Below are positions 1 through 44,604 of a DNA stretch of 44,604 nucleotides, piece by piece. This DNA is from Candidatus Veblenbacteria bacterium. GTDB lineage: Bacteria > Patescibacteriota > Patescibacteriia > Veblenbacterales > UBA10138. The stretch is from assembly GCA_030700105.1 (NCBI GenBank), contig JAUYKG010000013.1, positions 1-44,604 of the forward strand, in the 5' to 3' direction. Below the pieces are notes generated by a model. The model was not told where the DNA came from and searched no databases. It saw only the letters and a list, made by a program, of their open reading frames with translations. Numbering within the stretch: the first letter of the stretch is position 1; each line of letters opens with the position of its first letter. Position numbers and translations under genes: made by a program.

Positions 1-2252
1 CTCCCTTGGGTTTCGTCCTCGTACTCGTAGGCGCACACCTGGGAGAAGTCTATGGTGGGGAAGGTGGCAGCCAGTTCTTCGTACTTTTCTTTCGTTATCT
101 CCTCGTAGGGTGCCAACTGGTACACATGCTCGTCTTTGGGCAGAAAGGAAAGCCCGCCCACCAGATTCCAGTTCTCGTACACCCAATTGCCCACCTTAAG
201 CCACTCGTCGGTGGAAACAGAAATGGTGGTGGAGGGGTTGTGCTCGGTGTAGTGCTGTTTAAGCATTTTCCAGTGGTCCAGCAAATCGAGTGCCCCCAGA
301 TCGCGCCGCACCACTGCGCCATCCGGCGCTTTCATAGGGAACTCCAGCACGTAGGTGGAGGCTTCGCCGTCCACCTGCCCCACCTCGGGGTGGTAGGGCA
401 CGTGTAGATCCTTCACCATATGGAAAAGCGGGTTGTGGCTCTCTATGCGCACGCGACGAACGTAGTACGGAGCGTGCCGAGGGTGCATGCCAGAAGAGGT
501 GTCAAAGAGCTGCGAACCGTTACCCGAGGGCTTAACGCAGGTAATGCAGGTGGAAGGGTTAATGCCAAAGCGCTTGGCGTACTCGCGGTTCACTTCCACG
601 GCGTGTGCCCTAAGCTTTTCCAAAACCTCCGGCTGCCGCACCACCGGGCAATCCCACTGGCCGGTAATGGAAACGCCCAGCAGAGCCTCTTCCTCGCAGT
701 GCTGCTGCCACTCTGGTGACAGGTACGGGAACTTTGTGAGCGAAGCCTGGTACGTGCCGAGAATAGTGGCCAGGCGAACCTTGCGCATAAGGCTTTCCTC
801 GGTATCCTCGGGCCGCGCCACCACTTCGGAGAGGTTGCAGAACTGTTTGGACTTTAAAATAATCTCGCCGCAGGGGTTGGTGCCGCTGGTGTGCGCGTCG
901 GGCGCGAACACCGGCCAACGCCGGGCCGGCAGCTGCTCTTTCAAACTGCCGCGGTTAAAAATACCCCGCTCGCCCGAGCCTGACTTTATGAGGTTCACCC
1001 ACTCGTCCAAAAAGAGCTCGAGCGAAGGCCTCTCGTTATACACGGCCGAGTTGTTGGCCATGCTGCGCTCGGGGTGCTTTAAATAGAACTGTCCGTTCTT
1101 AGCTTCGCGCATTTCGGTGTCGTCCAGGTCGGACAAAGAAATAAGTGCCGAACGCCTGACACCGCCCATAACCACTATTTCCCCTATCTTGCAGATGATG
1201 TCGTGCACGTCCAAAGTGGTGAGGTGCCGGCCTTGGCGCGCGAACATTTTGGCGCGCGAGAATTCTAGCAGGCTCTTGAGGGGCCCGGGGCCGGAAGCGC
1301 GGCCGCCCATAGTTTTAAGGCGCGAACCCTGCGCACGAATGGTGGAGTAATCAAATTCAATATCCTTACCCTGAGACCACGTGTTCAAGCCCAATACCAG
1401 AGCATCCGCCCAGCCCTCTTTGCTGTCCTTGATCTGGTGGGTGAAAAGCGTGGTGCCCATTTGCCGCTTGATGATAGGCAGCTGCTCCACGGTTTGCCGC
1501 TCCACACTGAACCCCACGCCGGTGCCGCACATGAGGATGTACATAATTTCGCCGAAATCCTGCCAGGCCGAAGGGGCCACAAAGGAGCAATTGTAGGCGC
1601 ACACATTGGTGGCCCTAGCCGCCGTACCAGCACCCCACAAGAGCCGCATGGAGCCGAGCGCTTCCATTTTGAGCATGCTGCTCCGAATTTCACTGTACTC
1701 CTCGCTCGTAAGCTTGCTACCGATCTTTTCCTCCATAAAGTCCACGTAGCGCTGTACCGTTTCCAACCAGGTTTCCCGCCGCCCTTTGTCCGGCATCCAT
1801 TTGGAATAGGTGGAGTAGTACACGAACTCCGCGAGCTGATTGCGGAAGTAGCGCTTACTCTCCTGGGCCAGCTGCTTAGCCTCTTCCGGCACCGGCCGCT
1901 CGGCCTTGCGCTGCTGCGCGTGTTCCTCGCGGTAGAGAATATAAGCCTTGGCGGTCTTAAGCCACTTGGAGTGCATGAGCGTAAGCTCCACCACGTCTTG
2001 CACCTGTTCCACTGTGGGCGTGGTGTGCCCGTCGTAAATGCGTTCCAGCTCCTCCGCTACTGCCCAGGCTAAACGCGCCGCCTCTTCGCGCGCAAATTCC
2101 CCGGTCTCGGCGCCGGCGTGAGCAATGGCCGCCACGATCTTCTTGGGATCAAAGTCCACTACGCGCCCGTCGCGCTTGGTAATGCGCGTTAACGCCACCG
2201 TGGTCGAACCGGCGGTGGTAGTTGGAGTGGAGGAACGGGCGGAGTGGGACAT
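1..2252 (-). CDS. nrdJ: Adenosylcobalamin-dependent (class II) ribonucleoside-triphosphate reductase, 3' end outside window
   Basis: Reduces ribonucleotides to deoxyribonucleotides using a B12-derived radical. About 750 residues are visible; the frame is still open at the left edge, so the C-terminal tail with its shuttle cysteines is probably missing. Residues 20-110 resemble an ATP-cone (ITKRDGRVVDFDPKKI). Then come the first redox cysteine region (VCAYNCSF, Cys222), the substrate loop MCGTGVGFSVERQ, the GGVRRSALISL segment, and the signature TNPCGEI with catalytic Cys461. A second redox Cys lies 11 residues later (QFCNL), matching the C408/C419 spacing of the Lactobacillus enzyme. It follows nrdR by 57 bp, so it is probably co-transcribed and NrdR-controlled; the ATP-cone fits allosteric regulation. 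No clear Shine-Dalgarno precedes the ATG. Family assignment is firm; the exact subgroup is inferred. Confidence 0.93.
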   Translation of the reverse strand, partial: MSHSARSSTPTTTAGSTTVALTRITKRDGRVVDFDPKKIVAAIAHAGAETGEFAREEAARLAWAVAEELERIYDGHTTPTVEQVQDVVELTLMHSKWLKTAKAYILYREEHAQQRKAERPVPEEAKQLAQESKRYFRNQLAEFVYYSTYSKWMPDKGRRETWLETVQRYVDFMEEKIGSKLTSEEYSEIRSSMLKMEALGSMRLLWGAGTAARATNVCAYNCSFVAPSAWQDFGEIMYILMCGTGVGFSVERQTVEQLPIIKRQMGTTLFTHQIKDSKEGWADALVLGLNTWSQGKDIEFDYSTIRAQGSRLKTMGGRASGPGPLKSLLEFSRAKMFARQGRHLTTLDVHDIICKIGEIVVMGGVRRSALISLSDLDDTEMREAKNGQFYLKHPERSMANNSAVYNERPSLELFLDEWVNLIKSGSGERGIFNRGSLKEQLPARRWPVFAPDAHTSGTNPCGEIILKSKQFCNLSEVVARPEDTEESLMRKVRLATILGTYQASLTKFPYLSPEWQQHCEEEALLGVSITGQWDCPVVRQPEVLEKLRAHAVEVNREYAKRFGINPSTCITCVKPSGNGSQLFDTSSGMHPRHAPYYVRRVRIESHNPLFHMVKDLHVPYHPEVGQVDGEASTYVLEFPMKAPDGAVVRRDLGALDLLDHWKMLKQHYTEHNPSTTISVSTDEWLKVGNWVYENWNLVGGLSFLPKDEHVYQLAPYEEITKEKYEELAATFPTIDFSQVCAYEYEDETQG

Positions 2253-2309
2253 AGGTGGGGTGGATAAATTTTAGGTTAGTTTATAGATACGTTTAAGGCA
2301 GTATGAGCT

Positions 2310-2777
2310 CTATGAGCGGCGGCGCGGCGAACGGCCCAGGCCCTTGAGCTCTTGAGTGAAACCTTCAACATCCTGGAAAGAACGGTACACGCTGGCAAAA
2401 CGGATGTAGGCAACCTGATCGAACCGCTTAAGATGCTTCATAACCAGTTCACCGATCTCGCGCGTGGTTAGTTCGGTCTTACGCTTACGCTGAATATCGC
2501 GCTCGATCTTTTGTACCAACGCGGTGAACTGTTCGGCGGTATAGGGGCGCTTCTCCAAACTGTGCTTAAGGCCCTGGGCCAGTTTCTCCTTACTGTAGGG
2601 CTCCCGGCGTCCGTCGCGCTTAATAACGGTGAGTTCGAGTATCTCGCCTTGTTCAACCGTGGAGAAACGAAACCCGCACTTCGTGCACTCTCGGCGGCGT
2701 CGAATAGAAAGCCCGTCGGCTGCCACCCGCGAGTCCGTAACCTTAGTGTCAAAGTAGTTGCAATACGGGCAGTGCAT
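2310..2777 (-). CDS. nrdR: Transcriptional repressor NrdR
   Basis: Nucleotide-sensing repressor of ribonucleotide reductase genes. The 155-residue product begins MHCPYC; an upstream alternative start would add seven residues that do not belong to the family. The N-terminal zinc ribbon is visible as C-x2-C (HCPYC) and a second pair in RECTKCGFRF. It is followed by an ATP-cone (residues 47-137) with VIKRDGRREPYSKEKL and the conserved VAYIRFASVYRSF segment. Length is typical. It is the first gene of a leftward operon with the class II reductase. Its promoter carries two NrdR-box-like sites, so it probably represses itself and the reductase together. Confidence 0.97.
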   Translation of the reverse strand: MHCPYCNYFDTKVTDSRVAADGLSIRRRRECTKCGFRFSTVEQGEILELTVIKRDGRREPYSKEKLAQGLKHSLEKRPYTAEQFTALVQKIERDIQRKRKTELTTREIGELVMKHLKRFDQVAYIRFASVYRSFQDVEGFTQELKGLGRSPRRRS

Positions 2778-2792
2778 AGGGCCACCCTTGGG

Positions 2793-2848
2793 ACACAAGA
2801 TGTAGTGGTCGTAAATTCAATTGTAACCCTATATGTAGTAGCGGTCAA
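2793..2848 (-). promoter_or_regulatory. nrdR-nrdJ promoter with two NrdR boxes
   Basis: On the minus strand a -35 TTGACC (2843-2848) and a -10 TACAAT (2820-2825) are separated by exactly 17 bp. The spacer holds an NrdR-box-like palindrome (core CTACATATAG, 2826-2841). A second one (core CTACATCTTG followed by TGT, 2793-2808) lies around the expected transcription start. The box starts are 33 bp apart, about three helical turns, as is usual for tandem NrdR boxes (consensus acaCwAtATaTwGtgt). Binding would block the polymerase directly. Confidence 0.82.
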
Positions 2849-2941
2849 AGGTCCAGAAAATGGAGCAAAACCTGATTTTAGTTCACCATATACGGGTGCG
2901 TTGGGCCACCTTGAGGTTTCCTTGTGTGGATAAGTTGAGCC

Positions 2942-2975
2942 AAAAAACAAAAAAACGCCGCTTACCTTAAGGGCG
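2942..2975 (-). terminator. Intrinsic terminator (minus strand)
   Basis: Read on the minus strand, CGCCCTTA-AGG-TAAG-c-GGCG forms an eight-pair stem with one bulged base and a three-base loop. It is followed directly by seven T, a G and six more T. It ends any transcript entering from the 3080-3115 promoter, before the nrdR promoter begins. Confidence 0.75.
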
Positions 2976-3080
2976 AAGTACTCCGTCCCGCTCTGGTGAG
3001 CGGGCAAGCGTCGTGAAATAGAATGAACAGGTGGCGAACCTAAATAAGCCATTGATTTTTGTTTGTTTTTAGCGCTTACA
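2956..3080 (-). ncRNA. Candidate small RNA, about 125-140 nt
   Basis: The interval between ftsZ and nrdR has no convincing gene. It does have, on the minus strand, a promoter (3087-3115), a stable hairpin CCCGCT-CACCAG-AGCGGG (2985-3002) and a strong terminator (2942-2975), in the right order for a short independent RNA. The one frame opening here (ATG at about 3051) has no ribosome binding site and no stop before the terminator, so I do not call it coding. No known RNA family was recognised. It could instead be an untranslated 3' product of the ftsZ transcript. Confidence 0.45.
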
Positions 3081-3086
3081 CTAGGA

Positions 3087-3115
3087 ATGATAGCAAAAAA
3101 ATGCCCTCGGGTCAA
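3087..3115 (-). promoter_or_regulatory. Promoter of the candidate small RNA
   Basis: Minus-strand -35 TTGACC (3110-3115), 17-bp spacer, -10 TATCAT (3087-3092). The expected start is near 3080. It lies downstream of the ftsZ stop codon, so ftsZ is not its target. Confidence 0.6.
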
Positions 3116-3182
3116 TTAACCCAGTTCAATATACTAAGTGGGTCACCCGTAAGCCCAATGAAGGGCGGTTTTCATTTTCTGG

Positions 3183-4391
3183 CTACTTCCCCAGCTTGCG
3201 GCGGATGAAGGCGGGGATATCGTAATCGTCCTCAGCCTGGTTTGCGGTATTCGCTTCCCTTAGGGGCGGTTTTGGCTTGCTGGGCGACGAGCGAAGACTG
3301 CGCTCCTGAAAAACCCCTGGCTCACTGCTCTCACGCTCGTGCTTTGGTTCCGGAGGAGTAGCCACGCGCTCTTGCCTAAGGAAGGCTGACGGAGTGTAAG
3401 GAGCGACCATTGGGGTGGCCGAGACCTTCTTGGGGGAAGAGGTTTGAGCAAAACCAGTGGCGATCACAGTTACCTTAAGCTCATCCTTCATAGCCTCATC
3501 TATCACAGCGCCGAAGATGATCTTGGCGTTGGGATCGGCCGAAGCGGTGATAATACGGGCCGCCTCGTTCACCTCGTACATAGTGAGGTCGGGTCCGCCA
3601 GTAATAGTAAAGAGGATGCCACGCGCGCCGTCTATCCCTAGTTCCAGCAGAGGAGAATCGATTGCCGCCTTAGCCGCTTCGGCCGCGCGATTCTCGCCCG
3701 ACGCAGTGCCGATACCCATTAAGGCTGAGCCAGCGCCTGACATAATAGCCTTCACATCGGCAAAGTCCACATTAATGAGCCCAGGTACCGTAACGAGTTC
3801 GGCAATTCCCTGCACGCCCTGGCGCAAGACATCATCCACAATGGAGAAGGCTTCCAAGAGTGAGGTCTTCTTATCTATTAGCTGGAGCAACCGATCGTTC
3901 GGGATAGTGATAATGGTATCAACCTTGTCCGCCAGTTCGTCCAGACCTTGCTCGGCAACAGCCTTGCGCTGAGCACCTTCAAAGCTGAACGGTTTGGTAA
4001 CCACCGCAATGGTGAGCGCGCCGGCCTCGCGCGCCAATTCCGCCACCAGCGGCCCGGCCCCTGTGCCTGTACCACCTCCCAGCCCGCAGGTAAGGAACAC
4101 CATATCAGCTCCCTTTAAAACCTCTTTAACCTCGTCCCGGCTCTCCTCGGCGGACTTTCTACCCAGCTCGGGGTCCATACCTGCCCCCAAGCCGCGCGTA
4201 GTGGCTGTGCCGATGTGGAGCTTAACTCCGGCGCGAGAATGCTGGAGTGCCTGGGCATCAGTATTAATAGCCACAAACTCAACGCCCCGGAATTTAAAGG
4301 AGATCATGCGGTTAATAGCCGCGCCGCCGGAGCCGCCTACGCCAACTACCTTAATCTTGGCCAGGGTTTCTATATCGGGCTTTACTTCCAT
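3183..4391 (-). CDS. ftsZ: Cell division protein FtsZ
   Basis: Tubulin-like GTPase that builds the division ring. The 402-residue product has the early glycine-rich loop [15 protein letters not shown], the tubulin signature [10 protein letters not shown] (about residues 107-116), the T7 synergy loop region [11 protein letters not shown], a variable proline/serine-rich linker (about 320-385) and a conserved C-terminal tail [14 protein letters not shown], which is the docking peptide for FtsA. All expected parts are present. It lies 44 bp after ftsA in the same direction, giving a normal ftsA-ftsZ division operon without the mur genes that usually precede it. Confidence 0.98.
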
Positions 4392-4435
4392 AGGACATTA
4401 ATAACGTAAAAATTGATAAATAGTTCTTTGTGCCC

Positions 4436-5671
4436 TTAAGGCATAAAGAACTTAGGCAAACCTTTAAGTTTAGAAAGCACCTGCGACACCGAAGAGAAAC
4501 GCGGCAAATGGAAGCCACTGGGAGCCTGGGCTTGGGCTTGGCCCCAACGCACCAAGCCGAGAGCGGTGCTGAAGGCAGGATCATTCACGCGCTCCAGCGG
4601 ACTCACCACCTCTAGCGGGTAGCCAATGGTGGCGGGTAAACGGAACTCCCGCTTGGCTACCTCAATGAGCCCCACTAGCTTCACGCCGCCGCCAGTGAGC
4701 ACTATACCTGAGGGTAATTTACCTGAGCGTTCTATTTTAATAAGTTCACGGTCCACCAGATTGAATATCTCTTCTAGGCGCGCTTCAATAATCTCCGCCA
4801 GGTGGCGGCGGCTGATAACACCTTCTTCTTGAGAGAGTTCAGCCAGGTCGATCTCCTCGCGTTTACCAACCTCCGCAGCCTGCGCGTGGCCATAATCAAT
4901 TTTTAAACGTTCCGCCACATCGATGGATGTGCGCAGACCAATGGCAATGTCATTAGTAATGTGCCCCGAACCGACCGGCAGAATGGCAGCGTGCAAGGGA
5001 TCACCATCTTCACACACCAACAAACTGGTAGTAGCGCCGCCGATGTTCACCACCGCCACACCGAGCTCTTTTTGTCGCTTGGTCACGGTAGCTTCGGCAG
5101 TGGCCAGAATCCCCAGCACCAGATCGTCGATATCCACGCCGGTACGGTACACGCACTTGGTGAGATTTTTTACCTGTGCGATTTGGCCCTCGATGATCTG
5201 TGCCTCCACTTCCAGCCTAACGCCCGTCATGCCGATAGGATCCTTAATACCCGTCTGGCCATCAACAGTGAACGAGCGGGGTAATACGTGAAGAATTTCA
5301 TAATTGGGAGGTGTGGTAACGGCCTGCGCCGCCTCCACTACCCGGCTCACGTCGTCCTCCCCTATTTCCCCGTTCGGTTTGGCTACCGCAATCACGCCGT
5401 GGCTCGATTGCGCCTGAATGTGACTGCCGTTAATTCCTACCCAGGCATGCTCCACGGGCGACCCGGTCATGCGCTCGGCCTTCTCCAGACAACTGGAAAT
5501 CGCCGAAACGGCGTCATCGATGCTCGTGACCACGCCCTTGTGTATACCCTCCGAAGGTACCTCGGCTAAACCGACCACTTGCAGCTGCTCGCCGGCATTG
5601 GCCTGAGCCACCGCTACGCGCACAGCTGTTGAGCCGATATCAAGACCGGTAATAGTAGTAACGGAAGCCAT
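4436..5671 (-). CDS. ftsA: Cell division protein FtsA
   Basis: Actin-like ATPase that ties FtsZ filaments to the membrane. The start MASVTTITGLDIGST is chosen because upstream alternatives add residues unlike the family. Visible parts are the phosphate-1 motif GLDIGSTAVRV, the SHS2/1C insertion (about 85-165), the phosphate-2 motif VNIGGATTSLLV, the adenosine motif GIVLTGGGVKLVG, and a C-terminal amphipathic segment VLSKLKGLPKFFMP that would be the membrane anchor. Length 411 is typical. It leads the ftsA-ftsZ pair from its own promoter. Confidence 0.96.
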   Translation of the reverse strand: MASVTTITGLDIGSTAVRVAVAQANAGEQLQVVGLAEVPSEGIHKGVVTSIDDAVSAISSCLEKAERMTGSPVEHAWVGINGSHIQAQSSHGVIAVAKPNGEIGEDDVSRVVEAAQAVTTPPNYEILHVLPRSFTVDGQTGIKDPIGMTGVRLEVEAQIIEGQIAQVKNLTKCVYRTGVDIDDLVLGILATAEATVTKRQKELGVAVVNIGGATTSLLVCEDGDPLHAAILPVGSGHITNDIAIGLRTSIDVAERLKIDYGHAQAAEVGKREEIDLAELSQEEGVISRRHLAEIIEARLEEIFNLVDRELIKIERSGKLPSGIVLTGGGVKLVGLIEVAKREFRLPATIGYPLEVVSPLERVNDPAFSTALGLVRWGQAQAQAPSGFHLPRFSSVSQVLSKLKGLPKFFMP

Positions 5672-5693
5672 TGAGGGGTAGATAACTCTTACC

Positions 5694-5722
5694 AGTATAG
5701 AGCCCCTGGGTACGCCTGTGAA
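5694..5722 (-). promoter_or_regulatory. ftsA promoter
   Basis: Minus-strand -35 TTCACA (5717-5722), 17-bp spacer and -10 TATACT (5694-5699), 22 bp before the ftsA ATG. No Shine-Dalgarno is evident between them. Confidence 0.65.
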
Positions 5723-5727
5723 GCCTA

Positions 5728-5757
5728 AGGGCGTGAACAATTTAATTGTTCACCCTT
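5728..5757. terminator. Strong hairpin between dgkA and ftsA
   Basis: GTGAACAAT-TTA-ATTGTTCAC (5733-5753) is a perfect nine-pair inverted repeat that extends with CCCTT/AAGGG pairing. It lies after the dgkA stop and just upstream of the ftsA -35 box. There is no T-run on the minus strand, so it may be a weak terminator, an RNA-stabilising 3' end or an operator. Confidence 0.45.
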
Positions 5758-5787
5758 TTGCACTTAATCCAGAAAAACACGGTGTGG

Positions 5788-6141
5788 CTAGGGCTGGCCA
5801 AACACGAACACAAGCAGCGCTACTGCCACTGCCCCCACAGCGACCAGCAACACCGCAGCGGCTAGGAGATTCTTTAGCACACCAACCTGTGCGGAGAGAC
5901 GCGGCTCAACCAGATCGAATAAGCGTTCTAACACGGTATTGAACGCTTCGGCGCTTAATACCACAAAAGAGACCACAATGATGAGTGCCCAAGAAACGGG
6001 ATCGAGCCTCAAGTACCAGGCCACCGCTTGTGCCACGAGCGCCGCGGCGATCTGCCAACGAAAACTCCACTCGTGGCGCCACAGGTACACAAGTCCGTGC
6101 GCCGCGTAGGTGAATTTTGGCAAGAGAGTTTGCTTCTTCAT
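5788..6141 (-). CDS. dgkA: Diacylglycerol kinase / undecaprenol kinase family protein
   Basis: Small integral membrane lipid kinase. The 117-residue sequence has three hydrophobic stretches (about 30-45, 50-68, 88-115). The family signature SAEAFNTVLERLFD corresponds to the AE-x2-N-x2-IE active-site helix. A typical N-terminal amphipathic region with the RHEWSFRWQ segment is also present. In Gram-positive-like bacteria this family recycles undecaprenol; which lipid is used here cannot be told from sequence. It overlaps the end of ybeY by four bases (ATGA), so the two are translationally coupled. Confidence 0.92.
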   Translation of the reverse strand: MKKQTLLPKFTYAAHGLVYLWRHEWSFRWQIAAALVAQAVAWYLRLDPVSWALIIVVSFVVLSAEAFNTVLERLFDLVEPRLSAQVGVLKNLLAAAVLLVAVGAVAVALLVFVFGQP

Positions 6142-6578
6142 ACCAGTTTGAGAATGGAGCGGAGGCCCAAGGCCTGATACTCCAAGGCACGCATAATACT
6201 CCGCTCGCCTGCACGCAGGTGATCGTGGCCTAAGAGGTGGAGTAACCCATGCACAAACAAGAACTCCAATTCGGCTCCGAGGCTATGGCGAGCAGTACGG
6301 GCTTGGCGCGCGGCTTGCTCCACACAAATAAAAATCTCACCCACCACCGGGGAACGCGCCTGATAGGTGAACGAGAGTACATCCGTGACACGATCATAAT
6401 GACGATAGGTGGCGTTAAGCCGCCTCATGAACAACCCCGAAACAAAAATGAGGCCTACCTCGCCCCAGCGCTTGCCCGTTAACTTCTCCACTCGAGACAG
6501 TAGCCGCCGCGCGCGCGCGCGGAAAGCGGGCGGAATGCGCATACGCGACACATTGTGGTAACTGAATGTAACTGCCAT
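6138..6578 (-). CDS. ybeY: Endoribonuclease / rRNA maturation factor YbeY
   Basis: Metal-dependent RNase involved in 16S rRNA 3'-end maturation and ribosome quality control. The 146-residue product carries the diagnostic zinc-binding motif FVHGLLHLLGHDH (about residues 109-121; H-x3-H-x5-H form) and the conserved region NATYRHYDRVTDVLSF. Length is typical. It precedes and overlaps dgkA, an arrangement common in bacteria. Confidence 0.95.
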   Translation of the reverse strand: MAVTFSYHNVSRMRIPPAFRARARRLLSRVEKLTGKRWGEVGLIFVSGLFMRRLNATYRHYDRVTDVLSFTYQARSPVVGEIFICVEQAARQARTARHSLGAELEFLFVHGLLHLLGHDHLRAGERSIMRALEYQALGLRSILKLV

Positions 6579-6611
6579 TGTCTTTTAAGTGGCGGGTAAA
6601 CCAGCGCCTTC

Positions 6612-7910
6612 CTAGATATTGCTCGGTGCCCCTTCAGGCTCCGTGGGTTGGCCCAAGGGCTGCTCGCCCGAAGCCAAGGTAAAAAGCTGTACCATAGCCT
6701 TAAAAAGCGCATAATACGAAGCGCTCTCAGCCGTACCAATATTATAGCTAACAGCAATAATACTGCGCTCGGTCGCCAGGTAGGCCGTAAGGCCGTCTGG
6801 TGCCAACGCCCACACCAAACCACCAGCTATGAGCTGCGGCACCTCTGTTGGGGCGAGGCTGGGGAACTGAGCAGCGTACCAAGCCGCGGCGGTAAGCTTG
6901 TCCGGATTACCTACCACCAATACCTCAATAAACTCAGTGCCACCTCCCCTTACCAGCACCTCAGAATCCTCTTCATCGATTGCCTCCGCCTCCCAAGACG
7001 TGGGGTAGAGTAACGTGTAGCTAAACTGTTCGTTCGTGTAACTCTTGAAGTGCGCACTCGTAATAAGCCGAGCGCTCTCACCTAGAGTTGGATCGTAACC
7101 GGAGCCAACCTCACTGCCATCGGTATAGCCATCGCCGTCGGAATCCGGCTTAGCCGCGTCCGAACCCAGCAACGGCTCTTCGGCGTCGGTGAGCCCGTCG
7201 CCGTCAACGTCAGCAGTGGGTAAGGGCGGCGTAACCGGACGTGGACCAGTTGGCGGGGCGACCGAAGAGGGCTGCTCATCTATCCCCAGCGGAGTAGCCT
7301 CGTGGTCGCCACTGCTTAAACCAGCCGTACCTTCTTCCAACCTAAAACGTAAGCTGTAGGTTGTTCCATCTAAGCTCTCAAACAAATAAGGACCACCGCC
7401 CGGCTCTGGATTGGTGGGTACCACCTCAAGGTACACCGCCCCTTGCGAAGCGCCGCTGAACCCGGCGGCCGAGAGCACGTTACTGGAACTCGTGCCGAGG
7501 ACCAACGAAAGCGGGGCAAGTGGATAACGATTATTCTCGGCAAAATAAAGTTCGAGTGCAGCTTGGATCTCTCGCACGTCACGGAAGCGCACGCGGTCAC
7601 GTTCGGCAGCCGTGACCAACTGTGTGGTTGGATTGGGGGAGGTGGGTGCGGGTGCGGGCGTAACAACTGGAGCTGGGGGTGTGGCCGGAACTTGAAGAGA
7701 ACGCCACCACATGTAACCGACCAAGCCCAGGATAGCTACCCCCAGGACAACGAGAACTATAATCAACGTACGCCGGCCCGACCCTCCACCCTTAACCTCA
7801 TTGGGCTGAAAGGCGTTCGGCATGGTGTAAATATCTCCCCACACCTCGGCCTTACCTGCTAAGGGTGGCGTAACGGGAGTGGGTGATTGATTTGATTTTA
7901 GACCAAACAC
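6612..7910 (-). CDS. Membrane-anchored protein with pseudopilin-like and thrombospondin type-3 repeat regions
   Basis: Cell-surface protein of unknown role. The start is GTG, selected by a strong Shine-Dalgarno. Order of parts: cytoplasmic proline-rich tail (1-45), one transmembrane helix (about 48-68), a proline linker, a region 100-210 resembling the head of type II/IV pseudopilins (RDVREIQAALELYFAENNRYP, then a V-P-x-N-P-x-P-GGGPY strand segment), two calcium-binding TSP3 repeats (DVDGDGLTDAEE, DSDGDGYTDGSE; about 240-275), and a C-terminal domain opening FSYTLLYPTSWEA. It forms a minus-strand cluster with the next two surface genes. The pseudopilin resemblance is inferred from motif pattern only. 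Confidence 0.8.
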   Translation of the reverse strand: MFGLKSNQSPTPVTPPLAGKAEVWGDIYTMPNAFQPNEVKGGGSGRRTLIIVLVVLGVAILGLVGYMWWRSLQVPATPPAPVVTPAPAPTSPNPTTQLVTAAERDRVRFRDVREIQAALELYFAENNRYPLAPLSLVLGTSSSNVLSAAGFSGASQGAVYLEVVPTNPEPGGGPYLFESLDGTTYSLRFRLEEGTAGLSSGDHEATPLGIDEQPSSVAPPTGPRPVTPPLPTADVDGDGLTDAEEPLLGSDAAKPDSDGDGYTDGSEVGSGYDPTLGESARLITSAHFKSYTNEQFSYTLLYPTSWEAEAIDEEDSEVLVRGGGTEFIEVLVVGNPDKLTAAAWYAAQFPSLAPTEVPQLIAGGLVWALAPDGLTAYLATERSIIAVSYNIGTAESASYYALFKAMVQLFTLASGEQPLGQPTEPEGAPSNI

Positions 7911-7919
7911 GCTACTTAA

Positions 7920-7926
7920 CCTCCTT
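7920..7926 (-). promoter_or_regulatory. Shine-Dalgarno that fixes a GTG start
   Basis: AAGGAGG lies nine bases before the GTG at 7910. The next ATG is 29 codons further in, so this site argues for the GTG. Strong Shine-Dalgarno sequences are rare in this window. Confidence 0.7.
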
Positions 7927-7939
7927 AATGCTTGAGCTA

Positions 7940-8524
7940 CTACTGATTCGGCAACTCTAAAATACGGCCGGGGCCGGTGGGGCTGTACCCGTTCCTCACC
8001 TCTTCGCCGTCGCCGTACCCGTCGCCGTCCGTATCGAACTGCAAAGGGTTGGACTGGTAAATGCTCAGCTCTTCGTAATCAAACAAACCATCTTCATCAC
8101 TATCCGCCCGCCGCGGATCCGTGCCGCGCTCAAGCTCCTCGACATCAGTCAAACGATCACCATCCGTGTCGGTAGAAGCGTTCGGTGCAGGAGTAGGTTC
8201 GGTGTTCACTGGCTGAACCGGGGTTTGGTCTGCGGGCTGCGACGTCTCGTTGAGCGGTGCCGGAACAGGCTCGCTCCCCCAACGCACCCACAGGTACCAA
8301 GCGCCAGCGCCGATTACTAATACCAATACAGCCAGCGCCAACCATTTGAGCCACGAATGCGAAGAATGGCGCTCACCCATTGGCATAGTGAGCGGCGCCT
8401 CGAGGACTGGGCCCGAGGCTAAGGTTTCGGGCTGAGGTTTAGACAAGGACGAAACCCCCTCAGCTGGGGCGAAAATATCCTCTACGGGTTTGGTTGATGG
8501 GGTGCCTGGTGGTTGATCAAACAT
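7940..8524 (-). CDS. Membrane-anchored thrombospondin type-3 repeat protein
   Basis: Unknown surface protein of 194 residues. A cytoplasmic proline-rich N-terminus is followed by one transmembrane helix (about 63-86, WLALAVLVLVIGAGAWYLW) and a proline/threonine linker. Three calcium-binding TSP3-type repeats follow (DTDGDRLTDVEE, DSDEDGLFDYEE, DTDGDGYGDGEE; about 118-185). The layout matches the neighbouring 432-residue protein without its pseudopilin-like and C-terminal regions, so the two may be related. It probably shares a transcript with both neighbours. The function is not recognised; a calcium-rigidified stalk or spacer is likely. Confidence 0.85.
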   Translation of the reverse strand: MFDQPPGTPSTKPVEDIFAPAEGVSSLSKPQPETLASGPVLEAPLTMPMGERHSSHSWLKWLALAVLVLVIGAGAWYLWVRWGSEPVPAPLNETSQPADQTPVQPVNTEPTPAPNASTDTDGDRLTDVEELERGTDPRRADSDEDGLFDYEELSIYQSNPLQFDTDGDGYGDGEEVRNGYSPTGPGRILELPNQ

Positions 8525-8577
8525 ATATGAAAGTGTTAGCTAGGTAAACGTAGCACGTTTGTTCCTCAATCTCAATC

Positions 8578-11500
8578 TTACTGTGCGTCCTCCGCGCTCA
8601 GGAGCGGATTACCTACTTTCGTAACAGTATAACTGTCGCAAGCATCGTTACTGGTAATGGTAACCGGCGTGGTACCTTGCCAGGTGACATTCTTGAACTC
8701 GGGGTTGGTATAGAGTGTGTACCCGTATGAATTGCTAGCTACCTTATACTGATATACGTGCGAACCCGCCGGACAAACAAAACTCTTGGTGCTGGCCCGC
8801 CAGCAGGTGGTGGGGTCATACCCTGAAGGACAGTCATTAAAAGTATTAGTCGGATCAACCGGCAGCGCTTGTCCGAGTTCGTTCCCAAGCTCAGCCTGCC
8901 ACGAGGACCAGACCGAAGTGCTCTGCCCAACCAAGAAGGTGCCAGCCGGCAGCTTGGGGTACCTGCCACCGTGGGCCGCGGCGTAAGTTGATAACTTGCT
9001 GGCCAGGCCAGCTAGATCCTGTAAGCGAATCAGGTCGTGCTGTAACTTAGCCTGCTCTTGGCTCATGAGATCGGAGTTGAATAGCCACTGGTTCACTAAC
9101 TGGTTGAATATACTAACCGTCTCGGCCGAGGCTCCCTGACTAAAGGAAAGCACGTACATATTGGTGTAAAGGTTGCTACTGAGCTTGGCCACTGCCCCCA
9201 CGTAGGCCGTTTGCGCATCGCGCACGGCCTGATAACCATCCACCGTGAACGGCGACGGGGCGCCCAGGGTAATATCACCGCGCGTGGCGTACCAAGCCTG
9301 GGGCGACAGGTGGTCAGAATTACGATAGATACGCAGTCCTATAGCTTCATCCAGCGTGGGGTGCTTAAAGAAGTATTCTCTCATCAAACCATTATTGGTG
9401 GCTGGATTGCGATCGTTACCTGACACCAATAACTCTGGCAGCAGATCAGGGCTACCTGTTTGTCCCCGGCAGTACATAAGCCTGAAATCATAATCCGTAT
9501 CCGACGTCGTCCAAGGTACCTCGCACAAGAATACAGTTAGCGTGGCGCTGGCGCTCTTTTCGCCTGAGTTACCATAATTACTGCCGTTAGCCGTAGTGAT
9601 CATGGAGGCTTCGCCGCTGCGGTTGTTGGCCGTCACGTTTATGATCTGATTGTTCAATGGCGAGGTGACGGCAACCACATCAGCGCTATCATCCTCTTCC
9701 CAACTGTAATCAGCCGCCAACGGTTGACCCTCTGCTGAACGAGCCTGAGCTAGAAGCTCCTGGGTTTGGCCAGCGGCCGTGAAGAGGCGGTTCGGGGGGT
9801 ACACCATCACCAAATCGATCTGACAGATGTCGGCGCCGGTACGGAATTGCCATTGGCACAATCCATTAGAATTAGCGCAATCGACATTCGGGCTGGAGAT
9901 GACGACTCGGTGCTGCCTATCTGCCTTCAGGGGCGAATCGGGTATGAAGGTAATGGTATTACCGCTGGCCTGTATTCTACCCAATCGTCTGTCGCACCAC
10001 GTTTCCGCATCCACTGGGGAGATAAACAGCAACCACTTCGCCAACCGTTGCTTCCACTTTGAGGGTGGTAAGGCTGCGCCCGCACAGCCTCCCCTAAGCA
10101 ATTCCAGCTGGCTGGGGAGAATGGTGCTACTAGAAACGTTCTTATCAAAAGTGATGACGAGCACGGCGTTGCGGCAAATATTGGTGGCGTTCGGCGCCGG
10201 CTCCACGGACACTATCTTGGGTAAAGAACCGCCGATCGGCTGACAAGTACAGCTTCTAGCGGCGTCACAGAACAAGCCGCTGGCGCAGAGCGTGTCATCC
10301 GGATTGCATTGAGGACTCGGGTCGGCGTCGCACTGCTCACCAACACCTCCACCGCCTGAACCAGGTCGAATGGTGTAGTTCAAACGGTTTGATTCAATGC
10401 CTTGTTTATTAATAGAGACCTTATTTAATTCCGCCGCTTGCAGCACCACAGGAAAAGTGGGGGTGATAGCTTGCACACTAATACCACTCCAAGCCGGGTA
10501 GCTGGTGGCACTGCCCCAGTAGGTGGGAGTGCCGCTGATAAAGCGGTAGTAATTCACATTGTCGCTCAATGGATCAAGCACACCCTGTGCCCAAGCCGTG
10601 CGCACTGCTCGCACCAACCCGCGCCACAACCAAGCTGTCACCCGAATATTGCCAAACCCACGACCATCGATCGTAATGGTAGCGGCTGGTGTGCCCAAAT
10701 CCGCTTCATAGTGCGAAAGCGGCGCCAGGCGACACAACCCGGGACGGTTCACGTTGTTCACCGTAAAGGGTGTGGAGCTGATTGAACTGCCACCCTGAGG
10801 AGGAGCGCGCTCTATGGTTACCCCACCGGTAACTGCCCGATTCGGCACCTCGCTGACAATCTGCGTATTGCTCCAGGTGGATGGGCCGCACACGGCCGGG
10901 TTGGGCCACAGGCCGTCCGCCGTACTGCCCCCCGAGGCGACATAGGTAACTCGCCCGCGCGTTGTGCCAAAGTAACAACCAGAAATGGTGAGCCACGTGC
11001 CGGGTGCCCCATCTTGGGGTGACAAGCCGCTAACCACCGGCTCACAGCTGCCAGCTATACAGCTCGAGGTGCCAGTGCCACAGGCGTTACAATCGTTAAG
11101 CTCGGTACAGAAAGTGCCGGAAACCTGCACATCACTCGTGTCTTGCTTGTTCTGGCCCACTGCTTCCACGGCCACCCGCGCCGGCTTGCTAGTGGGCGTG
11201 TAATCAAGCGCTTCCACAGTCACGCTGGTGGAGCCGTTCGGGAGCTGCGAACCGCCACCCTCAAACTGAAGGCGCGCGGGAGGCGGCGGATCGGAGGGGT
11301 GGTTGGCAACCGTCCAGCGCCAGGTGTAATCAGCTGGATTGATGTTATTACAATTCGCCGCCGTAGCGGTAGAGGAAAAAACCTGACTGCTGCCCGGGTC
11401 CGGCACTAACTCACGAATGGTGGCATAACTTGGGGTGAGCAGTACGGAGGAAATTGGGCACAGGAGCGACGCCACCTTGAATCTCCACACGTAAGGACTT

Positions 11501-13974
11501 TGCAGCGGTGCCCCCGTGACGCTGGTAACACCGGGCGTAATGGTGCCCTGGTACCAGTAACCGTCTTGGAAGGGGGTACGCGGCGGAGCACTAAACCCGA
11601 TCACATTGTTCTGAGCATTGTAGAGATAGGTAGTCGGATTAAAACTTAAGCTGATAGTACAAGGTCCCAAGCTAGCACCGTTACCGCACTCCTCCACCTT
11701 GATGTTGCCAGCCGAACCTACGGTTAAGGTGGTCGGGTCCATAGGTAAGGTAAAGCGGGCCGACACTTCGGCGTTGCCACAGGCATCCGTACTATCCTTG
11801 TACGGGCTGGGGCTTTGCGTGGCGGCGGAACAGCTGGCCGTTTCCACCACCCGAGGGTAGGCCGTGGTGTCCGCTATCACGGTAAAACTCTTCGAGTTGG
11901 AAAGCTGCGAGTTCACCTTCACCTGCACGCGCCAGTTACCATCACTTAGGGCGTTCTGACCGTTCGCTACGGGCGTCTGCGCAATGATCTCGCCCTCGCT
12001 CCAACTGGTATAACTTGAGGCGTTAAGATTGTTGGCGTTATCAAACGTCAGCACACTTCCGCCTTGGTTGTCACCGAACCGCTCGCCCGTAGCGGTCACC
12101 ATAATGGGCAAATTAAGAAAAGGTGATGTTGAGGGCTCAAGCATGCACAGCCCAGGTCCGGGCGGTTGACTGGTCACGAGGAAGCTTTCCGAGTTGCTCC
12201 GCTTGTTGCCCCCGTTGCTGCCACTGGCCGCCGTAACCACTTCCACTTGGTAGCTCACGCCAGCCACCAGCGTGGTGGGCACCTTAACCACGATCTCAGT
12301 CTCCCCCCACCAGTTCCCGCAGGCCTCGGGCGGCTCGCCTGCCACCCAGGTACCGTCGGCCCGCACAAAACGCACCTGGCCCGCTGCACCACCAAAGTTC
12401 CAGCCAGACAGAGTAATATACTGCCCTGGCCCACCCGAACTCGGTGACAGCCACTCAAGGTAAGGTGAGGTAACTGTGAAAGGTAAGGTGTTCGAGTTAG
12501 CACTGCCTATAGCTACGTACACCTCACCCGCGCTGGCGGTAAGGCCTGATTGGTCATAAGCCGGGCCGGTGGTAGCACCAACTGGAGTGCGTACCTTTAT
12601 CTGGCTTCCCGTACAAGAGGTACTGCCATCGCGCGATACCCCACCCCAACATAGAACGTTCTCCGGCGGAGTGGCGCCCGGGAAGCTGTTGCTGTCAGCT
12701 GGAAAATTATTAATATAAAATTCGCCGTCCAAGAATAAATTTGAACCTGTTACGGTGGTTACCTGGCCGTAGTCTCGCCGATTAGGCGCCACCGAACTTA
12801 TGGAGGGGGAACAATCGGTCGTCTCGCCGGTCTCAAAAGTCCAGGTATAGTCACTGGCCAGTGGAATACCGCAAGTATCAGTAATACCACCAACTTCTCC
12901 GTTTAAGGTAACTCTATAAGTTGTAAAAGCGGCTAACTCTTGCTGAATCGTGAAATTAACTATGCGGTAACCATCACCAAAAGTTGGTGCACTTAACTGA
13001 ATATTGTTGCCTGCCTCATCTTGCAGCAAAACATTATTAGCAAAACTGGTAGAGAGCATGGGCTCGGAGAACACCACTTGAATAGGAGTAGCTCGGCACA
13101 CTTCTACGCCGCCCGCAGGCGGTTGCGTTGCTTCTACCGTCGGTGCCGTATCATCGCTTTCTGTACCAGTTGTAAATGTCCACACCTTATCTGTTCGTAA
13201 GTTTAAATCGCTCACGCTCCGCAATCCTCCCGCGCCCGAGGACAGCGTAGCGCGGTAGGTGGTATTGGGGGCGAACTCGTTACCAAAGTGCGTAAAGGAG
13301 ATATTACTGGAGTCAGAACCCGGCTGGTAAGTACCAGAGGTAAAAGGTGTGTTAGTGGTAGCCTCTTGAATAATGAAATTGGTGCTCACCGTGCTCCACT
13401 GCACCGCTTCAGAGAACGAAACTTGTACGCTCGTACAAAGCTTAACGTTGTTGCCGAGAGGCGCCTGGGAACGGACCTGGAGGTAGCTCGTGCCAAAGGT
13501 GCGCGGCGGACAAGGCGGCGGATTGCCGTCCCAACAAACCCCCGGCCCCCCAGGACCTCCCGTACTGCCCTGTATCTGCTTGATAATAAAAGAAGCAATG
13601 GCGAAAGCCGACAGAATAATAGCCAGGCCGATAACCGCACCCAACATGATCTTCTTGGCCTTGGCGATCTTTTCCGCCTCGCCCCGCGAAGTCATCCACA
13701 GCCAACCGGCGTACAGGATGAGCGCAATGGCGATAACACCCAAAAACCCGAGCGCGATGTTAATAACGCGCGCGATCGTTGAGATGAGCTCAAGATTAGT
13801 TCCGAGGTTGGTGTTCTGGGCAAACTCATTCAAACCCAGCTCACCACCCTGGGCCCCCACCCCAAAGGGCAACCCTAATAGCCCGAGCACGGCCGCTGTC
13901 ACGACGATGCCTTTAACCCGCGACCACCAGACCGAACGACCCCGAGCCTGTACGAATGTAGTTAAGGTGGCCAT
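8578..13974 (-). CDS. Giant surface protein: VirB2/TrbC-like N-terminus, Ig-like (Big_5, IPT/TIG) repeats, pilin-like C-terminus
   Basis: About 1798 residues. ATG at 13974 is preferred over a TTG five codons upstream that overlaps the yqeY stop. Residues 20-45 form a signal-like helix ending GVGAQG. Residues 70-130 form a two-helix unit with a charged turn (WLWMTSRGEAEKIAKAKKIM) typical of VirB2/TrbC conjugation pilins. Then come at least two SbsA/Big_5-like domains (about 160-380), several IPT/TIG domains (SPSSGGPGQYITLSGWNFGG; SPQDGAPGTWLTISGCYFG) and cysteine-rich patches. A C-terminal part (about 1680-1790) has the pseudopilin-like pattern LASKLSTYAAAHGGRYPKL. It is probably a cell-surface attachment or appendage protein. 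Domain calls are by eye; the fusion itself is plainly one open frame. Confidence 0.88.
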   Translation of the reverse strand: MATLTTFVQARGRSVWWSRVKGIVVTAAVLGLLGLPFGVGAQGGELGLNEFAQNTNLGTNLELISTIARVINIALGFLGVIAIALILYAGWLWMTSRGEAEKIAKAKKIMLGAVIGLAIILSAFAIASFIIKQIQGSTGGPGGPGVCWDGNPPPCPPRTFGTSYLQVRSQAPLGNNVKLCTSVQVSFSEAVQWSTVSTNFIIQEATTNTPFTSGTYQPGSDSSNISFTHFGNEFAPNTTYRATLSSGAGGLRSVSDLNLRTDKVWTFTTGTESDDTAPTVEATQPPAGGVEVCRATPIQVVFSEPMLSTSFANNVLLQDEAGNNIQLSAPTFGDGYRIVNFTIQQELAAFTTYRVTLNGEVGGITDTCGIPLASDYTWTFETGETTDCSPSISSVAPNRRDYGQVTTVTGSNLFLDGEFYINNFPADSNSFPGATPPENVLCWGGVSRDGSTSCTGSQIKVRTPVGATTGPAYDQSGLTASAGEVYVAIGSANSNTLPFTVTSPYLEWLSPSSGGPGQYITLSGWNFGGAAGQVRFVRADGTWVAGEPPEACGNWWGETEIVVKVPTTLVAGVSYQVEVVTAASGSNGGNKRSNSESFLVTSQPPGPGLCMLEPSTSPFLNLPIMVTATGERFGDNQGGSVLTFDNANNLNASSYTSWSEGEIIAQTPVANGQNALSDGNWRVQVKVNSQLSNSKSFTVIADTTAYPRVVETASCSAATQSPSPYKDSTDACGNAEVSARFTLPMDPTTLTVGSAGNIKVEECGNGASLGPCTISLSFNPTTYLYNAQNNVIGFSAPPRTPFQDGYWYQGTITPGVTSVTGAPLQSPYVWRFKVASLLCPISSVLLTPSYATIRELVPDPGSSQVFSSTATAANCNNINPADYTWRWTVANHPSDPPPPARLQFEGGGSQLPNGSTSVTVEALDYTPTSKPARVAVEAVGQNKQDTSDVQVSGTFCTELNDCNACGTGTSSCIAGSCEPVVSGLSPQDGAPGTWLTISGCYFGTTRGRVTYVASGGSTADGLWPNPAVCGPSTWSNTQIVSEVPNRAVTGGVTIERAPPQGGSSISSTPFTVNNVNRPGLCRLAPLSHYEADLGTPAATITIDGRGFGNIRVTAWLWRGLVRAVRTAWAQGVLDPLSDNVNYYRFISGTPTYWGSATSYPAWSGISVQAITPTFPVVLQAAELNKVSINKQGIESNRLNYTIRPGSGGGGVGEQCDADPSPQCNPDDTLCASGLFCDAARSCTCQPIGGSLPKIVSVEPAPNATNICRNAVLVITFDKNVSSSTILPSQLELLRGGCAGAALPPSKWKQRLAKWLLFISPVDAETWCDRRLGRIQASGNTITFIPDSPLKADRQHRVVISSPNVDCANSNGLCQWQFRTGADICQIDLVMVYPPNRLFTAAGQTQELLAQARSAEGQPLAADYSWEEDDSADVVAVTSPLNNQIINVTANNRSGEASMITTANGSNYGNSGEKSASATLTVFLCEVPWTTSDTDYDFRLMYCRGQTGSPDLLPELLVSGNDRNPATNNGLMREYFFKHPTLDEAIGLRIYRNSDHLSPQAWYATRGDITLGAPSPFTVDGYQAVRDAQTAYVGAVAKLSSNLYTNMYVLSFSQGASAETVSIFNQLVNQWLFNSDLMSQEQAKLQHDLIRLQDLAGLASKLSTYAAAHGGRYPKLPAGTFLVGQSTSVWSSWQAELGNELGQALPVDPTNTFNDCPSGYDPTTCWRASTKSFVCPAGSHVYQYKVASNSYGYTLYTNPEFKNVTWQGTTPVTITSNDACDSYTVTKVGNPLLSAEDAQ

Positions 13975-13985
13975 AGCGCTATTGC

Positions 13986-14444
13986 TCAAGGTTGGCTAAG
14001 GAGTTCACGGGCCAACTGGCTGGCGGTTTGTCCATCGAGAGCGCCACCAAAATACGCCAAGGTGGCTTTGGTTAAAGCACCGATGGCCTGTGGGCCGCTC
14101 AAATTCTGTTCACGGAGAATATTTTCCATAACTTCCCTTACCTGCTCAACAGCAGGCGCGGGCGGCAGGTAACGGCTAACCACCTGCGCCTCGGCCTGTT
14201 CACTTTGAGCAAGTTCTGCGCGGCCTCCTTGTTCATAGAGCCCAGCCGCCTCTTGTCGCCGCTTGAGCTCGCGCCGCAACACAGCCCACACCTCGGCCTC
14301 GCCCAAACCTTCCTCTTTGGCCTGCTTGGCTATTCTCTCGTTCTGCAGAGCCGCTTTGAGCATCCGCAACACCCCCAGCTCTGGCGCGCGCGACCGCAGG
14401 GCGACAACCAGATCTTGCTCCAGACGACGCTCGATATCGGTCAT
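13986..14444 (-). CDS. yqeY: YqeY/GatB-tail family protein
   Basis: The 152-residue product matches the YqeY family, related to the tRNA-binding tail domain of the amidotransferase GatB. Visible features are an N-terminal helical half (VLRMLKAALQNERIAK; RELKRRQEAAGLYEQGGR, where the family has a characteristic charged helix), the VVSRYLPP junction, and a C-terminal helical domain ending in a small alanine/leucine-rich segment. Its biochemical role is unclear in all bacteria. It follows rpsU by 19 bp, the classical rpsU-yqeY pairing, and its stop overlaps a possible TTG start of the giant surface gene. Confidence 0.93.
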   Translation of the reverse strand: MTDIERRLEQDLVVALRSRAPELGVLRMLKAALQNERIAKQAKEEGLGEAEVWAVLRRELKRRQEAAGLYEQGGRAELAQSEQAEAQVVSRYLPPAPAVEQVREVMENILREQNLSGPQAIGALTKATLAYFGGALDGQTASQLARELLSQP

Positions 14445-14463
14445 GGTTACTGTGACGGGTTAG

Positions 14464-14742
14464 CTACTTACGAATTGTCCGCTTGATCATGGCGCGAATG
14501 CGCGGATTCCGGCTGCGCAAATCCTCTTCCGACAGCTGCCCGGTCTTGCGCAGGTATTCCCGGCGCGCCCGAATGGCGGTGCGGCGCAGGGCATCCTCAC
14601 GCTGCTCACGCTTGGTTTTGGGAGTGGCAAAAAATCGGCGCTTCTTCGTGCGCACGATTACCCCCGATTGCTGTATGCGCTTAGAGAACCGGCGGAGCAA
14701 ACTCTCCACTGACTCACTATCACGACGTTTCACTTCAATCAC
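14464..14742 (-). CDS. rpsU: Small ribosomal subunit protein bS21
   Basis: Component of the 30S platform near the anti-Shine-Dalgarno. GTG at 14742 is chosen because AGGAGG sits six bases before it and the product then begins MIEVKRRDSESVESLLRRF, the usual family start. The GTG nine bases earlier abuts the AGGAGG. The 92-residue product is basic and longer than the 60-70 residues common elsewhere; the extra C-terminal basic tail (RSRNPRIRAMIKRTIRK) is the unusual part. It is the first gene of rpsU-yqeY, with its own promoter overlapping a palindrome. Confidence 0.95.
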   Translation of the reverse strand: MIEVKRRDSESVESLLRRFSKRIQQSGVIVRTKKRRFFATPKTKREQREDALRRTAIRARREYLRKTGQLSEEDLRSRNPRIRAMIKRTIRK

Positions 14743-14748
14743 ACGTGT

Positions 14749-14756
14749 CACCTCCT
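14749..14756 (-). promoter_or_regulatory. Strong Shine-Dalgarno of rpsU
   Basis: AAAGGAGG is placed so that the downstream GTG (14742), not the adjacent GTG (14751), has standard spacing. It shows that the ribosomes of this organism use the canonical anti-Shine-Dalgarno. Confidence 0.75.
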
Positions 14757-14782
14757 TTTAAGAGATAAAACCGTTCTAACAC

Positions 14783-14819
14783 TATGCTATAGCATACTAA
14801 TAACGGGGCTGACAGTCAA
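14783..14819 (-). promoter_or_regulatory. rpsU promoter with palindromic -10 region
   Basis: Minus-strand -35 TTGACT (14814-14819), 17-bp spacer, -10 TATGCT (14791-14796). The -10 is half of a perfect 14-bp palindrome TATGCTATAGCATA (14783-14796), which could be an operator or may simply strengthen melting. Confidence 0.6.
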
Positions 14820-14842
14820 ACAAAAAATATACACCAACACAC

Positions 14843-16195
14843 TTAGGCCAGAGTGTCAGGTTGGTGTGTGGCCAAGCGCTTCTGGACCTCCTCCACCACC
14901 TTCTGCTGGTCCACGATCTCCTGAATGCCATTCTCCATATCGCGCACGATGATAGTGCCGTCCGTGAGCTCCTTCTGTCCCATAACCAAGGTAAACTTCA
15001 CCTTAAGGCGGTTGGCTATCTCCAATTGGCTCTTCAGGCCGTCCTTGGTAAAACTCTCAGCCACTCGGATGCCCTGGCGCCGCAGGTCCTCGAACAAACG
15101 AATAGCTTTTTTGCGTGCCGTTTCACCCAAACACGCCAAGAACAAATCAGGTGGTGGCGGCAACGGTATACCGACCTGACGCGCCTTCAGTTCGCTCACC
15201 ACGCGCTCCACGCCGCCCGCAAAACCCACAGCTGGAGTAGGTACTCCCCCAAGTTCAGCAATAAGATTGTCATAGCGCCCGCCAGCGGCCAAGGCGGACT
15301 TTCCCTCCTCCGGGCCCCACACCTCAAAGACAGTTCGTGTGTAGTAATCCAACCCTCGCACCAGGTACGGGTTGAGCTGGTACGCCAGTTCAACCTCGTC
15401 CAAGTACTCCAGCAAGCGCACGAAGTGCGTGTGACACGGCTCACACAAGAAATCAACCAGCTGGGGTGCTTGGCGAGCCAAAGCTTGGTCCGCCTCTTCT
15501 TTGCAATCCAACAGCCGCAAGGGATTGCGCTGCAGACGCCGCTTACAATCCTCGCAGAGCACTGAACGCTTGGTGCGGTAGTAATCCTGAAGCACGGTGC
15601 GGTAAGCCGGGCGGCAATTGGGGCACCCCACGCTGTTTATCTGAACCGTTACCGGGAGGTGCAAGCTCTCGAACAGAGCGGCTGCCACCACAATGAGCTG
15701 GCAATCAGCCGTGGGCGAAGCTTCACCCAATATCTCAAAATCGAACTGCCAGAACTCGCGGTAGCGGCCGGCCTGCGGGCGCTCGTGTCGGAAGAGCGAC
15801 CCCAAGGCATAAAGCTTAACCGGCTGGGGCCAAGTGTGCATGCCATGCTCAATGTACGCCCGCGCCAGGCCGGCAGTATACTCCGGCCGTAAGGAAAGGT
15901 GATCGCCCGACTGGTCGACAAATGAATACATTTCCTTTTCCACCACGTCGGTGGCGGCGCCGATGGCGCGGGTGAAGAGGTTTGTCTTCTCCAAGGCGGG
16001 AGTTTCAATGCGTTCGAAACTGTAAATTTGGGCTAGGTCGCCTACCTCGCTCATGACAAAGCTCCACCACGGCCACTCGACGGGCAGTATGTCGTGCATA
16101 CCCCGCACAAGCTGCGGCGGCACCACCTTCTTAACCTTGACTAACGGCTCTTCAGGTGTAGTTGGTTTGTTTTTCTCGGTAGCTGGAGTTATCAT
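14843..16195 (-). CDS. hisS: Histidyl-tRNA synthetase
   Basis: Class II synthetase charging tRNA-His. The 450-residue product shows the motif 1 region after VRGMHDILPVEW, motif 2 (SLFRHERPQAGRYREFWQFD), the histidine-specific signature LVRGLDYYTRTVFEVW, motif 3 (GFAGGVERVV) and a C-terminal anticodon-binding domain. The first ~30 residues (threonine/proline/lysine rich) are an extension. A cysteine-rich segment in the middle (C-P-N-C and C-E-D-C type pairs, about residues 190-245) looks like a zinc-binding insertion, as seen in some bacterial HisRS. It follows lepB by 31 bp. Confidence 0.96.
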   Translation of the reverse strand: MITPATEKNKPTTPEEPLVKVKKVVPPQLVRGMHDILPVEWPWWSFVMSEVGDLAQIYSFERIETPALEKTNLFTRAIGAATDVVEKEMYSFVDQSGDHLSLRPEYTAGLARAYIEHGMHTWPQPVKLYALGSLFRHERPQAGRYREFWQFDFEILGEASPTADCQLIVVAAALFESLHLPVTVQINSVGCPNCRPAYRTVLQDYYRTKRSVLCEDCKRRLQRNPLRLLDCKEEADQALARQAPQLVDFLCEPCHTHFVRLLEYLDEVELAYQLNPYLVRGLDYYTRTVFEVWGPEEGKSALAAGGRYDNLIAELGGVPTPAVGFAGGVERVVSELKARQVGIPLPPPPDLFLACLGETARKKAIRLFEDLRRQGIRVAESFTKDGLKSQLEIANRLKVKFTLVMGQKELTDGTIIVRDMENGIQEIVDQQKVVEEVQKRLATHQPDTLA

Positions 16196-16226
16196 ATGTA
16201 AAATTGAGTGCTGATAGTACTGGTAC

Positions 16227-16790
16227 TTAAGGCGCTACGGGCTCAGCGGCATACACAGCCCAACGCTCCAAGGGCCAGGCGCGCACCCACACGCGCCCCA
16301 CAATAACATGCTCATCAATGGCGCCGAAGGCACGCGAATCCAAGCTGGCACTACGATTATCACCCAGAACGAAGTACTGGTTACTCCCTAAGGTAACGTC
16401 CAACGAACCCACTGTGCGTATCCACTCCCCCAGGTACTCCTCTTTGTACTTCACGAGCTCGCCGTTAGCCGAGCCAAGGTAGAGCTCGTTATCACGCACC
16501 ACCACCCGTTCATTCGGCAAACCGATAATACGCTTAATGAAATAGTTCGAGGGATCGCGCGGGTAGCGGAATACCACCACTTCGCCGTGGCTGGGCGCGC
16601 GGAAATGGTACGATAGTTCATCTATCAAAAGGTAATCATGGTCGTAGAAATTTGGTTCCATGGAAGCGCCCTTAACGTAAAAAGGTTGCACCAAAAAATA
16701 GCGAATGGGTAAAATGATCGCCAGAGAAACCAGGGCGACCTTAACGACCTCCCACAGAATAAGAAATGCCGGTTTGAGATAATTCACCAT
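16227..16790 (-). CDS. lepB: Signal peptidase I
   Basis: Membrane serine protease that removes signal peptides. The 187-residue product has an N-terminal transmembrane anchor (about 8-30), the nucleophile motif VKGASMEPNF (Ser43), the general-base lysine in YFIKRIIGLPNE, and the conserved boxes VVVFRYPRDPSNY and YFVLGDNRSASLDSR. A single anchor is typical of Gram-positive-like enzymes. A -10 hexamer TATAAA lies only five bases upstream of the ATG, suggesting a leaderless transcript. Confidence 0.95.
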   Translation of the reverse strand: MVNYLKPAFLILWEVVKVALVSLAIILPIRYFLVQPFYVKGASMEPNFYDHDYLLIDELSYHFRAPSHGEVVVFRYPRDPSNYFIKRIIGLPNERVVVRDNELYLGSANGELVKYKEEYLGEWIRTVGSLDVTLGSNQYFVLGDNRSASLDSRAFGAIDEHVIVGRVWVRAWPLERWAVYAAEPVAP

Positions 16791-16862
16791 TGCGATTTAT
16801 AGGCTAAGGTAATGGAGAAAGAAACTCGATAGTACGCCTCGGACTGTACGACGCGAGCCTAA

Positions 16863-16939
16863 TGGTGGGCGTACCTGGACTCGAACCAGGGACCTTACGG
16901 ATGTGAACCGTACGCTCTAACCAGCTGAGCTATACGCCC
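16863..16939 (-). tRNA. tRNA-Val (anticodon CAC)
   Basis: A full cloverleaf is visible: acceptor GGGCGTA/TACGCCC, D-arm GCTC/GAGC, anticodon loop TTCACAT on a TACGG/CCGTA stem, T-arm CCTGG-TTCGAGT-CCAGG, discriminator A and an encoded CCA. It reads GUG codons. It lies between lepB and a divergent LCP gene. Confidence 0.96.
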
Positions 16940-17061
16940 GGGCAAGGAAGGCGCGCCTGGACTTTTTACCACACCAAGAAGCCGTGTAACCAACGGTAGC
17001 CGTGCCCGAGGAAGTGTTTAGGGGCTGACCTATGGTAAACGATTTCTCCGGCGCGCGCAAA

Positions 17062-17091
17062 TTGACAGCTAAACAGAATTTATGGTAACAT
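17062..17091 (+). promoter_or_regulatory. Promoter of the LCP-der-pth group
   Basis: -35 TTGACA (17062-17067), 18-bp spacer, -10 TAACAT (17086-17091), 25 bp before the LCP ATG. Confidence 0.6.
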
Positions 17092-17116
17092 TTTTTTCGC
17101 CTCTTGTAAAGTCTGT

Positions 17117-18469
17117 ATGATTACCTTACCTTCGGAGACAGACCTCCCTCCCTCCCCCGCCGCCCTCGACCGAGGGAAATTTTTTTTGTACTCACTCTTG
17201 ATCATTTTGATCCTGGGTGGCTTGTGGCTGTCACGACAGCCCCGCGTACAGGTAGTGGTATTAGAGTGGCAAGAGCACTCCTTGTGGGAAAACGTGAAGC
17301 GGCTAGTAGGTGGGGACAATAAAACCCTGCGCGGTGAGGACGAGGGTCGGGTGAACTTCCTCATCCTAGGCCAGGGCGGCGCAAAACACGACGGGCCATT
17401 CCTCACTGACACCATCATGGTAGTAAGCCTTAAACCCGACACCAAACAAGTCGCCATGCTTTCCCTACCCAGGGACTTGGTCGTGCCCATCCCAGGCTTT
17501 GGCTTGCGCAAGATCAACAGCGCCAACGCCTACGGGGAAACACTGGGTGAGGGCAAGGGCTCGGGGCTTACGAGCCAGGTGGTGAGCTCCATTCTCGACT
17601 TACCTATTCACTACTACGCGCGCTTGAGCTTTAACGGCTTCGCCGAGGTCATCGATGAGCTGGGCGGAGTACCTATTACCATAGAACAAGGTTTCGCGGA
17701 TCCCGAGTACCCCACCGACACCAACGGATTTACCTCGGTAAACTTTGAACCGGGCTGGCAAGTGCTCTCGGGTGAACGGGCACTCCAGTATGTGCGCTCA
17801 CGCCATGGCACGAACGGAGAAGGTTCGGACTTTGCCCGCGCCCGACGCCAACAACAGGTGCTCCTGGCGCTCAAAGCCAAATTACTCTCCCCTGCCACCT
17901 TTCTAAATCCTTCGCTGTCGCTCCGTCTGTACCGCACACTAAGCAACAGCGTGGATACCGACTTGGAAGCAAGTGAAGCCGTACGTTTGCTTGAGCTGGC
18001 ACGCGAAGTGGATACCAGTGCTATCATCTCCCGGGTGCTCGACACCTCACCGGATGGGCTCTTACATGAAACCATTGGCCTAGACGGCGCTTACCTACTC
18101 CTGCCCAACGTAACCGACTACAGTGAACTTAAAATAACAGCGCGAGACATCTTTAATGTAAGCTTGGTAGAACGCGAAGCGGCCAAACTGATCATTGAGA
18201 ACGGTACCATCTCGCCGGGGCTGGCAGAGGTTACCGGCCAAAGCCTGGTTCGCCAGGGCTTAAAAGTGTTGCGCTGGGGCAATGCCACGCACCAGGATTT
18301 CCCCCGTACCTTACTCTATGATTATTCCGGCGGTTCTAAGCCGGTAACCCGCGAACTTTTAGAAGCGCTTTTCCATATTACGGCCGTGCCCCTGGAGGCC
18401 ACCGCGTCGGATAGCGAAGCGGACTTCCGGCTCATCTTGGGTGCAGATCGCCTAGGAACGCAACAGTAG
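17117..18469 (+). CDS. LytR-CpsA-Psr (LCP) family cell-envelope phosphotransferase
   Basis: LCP proteins attach glycopolymers to peptidoglycan or other wall acceptors outside the membrane. The 450-residue product has a short cytoplasmic N-terminus, one transmembrane helix (about 26-43), and an LCP domain (about 75-250). That domain has the acidic/arginine sites seen as FLTDTIMVV, MLSLPRDLVV, INSANAYG and the ALQYVRSRH segment. A LytR_C-like domain follows (about 345-445, LIENGTISPGLAEVTGQ). Its target polymer is unknown; in this organism it may anchor S-layer or teichoic-like material. der starts five bases after its stop. Confidence 0.93.
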   Translation: MITLPSETDLPPSPAALDRGKFFLYSLLIILILGGLWLSRQPRVQVVVLEWQEHSLWENVKRLVGGDNKTLRGEDEGRVNFLILGQGGAKHDGPFLTDTIMVVSLKPDTKQVAMLSLPRDLVVPIPGFGLRKINSANAYGETLGEGKGSGLTSQVVSSILDLPIHYYARLSFNGFAEVIDELGGVPITIEQGFADPEYPTDTNGFTSVNFEPGWQVLSGERALQYVRSRHGTNGEGSDFARARRQQQVLLALKAKLLSPATFLNPSLSLRLYRTLSNSVDTDLEASEAVRLLELAREVDTSAIISRVLDTSPDGLLHETIGLDGAYLLLPNVTDYSELKITARDIFNVSLVEREAAKLIIENGTISPGLAEVTGQSLVRQGLKVLRWGNATHQDFPRTLLYDYSGGSKPVTRELLEALFHITAVPLEATASDSEADFRLILGADRLGTQQ

Positions 18470-18474
18470 AAACT

Positions 18475-19782
18475 ATGGCTAAAAACTCTCACCACCGACC
18501 AGCTAGCGCACTCTTGGTGGGGCGCGTCAACGTTGGTAAATCAACCCTGTTCAACCGTATCTTGAGCCAACACCGAGCCATTACCTCCAACGAGGCAGGC
18601 ACCACCCGCGACATTAATCGCGCCCTGGCGGACTGGCGCGGACAGAATTTCTGGCTTACAGACAGCGGCGGCTTTGATTCTATCCAAGGAGATGACGTTA
18701 GCCGCCTAAGCAGAAAGCAGCTGGAGCGCGAGATAACTGAGGCGGCGGTGGTGCTCTTGGTAGTGGACGGACAAACCGGCCTCCTACCCCAGGACCGTGA
18801 ACTGGCTCGGCGTCTGCGTACGCTAAAAGCCAACTGCATCCTTGTAGTCAATAAGGCAGACAGCCCCGCCAAGCGCACGCGGGCCGAGGCTATCTCGCTG
18901 GGATTCCCCGACACGGTGCTCGTGTCGGCCCAAACCGGCAGCGGCGTGGGCGATCTGCTGGACCTGGTGATACAGCACCTGCCGGAAACGCTCCTCCCTC
19001 AGGCCCAGCTGACGCTCGCTCTGCTCGGACAAACGAACGTTGGAAAATCATCGCTCTTTAACGCCCTGCTCAAGGCCGAACGTAGCCTGGTGTTGCCAAG
19101 CCCGCACACCACGCGCGACCGCCTGCACGACTACCTAGAACACGGTGCAGTTACACTTGAACTAATCGACACGGCCGGCTTGCGGCGGCAGCACCAACGC
19201 GCGCCCAAACTGGAACAACTGAGTGCCCAACAGAGTTTGGCTGCACTCAAACAGATCGAAGTGGCGCTACTAACGCTGGACGGCTCACGTTCGCCCACCT
19301 GGCAGGATCAGCACATTGGACAACTAATCGTCGAGGCTCGTGTGGCCACAGTGGTACTGCTCAATAAATCTGATCTTGTCCCTTTTGACGAACGTAAGGC
19401 TGCGGTGGAGCGCCTCAGGCGATGGCTGCCCATGGCGGCCTGGGCACAAACGCTCTGGGTGTCTGGCCTCAAAGCGGAAGGCGTGCAGGACATCATACCG
19501 TTGGCAGAGGAAGCTGCCCGCGCCTGGCGCCGGCAGCTTACGGAAGCGGAACTAAAAACGTTCTGGGGGTACCTCAAGCGGAATGCCACCACCAACCGGC
19601 TACCCTTGGGTGGTTTTGAACAAACCGGCACCCGCCCGCCAAGCTTCCAGCTCCTCCTACGGCAAAAAGCCGACCCGCCTCACGCTATCGGCGATTGGGT
19701 GGCGCGAGCTCTTAGGAGCAAGTACGACTTCCGTGGCAGCCCCGTTTTGGTAAGACTGGAAGGCAGCCGGCAAGCCGGCTAA
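18475..19782 (+). CDS. der: Ribosome biogenesis GTPase Der (EngA)
   Basis: Double-GTPase that assists 50S assembly. Two G domains are visible. The first has GRVNVGKSTLFN, GTTRD, a D-S-G-G switch and NKAD. The second has GQTNVGKSSLFN, TTRDR, DTAGLR and NKSD. A C-terminal KH-like domain fills the last ~90 residues. Length 435 is typical. It lies between the LCP gene and pth on the same strand. The P-loops read G-x4-GKS as expected. Confidence 0.97.
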   Translation: MAKNSHHRPASALLVGRVNVGKSTLFNRILSQHRAITSNEAGTTRDINRALADWRGQNFWLTDSGGFDSIQGDDVSRLSRKQLEREITEAAVVLLVVDGQTGLLPQDRELARRLRTLKANCILVVNKADSPAKRTRAEAISLGFPDTVLVSAQTGSGVGDLLDLVIQHLPETLLPQAQLTLALLGQTNVGKSSLFNALLKAERSLVLPSPHTTRDRLHDYLEHGAVTLELIDTAGLRRQHQRAPKLEQLSAQQSLAALKQIEVALLTLDGSRSPTWQDQHIGQLIVEARVATVVLLNKSDLVPFDERKAAVERLRRWLPMAAWAQTLWVSGLKAEGVQDIIPLAEEAARAWRRQLTEAELKTFWGYLKRNATTNRLPLGGFEQTGTRPPSFQLLLRQKADPPHAIGDWVARALRSKYDFRGSPVLVRLEGSRQAG

Positions 19783-19798
19783 CCATTATACTATATAT

Positions 19799-20359
19799 AT
19801 GAAGCTCATTGTCGGCCTTGGTAATCCTGAACAGAAATACCTCCCCACCTTACACAACGTGGGCTGGCGGATAGTGGAAATTTTAGCCCAAGCAGCTTCC
19901 TGGACCAACTTCTCTGCCCGCTCAAGAATCTGCCGCCTGCCCCAAACTGATACGCTACTGCTCCGGCCCCAAACCTTCATGAACGAATCCGGGGAGAGCG
20001 TGCGCGAAGTTGTGGAGTACTACAAGATCGCACTGCCCGACCTCTGGGTGGTACACGATGACCTCGACCTGCCCGCCGGCCAGGGGCGCTTAAGTTTTGA
20101 TTCGTCATCAGCCGGCCACCGCGGGGTACAGAGCATTATTGATGCGCTGGGCACCAAGACCTTTTGGCGGTTCCGTGTTGGTATTGGCCGGCCACCTCAG
20201 AACACCCCAGCCGAAGACTATGTACTGCAAGTGGCGTCAAATGAAATTGCGAACCTGCTGCAAACTAGTGAACGCGTAGCGGTAACGGCCATTGAGCAAG
20301 CACTGAAAAATGGGATTGCCGCCGCGCAGAACGCCTGGGAAAACAAAACCGCCCCTTAA
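19799..20359 (+). CDS. pth: Peptidyl-tRNA hydrolase
   Basis: Releases peptides from prematurely dropped peptidyl-tRNAs. The 186-residue product shows GLGNPEQKYLPTLHNVGW with catalytic His19 and Asn9, FMNESG with the substrate-binding Asn, and HDDLDLPAG with the catalytic Asp. Length is typical. A -10 TATACT (19787-19792) is six bases before the ATG with no Shine-Dalgarno, so a leaderless start is likely even though der is just upstream. Confidence 0.96.
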   Translation: MKLIVGLGNPEQKYLPTLHNVGWRIVEILAQAASWTNFSARSRICRLPQTDTLLLRPQTFMNESGESVREVVEYYKIALPDLWVVHDDLDLPAGQGRLSFDSSSAGHRGVQSIIDALGTKTFWRFRVGIGRPPQNTPAEDYVLQVASNEIANLLQTSERVAVTAIEQALKNGIAAAQNAWENKTAP

Positions 20360-20382
20360 GGAGGGAGCGGAAACGTACTTGA

Positions 20383-20488
20383 GTCTACTCACCAGTGCCA
20401 GGTTGCACTAGGATTCTACTGCCCCCTGACTTTGCAGATTAACTCTCGTTAAGGAGGGGTCACAAAAGCTAATCACTGGCAAGTAGAC
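20383..20488 (+). ncRNA. Candidate structured RNA between pth and mfd
   Basis: Two 15-base arms, GTCTACTCACCAGTG (20383-20397) and CACTGGCAAGTAGAC (20474-20488), pair over 13 positions around a 2x2 internal loop and enclose 76 bases. Inside is a TTAAC-TCTC-GTTAA hairpin, flanked by CCCC and GGGG runs that can pair around it. It ends 14 bp before the mfd -35 box. The strand is not certain because stems read on both; I saw no known family. Confidence 0.4.
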
Positions 20489-20501
20489 CCAAATACGCCT
20501 C

Positions 20502-20530
20502 TTGTAAGTTTGTAAAACTAATCCTATAAG
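20502..20530 (+). promoter_or_regulatory. mfd promoter with direct repeats
   Basis: -35 TTGTAA (20502-20507), 17-bp spacer, -10 TATAAG (20525-20530). The GTG start of mfd is only three bases beyond the -10. The 9-mer TAAGTTTGT occurs at 20505-20513 and again at 20527-20535, 22 bp apart (two helical turns), which could be an operator pair. Confidence 0.55.
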
Positions 20531-20533
20531 TTT

Positions 20534-23500
20534 GTGAGCACGCCCATCCTAGCACCGAGGCACCAAGCTGTCAAGGAACGGAAAATAGAGGGGCTTCACT
20601 CAAGCGCCCTCGCCCGCCGCTTGGCTAGAGGCCCATACGCCGGCCTCACCCTCCCCACGAACCTCACTGCCCAGGCCTTTCTCCTGGCCCACCTCCCTCC
20701 TCAAGCTTTGGGGCGAGGTGTGGTGTGGTGTTTGCCCACACACCGCGAACTCCCCCTGGCGTACGAACTCGCCAGCTGGTGGTTCTCGAGCGCCCAACAC
20801 ATGCACTCCCTGGCGCCAGAACTTCTACTATTCCCAGAAGGGTTCGTGCGCTGGCTTGCCCTAAGTGAACAGCAACAGCCACATGTGCTGCTAGTGGCCA
20901 CTGAACACCTTAACCTAGCCCTGCCCTCACCCCAGGAATTCAAACGACACACACTCAAACTTACAGCCGGACAGCGCCTCTCCCCCGTACAGGTATTAAA
21001 ACAGTTGGTAGAGGCAGGCTACGAACCAGGCCCATTACCAGACGATACTGGATGGTACGTCAAGCGAGGCGGCACCATAACCGTGGCGGCTGAAGCAGGC
21101 AGTTGGCGCCTCACCTGGGACAACGACCGCCTGGAGCACCTGGAAGAATTCAACCTAGCCACCGGCTTGCCGGCGGCCCGACGAGACGAGCTTGCTATCC
21201 TGCCTCGCCGGCTGCCCCCAACTCCTGGCATTTCTCTCTCCAGCTACCTCACCTCACAGCACACCCTCATAGGCGGCTCGCCCGCGCTCTGGCCCAAGTA
21301 CCCTCATCGCCTGCCGGTGAACCCTACCGCACCCAAACAGCTTTTGGGCAGCGTACCGCTTTTTGTAAAACAGTGGACGGAACTCGCGCGCTGGTTAGGG
21401 GAACGAGCTGGTGCCCGAGAACAAGTGGTCGCGCTCACTGCTTCACCGCATCGCCTCATGAACCTGCTACCGGTCGGCACCGCCCTCCCCCAAATACAAG
21501 AAGTGCCCGGCGCGATGGCTGGTATCCTCACTGGGTTCGTGGATCGTACCGCGGGTGTGCACTACCTCTGTGACCGTGAACTGGATGGCACCAGGCGCGC
21601 GACCCCGCGGCGGCACCTGGCGGCGTACGAACGCCTGAAACCCAATGACTACCTCGTGCACATAGACCACGGCATTGGCCGCTTTGGCGGGCTGGTGGAA
21701 AAACCTCGCGACGGCGGACCACACGAGTACTTCGTAGTGGAGTACGCCGAAGGCGACAAGCTCTATGTACCCATTGAACATACCGATCGATTATCGCGCT
21801 ACCTGGGCACACCGCACCCTGCCCTGGAACGCCTCTCCAGTGCCCACTGGTTTCAGGTACAAAAACGTATCAAAGCCGAAACCGCCGCGCTGGCACGTGA
21901 GCTGTTGGCGCTCTACGCCAAACGCCACACCCAAACAGTGGCACCCTGGCAAATGTTCCCAGAAGAGGAACTATTGGCCGCGTCCTTCCCTTACCCTCTC
22001 ACCCCGGACCAGCTCAAGACCTGGGCCGAGATATCGGCCGACCTCTCTGGTAGCGAGCCCATGGACCGACTCATCTGCGGCGATGTTGGATTTGGCAAAA
22101 CTGAACTGGCGGTACGAGCAGCCGCACGCGCCGTCTTCAACGGCTACCAGGTGGCGGTGCTGGCACCTACCACCATCCTGGCCCAGCAGCACTATGATAC
22201 CTTTAGCGAAAGACTATCAGCTTGGGGTGTGCGCCTAGGGCTCGCCTCGCGGGCGCAAACCGCCGCGGACATACGGAGCGCCCTAGGAGAACTCTCAACC
22301 GGCACCATCAACGTTATCATCGGCACGCACCGGCTCTTAGCCCCAGACGTTGCCTTCCACCGCCTGGGGCTTTTGGTGGTGGATGAGGAGCAGCGTTTCG
22401 GGGTCAAGCAAAAAGAACACCTAAAAGCGCTAAAGCCCTCAGTGCACGTACTGGCTCTCTCGGCCACACCAATTCCGCGTACGCTCAACCTGGCGGTGTC
22501 GAGCCTACGGGACCTCTCTATTATCCTGAGCCCGCCGGCGGGTCGGCAGGCGGTAACTATGAAGTTCGTCGCCCACGACGATGAGGTAATACGCCAAGCC
22601 ATATCCTATGAGCTTAAGCGGCACGGGCAAGTGTACTACCTGGTACCCCACGTGCGCGACTTGCCGGCCGCCGAGGCGCGCCTTAGGCATCTCTTCCCTA
22701 CCATTACGCTCGACGTGGTGCACGGACGCAAATCGCCCCACCAGGTGGCGCTCGCCATGCACCGCTTTGACCAAGGTGAACTCCAGCTACTGCTCGCCAC
22801 CACCATTATCGAGAACGGGCTGGACCTGCCGAACGTGAACACATTGATCGTGGAGCAAGCCGAGAGCTTTGGTTTGGCCGACCTCTACCAGCTGCGGGGC
22901 CGGGTGGGCCGCGGCAACACACCGGCGTACGCTTACTTCCTTATGAGCGAACGGCGCTCCAGCGCGGCGGAAAAACGCCTAGAAGCCCTAGCTCAGGCCA
23001 ATGAGCTAGGCGGCGGCATGAGCCTGGCGCTTAAAGATTTGGAGCTGCGCGGGGCTGGTGCAGTGCTGGGACGCGAGCAGCACGGTCACGTCTCCGCGGT
23101 CGGTCTGCACCTCTACGGCCAGCTCCTGGCGGAAGCCGTAGCGGAAGCGCGTAGCGGTGAACCCCTACCCGCCATACCCGAGGTGCGCCTGAACCTGCCA
23201 CTGGAGGGGCGCATCGCACCCGCACTGGTACCAAGCGAAGAGCACCGCATCCACCTATACCAGCGCCTAGCCAGCGTGCGTGAACCTACTGAGCTCATGC
23301 TTACGGCACAGGAACTCTTGGGGCGCCCACTCGGGGACGAAGCGTCTGACCGCATGTTCAAGAACTTGCTCACCCTCTTGGAATTTAAGCTCCTAGCTGA
23401 ACGCGCGCGCCTAGAAGAACTGCGCTGTCAGGTGCAGGATAAGAACGGTAAATTCTCCTTTAGGTTCCTCTCTGCCCCGCCAGTCGAGGTTCTTGCCCGG

Positions 23501-23620
23501 CTCACCGAATTCGATGATACCTGGCACAAGGTGGAATCAATCTGGCAAGCCGAACATCCCCTGGCGGCTGGAGCTTGGATCCCCTGGCTTAAGCAAAGCC
23601 TGAAACTTCTACAAAACTAA
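20534..23620 (+). CDS. mfd: Transcription-repair coupling factor Mfd
   Basis: ATP-driven translocase that removes stalled RNA polymerase and recruits UvrA. The 1028-residue product is somewhat short for the family. It shows an N-terminal UvrB-homology region, a RID/CarD-like polymerase-interaction domain (LKPNDYLVHIDHGIGRFGG; YVPIEHTDRLSRY), a superfamily 2 motor (ICGDVGFGKTELAVRAA Walker A; VVDEEQRFG DExQ box; LALSATPIPRTLNLA), the TRG-like region ATTIIENGLDLPNVNTLI, RGRVGRG motif VI, and a C-terminal D7-like domain. The GTG start is uncertain because the apparent promoter leaves almost no leader. A strong terminator follows. Confidence 0.96.
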   Translation: MSTPILAPRHQAVKERKIEGLHSSALARRLARGPYAGLTLPTNLTAQAFLLAHLPPQALGRGVVWCLPTHRELPLAYELASWWFSSAQHMHSLAPELLLFPEGFVRWLALSEQQQPHVLLVATEHLNLALPSPQEFKRHTLKLTAGQRLSPVQVLKQLVEAGYEPGPLPDDTGWYVKRGGTITVAAEAGSWRLTWDNDRLEHLEEFNLATGLPAARRDELAILPRRLPPTPGISLSSYLTSQHTLIGGSPALWPKYPHRLPVNPTAPKQLLGSVPLFVKQWTELARWLGERAGAREQVVALTASPHRLMNLLPVGTALPQIQEVPGAMAGILTGFVDRTAGVHYLCDRELDGTRRATPRRHLAAYERLKPNDYLVHIDHGIGRFGGLVEKPRDGGPHEYFVVEYAEGDKLYVPIEHTDRLSRYLGTPHPALERLSSAHWFQVQKRIKAETAALARELLALYAKRHTQTVAPWQMFPEEELLAASFPYPLTPDQLKTWAEISADLSGSEPMDRLICGDVGFGKTELAVRAAARAVFNGYQVAVLAPTTILAQQHYDTFSERLSAWGVRLGLASRAQTAADIRSALGELSTGTINVIIGTHRLLAPDVAFHRLGLLVVDEEQRFGVKQKEHLKALKPSVHVLALSATPIPRTLNLAVSSLRDLSIILSPPAGRQAVTMKFVAHDDEVIRQAISYELKRHGQVYYLVPHVRDLPAAEARLRHLFPTITLDVVHGRKSPHQVALAMHRFDQGELQLLLATTIIENGLDLPNVNTLIVEQAESFGLADLYQLRGRVGRGNTPAYAYFLMSERRSSAAEKRLEALAQANELGGGMSLALKDLELRGAGAVLGREQHGHVSAVGLHLYGQLLAEAVAEARSGEPLPAIPEVRLNLPLEGRIAPALVPSEEHRIHLYQRLASVREPTELMLTAQELLGRPLGDEASDRMFKNLLTLLEFKLLAERARLEELRCQVQDKNGKFSFRFLSAPPVEVLARLTEFDDTWHKVESIWQAEHPLAAGAWIPWLKQSLKLLQN

Positions 23621-23648
23621 AACCACCCCGCAGTGCTGCGGGGTGGTT
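23621..23648. terminator. Terminator after mfd
   Basis: AACCACCCCGCA-GTGC-TGCGGGGTGGTT is a perfect 12-pair hairpin directly after the mfd stop codon. It ends in a short T-rich run on the plus strand and has an A-rich left flank, so it can act on both strands. Confidence 0.9.
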
Positions 23649-23728
23649 TGCTAAATACCCTAACGTACCTGTGATTTAAAGCAACATCTCCTTAGCGCCA
23701 GTCTCTGTACCTACAACGGTGCTGCATC

Positions 23729-23923
23729 TTAATCTAGCTCATCTTCCACCTTGTCTGTGTCCTCTGGAATTATCGGTTCAAATTCTTTTTCACAAGTAGG
23801 ACAACTTTTAGAATTTTCAGGGTTCGATGCCCCGCAGTCTGGGCAGGTGTCAGGGTACTTCTTATTCCCTGAGCTAAATCCTGAACCGAAAGAACCTTGC
23901 TCAATATCATCAAACTCATCCAT
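23729..23923 (-). CDS. Small zinc-ribbon protein
   Basis: A 64-residue acidic protein with two CxxC pairs (CPDCG at about 27-31, CPTCE at about 41-45). This is a classic zinc ribbon between an acidic, glycine/serine-rich N-terminus (MDEFDDIEQGSFGSGF) and an acidic C-terminus (DTDKVEDELD). Such proteins are often partners of nucleic-acid or ribosome machineries, but nothing here says which. It stands alone on the minus strand between mfd and dprA. A -10-like TATAGC lies about 10 bases before its ATG. The codon pattern and clean cysteine spacing make it likely to be a real gene. Confidence 0.75.
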   Translation of the reverse strand: MDEFDDIEQGSFGSGFSSGNKKYPDTCPDCGASNPENSKSCPTCEKEFEPIIPEDTDKVEDELD

Positions 23924-24055
23924 AGGTTTTTTGCTATACCTCGCGGGCTTGCTAAAGGCGGACGAGGTGTGTTAAGAATCTGAGGTCGCCGCCCTCCTGG
24001 CACCGAGCGGCGCCACCAGAACGAGCATATACACTTCTACAACACCCTGCCGCCT

Positions 24056-25141
24056 ATGTCAAGCGAAAACCCCGAATTGCCCTACTGGCTGGCTCTGACC
24101 CGTTGCCTTAAGCTTGGGCCCAAGGGCTTTGCGCTGCTCCGCGGCGCCTTTCCTACCATGAGCCAGGTTTGGGGAGCGAGCCGAAGCGAACTCCTACACG
24201 CCAGGCTGGAAGTGGGGGTGGTGGAGGCGCTGCTTGAACACCGGCGCACGACCGATGTAGCGCAGAGCTGGGGCGAGGTGGAACGCCTAGGGCTCCAGCT
24301 TATCACCATAACCGACGAACACTACCCTAAGCTCTTAAAAGAGATTTACGATCCACCTGCCCTGCTCTTTGCTCGCGGTGACCTTGCAACACTCGAGGGG
24401 GCGGGCTTGGCAGTAGTGGGTACACGGCAAGCCACGAGCTATGGGCTCAGCACGACCAAAGACTTGGTCGCGGTACTGGCGCGTAGCGGATTCACTATTA
24501 TCTCAGGCTTAGCCTATGGCATTGATACCGCCGCGCACCGCGCCACCTTAGAAGCGGGTGGCCGCACTGTGGCGGTAATGGCCTCGGGCTTGGATGAAGT
24601 GTACCCCACTGCCAACCGCCATTTGGCTCACGACATCGTGCAACATGGGGGCTTGTGGCTGTCGGAATTCCCACCCGGCACCGCGCCTCTGAAACAGAAC
24701 TTTCCCTACCGCAACCGCATTATCGCTGGTTTAAGCCGCGGCACGTTAGTAATTGAAGCCGCCCCAGGCTCAGGCGCGCTCCTTACCGCCAAACACGCCC
24801 TGGAAGCGAACCGCGAGGTCTTTGCTGTGCCTGGTAACATTACCTCCCCCACCGCCGCCGGCACCAACGAGCTCTTAAAACAAGGCGCGCACCTGGTCAC
24901 CTCGGCCGAGGATATTTTGAACGTGTTCGGGCTGGCCCCAGCCGCCACAGTAGCGCTCCCAACCCTAGAACCAGAACTGGAACAGCTGCTTCAAGCCATA
25001 CCACGCGAACCTATTCACCTCGATAACCTGGCTCGCAACCTACAGCTTCCCGTAAGCGTGCTCGCTCCCCAGCTCACACTCCTGGAGCTCAAAGGTTACC
25101 TGCGAGACGTGGGCGGACAGCAGTACATACGAGTGGTCTAA
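24056..25141 (+). CDS. dprA: DNA processing protein DprA
   Basis: Binds incoming single-stranded DNA and loads RecA during natural transformation. The 361-residue product has a small N-terminal helical domain (1-65), a Rossmann-like core with VVGTRQATSYG, IISGLAYGIDTAAH, VMASGLDEVYP and FPYRNRIIAGLS, and a C-terminal winged-helix (DprA_WH) region (about 300-361). Length is typical. It suggests that this lineage can take up DNA, in line with pilus-like surface proteins nearby; that link is inference. Confidence 0.96.
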   Translation: MSSENPELPYWLALTRCLKLGPKGFALLRGAFPTMSQVWGASRSELLHARLEVGVVEALLEHRRTTDVAQSWGEVERLGLQLITITDEHYPKLLKEIYDPPALLFARGDLATLEGAGLAVVGTRQATSYGLSTTKDLVAVLARSGFTIISGLAYGIDTAAHRATLEAGGRTVAVMASGLDEVYPTANRHLAHDIVQHGGLWLSEFPPGTAPLKQNFPYRNRIIAGLSRGTLVIEAAPGSGALLTAKHALEANREVFAVPGNITSPTAAGTNELLKQGAHLVTSAEDILNVFGLAPAATVALPTLEPELEQLLQAIPREPIHLDNLARNLQLPVSVLAPQLTLLELKGYLRDVGGQQYIRVV

Positions 25142-25164
25142 AAGCGCTTCCAGGCGCCACCGCA

Positions 25165-25194
25165 TTGCCAAGCGTAAGCGGGGTGTGCTATAAA
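25165..25194 (+). promoter_or_regulatory. topA promoter
   Basis: -35 TTGCCA (25165-25170), 18-bp spacer, -10 TATAAA (25189-25194), 35 bp before the topA ATG. Confidence 0.6.
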
Positions 25195-25229
25195 CAACTT
25201 TGTTTACACTCACACAACCAACGTACGCT

Positions 25230-27518
25230 ATGCCAGCACGCAATCTTATCATCGTGGAATCACCCACCAAAGCCCGGACCATCGGCCGGTTCCTGGGCGC
25301 TGAGTTCGAGGTAACCTCGTCCATGGGGCACGTACGCGACCTGCCCAAATCAAAGTTGGGTGTGGATGTTGAGCACGATTTTGAACCGCAGTACATTGAA
25401 CCACCGCGAGCCAAGAAGGCCATTGCCGAGCTTAAGGCCAAAGCAAAAACTGCCGACACCCTCTACCTTGCCACCGATGAAGACCGCGAGGGCGAGGCCA
25501 TTGCCTGGCACCTGGCCCAACTGCTCGGCCAGCGCTCCTTGTCCATAAAGCGTATTGCCTTCCACGAGATCACCGAACACGCCGTACGCCAGGCGCTGGA
25601 ACACCCCCGCGAGATAGATCTCTCCCTGGTGAACGCCCAGCAAGCCAGACGTGTGCTGGACCGGCTGGTGGGGTATGAACTCTCCCCCTTCCTATGGAAA
25701 AAGGTGGCACGCGGCTTGTCGGCCGGGCGTGTGCAATCTGCCGCCGTGCGGCTAATTGTGGAGCGTGAGCGGGAAATACAAGCCTTCCAAAAGCAGGAGT
25801 ACTGGTCTATTGGTGCCAACTTCACGCGCGGCAACAGCACATTCGAAGCCGCCTTACATGAACTCGATGGCAAACCACTGGATAAGTTCGGGCTCACTGG
25901 CGAAGCGCAAACACACGCCCTGGTAAAAGAACTTGAACAGGTGGCACAATGGTCGGTTACATCCGTGGAAAAGAGAACGAACAAGCGTTCTGCGCTGGCA
26001 CCATACACCACCTCTACCCTGCAGCAGGACGCCAACCGGCGCCTGGGGTTCTCGGCCATGCAAACCATGCTGCTGGCCCAACGCTTGTACGAAGGTATAG
26101 ACCTCGCCGAAGGTTCAGTAGGTCTCATTACCTACATGCGCACCGATTCCACTACCCTGGCGGATAAATTCCTAGGAGAAGTTCAGCAGTTCATTAAACA
26201 GTCTCTAGGTGAAAGCTACGTACGCGGGCCCAAGCGCTTCGTCACCAAATCAAAGAACGCGCAGGAGGCGCACGAAGCTATTCGCCCAACCGACGTCACG
26301 CGCCACCCCGATGGGATCAAGGCGGATATGAAACCACCCGAGTGGAAGCTCTACAACCTCATCTGGCGCCGGGCTGTAGCCAGCCAGCTACCCGAAGCTG
26401 AATTCGAAGGGGTGAGCGCAAACATTGTCGGCGGCCGCGCCTCTTTCCGCGCCACCGGTTCCACTCTGACGTTCGATGGGTTCCTAAAGGTGTGGGAGGA
26501 AAAACGCCAAGATACCATCCTGCCTGCCCTGGAGAATGGGGAAACAGTAAAACTCAGTACGCTTGTGCCAGAACAACACTTCACCGAACCGCCGGCGCGC
26601 TACTCGGACGCTTCACTGGTAAAAATCCTAGAGAGCCACGGCATTGGCCGCCCTTCCACCTACGCCCCTACCATAGGCACCATTATCACGCGTGGGTACG
26701 TGGAGCGCTTCGAGCGGCGCCTTAAGCCCACTGATCTGGCGCTTTTGGTGAGCGATCTTTTGGTAGAGCACTTCCCTGAGGTGGTGGATTACGAATTCAC
26801 GGCTAAAATAGAAACCGAGCTCGACGACATTGCCGAGGGCAAAGCCGAGTGGGTGCCGATAGTACGCGGATTCTACGAACCGTTCAAAGAACACCTTACC
26901 GCCAAGGAAAAGGAGGTAAAGCGGAGCGACGTAATGAAGGAACGCATCATCGGTACAGACCCCAAAACCGGCCAGGACGTAAAGGTGCGCATCGGACGTT
27001 ACGGCCCGTACATACAACTAGGAAGCGGTGACGACAAGGAAAAGCCAAAATTCGCGGCTATCCCCCGCTCTACCACAGCCGACGAAGTCACGCTGGAGCA
27101 AGCGCTGAAACTTTTAGAACTGCCACGCTCCCTGGGTACGGATCCTGAAACCCAGCAAGAAGTGTTAGCTGGCTTCGGTAGATTCGGCCCCTACATTAAA
27201 CGGGGTGAAGGGTACCGTTCGCTCAAGGAAACGGACGATGTGCTTACCATAGGCTTGGAGCGAGCACTCGAGATATTCCGCACCGAACTCCCCAAGAGCG
27301 GCACCATTGCTGTACTGGGTAAGCACCCCCAGAGCGGGGTTGAGATTTCTGTGAAAGCCGGCCGCTTCGGCCCCTATGTTACAGACGGCGAACTGAATGC
27401 CACCGTACCCAAGAACACGGACCCTAAAAGTGTAACATTAGAAGAAGCCGTGGAGCTCCTAACCAAGAAAGCAGCTGCCCCCAAGCGCCCCCGACGAGGA
27501 AAAGCTAGTAGTAAGTAG
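25230..27518 (+). CDS. topA: DNA topoisomerase I
   Basis: Type IA topoisomerase relaxing negative supercoils. ATG at 25230 (MPARNLIIVESPTKA) is chosen over a TTG ten codons upstream. The 762-residue product has the Toprim domain (IVESPTKARTIGRFLG; ATDEDREGEAIAWHL), the central barrel, and the active-site tyrosine Tyr302 in LITYMRTDST. About 180 C-terminal residues hold three topo-C repeats (RIGRYGPYIQ, GFGRFGPYIKRG, KAGRFGPYVTDG). There are no C-terminal zinc fingers, unlike the E. coli enzyme; a basic tail replaces them. A terminator follows. Confidence 0.97.
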   Translation: MPARNLIIVESPTKARTIGRFLGAEFEVTSSMGHVRDLPKSKLGVDVEHDFEPQYIEPPRAKKAIAELKAKAKTADTLYLATDEDREGEAIAWHLAQLLGQRSLSIKRIAFHEITEHAVRQALEHPREIDLSLVNAQQARRVLDRLVGYELSPFLWKKVARGLSAGRVQSAAVRLIVEREREIQAFQKQEYWSIGANFTRGNSTFEAALHELDGKPLDKFGLTGEAQTHALVKELEQVAQWSVTSVEKRTNKRSALAPYTTSTLQQDANRRLGFSAMQTMLLAQRLYEGIDLAEGSVGLITYMRTDSTTLADKFLGEVQQFIKQSLGESYVRGPKRFVTKSKNAQEAHEAIRPTDVTRHPDGIKADMKPPEWKLYNLIWRRAVASQLPEAEFEGVSANIVGGRASFRATGSTLTFDGFLKVWEEKRQDTILPALENGETVKLSTLVPEQHFTEPPARYSDASLVKILESHGIGRPSTYAPTIGTIITRGYVERFERRLKPTDLALLVSDLLVEHFPEVVDYEFTAKIETELDDIAEGKAEWVPIVRGFYEPFKEHLTAKEKEVKRSDVMKERIIGTDPKTGQDVKVRIGRYGPYIQLGSGDDKEKPKFAAIPRSTTADEVTLEQALKLLELPRSLGTDPETQQEVLAGFGRFGPYIKRGEGYRSLKETDDVLTIGLERALEIFRTELPKSGTIAVLGKHPQSGVEISVKAGRFGPYVTDGELNATVPKNTDPKSVTLEEAVELLTKKAAAPKRPRRGKASSK

Positions 27519-27536
27519 GGAGTAGCAAGTAGTATA

Positions 27537-27566
27537 AAGCTCAATCCTTGTTTGGGTTGGCTTTTT
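27537..27566 (+). terminator. topA terminator
   Basis: AAGC-t-CAATCC and GGGTTGGCTT pair with one bulge and one G-T around a six-base loop, followed by TTTTT. It lies just after the topA stop codon. Confidence 0.75.
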
Positions 27567-27589
27567 ATTTATATAAGTCCTTGAACCAC

Positions 27590-27790
27590 TTTGCCGCCCT
27601 GTCGAAAGGCCAGAGCAGAGCGGAAGATGTGCGAGCGCCCGGCAACCGCGTGCTGTGGCGGTTGCGCATAGCGGTTGCCAGCGAGCACAACGAGCACTGC
27701 CTGGCCTGGAGACCGAGGCGGCGACTCTTGCGCCACTTCTCTAGAGAAGTGGCTAACTTAGTGCCGTGGAACCCCCATAGCTAAGGGTAA
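27590..27790. other. Structured, apparently non-coding stretch after topA
   Basis: No credible gene is seen in 27567-28091. This part can fold into a long nested stem: GGCCAG-a-GCAG with CTGC-CTGGCC, then GTGC with GCAC, then GGCAACCGC with GCGGTTGCC. The last motif is partly repeated (CGGTTGCGCATAGCGGTTGCC). Next to it is a perfect 22-bp palindrome GCCACTTCTCTAGAGAAGTGGC (27732-27753). I looked for RNase P RNA, tmRNA and SRP RNA signatures and did not find them. It could be an unrecognised RNA gene or repeat remnants. Confidence 0.4.
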
Positions 27791-27813
27791 TTTAGGCATG
27801 TGTTCCTCAAGGG

Positions 27814-27842
27814 TTGACAAAACTCCTGTTTTGCGCTATGTT
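27814..27842 (+). promoter_or_regulatory. Promoter upstream of the small membrane protein gene
   Basis: -35 TTGACA (27814-27819), 17-bp spacer, -10 TATGTT (27837-27842). It would give a leader of about 240 nt before the ATG at 28092. The leader has further stems, such as CTTCTTTCCC with GGGAGGGGAG and GGCTGC with GCAGCC. The leader might be regulatory or a separate RNA. Confidence 0.55.
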
Positions 27843-28091
27843 TATATGTTATTTGAACTTTAAAAAGTTAATAGTCGTAGCTTCTTTCCCACTCACCTGG
27901 GAGGGGAGGAGGAGCTTATCATAGCTTTTCGTTGGTTCTTGAACTGACGGCTGCTAGTGTATAGGCTCTTGGTCTGTCGCTCGCAAGGGCAAAGGCAGCC
28001 CGCTCCACCCCAGATTAGTGGGAAGGAATTAAATTAAATAAATACATAAAAACTAATCGCGGACCCGTCGATTAACGGGCAAGGAGAAAAA

Positions 28092-28418
28092 ATGGAAAAT
28101 TTCATTAATATTTGGTTCATTGCAAGGATATTTGACGTAATCCAAATTACGTCAGCTATAGTAATGCTAACATGGATATTCCTTGTAATGAAATCTGTTA
28201 GGGATCGAGCATACGATCCTCTCAGGAAACTAATTGAGGACAAATGCTCAGCAACCGCCTTCTTTTTAGCTATCCCGCTATTAGTCTATAGATTTCTCGT
28301 AGTTACCGTGGATGGTCATATATTAAATTGGATGACCATTGTTGCAATTCTACCTATAGGATACGTATATTTCCTCATGTGGAAGGAAAACCGAAAAAAG
28401 AAGCTCACAATGAGTTAA
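28092..28418 (+). CDS. Small membrane protein of unknown function
   Basis: A 108-residue protein with three predicted membrane helices: about 12-34 (DVIQITSAIVMLTWIFLVM), 52-72 (ATAFFLAIPLLVYRFLVV) and 78-96 (MTIVAILPIGYVYFLMW). It has a positively charged tail (KENRKKK). A ribosome binding site AAGGAG is five to six bases before the ATG, and a strong terminator follows the stop, which supports a real gene. The surrounding DNA is more AT-rich by eye than topA or rel, hinting at a different history. No family was recognised. A long structured leader precedes it. Confidence 0.72.
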   Translation: MENFINIWFIARIFDVIQITSAIVMLTWIFLVMKSVRDRAYDPLRKLIEDKCSATAFFLAIPLLVYRFLVVTVDGHILNWMTIVAILPIGYVYFLMWKENRKKKLTMS

Positions 28419-28433
28419 TATCAAAATCTTTTC

Positions 28434-28465
28434 AGGACTCCAAATTAACTTGGAGTCCTCTTTTT
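28434..28465 (+). terminator. Terminator after the small membrane protein gene
   Basis: AGGACTCCAA-ATTAAC-TTGGAGTCCT is a perfect ten-pair hairpin followed by CTTTTT. Confidence 0.93.
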
Positions 28466-28512
28466 ATACCTTGAAAAAAACCGGCTTTTTTGCTAGGGTG
28501 TTCAATAACACT

Positions 28513-29988
28513 ATGGCTACCTTTGAGGACGTAAAAACCCTGGTAAATAAGAACAATCCCGGTGCGGACGTAACTATGCTGGAATTGGCCTACGACTTCG
28601 CCAGCAAGGCCCACGCCGGGCAAAAGCGGCTGGACGGCACGGACTATATTACCCATGCCGTGGAGACCGCCTACACCCTGGCACAGATGAACCTGGACCC
28701 CGATACCATTATGGCCGGCCTTCTGCACGATGTGCCCGAGGATACCGCCGTTACCCTGGAAGAGGTGGAGAAAAACTTTGGGCCCAACGTGGGCAAGCTC
28801 GTGCGCGGCATTACCAAGCTGGGCAAGCTCAAGTACCGCGGGCTGGAACGCTACGCCGAGAACCTGCGCAAAATGTTCGTGGCTATGGCCGAGGACGTGC
28901 GCGTAGTAATTATCAAGCTGGCGGACCGGCTACACAACCTGGAAACCCTTTCCTCCCTGCCGCCAGTAAAGCAACAGCGCATAGCCCGCGAAACCTTGGA
29001 AATTTACGCGCCCATTGCCAACCGCTTAGGCATTGGCGAGCTTAAGGGTAAGCTGGAGGACCTGGCTTTCCGCTACGTGTACCCCAACGAGTACCAGTGG
29101 GTGGTGGAACACACCAAATCCCGCATGGAGGATCAATTGACTTACGTAAACGGGGTAATAACCGAGCTCAAGGAACTGCTTGCCCAGAGCGGGCTCACAA
29201 ACTTTTCCGTACATGGCCGCGTGAAGCACCTCTACTCCCTCTACCGCAAGTTACAACGCAAAGACATGGACATAGCCAAAGTGTACGACCTGGTGGCCAT
29301 AAGGATAATTGTGAATAACGAAGCTGATTGCTACCACGTGCTCGGCCTGCTGCACAATAAGTGGAAACCACTGCCCGGGCGCATTAAAGACTACATTGCC
29401 CAGCCCAAGCCCAACGGCTACCGCAGCTTGCACACCACGGTGTTCGGCGAGGGTGGGCGCATTATAGAGTTCCAGATCCGCGATACAGTAATGCACGACC
29501 ACGCCGAGTACGGTATTGCCGCCCACTGGCACTACAAGGAGAGCAAAGGAACCGAACTCAAGCTACCGCCCGAACAATTAAAATGGATTACCGAACTCCT
29601 GCAGTGGCAAAAGGACATTGTAGATAACGAGCAGTACCTGGCGAGCCTGAAGCTCGACATCTTTCAAAACCGTATTTTCGTGCTCACCCCCAAGGGCGAC
29701 GTTATAGACCTGCCGGAAGAGGCCACACCGGTGGACTTTGCCTACCACATACACTCCGACATTGGTGACCATTGCTCGGGCGCCCGCGTGAACGAAAAAC
29801 TGGTACCATTAGAAACCAAACTCGTCTCGGGCGATTTGGTGGAAATTATTATGGACAAAAACCGCCAAGGCCCGAGCGAGGACTGGCTTAAGTTCGTGAA
29901 AACGAACATGGCACGCGCCCACATTAAGAACTACACCAAAAAAAAGCGCAGTGCCTTCGTAAAGCTGTTTAGCCGCCGCGCCAGCTAA
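28513..29988 (+). CDS. rel: RelA/SpoT family (p)ppGpp synthetase/hydrolase, without C-terminal regulatory half
   Basis: Makes and degrades the alarmone (p)ppGpp. ATG at 28513 (MATFEDVKTLV) is chosen; a promoter TTGAAA-17-TAGGGT sits just upstream. The 491-residue product has an HD hydrolase domain with AHAGQKR, YITHAV and an intact HDVPEDT, suggesting active hydrolysis. A synthetase domain follows (VKHLYSLYRKL, YDLVAIRIIV, PKPNGYRSLHTTV, IAAHWHYKE), then a TGS domain (about 390-455). The zinc-finger/ACT part present in long Rel proteins (about 700 residues) is missing, as often in reduced genomes. A second HD protein of this type lies at 37153-38214. Confidence 0.94.
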   Translation: MATFEDVKTLVNKNNPGADVTMLELAYDFASKAHAGQKRLDGTDYITHAVETAYTLAQMNLDPDTIMAGLLHDVPEDTAVTLEEVEKNFGPNVGKLVRGITKLGKLKYRGLERYAENLRKMFVAMAEDVRVVIIKLADRLHNLETLSSLPPVKQQRIARETLEIYAPIANRLGIGELKGKLEDLAFRYVYPNEYQWVVEHTKSRMEDQLTYVNGVITELKELLAQSGLTNFSVHGRVKHLYSLYRKLQRKDMDIAKVYDLVAIRIIVNNEADCYHVLGLLHNKWKPLPGRIKDYIAQPKPNGYRSLHTTVFGEGGRIIEFQIRDTVMHDHAEYGIAAHWHYKESKGTELKLPPEQLKWITELLQWQKDIVDNEQYLASLKLDIFQNRIFVLTPKGDVIDLPEEATPVDFAYHIHSDIGDHCSGARVNEKLVPLETKLVSGDLVEIIMDKNRQGPSEDWLKFVKTNMARAHIKNYTKKKRSAFVKLFSRRAS

Positions 29989-29995
29989 AACAGCA

Positions 29996-30027
29996 AACCC
30001 GCCAGTTTTTGGTTAAGGAGGCGGGTT
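29996..30027. terminator. Hairpin between convergent rel and parB
   Basis: AACCCGCC (29996-30003) and GGCGGGTT (30020-30027) form an eight-pair stem between the two converging genes. T-richness is moderate on the minus strand only (GGGTTTGCTGTTTT). It probably serves parB and may serve rel. Confidence 0.6.
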
Positions 30028-30056
30028 GGCTACTATGATAGCTTGGCCTGGTAGCA

Positions 30057-30917
30057 TCAGCCACTCATCTTGCGCATAAGCTCCTGCAGCTCTTCAGCCG
30101 AATAGAAGACTATCTCCACCACTCCGCTCTGGGGTGTGCCGCGTATCCTTACCTTAGTACCCAACCTGGCCTGCAGCTGCTGCTCCAAGGCGCGTAGTTC
30201 CGGCGAACCCGGGTGTCTGGTGCGCTCGTGAGTACGCACGCGCACGCTCTGGGCCTTCAGCTCGGCCAGGTGCACCGGCAAACCTTGTCGCACTACCGTG
30301 GTAAAAAATTTTTCCTGCTCAGCCGGGCTTCCCAAGCTCAAAATCACCTTGGCGTGCCCCACAGTTATGCGCCCCTCCCGCAAAGCCTCCTGAATGGTGA
30401 GGGGTAAAGTGAGCAAACGCTCGATATTGGCCACTTGCGAACGTGATTTGCCAACACTCTTAGCCACTTCTTCCTGAGTTAACCCGAACTCGTCCTGTAA
30501 GCGCCTAAAAGCGGCGGCCTCTTCCAGAGGGTTAAGGTCCTGTCGCTGAATGTTCTCTATGAGTGCAAGCTCCAAGTGCTCTTGGGCAGAAACCTCACGC
30601 ACAATGACTGGCACTTCGGAAAGTCCGGCCAGTTTAGCGCCGCGCCAGCGGCGTTCCCCCACCACCAGCTGGTACCGCCCGCCCCCGAGCGGCGCCACCA
30701 CCAACGGTTGGAGCAAGCCGTGGTTCTTAATAGAAGCGGCCAGCTCGGCCAAGGCGACGTCATCAAACTGACGGCGCGGCTGATGGGGATTTGATTCAAT
30801 TAAACTTAACGCCAATTTTTGTGCGGCGGCCACAGGCGCAACTGGATATTCCGGCTCCGCCTTACGGCTGGGGATAAGCGAACTTAAGCCCCGACCAAGT
30901 TGAAAAGTCTTTGCCAT
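30057..30917 (-). CDS. parB: Chromosome partitioning protein ParB
   Basis: CTP-dependent clamp that loads on parS sites and segregates the origin region. The 286-residue product shows the N-terminal ParB/Srx domain (IESNPHQPRR; VVGERRWRGAKLAGL; LALIENIQRQDLNPLEEA) and a helix-turn-helix (FGLTQEEVAKSVGKSRSQVANIERLL). A short C-terminal dimerisation domain closes with VEIVFYSAEELQELMRKM. It follows parA by eight bases. I found no consensus parS (TGTTTCACGTGAAACA) in the window. Confidence 0.96.
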   Translation of the reverse strand: MAKTFQLGRGLSSLIPSRKAEPEYPVAPVAAAQKLALSLIESNPHQPRRQFDDVALAELAASIKNHGLLQPLVVAPLGGGRYQLVVGERRWRGAKLAGLSEVPVIVREVSAQEHLELALIENIQRQDLNPLEEAAAFRRLQDEFGLTQEEVAKSVGKSRSQVANIERLLTLPLTIQEALREGRITVGHAKVILSLGSPAEQEKFFTTVVRQGLPVHLAELKAQSVRVRTHERTRHPGSPELRALEQQLQARLGTKVRIRGTPQSGVVEIVFYSAEELQELMRKMSG

Positions 30918-30925
30918 GTGTATTA

Positions 30926-31699
30926 CTACGAAGAAGTTTCAAACAGTTTAAGGAATTCGCGAGTAAGCGCTTGGTAAGCTTCAGCGCCGCGGGAGTGAGG
31001 GTCGTACACTCCGATCGGCTGCCCATAGCTCGGGGCTTCGGCCAGCTTAATGTTGCGCGGAATCATGGTCTCAAAAAGCTTGTTCGGAAAATTGGCCTTA
31101 AGCTCGTTCACCACGGCACCAGCCAAACGATTCCTACCATCGTACATAGTAACGAACGCGCCCAAAACCTGTAAGCCGGGGTTCAGGCTGTCCTGGACCA
31201 GCCGTATGGTGTTCATGAGCTGGCCCAAACCTTCCAGCGAGTAGTACTCGGCTTGCAGCGGTATGAGTACACGGTCGGCAGCCGCAAGCGCGTTAATGGT
31301 CAAAAGTCCGAGGCTGGGGGGGCAGTCTATCAATACCAAGTCGTACGCGGCCCGCAGGGAGCTTAGGGCCTGGTTTAAACGGTACTCTCTCCCCTCTTCG
31401 CTCACGAGTTCAATGGCAGCTCCAGCCAAATCCGCATGGGCTGGCAAAACCGATAGCCCAGGAAGTTCCGTAACCCGCACCGCTTCGCTGGCAAGCTCAG
31501 GCTGCAATAGTACGTGGTACACGTGCTTGTCCTGCGGTTCCAAGTGCACACCCAAACCAGCTGAAGCATTAGCTTGCGGGTCCATATCCACCACCAGTAC
31601 GCGTTTGCCGGCGCCGGCGAGGTAAGCGGCCAGATTTACGGTGGTGGTGGTTTTACCCACACCCCCCTTCTGGTTCGCCAGTGCTACAGTAAGCGCCAT
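30926..31699 (-). CDS. parA: Chromosome partitioning ATPase ParA (Soj)
   Basis: Walker-type ATPase driving chromosome segregation with ParB. The 257-residue product has the deviant Walker A NQKGGVGKTTTTVNLA, the Walker A' VVDMDPQANASAGLG, Walker B VLIDCPPSLGLLTINAL and the C-terminal region MYDGRNRLA. Length is typical for chromosomal Soj. The -10 of its promoter is 12 bases before the ATG, so the transcript has almost no leader. A presence near the replication origin is possible but not shown; no dnaA or gidA is seen. Confidence 0.97.
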   Translation of the reverse strand: MALTVALANQKGGVGKTTTTVNLAAYLAGAGKRVLVVDMDPQANASAGLGVHLEPQDKHVYHVLLQPELASEAVRVTELPGLSVLPAHADLAGAAIELVSEEGREYRLNQALSSLRAAYDLVLIDCPPSLGLLTINALAAADRVLIPLQAEYYSLEGLGQLMNTIRLVQDSLNPGLQVLGAFVTMYDGRNRLAGAVVNELKANFPNKLFETMIPRNIKLAEAPSYGQPIGVYDPHSRGAEAYQALTREFLKLFETSS

Positions 31700-31711
31700 A
31701 AGTACACCCTT

Positions 31712-31740
31712 AGTATACGGGCGATTACAGGCTTTGACAA
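31712..31740 (-). promoter_or_regulatory. parA promoter
   Basis: Minus-strand -35 TTGTCA (31735-31740), 17-bp spacer, -10 TATACT (31712-31717). Its -35 box overlaps that of the divergent tRNA-Leu promoter. Confidence 0.75.
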
Positions 31741-31762
31741 TTTACGCCTGGCTCACTATGAT
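31734..31762 (+). promoter_or_regulatory. tRNA-Leu promoter, sharing its -35 with parA
   Basis: -35 TTGACA (31734-31739), 17-bp spacer, -10 TATGAT (31757-31762), nearly consensus. The seven bases 31734-31740 provide the -35 for both directions, so one polymerase should exclude the other. Confidence 0.75.
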
Positions 31763-31768
31763 GGGGTG

Positions 31769-31898
31769 TGCTTTAACATATGAGCGAGTGGGCCAAAGGC
31801 GAGCAGGCACAGCCTTTGGCGGGCAGGCAAAAGCTGCCCAGGCGGGCACGAGACACCTCTTTTTGCTCGAGACTCTGTCGAGATAAATTAACAACCTA
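31769..31898 (+). other. Hairpin-rich leader of tRNA-Leu
   Basis: About 130 nt between the promoter and the tRNA 5' end. It contains CCAAAGGC/GCCTTTGG (31793-31819), GGGCAG/CTGCCC (31821-31839) and CTCGA/TCGAG (about 31867-31883). It could be a processed precursor, an embedded small RNA or a repeat insertion. Confidence 0.45.
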
Positions 31899-31983
31899 GC
31901 CGCGGTGGCGGAATTGGTATACGCACACGACTCAAAATCGTGCGCCGAAAGGCATGAGAGTTCGAGTCTCTCCCGCGGCACCA
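31899..31983 (+). tRNA. tRNA-Leu (anticodon CAA)
   Basis: Class II tRNA with acceptor GCCGCGG/CCGCGGC, anticodon stem CACGA/TCGTG with loop CTCAAAA, a long variable arm (CGCCGAAAGGCAT), T-arm GAGAG-TTCGAGT-CTCTC, discriminator A and encoded CCA. It reads UUG codons. Confidence 0.96.
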
Positions 31984-31994
31984 CTACAATACTT

Positions 31995-32029
31995 AAGCCG
32001 TGTTTGTGGCGTTACGCCAAGCACGGCTT
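31995..32029 (+). terminator. tRNA-Leu terminator
   Basis: AAGCCGTG and CACGGCTT form the base, with TGGCG-TTA-CGCCA stacked inside, followed by TT. It lies 11 bases after the tRNA CCA end. Confidence 0.8.
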
Positions 32030-32039
32030 TTAGCTAAAC

Positions 32040-32071
32040 AAAATCACCCCGCCTTGCGGCGGGGTGATTTT
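32040..32071. terminator. Bidirectional terminator between tRNA-Leu and cspA
   Basis: AAAATCACCCCGCC-TTGC-GGCGGGGTGATTTT is a perfect 14-pair stem with T-runs on both strands, between convergent transcripts. Confidence 0.95.
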
Positions 32072-32083
32072 TAGCAACAGCGC

Positions 32084-32281
32084 TTAGGCGCGGTTGACGT
32101 TGATGGCGCGAGGACCCTTATCGGATTCCTCGGTCTCGAACGTAACCTTGTCTCCATCATGCAACTCGTTGAAGGCGACTCCAACGAGAGCGGACGAGTG
32201 GAAGAACAGGTCTTTATCTTGGCCGTCAGGGGCAATGAAACCAAAGCCCTTGTCGGTTAGACGCTTGATTGTTCCAGTCAT
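32084..32281 (-). CDS. cspA: Cold-shock / RNA chaperone protein (CspA family)
   Basis: Single-stranded nucleic-acid binding protein of 65 residues. It shows the RNA-binding motifs RNP1 (KGFGFIAP) and RNP2 (DLFFHSSAL) and the typical end GPRAINV. It is a single-gene unit with a terminator at 32040-32071 and a -10-like TATACA about 12 bases before the ATG. Its role in cold or in general RNA unfolding cannot be told from sequence. Confidence 0.95.
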   Translation of the reverse strand: MTGTIKRLTDKGFGFIAPDGQDKDLFFHSSALVGVAFNELHDGDKVTFETEESDKGPRAINVNRA

Positions 32282-32458
32282 AGTAACTGTGTGTATAGTG
32301 AGTTAATCTGTAAACTGCTATTGGTATTAGGAAACTCGACCAATCTCCGCAACAAAGCTTTATTTACAGGCTTTTACACTACCATAGATACGTAATAATA
32401 GCAAGGGCTGCGCCTGTCCTCAATTTCCACAGGTATATTTCTAAATAAGAATCTAATA

Positions 32459-33031
32459 CTACCTCACCATGAACTCTGTTTCTGGAATAAGGAGATACTC
32501 ACCACCTTCACCCTTATAGCTCTCTTTAAATGATTCAAGGCTTTTTCTAAATTCCTCACTCCAGTGAACAACCACGTTAACAGGCAATAGGCCCAGGCCT
32601 TTGCACCAATCCTCCTCCGGACTAAGAGCATATCGCGCAAGGGCCATTACGCCAGCAGAAGAGCCTGCGTATACTTTGCCGTTAAGGAGTGCCGAGAGTT
32701 CATCTTTGAGGGGCGTAAACGCTTGAATCACCTTATCTACAGAACCTCCCCTAACGTAAATAACATCCGCCACTTTTATTTGCTCACGAAGCGTATCTAA
32801 GTTACTATCTGCAACCATAAAACTCACTTGACGATTGTTGGTGTATCTGGCAAACCGTTCCCTGTCCTCTTGCTCTAGCTTTGGCCACTCGGCCTTTTCG
32901 CGAGCAAAGTAACTTAGGAGAATGGTAGGAATAATGCCAGGCTGAAAGTCCTTCACCCATTCCTGGTAAAAGGCCTTATTGTGTTCATTGGGTAAACCCG
33001 TCTCTCCTCCGTGGAGTATGTACTTTGTCAT
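32459..33031 (-). CDS. Peptidase S51-like (dipeptidase E family) protein
   Basis: Probable intracellular serine peptidase of the PepE/cyanophycinase fold. ATG at 33031 (MTKYILHGG) is preferred over a GTG three codons upstream. The 190-residue product shows the N-terminal strand and glycine turn, the DVIYVRGGSVDKVI segment (typical of S51, where G-G-N binds substrate) and the nucleophile elbow YAGSSAGVMAL with its central serine. A conserved histidine lies downstream in VNVVVHWSEEF. The substrate is unknown. It is isolated on the minus strand between cspA and a divergent C39-like gene. Confidence 0.82.
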   Translation of the reverse strand: MTKYILHGGETGLPNEHNKAFYQEWVKDFQPGIIPTILLSYFAREKAEWPKLEQEDRERFARYTNNRQVSFMVADSNLDTLREQIKVADVIYVRGGSVDKVIQAFTPLKDELSALLNGKVYAGSSAGVMALARYALSPEEDWCKGLGLLPVNVVVHWSEEFRKSLESFKESYKGEGGEYLLIPETEFMVR

Positions 33032-33193
33032 GGGGAACACTGTAAATTCTAACCTGGCTGAACTGGCCTAGTTCCATATTTTATCCAATAAACATTCATA
33101 CACTTTCAATATATCACCCTAAGTATATCAGAGAATGTGAATATCATTTACCTTACCAAAAAATAGGCTCTATTCTGGAACTCCTCCTTATTG

Positions 33194-33889
33194 ATGCTAC
33201 AATTAACTAATCATATGCTTTTTTCAAGAAAAATGGTACTAGCCAGCTGCGGCGTAATTGCTTTATTGGGCCTTGCGGCCGTGGCGACAAACTTTATAGT
33301 GGGGCGTATTTTGCCGGCAAGCAAAGAAAATACTGTACCCTTTACCAGCCAAGCGCCCGAGGGCGATTGGCAAGAGCCCTGGCAAAACGCTTGCGAGGAA
33401 GCTTCTATTGTGATGGTACAAAATTTTTACAAAGACGAAGACCTTACCATAGAAAAAGCACGGGAACAAATTTTAGCGGTTTTTCAATTAAAAAAAGAAA
33501 CGGCGCCGGCCTCCCAAGACGAATCGCTTGAACGTGTGGCGGAAATTATAAACAGTGGTGACTTAATTTGGCAGGCGCGTGTGGTAACCGAGCCTAGCCT
33601 AGCTATGATTAAAGCCGAGCTGGCTGCCAACCACCCTATTATTGCACCGGTGTATGCACCGTTGCTCAATAACCCCAACTACACCAGCCCGGGTCCTCTA
33701 TACCATGTAATTGTTATTACCGGCTACGACGATGCCAGCGGTGAATTTATTACTAATGACCCAGGCACAGATATGGGTAAAGATAACCGGTACCCGTACG
33801 AGGTCCTATTGGCAGCTGTGCACGATTACCTGGCGAACAAGGACTATACCGCCGGTATTAAACGCCTCCTATTTACCGAGCTGCGTTAA
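33194..33889 (+). CDS. Membrane-anchored C39-like (papain-fold) protein
   Basis: Extracellular protein of about 231 residues with one N-terminal membrane helix or signal anchor (about residues 14-40). Its domain has the features of the peptidase C39-like family: catalytic Cys in WQNACEEAS (about residue 67), His in LYHVIVITGYDD (about 170) and Asp in ITNDPGT. Lone proteins of this type without an ABC exporter are usually surface hydrolases of unknown substrate. The start is uncertain: ATG at 33215 with a -10-like TACAAT 11 bases before it is an alternative. Codon use is more relaxed than in the housekeeping genes. Confidence 0.8.
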   Translation: MLQLTNHMLFSRKMVLASCGVIALLGLAAVATNFIVGRILPASKENTVPFTSQAPEGDWQEPWQNACEEASIVMVQNFYKDEDLTIEKAREQILAVFQLKKETAPASQDESLERVAEIINSGDLIWQARVVTEPSLAMIKAELAANHPIIAPVYAPLLNNPNYTSPGPLYHVIVITGYDDASGEFITNDPGTDMGKDNRYPYEVLLAAVHDYLANKDYTAGIKRLLFTELR

Positions 33890-33992
33890 CTGTTTCCTTT
33901 GCTTCCCACAAGCTGGAGAAGGAATAAAAATTACCGAGGCTACCAACGGCAGGATGGTTGCTCTGGGAGTAGATTAATAGCATTATGTAAGT

Positions 33993-35090
33993 ATGAGTTT
34001 ATTTGCTCGTTTGTATAGATATGGTTTTAAGCCGGTGGCTTTTCGTTTAGATCCGGAATTTGTCCATGATCATATTTTAGCCTTTGGTAAAATCCTTGGC
34101 GCACACCGTTTCAGCCGTGCGGCTGTACAAAAGCTCTTTGTATTCAGTTCACCGATGTTGGAGCAGGATATTCTGGGAATTCATTTTTCCAACCCCGTCG
34201 GTTTAGCGGCTGGGTTTGATAAGAACGCTGAGCTTACTGATATTCTGCCGGCGGTTGGTTTTGGTTTTGCCGAGGTAGGTTCGGTTACCGGTGAACCATG
34301 TGCTGGCAATCCCAAACAACGCTTATGGCGTTTACCAAAATCGCAAGCGCTGGTCGTGAATTACGGTTTAAAAAATGATGGGGCCGGGGCTATAGCGCGG
34401 CGGTTGGCGGGGCGTGTGTTTGGCATACCCCTGGGCATCAGCATTGCCAAAACCAATTCACCTGACACCGTACCGACCAAAGCCGGTATAGCCGATTATG
34501 TAAAGGCGTATCGGTCTTTTGTCGGCATTGGCAGCTATACCACCATCAATATCAGCTGCCCGAATGCATTCGGCGGCCAGCCATTTACTGAGCCGGCGAG
34601 CTTGGATGCGCTGCTTGCCGAAATAGACGGCATCCCCACGCGCAAGCCCGTGTTTGTTAAATTATCCCCTGATCTAGCAGAACCTCAGCTGGAAGCTCTG
34701 ATTGCCGTATTGAACAGACACACCGTACATGGCATAGTTTGTACTAATTTAACTAATCATAGAGCTAATCTGAATATAAAAGATGCTGTAGTGCCCGCGG
34801 TCGGCGGCTTAAGTGGCAAGGTGGTGGAACCGCTGGCTAACCGTTTAATAGCCTACATGTATCGGTGCACGCAGGGTAAGTATGTGATTGTGGGGTGCGG
34901 CGGGGTGTTTACGGCAGCAGATGCCTATAAAAAAATCCGCCTGGGCGCATCGCTTATTCAAATGATTACCGGTATGGTCTATCAGGGGCCGCAGGTGATT
35001 GGCGAGATTAACCAAGGCTTGGTAAAGCTGCTTCGTGTGGACGGCTTTAGCAATGTTTCGGAAGCAATTGGAGCTGATAATAAACTTTAG
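33993..35090 (+). CDS. pyrD: Dihydroorotate dehydrogenase, class 2-like
   Basis: Flavoenzyme oxidising dihydroorotate to orotate in pyrimidine synthesis. The 365-residue product has the N-terminal helical membrane-binding extension of class 2 (quinone-linked) enzymes (FARLYRYGFKPVAFRLDPE; FVHDHILAFGKILG). It also has the FMN-binding core (NPVGLAAGFDKNAE, GSVTGEPCAGNPKQR, VKLSPDL, VGCGGVFTAADAYK). The active-site motif reads NISCPNAFGG, so the base position, Ser in class 2 enzymes, is Cys as in class 1. No other pyrimidine gene is adjacent. It is the last gene before the putative integrated element. Confidence 0.92.
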   Translation: MSLFARLYRYGFKPVAFRLDPEFVHDHILAFGKILGAHRFSRAAVQKLFVFSSPMLEQDILGIHFSNPVGLAAGFDKNAELTDILPAVGFGFAEVGSVTGEPCAGNPKQRLWRLPKSQALVVNYGLKNDGAGAIARRLAGRVFGIPLGISIAKTNSPDTVPTKAGIADYVKAYRSFVGIGSYTTINISCPNAFGGQPFTEPASLDALLAEIDGIPTRKPVFVKLSPDLAEPQLEALIAVLNRHTVHGIVCTNLTNHRANLNIKDAVVPAVGGLSGKVVEPLANRLIAYMYRCTQGKYVIVGCGGVFTAADAYKKIRLGASLIQMITGMVYQGPQVIGEINQGLVKLLRVDGFSNVSEAIGADNKL

Positions 35091-35145
35091 AGTCTGGAAC
35101 TCTATCATATTTTTGGTCCTTCCGGTCGCGTAGAACAGGTTGTCT

Positions 35146-35159
35146 TGGTAGCGGGGGTG
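35146..35159. repeat. Left copy of the tRNA-Met 3'-end repeat (putative attL)
   Basis: Identical over 14 bases to the 3' end of tRNA-Met (44329-44342). The next bases, a CCTGCCT-GCGGT-AGGCAGG palindrome (35160-35178), interrupt the match; GGGAATC then resumes as in the tRNA before the similarity is lost. It can be read as an attachment core or as a tRNA fragment split by a small palindromic insertion. Confidence 0.5.
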
Positions 35160-35272
35160 CCTGCCTGCGGTAGGCAGGGGAATCCTGCTCGCTCCGACTC
35201 GCAGCCGGGGCGCTACACTCACCCCGCCATCGGCGTGGTTTCTCACGCCCTTCGATTCCCACACTTCCACAC
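35160..35272. other. Intergenic cluster of small palindromes
   Basis: The 404 bases between pyrD and tRNA-Arg hold no credible gene. This part has CCTGCCT/AGGCAGG (35160-35178) and GGCGTG/CACGCC hairpins in GC-rich DNA unlike the AT-rich genes to the right. It looks like dispersed extragenic palindromes. From 35322 to 35418 a short frame ends in a run reading ADVVLLPGA, without a start signal, and may be a gene remnant. Confidence 0.4.
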
Positions 35273-35321
35273 CTACCAGATAAAAACACCCAACACAAGG
35301 TTAGGTATTTTTATCTGGTAG
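35273..35321. repeat. Large perfect-arm hairpin
   Basis: CTACCAGATAAAAA (35273-35286) is exactly complementary to TTTTTATCTGGTAG (35308-35321). Inside, ACCCAAC and GTTAGGT add about seven more pairs around a five-base loop. It may be a terminator remnant, a miniature repeat or part of the element end. Confidence 0.6.
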
Positions 35322-35494
35322 ACCTCGTGAGAGCCAGTTGGAACCAGCTTATTGAGGAATTGCAGGTTTGGCAGCAGTTACAGCAGGCCGATGTGGTATT
35401 GTTGCCCGGTGCTTAGAACTACCCCACCCCTCAGGCCACTATTGTTTTAGACAGCCCAAGAGAAAGCGAGGCAAATCAAACTTATGGCCGAGCG

Positions 35495-35570
35495 TGGTGC
35501 CCTCGGAGGGAATCGGACCCCCAACCTTGCCGATAGAAGCGGCCTGCTCTATCCATTGAGCTACGAGGGC
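35495..35570 (-). tRNA. tRNA-Arg (anticodon TCT), with unusual bases
   Basis: Acceptor GCCCTCG/CGAGGGC, D-arm GCTC/GAGC, anticodon loop CTTCTAT, T-stem GGGGG/CCCTC, discriminator A and encoded CCA are all present, 76 nt. Oddities: the T-loop is TCCGATT rather than TTCGATT (position 55 is C), the 27-43 pair is G-A, and position 38 is T. It lies inside the putative element and could be an element-borne or decaying tRNA. Confidence 0.82.
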
Positions 35571-35645
35571 ATAACAAAAACCACCAAAACGAGCCGCAAA
35601 GATATGCGGTTTTTTGGCGGCCCCACCCTACGTACCACTATAATT

Positions 35646-36389
35646 TTATGTACCCAAATTATCCTTTCGCGCCTTGTAATTTCCCACGAGTTCAGGGTAA
35701 TTAAGAGGAAACGGTACTCTTGAAGTAGTAAGACCTGGATAGACCTGGTTAATAACGTATAACTTGTTATTTTCGTTATAGGCAATCAATACTTGAGTCT
35801 TGTTTGGTAACTCTGATTTGACAAATAGGTCGTTTAGCCTCTCAAAGTTTATTTCTGATATATCACCTCCTGTTTGTAAAATAATAAGGAGATTCGTATG
35901 GCCCAAATCGTTGCCATAATGCGCCAATTTATCCTTTACAAATCTAAATAACTCATCAGTATCTAATTTTCCCCTATACCTTTTAAGTTGGAATAACCTA
36001 ACGCCATCTTTTGATTTTACGACAAAGTCTATTGGCGTACTTTTTTCTAAAACCCCAACCAATCCTTTAAGGCTGACAACTCGGTCCCTTCTTGGATTGA
36101 AACTATTTTTTAGTTCCAAACAAACCTCGCTGTCTCCTCCATAAAAATTAAGAAATACATAAAATGCACCAAATAACTCACTCTGGTCATTATTTTTTTC
36201 TAACATATCTGATACGGCACCCGATACTTCTATCATTTTTTCTTTACTATCACGCAAATCATCAAGTGTGTAACCACGCCCGGCCATTTCTGATACTAGT
36301 TGTCTGTATGCCTGTTCCTTAAATAAAAGCAGGTATTCATTTTTCGTAAGGCAGATAAAATTACCACCTTGTAATTTAATGGCGTTCAT
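35646..36389 (-). CDS. Possible PD-(D/E)xK-type nuclease, last gene of a three-gene operon
   Basis: A 247-residue soluble protein. The middle (about 125-150) reads PIDFVVKSKDGVRLFQLKRY: an Asp ending a strand, then a Q-x-K in the next strand. This is the pattern of the Mrr-like branch of PD-(D/E)xK nucleases, where Gln replaces Glu. The strand HTNLLIILQTGG follows, as in that fold. The N-terminal ~110 residues are helical and unassigned. It is 41 bp downstream of the membrane-protein gene on the minus strand. The nuclease call rests on one motif and is tentative; it could be a DNA-binding or inactive homologue. Confidence 0.6.
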   Translation of the reverse strand: MNAIKLQGGNFICLTKNEYLLLFKEQAYRQLVSEMAGRGYTLDDLRDSKEKMIEVSGAVSDMLEKNNDQSELFGAFYVFLNFYGGDSEVCLELKNSFNPRRDRVVSLKGLVGVLEKSTPIDFVVKSKDGVRLFQLKRYRGKLDTDELFRFVKDKLAHYGNDLGHTNLLIILQTGGDISEINFERLNDLFVKSELPNKTQVLIAYNENNKLYVINQVYPGLTTSRVPFPLNYPELVGNYKARKDNLGT

Positions 36390-36430
36390 AAGTCAGGTAA
36401 TTTATTATTCCTCTTGGCCCAATCAATAAT

Positions 36431-37153
36431 TTATAAATGTAAATCAGTTGGTAAATACTTTTCTAACTCGCCAGTTTCAAAACTGCCAGTCTTAGTTGTT
36501 TTAAGTGTATAGTTATGCTCTTTTGGAACCACCTTCATTAAAGAAATTGTATAGTAAGACTTATTACCGATATCTGTATAGGTAGCGATAATGGCGAAGG
36601 CGTCACGGACTCCAAGCTTAAATCCATCTCCTTGCGCCTCAACATAAGTATGTATTTTATCCATAAGCCCGGTACTTTCATTATCACCCTCTCCCAAATT
36701 GAACAGTCGCCTGAAATCACCATCATCTAAATTGCCCAAATTAGTATAGCCACCAGAGTGATGCAACTGCGTGATACGAAGCTCGATATTTAACGCCGGC
36801 CCCTTCCCTATATTTTTTAGAGAAACCGAATAGGGACCATAGACCTCATCTTTAGAAATAACTATTACCGGCCGTTTCATAAATTCGAGTTGTCTAATAC
36901 CCACTTGCTTAAGCCAATGAGTTTCCTTCGTATACTGAATAATAACTATGGCCGTGAACCATAATACACTTGCGGAAATAGCAGATTTGATGTCGTTTGT
37001 ACCACCCAAATAAAGAATGGCTACTATTCCCAATATAAAGAGGGTGGCAACTAGCCAATCGGAAAAATCAATCGTTGTCTTTTGTTTCAACCATTTATTA
37101 GCCATCATCCTAATTTTTTCTAGTAGTAACATACAAGTCATGAAACTTACCAT
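36431..37153 (-). CDS. Two-helix membrane protein with a beta-rich C-terminal domain, unknown function
   Basis: A 240-residue protein with two N-terminal membrane helices (about 32-50, LVATLFILGIVAILYLGG; about 58-75, ISASVLWFTAIVIIQY). A beta-rich domain from about 92 onward (KRPVIVISKDEVYGPYSVSLKN; DAFAIIATYTDIGNKSYYTI) follows. Its ATG overlaps the stop of the HD gene (TAATG), so the two are translationally coupled. The layout, a small membrane unit plus sensor- or binding-like domain, occurs in many defence and stress operons, but no family was recognised. Alternative internal starts (Met5, Met8) exist. Confidence 0.72.
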   Translation of the reverse strand: MVSFMTCMLLLEKIRMMANKWLKQKTTIDFSDWLVATLFILGIVAILYLGGTNDIKSAISASVLWFTAIVIIQYTKETHWLKQVGIRQLEFMKRPVIVISKDEVYGPYSVSLKNIGKGPALNIELRITQLHHSGGYTNLGNLDDGDFRRLFNLGEGDNESTGLMDKIHTYVEAQGDGFKLGVRDAFAIIATYTDIGNKSYYTISLMKVVPKEHNYTLKTTKTGSFETGELEKYLPTDLHL

Positions 37154-38214
37154 TATTTTATCAGAATTGCCTCAACTTTTCGATATGCCTGCTTCAATTC
37201 ATCAACTATAGGACTTTTTAAGCGTTCCCTAAGCAAAGCTAGTACCTGGCCGTAAAACCATAACTGCTTATCAGGCGAAGCGCTAAATGCTTCCCAGATT
37301 GCAGCTCCCTTGAGTTTGTAGGCCGCACTCATGGTATTTAGATTATCGATTTTGTCGGCCGTGGCCACCAGTAGCGCCTCTTGGCTGGCTACTTTGAGAT
37401 GTTCAAGGTATTTTTGTTTACGCTCCTGCCATGAAGCCCTGCTCCCTAGGCGGTGTTTGAGCTCAATATCCTCGGTCACTTCAGCCACGATGCTGGCGAC
37501 CCTCTCGCCGAATTCGTGCTTGAGTTGCACAAGGGAGTAATCACAATCCTCCAGCGTATCATGAAGGTACGCAGCAATAATCACATCCTCATCTAGCGTG
37601 TAACCGGCCACAATTGTTGCCACATTGATAGGGTGCGTAATGTAAGGGATGGCGAGACTCTTCCTGGTCTGTCCTTTGTGAAGTTGTTCTGCTTTATCCA
37701 GAGCGGCCCGTACTCGCGGTGTAAAGTGTATTGTTTTCATTCCCCATGTCGCGGTCGGTATGGAAGCAAGATGCTCGGCTTCAATAGACAGATTATCCTG
37801 TCGCTCGCTTAGGTCAATTCTATAGCCTTGCTGGTTCAGAACTGGCAGGATATTTAACCGTTCTTTATAGTCCTTTAGTGTAAGCCAGTGATATTTAGGC
37901 AGACTGAACTGCAAGAGTATGGGCGGCGCTGTTTGCGCTATCCACAAATCAAGGTGATACCAGATGACAAACTCTAAACCATCAATATCAGAGTTCTCCA
38001 GTAAGCTGGCTGAGTGCGGCGCTAGCGGGCCTAAATCGCGAATTTGTCGGCTAGTCTCAATTAAAATGTCCTCGTCTCCTTGGAATGCTCCGGTAAGTAC
38101 GCGGATGGCCGAATAACTGTAGTCTGTAGGGTTGATGAGGTAAGCGGTATAGGTGGCAGCGGCCTCATCCACCACAAAGCCGACATGGATGATTGGTGCA
38201 ATTGATTTATTCAT
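37153..38214 (-). CDS. HD-domain (p)ppGpp-hydrolase-like protein with a novel N-terminal domain
   Basis: ATG at 38214 (MNKSIAPIIHVGF) is preferred; the TTG upstream lies inside a terminator stem. The 353-residue product has a beta-rich N-terminal domain (about 5-155; unassigned). A RelA/SpoT-type HD domain follows (about 165-345) with LHKGQTRK, YITHPINVA, AAYLHDTLEDCD (intact HDxxED) and TADKIDNL. No synthetase or TGS domain is present, so it resembles stand-alone small alarmone hydrolases (MESH1-like). The substrate could be (p)ppGpp or a related nucleotide. It leads an operon with a membrane protein and a nuclease-like protein, behind a terminator-type leader. Confidence 0.85.
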   Translation of the reverse strand: MNKSIAPIIHVGFVVDEAAATYTAYLINPTDYSYSAIRVLTGAFQGDEDILIETSRQIRDLGPLAPHSASLLENSDIDGLEFVIWYHLDLWIAQTAPPILLQFSLPKYHWLTLKDYKERLNILPVLNQQGYRIDLSERQDNLSIEAEHLASIPTATWGMKTIHFTPRVRAALDKAEQLHKGQTRKSLAIPYITHPINVATIVAGYTLDEDVIIAAYLHDTLEDCDYSLVQLKHEFGERVASIVAEVTEDIELKHRLGSRASWQERKQKYLEHLKVASQEALLVATADKIDNLNTMSAAYKLKGAAIWEAFSASPDKQLWFYGQVLALLRERLKSPIVDELKQAYRKVEAILIK

Positions 38215-38224
38215 ATAATTTTGA

Positions 38225-38417
38225 TTAAAAAGCGAAAAACGGCCAAGAGATTTAATCCAGTCCGACAAACTGGATGAAATCTCCCAACCGTTTTAGGGTC
38301 AGTCGCGCATGACATCTGGCTTCTCGCAGATTTCCCAAGTCGCCTATCCGCCCTCTGGGGCGAAAGACATGCACGGTCCGTGATAAGTCGCGGACTACTT
38401 CAGTAAGTAAAAGAACT
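38225..38417 (-). ncRNA. Candidate regulatory leader (riboswitch/attenuator-like) or small RNA of the HD operon
   Basis: A promoter at 38424-38453 and the terminator at 38236-38294 define a transcript of about 190 nt. Before the terminator it has GTCCG/CGGAC and CGCCC-CAGA-GGGCG hairpins and a conserved-looking unpaired stretch. The segment GAAATCT (38328-38334) is complementary to AGATTTC in the left arm of the terminator, so an alternative antiterminating pairing is possible. No known riboswitch class was recognised. Confidence 0.6.
38236..38294 (-). terminator. Terminator/attenuator stem before the HD operon
   Basis: On the minus strand, three consecutive seven-pair helices (AAAACGG/CCGTTTT, GAGATTT/AAATCTC, ATCCAGT/ACTGGAT) stack around a seven-base loop. 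They are followed by T-runs (TTTTTCGCTTTTT) that end just before the HD gene ATG. Confidence 0.85.
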
Positions 38418-38423
38418 ACTAAC

Positions 38424-38453
38424 AGTATAGCAGTCTAAAGCCCATTGCGTCAA
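38424..38453 (-). promoter_or_regulatory. Promoter of the HD operon leader
   Basis: Minus-strand -35 TTGACG (38448-38453), 18-bp spacer, -10 TATACT (38424-38429). Its -35 overlaps the stop codon of the thermonuclease gene. Confidence 0.7.
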
Positions 38454-39100
38454 TCGCTGATTGGATTTGTCTCTAAACGACCACTAGTATTTTCAGTTAC
38501 CTGACACCCGCTCCAGAGCCCCAACTTCTGCGTCCTGGCTAGTTCCTGTGCTTCTGTAAATTCATCCTGCTTCGATATATCTGGTGAATAAGTATAGGAA
38601 AAGGCGTACCCTGTCTTCACCATCTCAAGGTTAACAAATGTGCCATCTTCCAAATAAACATAACCCAGTAGGCGCTGGTACTTATCGCGTTCAGTGACGT
38701 CCTTATAGAACTTAATTTGTTTGCCTTCAACTAGTTCCTTATTTTTTTCACTAGCTTGTTCAGCAAAGCATTGGACGGGTTTCCTGGGGTCGTTCTTTTC
38801 AGGCGTGTTTATGCCTATGTACCTCAACCTTTCCCCGTTTTCTAGTTGTATGGTATCGCCATCAATGACTCTAGCAACTCTTATCAGCTGGCCGTATTCA
38901 GGTGTCTCTAGGGGCGTAGCTACGGGCGCTTCTTCAGCCCCTGAATTACCTATCCTATTATTGAGTGTGTTTAGGTCAGCAGCTACAACTCGGCGCAGCT
39001 CATTGATTTCATTGGATAAGAAATAATGAGACCCTAGGATAAAACTCAATACTAAAACAAAGAAGGCTGCTATTAGGCTGTAAATACGTACGAAGCTCAT
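38450..39100 (-). CDS. Membrane-anchored thermonuclease (SNase family)
   Basis: Staphylococcal-nuclease-like phosphodiesterase facing outward. The 216-residue product has one N-terminal membrane helix (about 6-28, IAAFFVLVLSFILGSHYFL) and a linker. The OB-fold nuclease domain (about 70-200) has RVIDGDTIQLENGERLRYIG (Asp of the active site), NTPEKNDP, the ERDKYQRLLGYVYL segment with the catalytic arginine, and GYAFSYTY. It could degrade DNA outside the cell or in uptake. It overlaps the upstream sunset-domain gene by four bases (ATGA), so the two are coupled. Confidence 0.9.
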   Translation of the reverse strand: MSFVRIYSLIAAFFVLVLSFILGSHYFLSNEINELRRVVAADLNTLNNRIGNSGAEEAPVATPLETPEYGQLIRVARVIDGDTIQLENGERLRYIGINTPEKNDPRKPVQCFAEQASEKNKELVEGKQIKFYKDVTERDKYQRLLGYVYLEDGTFVNLEMVKTGYAFSYTYSPDISKQDEFTEAQELARTQKLGLWSGCQVTENTSGRLETNPISD

Positions 39101-39381
39101 CGTAGTGATTTACGCCAACCAGCTTGTCTAGCTTCCTCTTCAGAACAAAACCATCTTTCACCATTTGAGGTGTCAATTTTTGTCTGGTCGTAGAAACTTC
39201 CACCTGGGACATGATAAATTCTTTCTCCAGAACTACTTATATTACCTTTAATAATGCACTCTGTAGTTTCGTCTAGAAAGGACGGAGGCGGTGTGGGCCC
39301 ATTGGGTTTATTAATTAACGCATAAATACCTATACCAAGTAGCGCAATCACTACAAGTAATAAATATATGATTTTTTTCAT
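39097..39381 (-). CDS. Membrane-anchored sunset-domain protein
   Basis: A 94-residue protein with an N-terminal membrane helix (about 3-22) and a proline linker. A compact domain with CIIKGNISSSGERIYHVPGG, YDQTKID and ERWFCSEEEARQAGWRKS follows. This pattern (I-K-G-N-I ... Y-H-x-P-G ... GE-x2-F-C-S-E-x-EA-x2-AGWR) is what is called the sunset domain, often next to or fused with SNase domains in bacteria. Two cysteines may form a disulfide. Its role is unknown. It is the first gene of the two-gene nuclease unit and lies downstream of a structured RNA. Confidence 0.82.
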   Translation of the reverse strand: MKKIIYLLLVVIALLGIGIYALINKPNGPTPPPSFLDETTECIIKGNISSSGERIYHVPGGSFYDQTKIDTSNGERWFCSEEEARQAGWRKSLR

Positions 39382-39423
39382 ATGGAATGGATTAAGGGAT
39401 TAAACTACATGTTAGTCATAAAA

Positions 39424-39530
39424 CACAAAGCCCACCGCCAGGCCGAGACTTTCGTCTCCTACACCCTTTCGGGCGTAGACCACGGACATGGAGCCTGAAC
39501 GATGGGTTCAGTATGTCCGTGGCTTTTGTG
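39424..39530 (-). ncRNA. Candidate multi-helix structured RNA with two GAAA tetraloops
   Basis: On the minus strand a closing stem (CACAAAAGCC with GGGCTTTGTG) encloses three helices. The first is CCACGGACAT/ATGTCCGTGG (39480-39522) with inner CTGAAC/GTTCAG. The second is CTACGCCC-GAAA-GGGTGTAG (39459-39478). The third is GAGAC-GAAA-GTCTC (39445-39458). Both small hairpins have GNRA loops only when read on the minus strand, which fixes the orientation. The closing stem shares two bases with the first helix. It precedes the sunset-SNase genes and may be their leader or an independent RNA. Confidence 0.6.
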
Positions 39531-39635
39531 CCATGCCCCACAGCAACGCCGGGAGGTTTAGGCAATTCAGTTGTGCTTTTGTTTTACCCCAAAATGGTCT
39601 AAATTACAAGGGGTTAGCTCCATCATTAAATTACT

Positions 39636-40346
39636 ATGAAACTAGCAAAGAAGAGAAACGAACCCTGGGTCCAACTTCGTCTACATCCAGATTTTGAACC
39701 ACTGGTAGAAAAATACAGGAAGCTACTTGGTATCCCATCAAAAGGTGTGCCCGATTCTGATTGGGAATATGGCTCCGAGCTGGTTTATGGTAAACATGCG
39801 GATAAAAACTGGCCTGTTGTATCAGAATTTATCAAGGGTGCCAATGCTTTATATCCACTAGGTGATGATTTTAAGCAATTACTCATTTTTTACCTTGTAT
39901 TCGGCGAGGGCAAGGCGACTGATGTAGTATTAAATGAAGTTAATTTAAGTGGCTGTAGTTTTGAAGCTACCCCGGGTGGGCTAATAATTAGAATTGGGCC
40001 ACATACTCCAATCGATGAACTAAAAGAATTTATCAGTATCACCGCTAATAAAATTAAATCCGCTCAGGAAAACCCATTCTACAAAATGTTACACCCCAGA
40101 AAGTATCAGCGTCTTCGTTTCCGTAAAAATCCTGAGAGGGACTACCTTGTTATTAAACTAAGTCGCATACCTAGGGCTCAACTAGAGAAAAAGTACGGAA
40201 CGTATGGAATCAACTATAAAAGCAAGGAAGCCTACATAGCTAAGATTATGATTAGTGAATATCCATCGCTCAGTAAAAGTATTACTCAATCAAAAGACGG
40301 GACTGCATTAATCAAAACGATTATCCATCGCTCTCGACAACGATAA
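39636..40346 (+). CDS. Hypothetical protein of the element
   Basis: A 236-residue soluble, basic protein. N-terminal LAKKRNEPWVQLRLHPDFEP and a middle segment with alternating hydrophobics are visible, then a basic C-terminal third (KYQRLRFRKNPERDYLVIK; KSKEAYIAKIMI). No membrane helix, no catalytic motif and no family was recognised. The basic C-terminus could bind nucleic acid, but that is a guess. It starts the rightward gene set of the element and is followed by a hairpin that may terminate it. Base composition is AT-rich compared with the chromosomal genes. Confidence 0.7.
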   Translation: MKLAKKRNEPWVQLRLHPDFEPLVEKYRKLLGIPSKGVPDSDWEYGSELVYGKHADKNWPVVSEFIKGANALYPLGDDFKQLLIFYLVFGEGKATDVVLNEVNLSGCSFEATPGGLIIRIGPHTPIDELKEFISITANKIKSAQENPFYKMLHPRKYQRLRFRKNPERDYLVIKLSRIPRAQLEKKYGTYGINYKSKEAYIAKIMISEYPSLSKSITQSKDGTALIKTIIHRSRQR

Positions 40347-40399
40347 CATATGGGTCCAGTTACAGATAACTAGTATAGTTAAGTGTAGTTTCGTACTAT

Positions 40400-40425
40400 T
40401 CACCGCCAAGTTAAACTGGCGGTGA
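40400..40425 (+). terminator. Hairpin before the DUF5659-like gene
   Basis: TCACCGCCA-AGTTAAAC-TGGCGGTGA is a perfect nine-pair stem followed by GTTTTAT. It ends five bases before the ATG at 40431, so it may end the previous gene or act as an attenuator of the next. Confidence 0.65.
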
Positions 40426-40430
40426 GTTTT

Positions 40431-40688
40431 ATGATTACTACTAATTTAGATGTCGAAAGGTTTTACCGGACCACTGACCTAGGGCTAGCTGCTGCCTTGG
40501 CTTTGTTTTATTCGTTGGAGGCTATAGACCGGCTAACCGAGCAACCGAAAGCCCAATTCGTATTCAAGCAAAATGACAAACTCAATGAGCTGATTGATGC
40601 CTATTGGAACGGGCAGTTACAGGTAGACGCTCAGGCCTATTTTCAAAAACTCCGTGCTGTCAAAACGCGGCTATATGGAGAGGGGTAG
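40431..40688 (+). CDS. Small DUF5659-like protein
   Basis: An 85-residue protein resembling the DUF5659 family, found in phage-like and integrative elements of candidate phyla. Visible features are YRTTDLGLAAALALFYSLEAID, FVFKQNDKLNELIDAYWNGQL and VDAQAYFQKLRAVKTRLYG. ATG at 40431 is preferred; the GTG nine bases upstream lies in a hairpin arm. The next small gene begins two bases after its stop. The family assignment is from remembered pattern, and function is unknown. Confidence 0.72.
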   Translation: MITTNLDVERFYRTTDLGLAAALALFYSLEAIDRLTEQPKAQFVFKQNDKLNELIDAYWNGQLQVDAQAYFQKLRAVKTRLYGEG

Positions 40689-40690
40689 TT

Positions 40691-40843
40691 ATGCTGAGCG
40701 TTGAAACAACACGGAAGTTGCTAGATGACCCTACTCTCTCAGACGCAGAGGTGGAAGAAATCCGTGATGGATTCCGTGCTTTGGTCGAAGTGGTGTTTGA
40801 GAAGTGGAGGAACGAAAGGAAGGACGAACTAACTAAGCCTTAA
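40691..40843 (+). CDS. 50-residue protein of unknown function
   Basis: A short acidic, helical protein (MLSVETTRKLLDDPTLSDAE; RALVEVVFEKWRNERKDEL) starting two bases after the DUF5659-like stop, with a G-rich ribosome-binding-like GGAGAGGGG just upstream. The position, the spacing and the clean amphipathic pattern support a real gene. Its partner role with the DUF5659-like protein is inferred from adjacency only. Confidence 0.65.
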   Translation: MLSVETTRKLLDDPTLSDAEVEEIRDGFRALVEVVFEKWRNERKDELTKP

Positions 40844-40861
40844 TCAACTCATTTCATTACT

Positions 40862-42142
40862 ATGGCAATTACTAGCGATACTCAATTTCAGCCCCTTAGC
40901 ATCCATAGCCTGGCCGAGATTCTAGGCCTCACTATTAAGCAAGATGAGCAGAACAAGGTAGTAACGTTCCTGTGTGAGCTGTCAGCCTACACTGATAATG
41001 CCCAGTTCAACATAAGTTACAACGCGCCCTCCTCTACTGGTAAGAGCTTTATACCACTCCAAATCGCTTCGCTGTTTCCTGATGAAGACGTGATAAAGTT
41101 AGGCAACTGTTCGCCGACTGCATTTTTTCACGAACAGGGCGACTATAACAAGGAAACTAACGTTATTACGGTTGACTTATCCAGAAAGATACTGATATTT
41201 CTGGACCAACCACACAATCTGTTGCTTGAACGTCTACGCTCGTTGTTGTCTCACGACCAGAAGCAGATGACATCCAAAATCACCGATAAGAACCAGCGGG
41301 GTGGTAATCGCACAAAAACTGTAATTATCAACGGCTATCCGGCAGTTATCTTCTGTACTGCAGGTCTTAAAATTGACGAGCAGGAGGGTACACGTTTCCT
41401 TCTCCTTAGCCCAGAGGTCAGTCAGGATAAAATCCGCCAGGGCGTCCAAGAGAAGGTTCGCAAAGAGGCTGATAACGACAGCTACAAGTCTTGGCTCGAC
41501 GGCAACCTAAACCGCCACCTACTCAAGGCACGAATCCAAGCCATTAAGGAGGTTGGCATTGAGGAAATAAGGCTCACAGAACCTGAAAAAATCTCTGAGC
41601 GCTACCTGAAACAGCGGAAGTTCCTCAAGCCCCGACACCAACGCGATGTAGGTAGGTTGCTCGCCATCATTAAGGCACTAACCCTGCTCAACTTTTGGTG
41701 GCGGGAGCGAGATAAATTCACGATAACCGCAAACAAGGATGACGTAGAGGAGGGCTTTGCATTATGGGATAAGATTTCCGAGAGCCAGGAACTCAACTTG
41801 CCGCCATACATATACAAACTTTATCACGAAGTCATAATACCCGCCTGGGAGACAAAACAAGCCCTAGGGGAGGGCCTAACCCGACAAGATGTAAGTCAGA
41901 AGCACTATGAAGTCTACGGCCGCATGGTGGATAGCCAACAGCTTCGCCAGCAAATACTACCCATGCTCGAAACTGCTGGTTTAATCACCCAGGAGCCTGA
42001 CCCGTCCGATAAACGTAAGTTACTTATTTACCCCACTACAACAACCACTATACCTGAGCCACAAAACAATAGTGGTAGCAAGGGTGGGGTATCCAATGAA
42101 ATTGCGTCTCATGAACTAGTGGGAGAAGATATACCGTTCTAA
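40862..42142 (+). CDS. P-loop ATPase, probable replication or helicase-like protein of the element
   Basis: A 426-residue protein. Walker A is YNAPSSTGKSFIPLQIASLF (about 53-72). Walker B is KILIFLDQPHNLLLERL (about 108-124), with D-Q instead of the usual D-E. A sensor-like strand with a polar tip follows (YPAVIFCTAGLK). After it comes a helical region and a winged-helix-like C-terminal segment (LTRQDVSQKHYEVYGRMVD; QILPMLETAGLITQE). The layout resembles primase-associated or plasmid replication helicases. No exact family is claimed. It sits between the small genes and the zinc-ribbon gene on one strand. Confidence 0.75.
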   Translation: MAITSDTQFQPLSIHSLAEILGLTIKQDEQNKVVTFLCELSAYTDNAQFNISYNAPSSTGKSFIPLQIASLFPDEDVIKLGNCSPTAFFHEQGDYNKETNVITVDLSRKILIFLDQPHNLLLERLRSLLSHDQKQMTSKITDKNQRGGNRTKTVIINGYPAVIFCTAGLKIDEQEGTRFLLLSPEVSQDKIRQGVQEKVRKEADNDSYKSWLDGNLNRHLLKARIQAIKEVGIEEIRLTEPEKISERYLKQRKFLKPRHQRDVGRLLAIIKALTLLNFWWRERDKFTITANKDDVEEGFALWDKISESQELNLPPYIYKLYHEVIIPAWETKQALGEGLTRQDVSQKHYEVYGRMVDSQQLRQQILPMLETAGLITQEPDPSDKRKLLIYPTTTTTIPEPQNNSGSKGGVSNEIASHELVGEDIPF

Positions 42143-42166
42143 ATTCTCTAGCGATTACTAGCGATT

Positions 42167-42688
42167 ATGTACGGCGACCGAACAAATAAAGTTCAAGAAT
42201 GGGTGCGGCTTAATAGCAAGGGATACCTAGCGGCCTTTTTGGGAGAACTATCGTACATTGAAGGCCAAACGGTCACGATAGCGTCATCCAGTGATGCCCT
42301 TAGAGTCAAAGGATTACTCAAGGTTGGTGCTACTGCCTATTTCAAATCGCTTGCTGATATTCACAACGGTTTTAGTGAATGGTACGGGCAGGAAGTTGAT
42401 TTTGTGCCTTCAAATCTAGGCAAGGGGTACCTATGCTATTTCCTATGCAACGGCTGTGAACGTCGAGTGAAATATCTTTACTATAACTCCCATAGGACAC
42501 AACCCTTGTGTCGCACCTGTTGCAAGCTGCACTACAGTCAGCCAAGCCGGAAGATACGCCGACTTTCAAAGCTCATTCATAGGCCATATCTCTCAAGTGA
42601 TGCTAAACAAGCTATAGTTGAGTATGCTCAAATAACTGAAGCGGACTTACCACAAGAGGCTTCTATTCAAAGCCAGAAAGAGCTATAA
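42167..42688 (+). CDS. Zinc-ribbon protein of the element
   Basis: A 173-residue protein. The N-terminal half is unassigned. The centre holds a zinc ribbon: CYFLCNGCERRVKYLYYN, then LCRTCCKLHYSQ (C-x2-C pairs at about 94-97 and 115-118). The final ~45 residues are basic then acidic. This C-x2-C-x-R-R ... C-x2-C-x-L-x-Y-x-S-Q pattern is common in small proteins next to recombinases in mobile elements. It starts 24 bp after the ATPase gene, probably in one operon. A DNA-binding accessory role is likely but not shown. Confidence 0.75.
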   Translation: MYGDRTNKVQEWVRLNSKGYLAAFLGELSYIEGQTVTIASSSDALRVKGLLKVGATAYFKSLADIHNGFSEWYGQEVDFVPSNLGKGYLCYFLCNGCERRVKYLYYNSHRTQPLCRTCCKLHYSQPSRKIRRLSKLIHRPYLSSDAKQAIVEYAQITEADLPQEASIQSQKEL

Positions 42689-42695
42689 TACCTAT

Positions 42696-42819
42696 GTTGA
42701 CCCTCCCTAAAAACACTTCCACGAGGCCTTTTTGTTGCCTATTGCTGCCCGTAAGGGGCGGTCTGCCAGCAATACTGGCTCCTCGTGGGTTAGTAGGGTT
42801 GGGTCAACCAGACCGTCCC
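42696..42819 (+). ncRNA. Candidate pseudoknotted RNA upstream of the recombinase
   Basis: Three nested perfect helices are GTTGACCC/GGGTCAAC (42696-42703 with 42801-42808), CCACGAGG/CCTCGTGG (42719-42726 with 42781-42788) and ATTGCTG/CAGCAAT (42741-42747 with 42767-42773). The apical loop holds CCC-GTAA-GGG (a GNRA loop). It also holds GGGGCGGTCT (42755-42764), which can pair over ten positions, one a wobble, with AGACCGTCCC (42810-42819), just 11 bases before the recombinase ATG. The nesting plus outside pairing makes a pseudoknot. A DNA-level role as a recombinase site is the alternative. Confidence 0.6.
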
Positions 42820-42830
42820 TTTAGGTTTTT

Positions 42831-44363
42831 ATGAAAGGCATAATCTACACCAGGGTATCAAGCGACGAACAAGTGAAAGGTACTTCCTTGGATTTTCAGG
42901 AAGAGATTTGTCGCAACTACTGTAAGGATAAAGGCATTGAGGTGCTGGCTTTGTTCCGTGAGGAGGGGGCTTCGGCCAAAACAGCTGAACGAGCAGAATT
43001 CCTAAGAGCTATTGAGTTTTGTAGAAAGAACAAGGGCAAGGTTGAGGCGTTCGTTGTAGCCAAAGTGGATAGGTTTGCCCGCAATACCGAGGACCACTTT
43101 TACGTAAGGAAAATACTGCTTGATTACGGCGTGACACTGCACTCAGTAAGTGAACCTATAGGGAACAGCCCGGTTGGAAAGTTTTTTGAAACTATGTTGG
43201 CGGGCAGTTCTGAATTTGATAATGCCATACGGAAACAGCGCTGCACCGACGGTATGCTCACCAGATTAAAGCAAGGCGTTTGGCCGTGGAATCCGCCGCC
43301 TGGCTACAAGCCTGGTAACTGGACTCGGCGAAGGGAAAAGAAGCTGCTACCAGACCAGCCTGACGAGCGGCTGTTCCCTATCATCCAGCGGGCGCTAAAG
43401 GAGTACGCCAAGGGGCTGTGTTCCCAGGTTGAGCTGGCAGGGTTGATGGACACGTGGGGATTTAAGGAAGCGCGTGGTCGGAAAACCCAAAACCAATTCG
43501 TTGATAGGGTGCTGGGCAGGTATCTGCCATTCTACGCTGGCATCTTGGTTAATCCCTGGACTGGTGAAGAGATTGATGGTTTACACAAGGCCATGATAAG
43601 CAAAGCGGAAATGGCGCAAATCAAGTTTGTCCGTTCGGGTAAGGCCAGGCTCGCTAAGAGAGAAAGGTACAACCCAGAGTTTCCGTTGCGGCGAACCGTT
43701 ATCTGCGCCGTCTGCACAGTACCACTTACCGGTAGTGCTCCCCGCGGCAACGGTGGCCGGTACCTTTACTACCACTGCCACAATAAAAAGTGCTTAATGT
43801 TTGGCAAGAGCATAGCCAAAAAAGACCTGGAAGCAGAGTTCCTGCGGTATTTGGAGACCATTACCCCTAACGAGAAGTGGCTGGCCGTATTCAAGGAAAG
43901 TGTCTTGGATTTATGGGAGGAGCAGGGCAAAGGGTTTGATGTAGCAGCACAGCGGTATGAGCGGCAGCTCGCCCTCTTAGAGACTAAAAGAAAGCGCGTC
44001 TACGAAATGCGTGAGGATGGCTCGTACACTAAGGAAGAATTTTTAGAACGGAGGCAGGAAGTAGATAACGAAATTACGGCCGCAAAAATATCTGTGAATG
44101 AGTCTAGGATTGAACAATTTGATATAGAGGGCTCGCTTACGTATGCCACTAACTTTATTCGCAACCTCGGCAGGCAGTGGTTTGATTTGCCGCCTCAAAT
44201 TCGCCCTCGGTTCCAAAAGTTACTGTTTCCGGAGGGTTTGCCATATAAAAAGGGGGTAGGATTTGGAACCGCCAGACTAGGGCTTATCTACACACTAAAA
44301 GAGACTTCTCGTAGTGAGAAATCTCTTGTGGTAGCGGGGGTGGGAATCGAACCCACGACCTAG
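42831..44363 (+). CDS. Large serine recombinase
   Basis: Site-specific recombinase that probably moves this element. The 510-residue product has the resolvase-type catalytic domain (YTRVSSDEQ with nucleophile Ser10; VAKVDRFARNTEDHF; the conserved SEPIGNSPVGKF), a recombinase domain (about 150-260), a zinc ribbon (CAVC and CHNKKC, about 288-320) and a long coiled coil (about 375-430). The last 11 codons (VAGVGIEPTT then stop) are written in the antisense of the tRNA-Met T-arm and acceptor. The gene therefore runs 35 bases into the tRNA, which places the attachment site there. A structured leader precedes it. Confidence 0.94.
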   Translation: MKGIIYTRVSSDEQVKGTSLDFQEEICRNYCKDKGIEVLALFREEGASAKTAERAEFLRAIEFCRKNKGKVEAFVVAKVDRFARNTEDHFYVRKILLDYGVTLHSVSEPIGNSPVGKFFETMLAGSSEFDNAIRKQRCTDGMLTRLKQGVWPWNPPPGYKPGNWTRRREKKLLPDQPDERLFPIIQRALKEYAKGLCSQVELAGLMDTWGFKEARGRKTQNQFVDRVLGRYLPFYAGILVNPWTGEEIDGLHKAMISKAEMAQIKFVRSGKARLAKRERYNPEFPLRRTVICAVCTVPLTGSAPRGNGGRYLYYHCHNKKCLMFGKSIAKKDLEAEFLRYLETITPNEKWLAVFKESVLDLWEEQGKGFDVAAQRYERQLALLETKRKRVYEMREDGSYTKEEFLERRQEVDNEITAAKISVNESRIEQFDIEGSLTYATNFIRNLGRQWFDLPPQIRPRFQKLLFPEGLPYKKGVGFGTARLGLIYTLKETSRSEKSLVVAGVGIEPTT

Positions 44364-44405
44364 GGCTTATGAGTCCCTCGCTCTAACCGACTGAGCTACC
44401 CCGCC
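44329..44405 (-). tRNA. tRNA with CAT anticodon (elongator Met, or Ile2)
   Basis: Acceptor GGCGGGG/CCCCGCT, D-arm GCTC/GAGC, anticodon loop CTCATAA on AGGGA/GCCCT, T-arm GTGGG-TTCGATT-CCCAC, discriminator A and encoded CCA. The first acceptor pair is G-T and the first anticodon-stem pair is mismatched or weak. Whether it is Met or lysidine-modified Ile2 cannot be decided by eye. Its 3' end is the presumed integration site of the element. Confidence 0.92.
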
Positions 44406-44471
44406 ACGCCAGATTTATATACCATACAGCGCGTGGCCAGTCCAGGCCAACGCGCCGCGTAACAAAATTCC

Positions 44472-44546
44472 TGGTTGCGGGGGCGGGACTTGAACCCGCG
44501 ATCTCCTGGTTATGAGCCAGGCGAGATGCCACTTCTCCACCCCGCG
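44472..44546 (-). tRNA. Initiator tRNA-fMet (anticodon CAT)
   Basis: Acceptor CGCGGGG/CCCCGCA leaves C1-A72 unpaired, the hallmark of bacterial initiator tRNA. The anticodon loop is CTCATAA, the T-arm is GCGGG-TTCAAGT-CCCGC, and CCA is encoded. The anticodon stem CCTGG/CCAGG has only two of the three conserved G-C pairs; 29-41 is T-A. It lies outside the element. Confidence 0.94.
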
Positions 44547-44604
44547 ACGAATAGAGCGTTCTTAGAATAGCCCAACTGCCCCAATTTGGCAAGGGCTATG
44601 GTGC

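What the first reader, a model, noticed from the sequence alone, without database searches (positions are those of the whole stretch)
42696..42830. Pseudoknot-like RNA in front of the element's serine recombinase
Three perfectly nested helices (8, 8 and 7 pairs), a GNRA-capped tip, and a 10-position loop-to-downstream pairing that ends 11 bases before the recombinase ATG. Such an arrangement is hard to explain by chance. It fits an RNA switch controlling recombinase expression, or an RNA partner of the element; a DNA-level recombination site is the other option. I recognised no known RNA family. The pairings are seen; the role is inference.
Basis: partly seen in the sequence, partly recalled or inferred. 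Interest (0 to 1): 0.75.

Follow-up and report, generated by a model that had tools for sequence, protein, structure and literature searches.

The report
Pseudoknot RNA leader of mobile-element recombinases
In front of a DNA-shuffling enzyme carried by mobile elements of tiny Patescibacteria lies a previously undescribed, knotted RNA that is conserved by compensating mutations in roughly a tenth of the genomes examined, and it probably works as an on/off switch for the element's genes.

Summary
Window 42696-42825 is one member of a new structured-RNA family, unmatched in Rfam 15. A covariance search found full-length matches at E<=1e-3 in 35 of 380 genomes of the class and 34 of 379 of the phylum Patescibacteria, nearly all just upstream of serine recombinases as little as about 20% identical to the window's. 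P1, P2, P3 and a loop-to-tail pseudoknot of 10-18 bp recur with different sequences. Natural halves pair far better than halves swapped between members, and 14 of 17 pseudoknot pairs change on both sides. G-U outnumbers A-C by 152 to 49, so the sense-strand RNA is what is selected. In 36 of 55 members a -10 box sits exactly 6 nt before P1. The recombinase gene usually runs into a tRNA gene's 3' end. Best explanation: a 5'-leader switch whose pseudoknot closes the region next to the first start codon; a divergent second copy with an explicit competing strand supports switching. Copies cut off from the recombinase by an opposite-strand gene keep a stand-alone RNA possible. Mechanism and signal are inferred.

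The parts
42684..42689 (+). promoter -10 box TATAAT, six bases before the first base of P1
   Evidence: same 6-nt spacing in 36 of 55 members; no good -35 match in the window
42696..42825 (+). the structured leader RNA as matched by models R1 and R2
42696..42703 (+). P1 5' strand GTTGACCC
   Evidence: chimera test
42705..42709 (+). P1b 5' strand CCCTA, pairs with 42794-42798
42718..42726 (+). P2 5' strand TCCACGAGG
42729..42733 (+). conserved U run between P2 and P3
   Evidence: run of 4 or more T in 45 of 55 members
42741..42747 (+). P3 5' strand ATTGCTG
42753..42765 (+). loop strand of the pseudoknot AAGGGGCGGTCTG
   Evidence: covariation
42767..42773 (+). P3 3' strand CAGCAAT
42781..42788 (+). 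P2 3' strand CCTCGTGG
42794..42798 (+). P1b 3' strand TAGGG
42801..42808 (+). P1 3' strand GGGTCAAC, directly followed by the pseudoknot tail
   Evidence: junction of 0 nt in 38 of 55 members
42809..42821 (+). tail strand of the pseudoknot CAGACCGTCCCTT
   Evidence: covariation
42831..44363 (+). large serine recombinase (510 aa), the gene led by the RNA
   Evidence: Resolvase PF00239, zinc ribbon
44329..44342 (.). attachment-site repeat TGGTAGCGGGGGTG = 3' end of tRNA-Met (44329-44405, - strand), overlapped by the recombinase 3' end
35146..35159 (.). second copy of the 14-bp repeat, likely far end of the element (about 9.2 kb)
39445..39564 (-). LOOT RNA (RF03000), before the divergent genes of the same element

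Best explanation
It is the 5' leader of the recombinase mRNA and acts in cis as a conformational switch. Transcription starts on the first base of P1 (inferred from the -10 spacing). P3, P2 and P1 form as the RNA emerges. The tail directly after P1 can then capture the P3 loop and form a long pseudoknot that can stack on P1. This closes the bases just before the first start codon (median 17 nt away, under 20 nt in 31 of 50), so the first gene of the operon stays off by blocked initiation and, where a U-rich tract follows, possibly by termination. A state in which the loop is held by P3 or by the strand between P2 and P3 leaves the tail free and the operon on. Shown by sequence evidence: the helices, the pseudoknot, the sense strand, the start-site geometry, the position next to the first ORF. 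Inferred: that the pseudoknot means off, that P3 and the full pseudoknot compete, and that a signal shifts the balance. The signal is unknown.
For: Pseudoknot covariation: 92.6% of cells paired, 14 of 17 pairs with two-sided changes, score 0.424 against 0.211 shuffled, 0 of 500. Native helix sum median 102.5, swapped halves 60.5, shuffles mean 44.7. G-U 152 against A-C 49. -10 box 6 nt before P1 in 36 of 55; first ORF starts a median 17 nt after the tail. When a 71-78 aa ORF comes first (L029, L030, L031, L034, L142), its start rather than the recombinase's lies 1-17 nt after the RNA. SD motifs are rare in these genomes (10% of long ORFs), so initiation should depend on an open start region (general knowledge). 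Loop lengths leave only about 3 and 1 nt beside a pseudoknot averaging 15.6 bp, so full pseudoknot and P3 hardly fit together. L134 and L135 carry an explicit competing strand for the loop, -14.4 and -19.6 kcal/mol against -24.4 and -25.0 for loop-tail.
Against: In L033, L044, L046 and L085 an opposite-strand gene lies between RNA and recombinase, yet the helices are intact (for L085 the RNA is seen). 19 of 50 first ORFs start 20 nt or more after the tail, too far for a direct block. No conserved unpaired ligand-like core was recognised besides the U run. No expression data exist; nothing shows the sign of the switch.
Confidence: 0.5

Rival explanations
1. A stand-alone small RNA of the element, ended by its own pseudoknot plus U-rich tract; the recombinase is expressed by read-through or other promoters.
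For: Own -10 box at P1; U-rich tract after the tail (5-7 T of 8 in 44 of 49 members); copies separated from the recombinase by opposite-strand genes keep their helices; copies in front of other ORFs (L134, L135).
Against: In 50 of 55 members a sense ORF starts within 50 nt, leaving no room for a second promoter. The window itself has only UUUAGG after the tail, and no terminator-like site is found there.
Confidence: 0.22
2. A cis leader as above but with the opposite sign: the pseudoknot is the active form that opens or recruits for initiation, as in timP, and free loop or tail means off.
For: Known for timP (PMC11228461) and for IncB/IncI-alpha repZ (own knowledge). In L082, L087 and L091 an SD follows the tail and would stay free when the pseudoknot forms.
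Against: Most members have no SD (44 of 50) and several have the pseudoknot ending 1-2 nt before the start codon (L029, L031, L034; L142, L143), which should exclude the ribosome.
Confidence: 0.15
3. An RNA partner or guide of the recombinase, analogous in role to IS110 bridge RNA.
For: Co-occurs with serine recombinases across the phylum.
Against: No match beyond 9 nt between RNA and its own target tRNA region, and no better than to other elements' targets. Close recombinase relatives that also sit at tRNA genes lack it (L008, L009). The recombinases it serves are as little as about 20% identical.
Confidence: 0.05
4. A leader that modifies RNA polymerase (put- or EAR-like antitermination) or that seals the 5' end against decay.
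For: Structure starts at the inferred +1, and P1 and pseudoknot meet with 0 nt.
Against: No downstream terminators or decay data to test; the tail position next to the start codon is left unexplained.
Confidence: 0.06
5. A DNA-level site (attachment, resolution or operator site).
For: Inverted repeats exist in the DNA.
Against: G-U against A-C asymmetry; register with the inferred transcription start; attachment site lies in the tRNA at the other end of the gene.
Confidence: 0.02

Closest known systems
timP 5' leader (type I toxin-antitoxin timPR; PMC11228461)
   Same: pseudoknot in a 5' leader with mutually exclusive conformations controlling translation
   Different: enterobacterial, single toxin gene, antisense RNA TimR; there the pseudoknot is the active form; not shown to be related
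IncB / IncI-alpha repZ leader pseudoknot (own knowledge)
   Same: hairpin loop pairs with a strand just upstream of the start region of a mobile-DNA gene
   Different: short activating pseudoknot with a leader peptide and an antisense RNA; here 10-18 bp, no leader peptide seen in most members, no antisense RNA identified
LOOT RNA (RF03000)
   Same: occurs in the same elements, stands in front of an ORF in most loci examined, and its loop can pair with a tail just beyond the Rfam model
   Different: different helices and sequence; the LOOT model does not match this RNA
Pseudoknot riboswitches such as SAM-II or preQ1 (own knowledge)
   Same: pseudoknot tail next to the initiation region
   Different: no Rfam match and no recognised ligand core
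IS110 bridge RNA (PMC11208160)
   Same: structured RNA next to a recombinase gene of a mobile element
   Different: serine recombinase instead of IS110; no guide-like match to the target; absent from close relatives

Membership tests
Any of 4227 Rfam 15 families | score at or above gathering threshold | tested here: not met
   no family reaches its threshold over the RNA in the window, and none over it in the 20 loci at E<=0.5
LOOT RNA (RF03000) | match of the LOOT covariance model | tested here: not met
   LOOT hits lie at other places in the same elements
Cis-regulatory leader switch | lies in the transcribed leader of the regulated gene | tested here: met
   -10 box 6 nt before P1, first ORF a median 17 nt after the tail; by sequence only, no RNA data
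Cis-regulatory leader switch | two conserved mutually exclusive pairings of one strand | tested here: inconclusive
   explicit in L134 and L135; in the main family P3 and the full pseudoknot are judged hard to fit together but not proven exclusive
Cis-regulatory leader switch | expression changes with conformation or ligand | not testable with these tools
   needs reporter and probing experiments
Intrinsic terminator / attenuator | G+C-rich helix followed by a U tract | tested here: inconclusive
   no site in the window; many members have 5-7 T of 8 after the tail
Guide RNA of a recombinase (bridge-like) | complementarity or identity to its own target DNA | tested here: not met
   at most 9 nt, no better for own target than for others
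Structured RNA family | compensatory base changes in homologues | tested here: met

The most novel reading that the evidence does not exclude
The tRNA-integrating elements of Patescibacteria run their two divergent operons through a common kind of bistable leader RNA: the recombinase leader described here on one side, and LOOT RNA or a second copy of the same architecture on the other. Each ends in a loop-to-tail pseudoknot beside the first gene and reads a shared, unknown signal that decides when the element moves.
Probability: 0.3. Interest if true: 0.85.

Novelty: new variant of a known kind. Interest (0 to 1): 0.72.

Why it matters
It is a large, undescribed structured-RNA family in a phylum known mostly from metagenomes, tied to recombinases that insert at tRNA genes of many identities. 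It gives a handle on how such elements keep their recombinase off and when they move. It also links a known but unexplained RNA, LOOT, to the same elements and suggests a function for it. The 10-18 bp loop-to-tail pseudoknot with the RNA's 5' end exactly at the joint is an unusual geometry that structure determination could test.

Tried and rejected
Rfam search of the window and of 20 relatives at relaxed E-value: no family. Guide-RNA idea: no match between RNA and its own tRNA target. Viral contigs by DNA patterns, plasmids and phages by blastn: no RNA found. Minus-strand model hits are artefacts of the self-complementary pseudoknot strands. The GNRA tip is not conserved and was dropped. Att-site repeats were sought in 22 further loci with a tRNA: apart from the window's 14 bp, none exceeds the control. 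A terminator in the window was not found. Counting G-U against A-C with a scoring that favours G-U was replaced by a symmetric scoring; P3 alone shows no asymmetry (20 to 24). A standby idea (loop AAGGGG resembles an SD, tail CCCUUU an anti-SD) could not be tested and is not claimed. Small ORFs between RNA and recombinase were not identified: only a 27-aa fragment of one was scanned, with no hit.

Full report
What is in the window. At 42696-42825 on the + strand a 130-nt RNA can form P1, P1b, P2 and P3 nested on one another, and the P3 loop pairs over 13 positions with the tail that directly follows P1. A TATAAT box at 42684-42689 lies six bases before P1. The tail ends 9 bases before the ATG of a 510-aa large serine recombinase. 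The recombinase gene runs into the 3' end of a tRNA-Met gene. The last 14 bases of that tRNA gene recur at 35146, which marks a likely element of about 9.2 kb. The genome is small (0.81 Mb), and relatives of the recombinase come from records named Parcubacteria, Nealsonbacteria and Patescibacteria.

It is more than chance. The fold is 4.9 standard deviations below shuffles. Relatives of the recombinase (L006, L007, L011, L012, L013; 60-71% identity) carry the same architecture with changed but still paired strands. A covariance model from these six, in which only the pseudoknot was modelled as pairs, found full-length matches at E<=1e-3 in 35 of 380 genomes of the class. The matches show P1, P2 and P3 although these were not in the model as pairs. 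A second model from 34 members found 34 of 379 genomes drawn from the whole phylum, including other classes. A few of the weakest matches (for example L138, L139) do not hold the helices.

Tests of structure. On the 34-member alignment 92.6% of pseudoknot cells pair, 14 of 17 pairs have two-sided changes, and the covariation score is twice the shuffled value with 0 of 500 shuffles reaching it; sliding the partner by 1-3 columns destroys the signal. That alignment was fitted to the pseudoknot, so a second test was made on 55 members: the same helix search was run on natural RNAs, on chimeras of the 5' half of one member with the 3' half of another, and on shuffles. The summed helix scores were 102.5 (median), 60.5 (median) and 44.7 (mean), and each of P1, P2, P3 and the pseudoknot separately exceeded the chimeras. 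With G-U and A-C scored alike, G-U outnumbers A-C 152 to 49, mostly in P2 and the pseudoknot; P3 alone shows no asymmetry. This says the sense-strand RNA is selected.

Geometry. In 36 of 55 members the -10 hexamer lies exactly six bases before the first pair of P1, so transcription should start on the first base of P1 (inference). In 38 of 55 the tail follows P1 with no base between. P1 and pseudoknot can therefore stack end to end with the RNA's 5' end at the joint (inference). The pseudoknot averages 15.6 bp, while the loop has only about 3 and 1 further bases, so a complete pseudoknot and a complete P3 are hard to accommodate together (inference from lengths; a fully stretched arrangement is not strictly excluded). 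A U run of four or more bases between P2 and P3 is kept in 45 of 55. It might pair weakly with the loop or lie in the pseudoknot groove; this was not tested.

Genomic context. Nearly all matches lie upstream of serine recombinases, down to about 20% identity with the window's. In 18 of 20 loci examined the recombinase 3' end meets the 3' end of a tRNA gene: Asn, Ser, His, Met, Leu, Trp, Gln, Glu, plus Ala and Ile in the close relatives. The first ORF starts a median of 17 nt after the tail. In five loci (L029, L030, L031, L034, L142) a 71-78 aa ORF comes first and the recombinase second; then the small ORF takes the place next to the RNA. Recombinase relatives without the RNA exist: L008, L009, L094, L095; L098-L100 instead have an upstream ORF that reads like a tyrosine recombinase. 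L097, L106 and L108 have leaders of the same topology but different sequence that the model missed.

Two findings complicate a pure leader model. In L033, L044, L046 and L085 a gene on the opposite strand lies between the RNA and the recombinase, yet the helices are intact. In two genomes the recombinase-leader RNA has a divergent partner of the same architecture 2-3 kb away, in front of other ORFs (L134, L135). In these the strand between P2 and P3 is an explicit competitor for the loop (-14.4 and -19.6 kcal/mol against -24.4 and -25.0 for the tail), which is how a two-state switch would look.

LOOT. The known LOOT RNA (RF03000) is present in the window (39445-39564, - strand) and in about half of the element loci scanned. 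Comparing, ten RNA/LOOT pairs on one contig are all divergent and 1.7-6.7 kb apart. In most LOOT loci examined an ORF starts within about 50-140 nt of the end of the Rfam model (mostly 46-70), and a LOOT loop can pair with this unmodelled 3' stretch (native 28.2 against 20.7 for chimeras, sd 5.0). LOOT too may thus be a leader with a terminal pseudoknot; the support is moderate.

Mechanism. The best reading is a cis-acting leader switch whose pseudoknot closes the start region of the first gene. SD motifs are rare in these genomes (10% of long ORFs; 6 of 50 led ORFs), so an unstructured start region should matter. The sign is inferred; the timP leader shows that a pseudoknot can instead be the active form (PMC11228461). 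A stand-alone RNA ended by its pseudoknot is the main rival. A guide or cofactor role and a DNA site are unlikely.

Novelty. No Rfam family matches, and literature searches in the held library found no description; most subscription journals are not covered. Pseudoknot leaders as such are known, so this is filed as a new variant of a known kind. Presence outside Patescibacteria could not be surveyed: L013 comes from a record named Smithella but may be a misbinned contig (inference).

Noticed in passing
window 39445-39564 (-); L011, L047, L049, L050, L052, L053, L056, L065: LOOT RNA (RF03000) belongs to the same elements, divergent to the recombinase RNA in all ten same-contig pairs, and can form a loop-to-tail pseudoknot beyond its Rfam model just before an ORF.
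   Followed up: partly
L134 (G136:C29 33141-33280), L135 (G227:C4 16719-16856): Second, divergent RNA of the same architecture in the same element, before non-recombinase ORFs, with an explicit competing strand and a U6 tract.
   Followed up: partly
L097, L106, L108 upstream of the recombinase: Leaders with the same topology (P1 near the start, pseudoknot tail right after P1) but different sequence.
   Followed up: partly
window 42831-44405; loci: Large serine recombinases inserted at 3' ends of tRNA genes of many identities, with the recombinase reading frame usually running into the tRNA gene; L022 instead sits by a comM-like ORF.
   Followed up: partly
L029, L030, L031, L034, L142: A 71-78 aa ORF between RNA and recombinase, slightly overlapping the recombinase start; a directionality factor is one guess.
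   Followed up: no
L033, L044, L046, L085: Opposite-strand gene between the RNA and the recombinase while the RNA stays intact.
   Followed up: partly
L098, L099, L100: The serine recombinase directly follows an ORF that reads like a tyrosine recombinase C-terminus.
   Followed up: no
window 35495-35570: A tRNA-Arg gene lies inside the predicted element, near its left end.
   Followed up: no
L008, L009, L094 upstream of recombinase: These RNA-less relatives share another short conserved motif, TTGTGTGTTGAGAAATCT, just before the start codon.
   Followed up: no
window 42753-42758 and 42815-42822: The loop strand resembles an SD (AAGGGG) and the tail an anti-SD (GTCCCTTT), while the genome's 16S tail is CCTCCTTT; whether ribosomes use this is open.
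   Followed up: no
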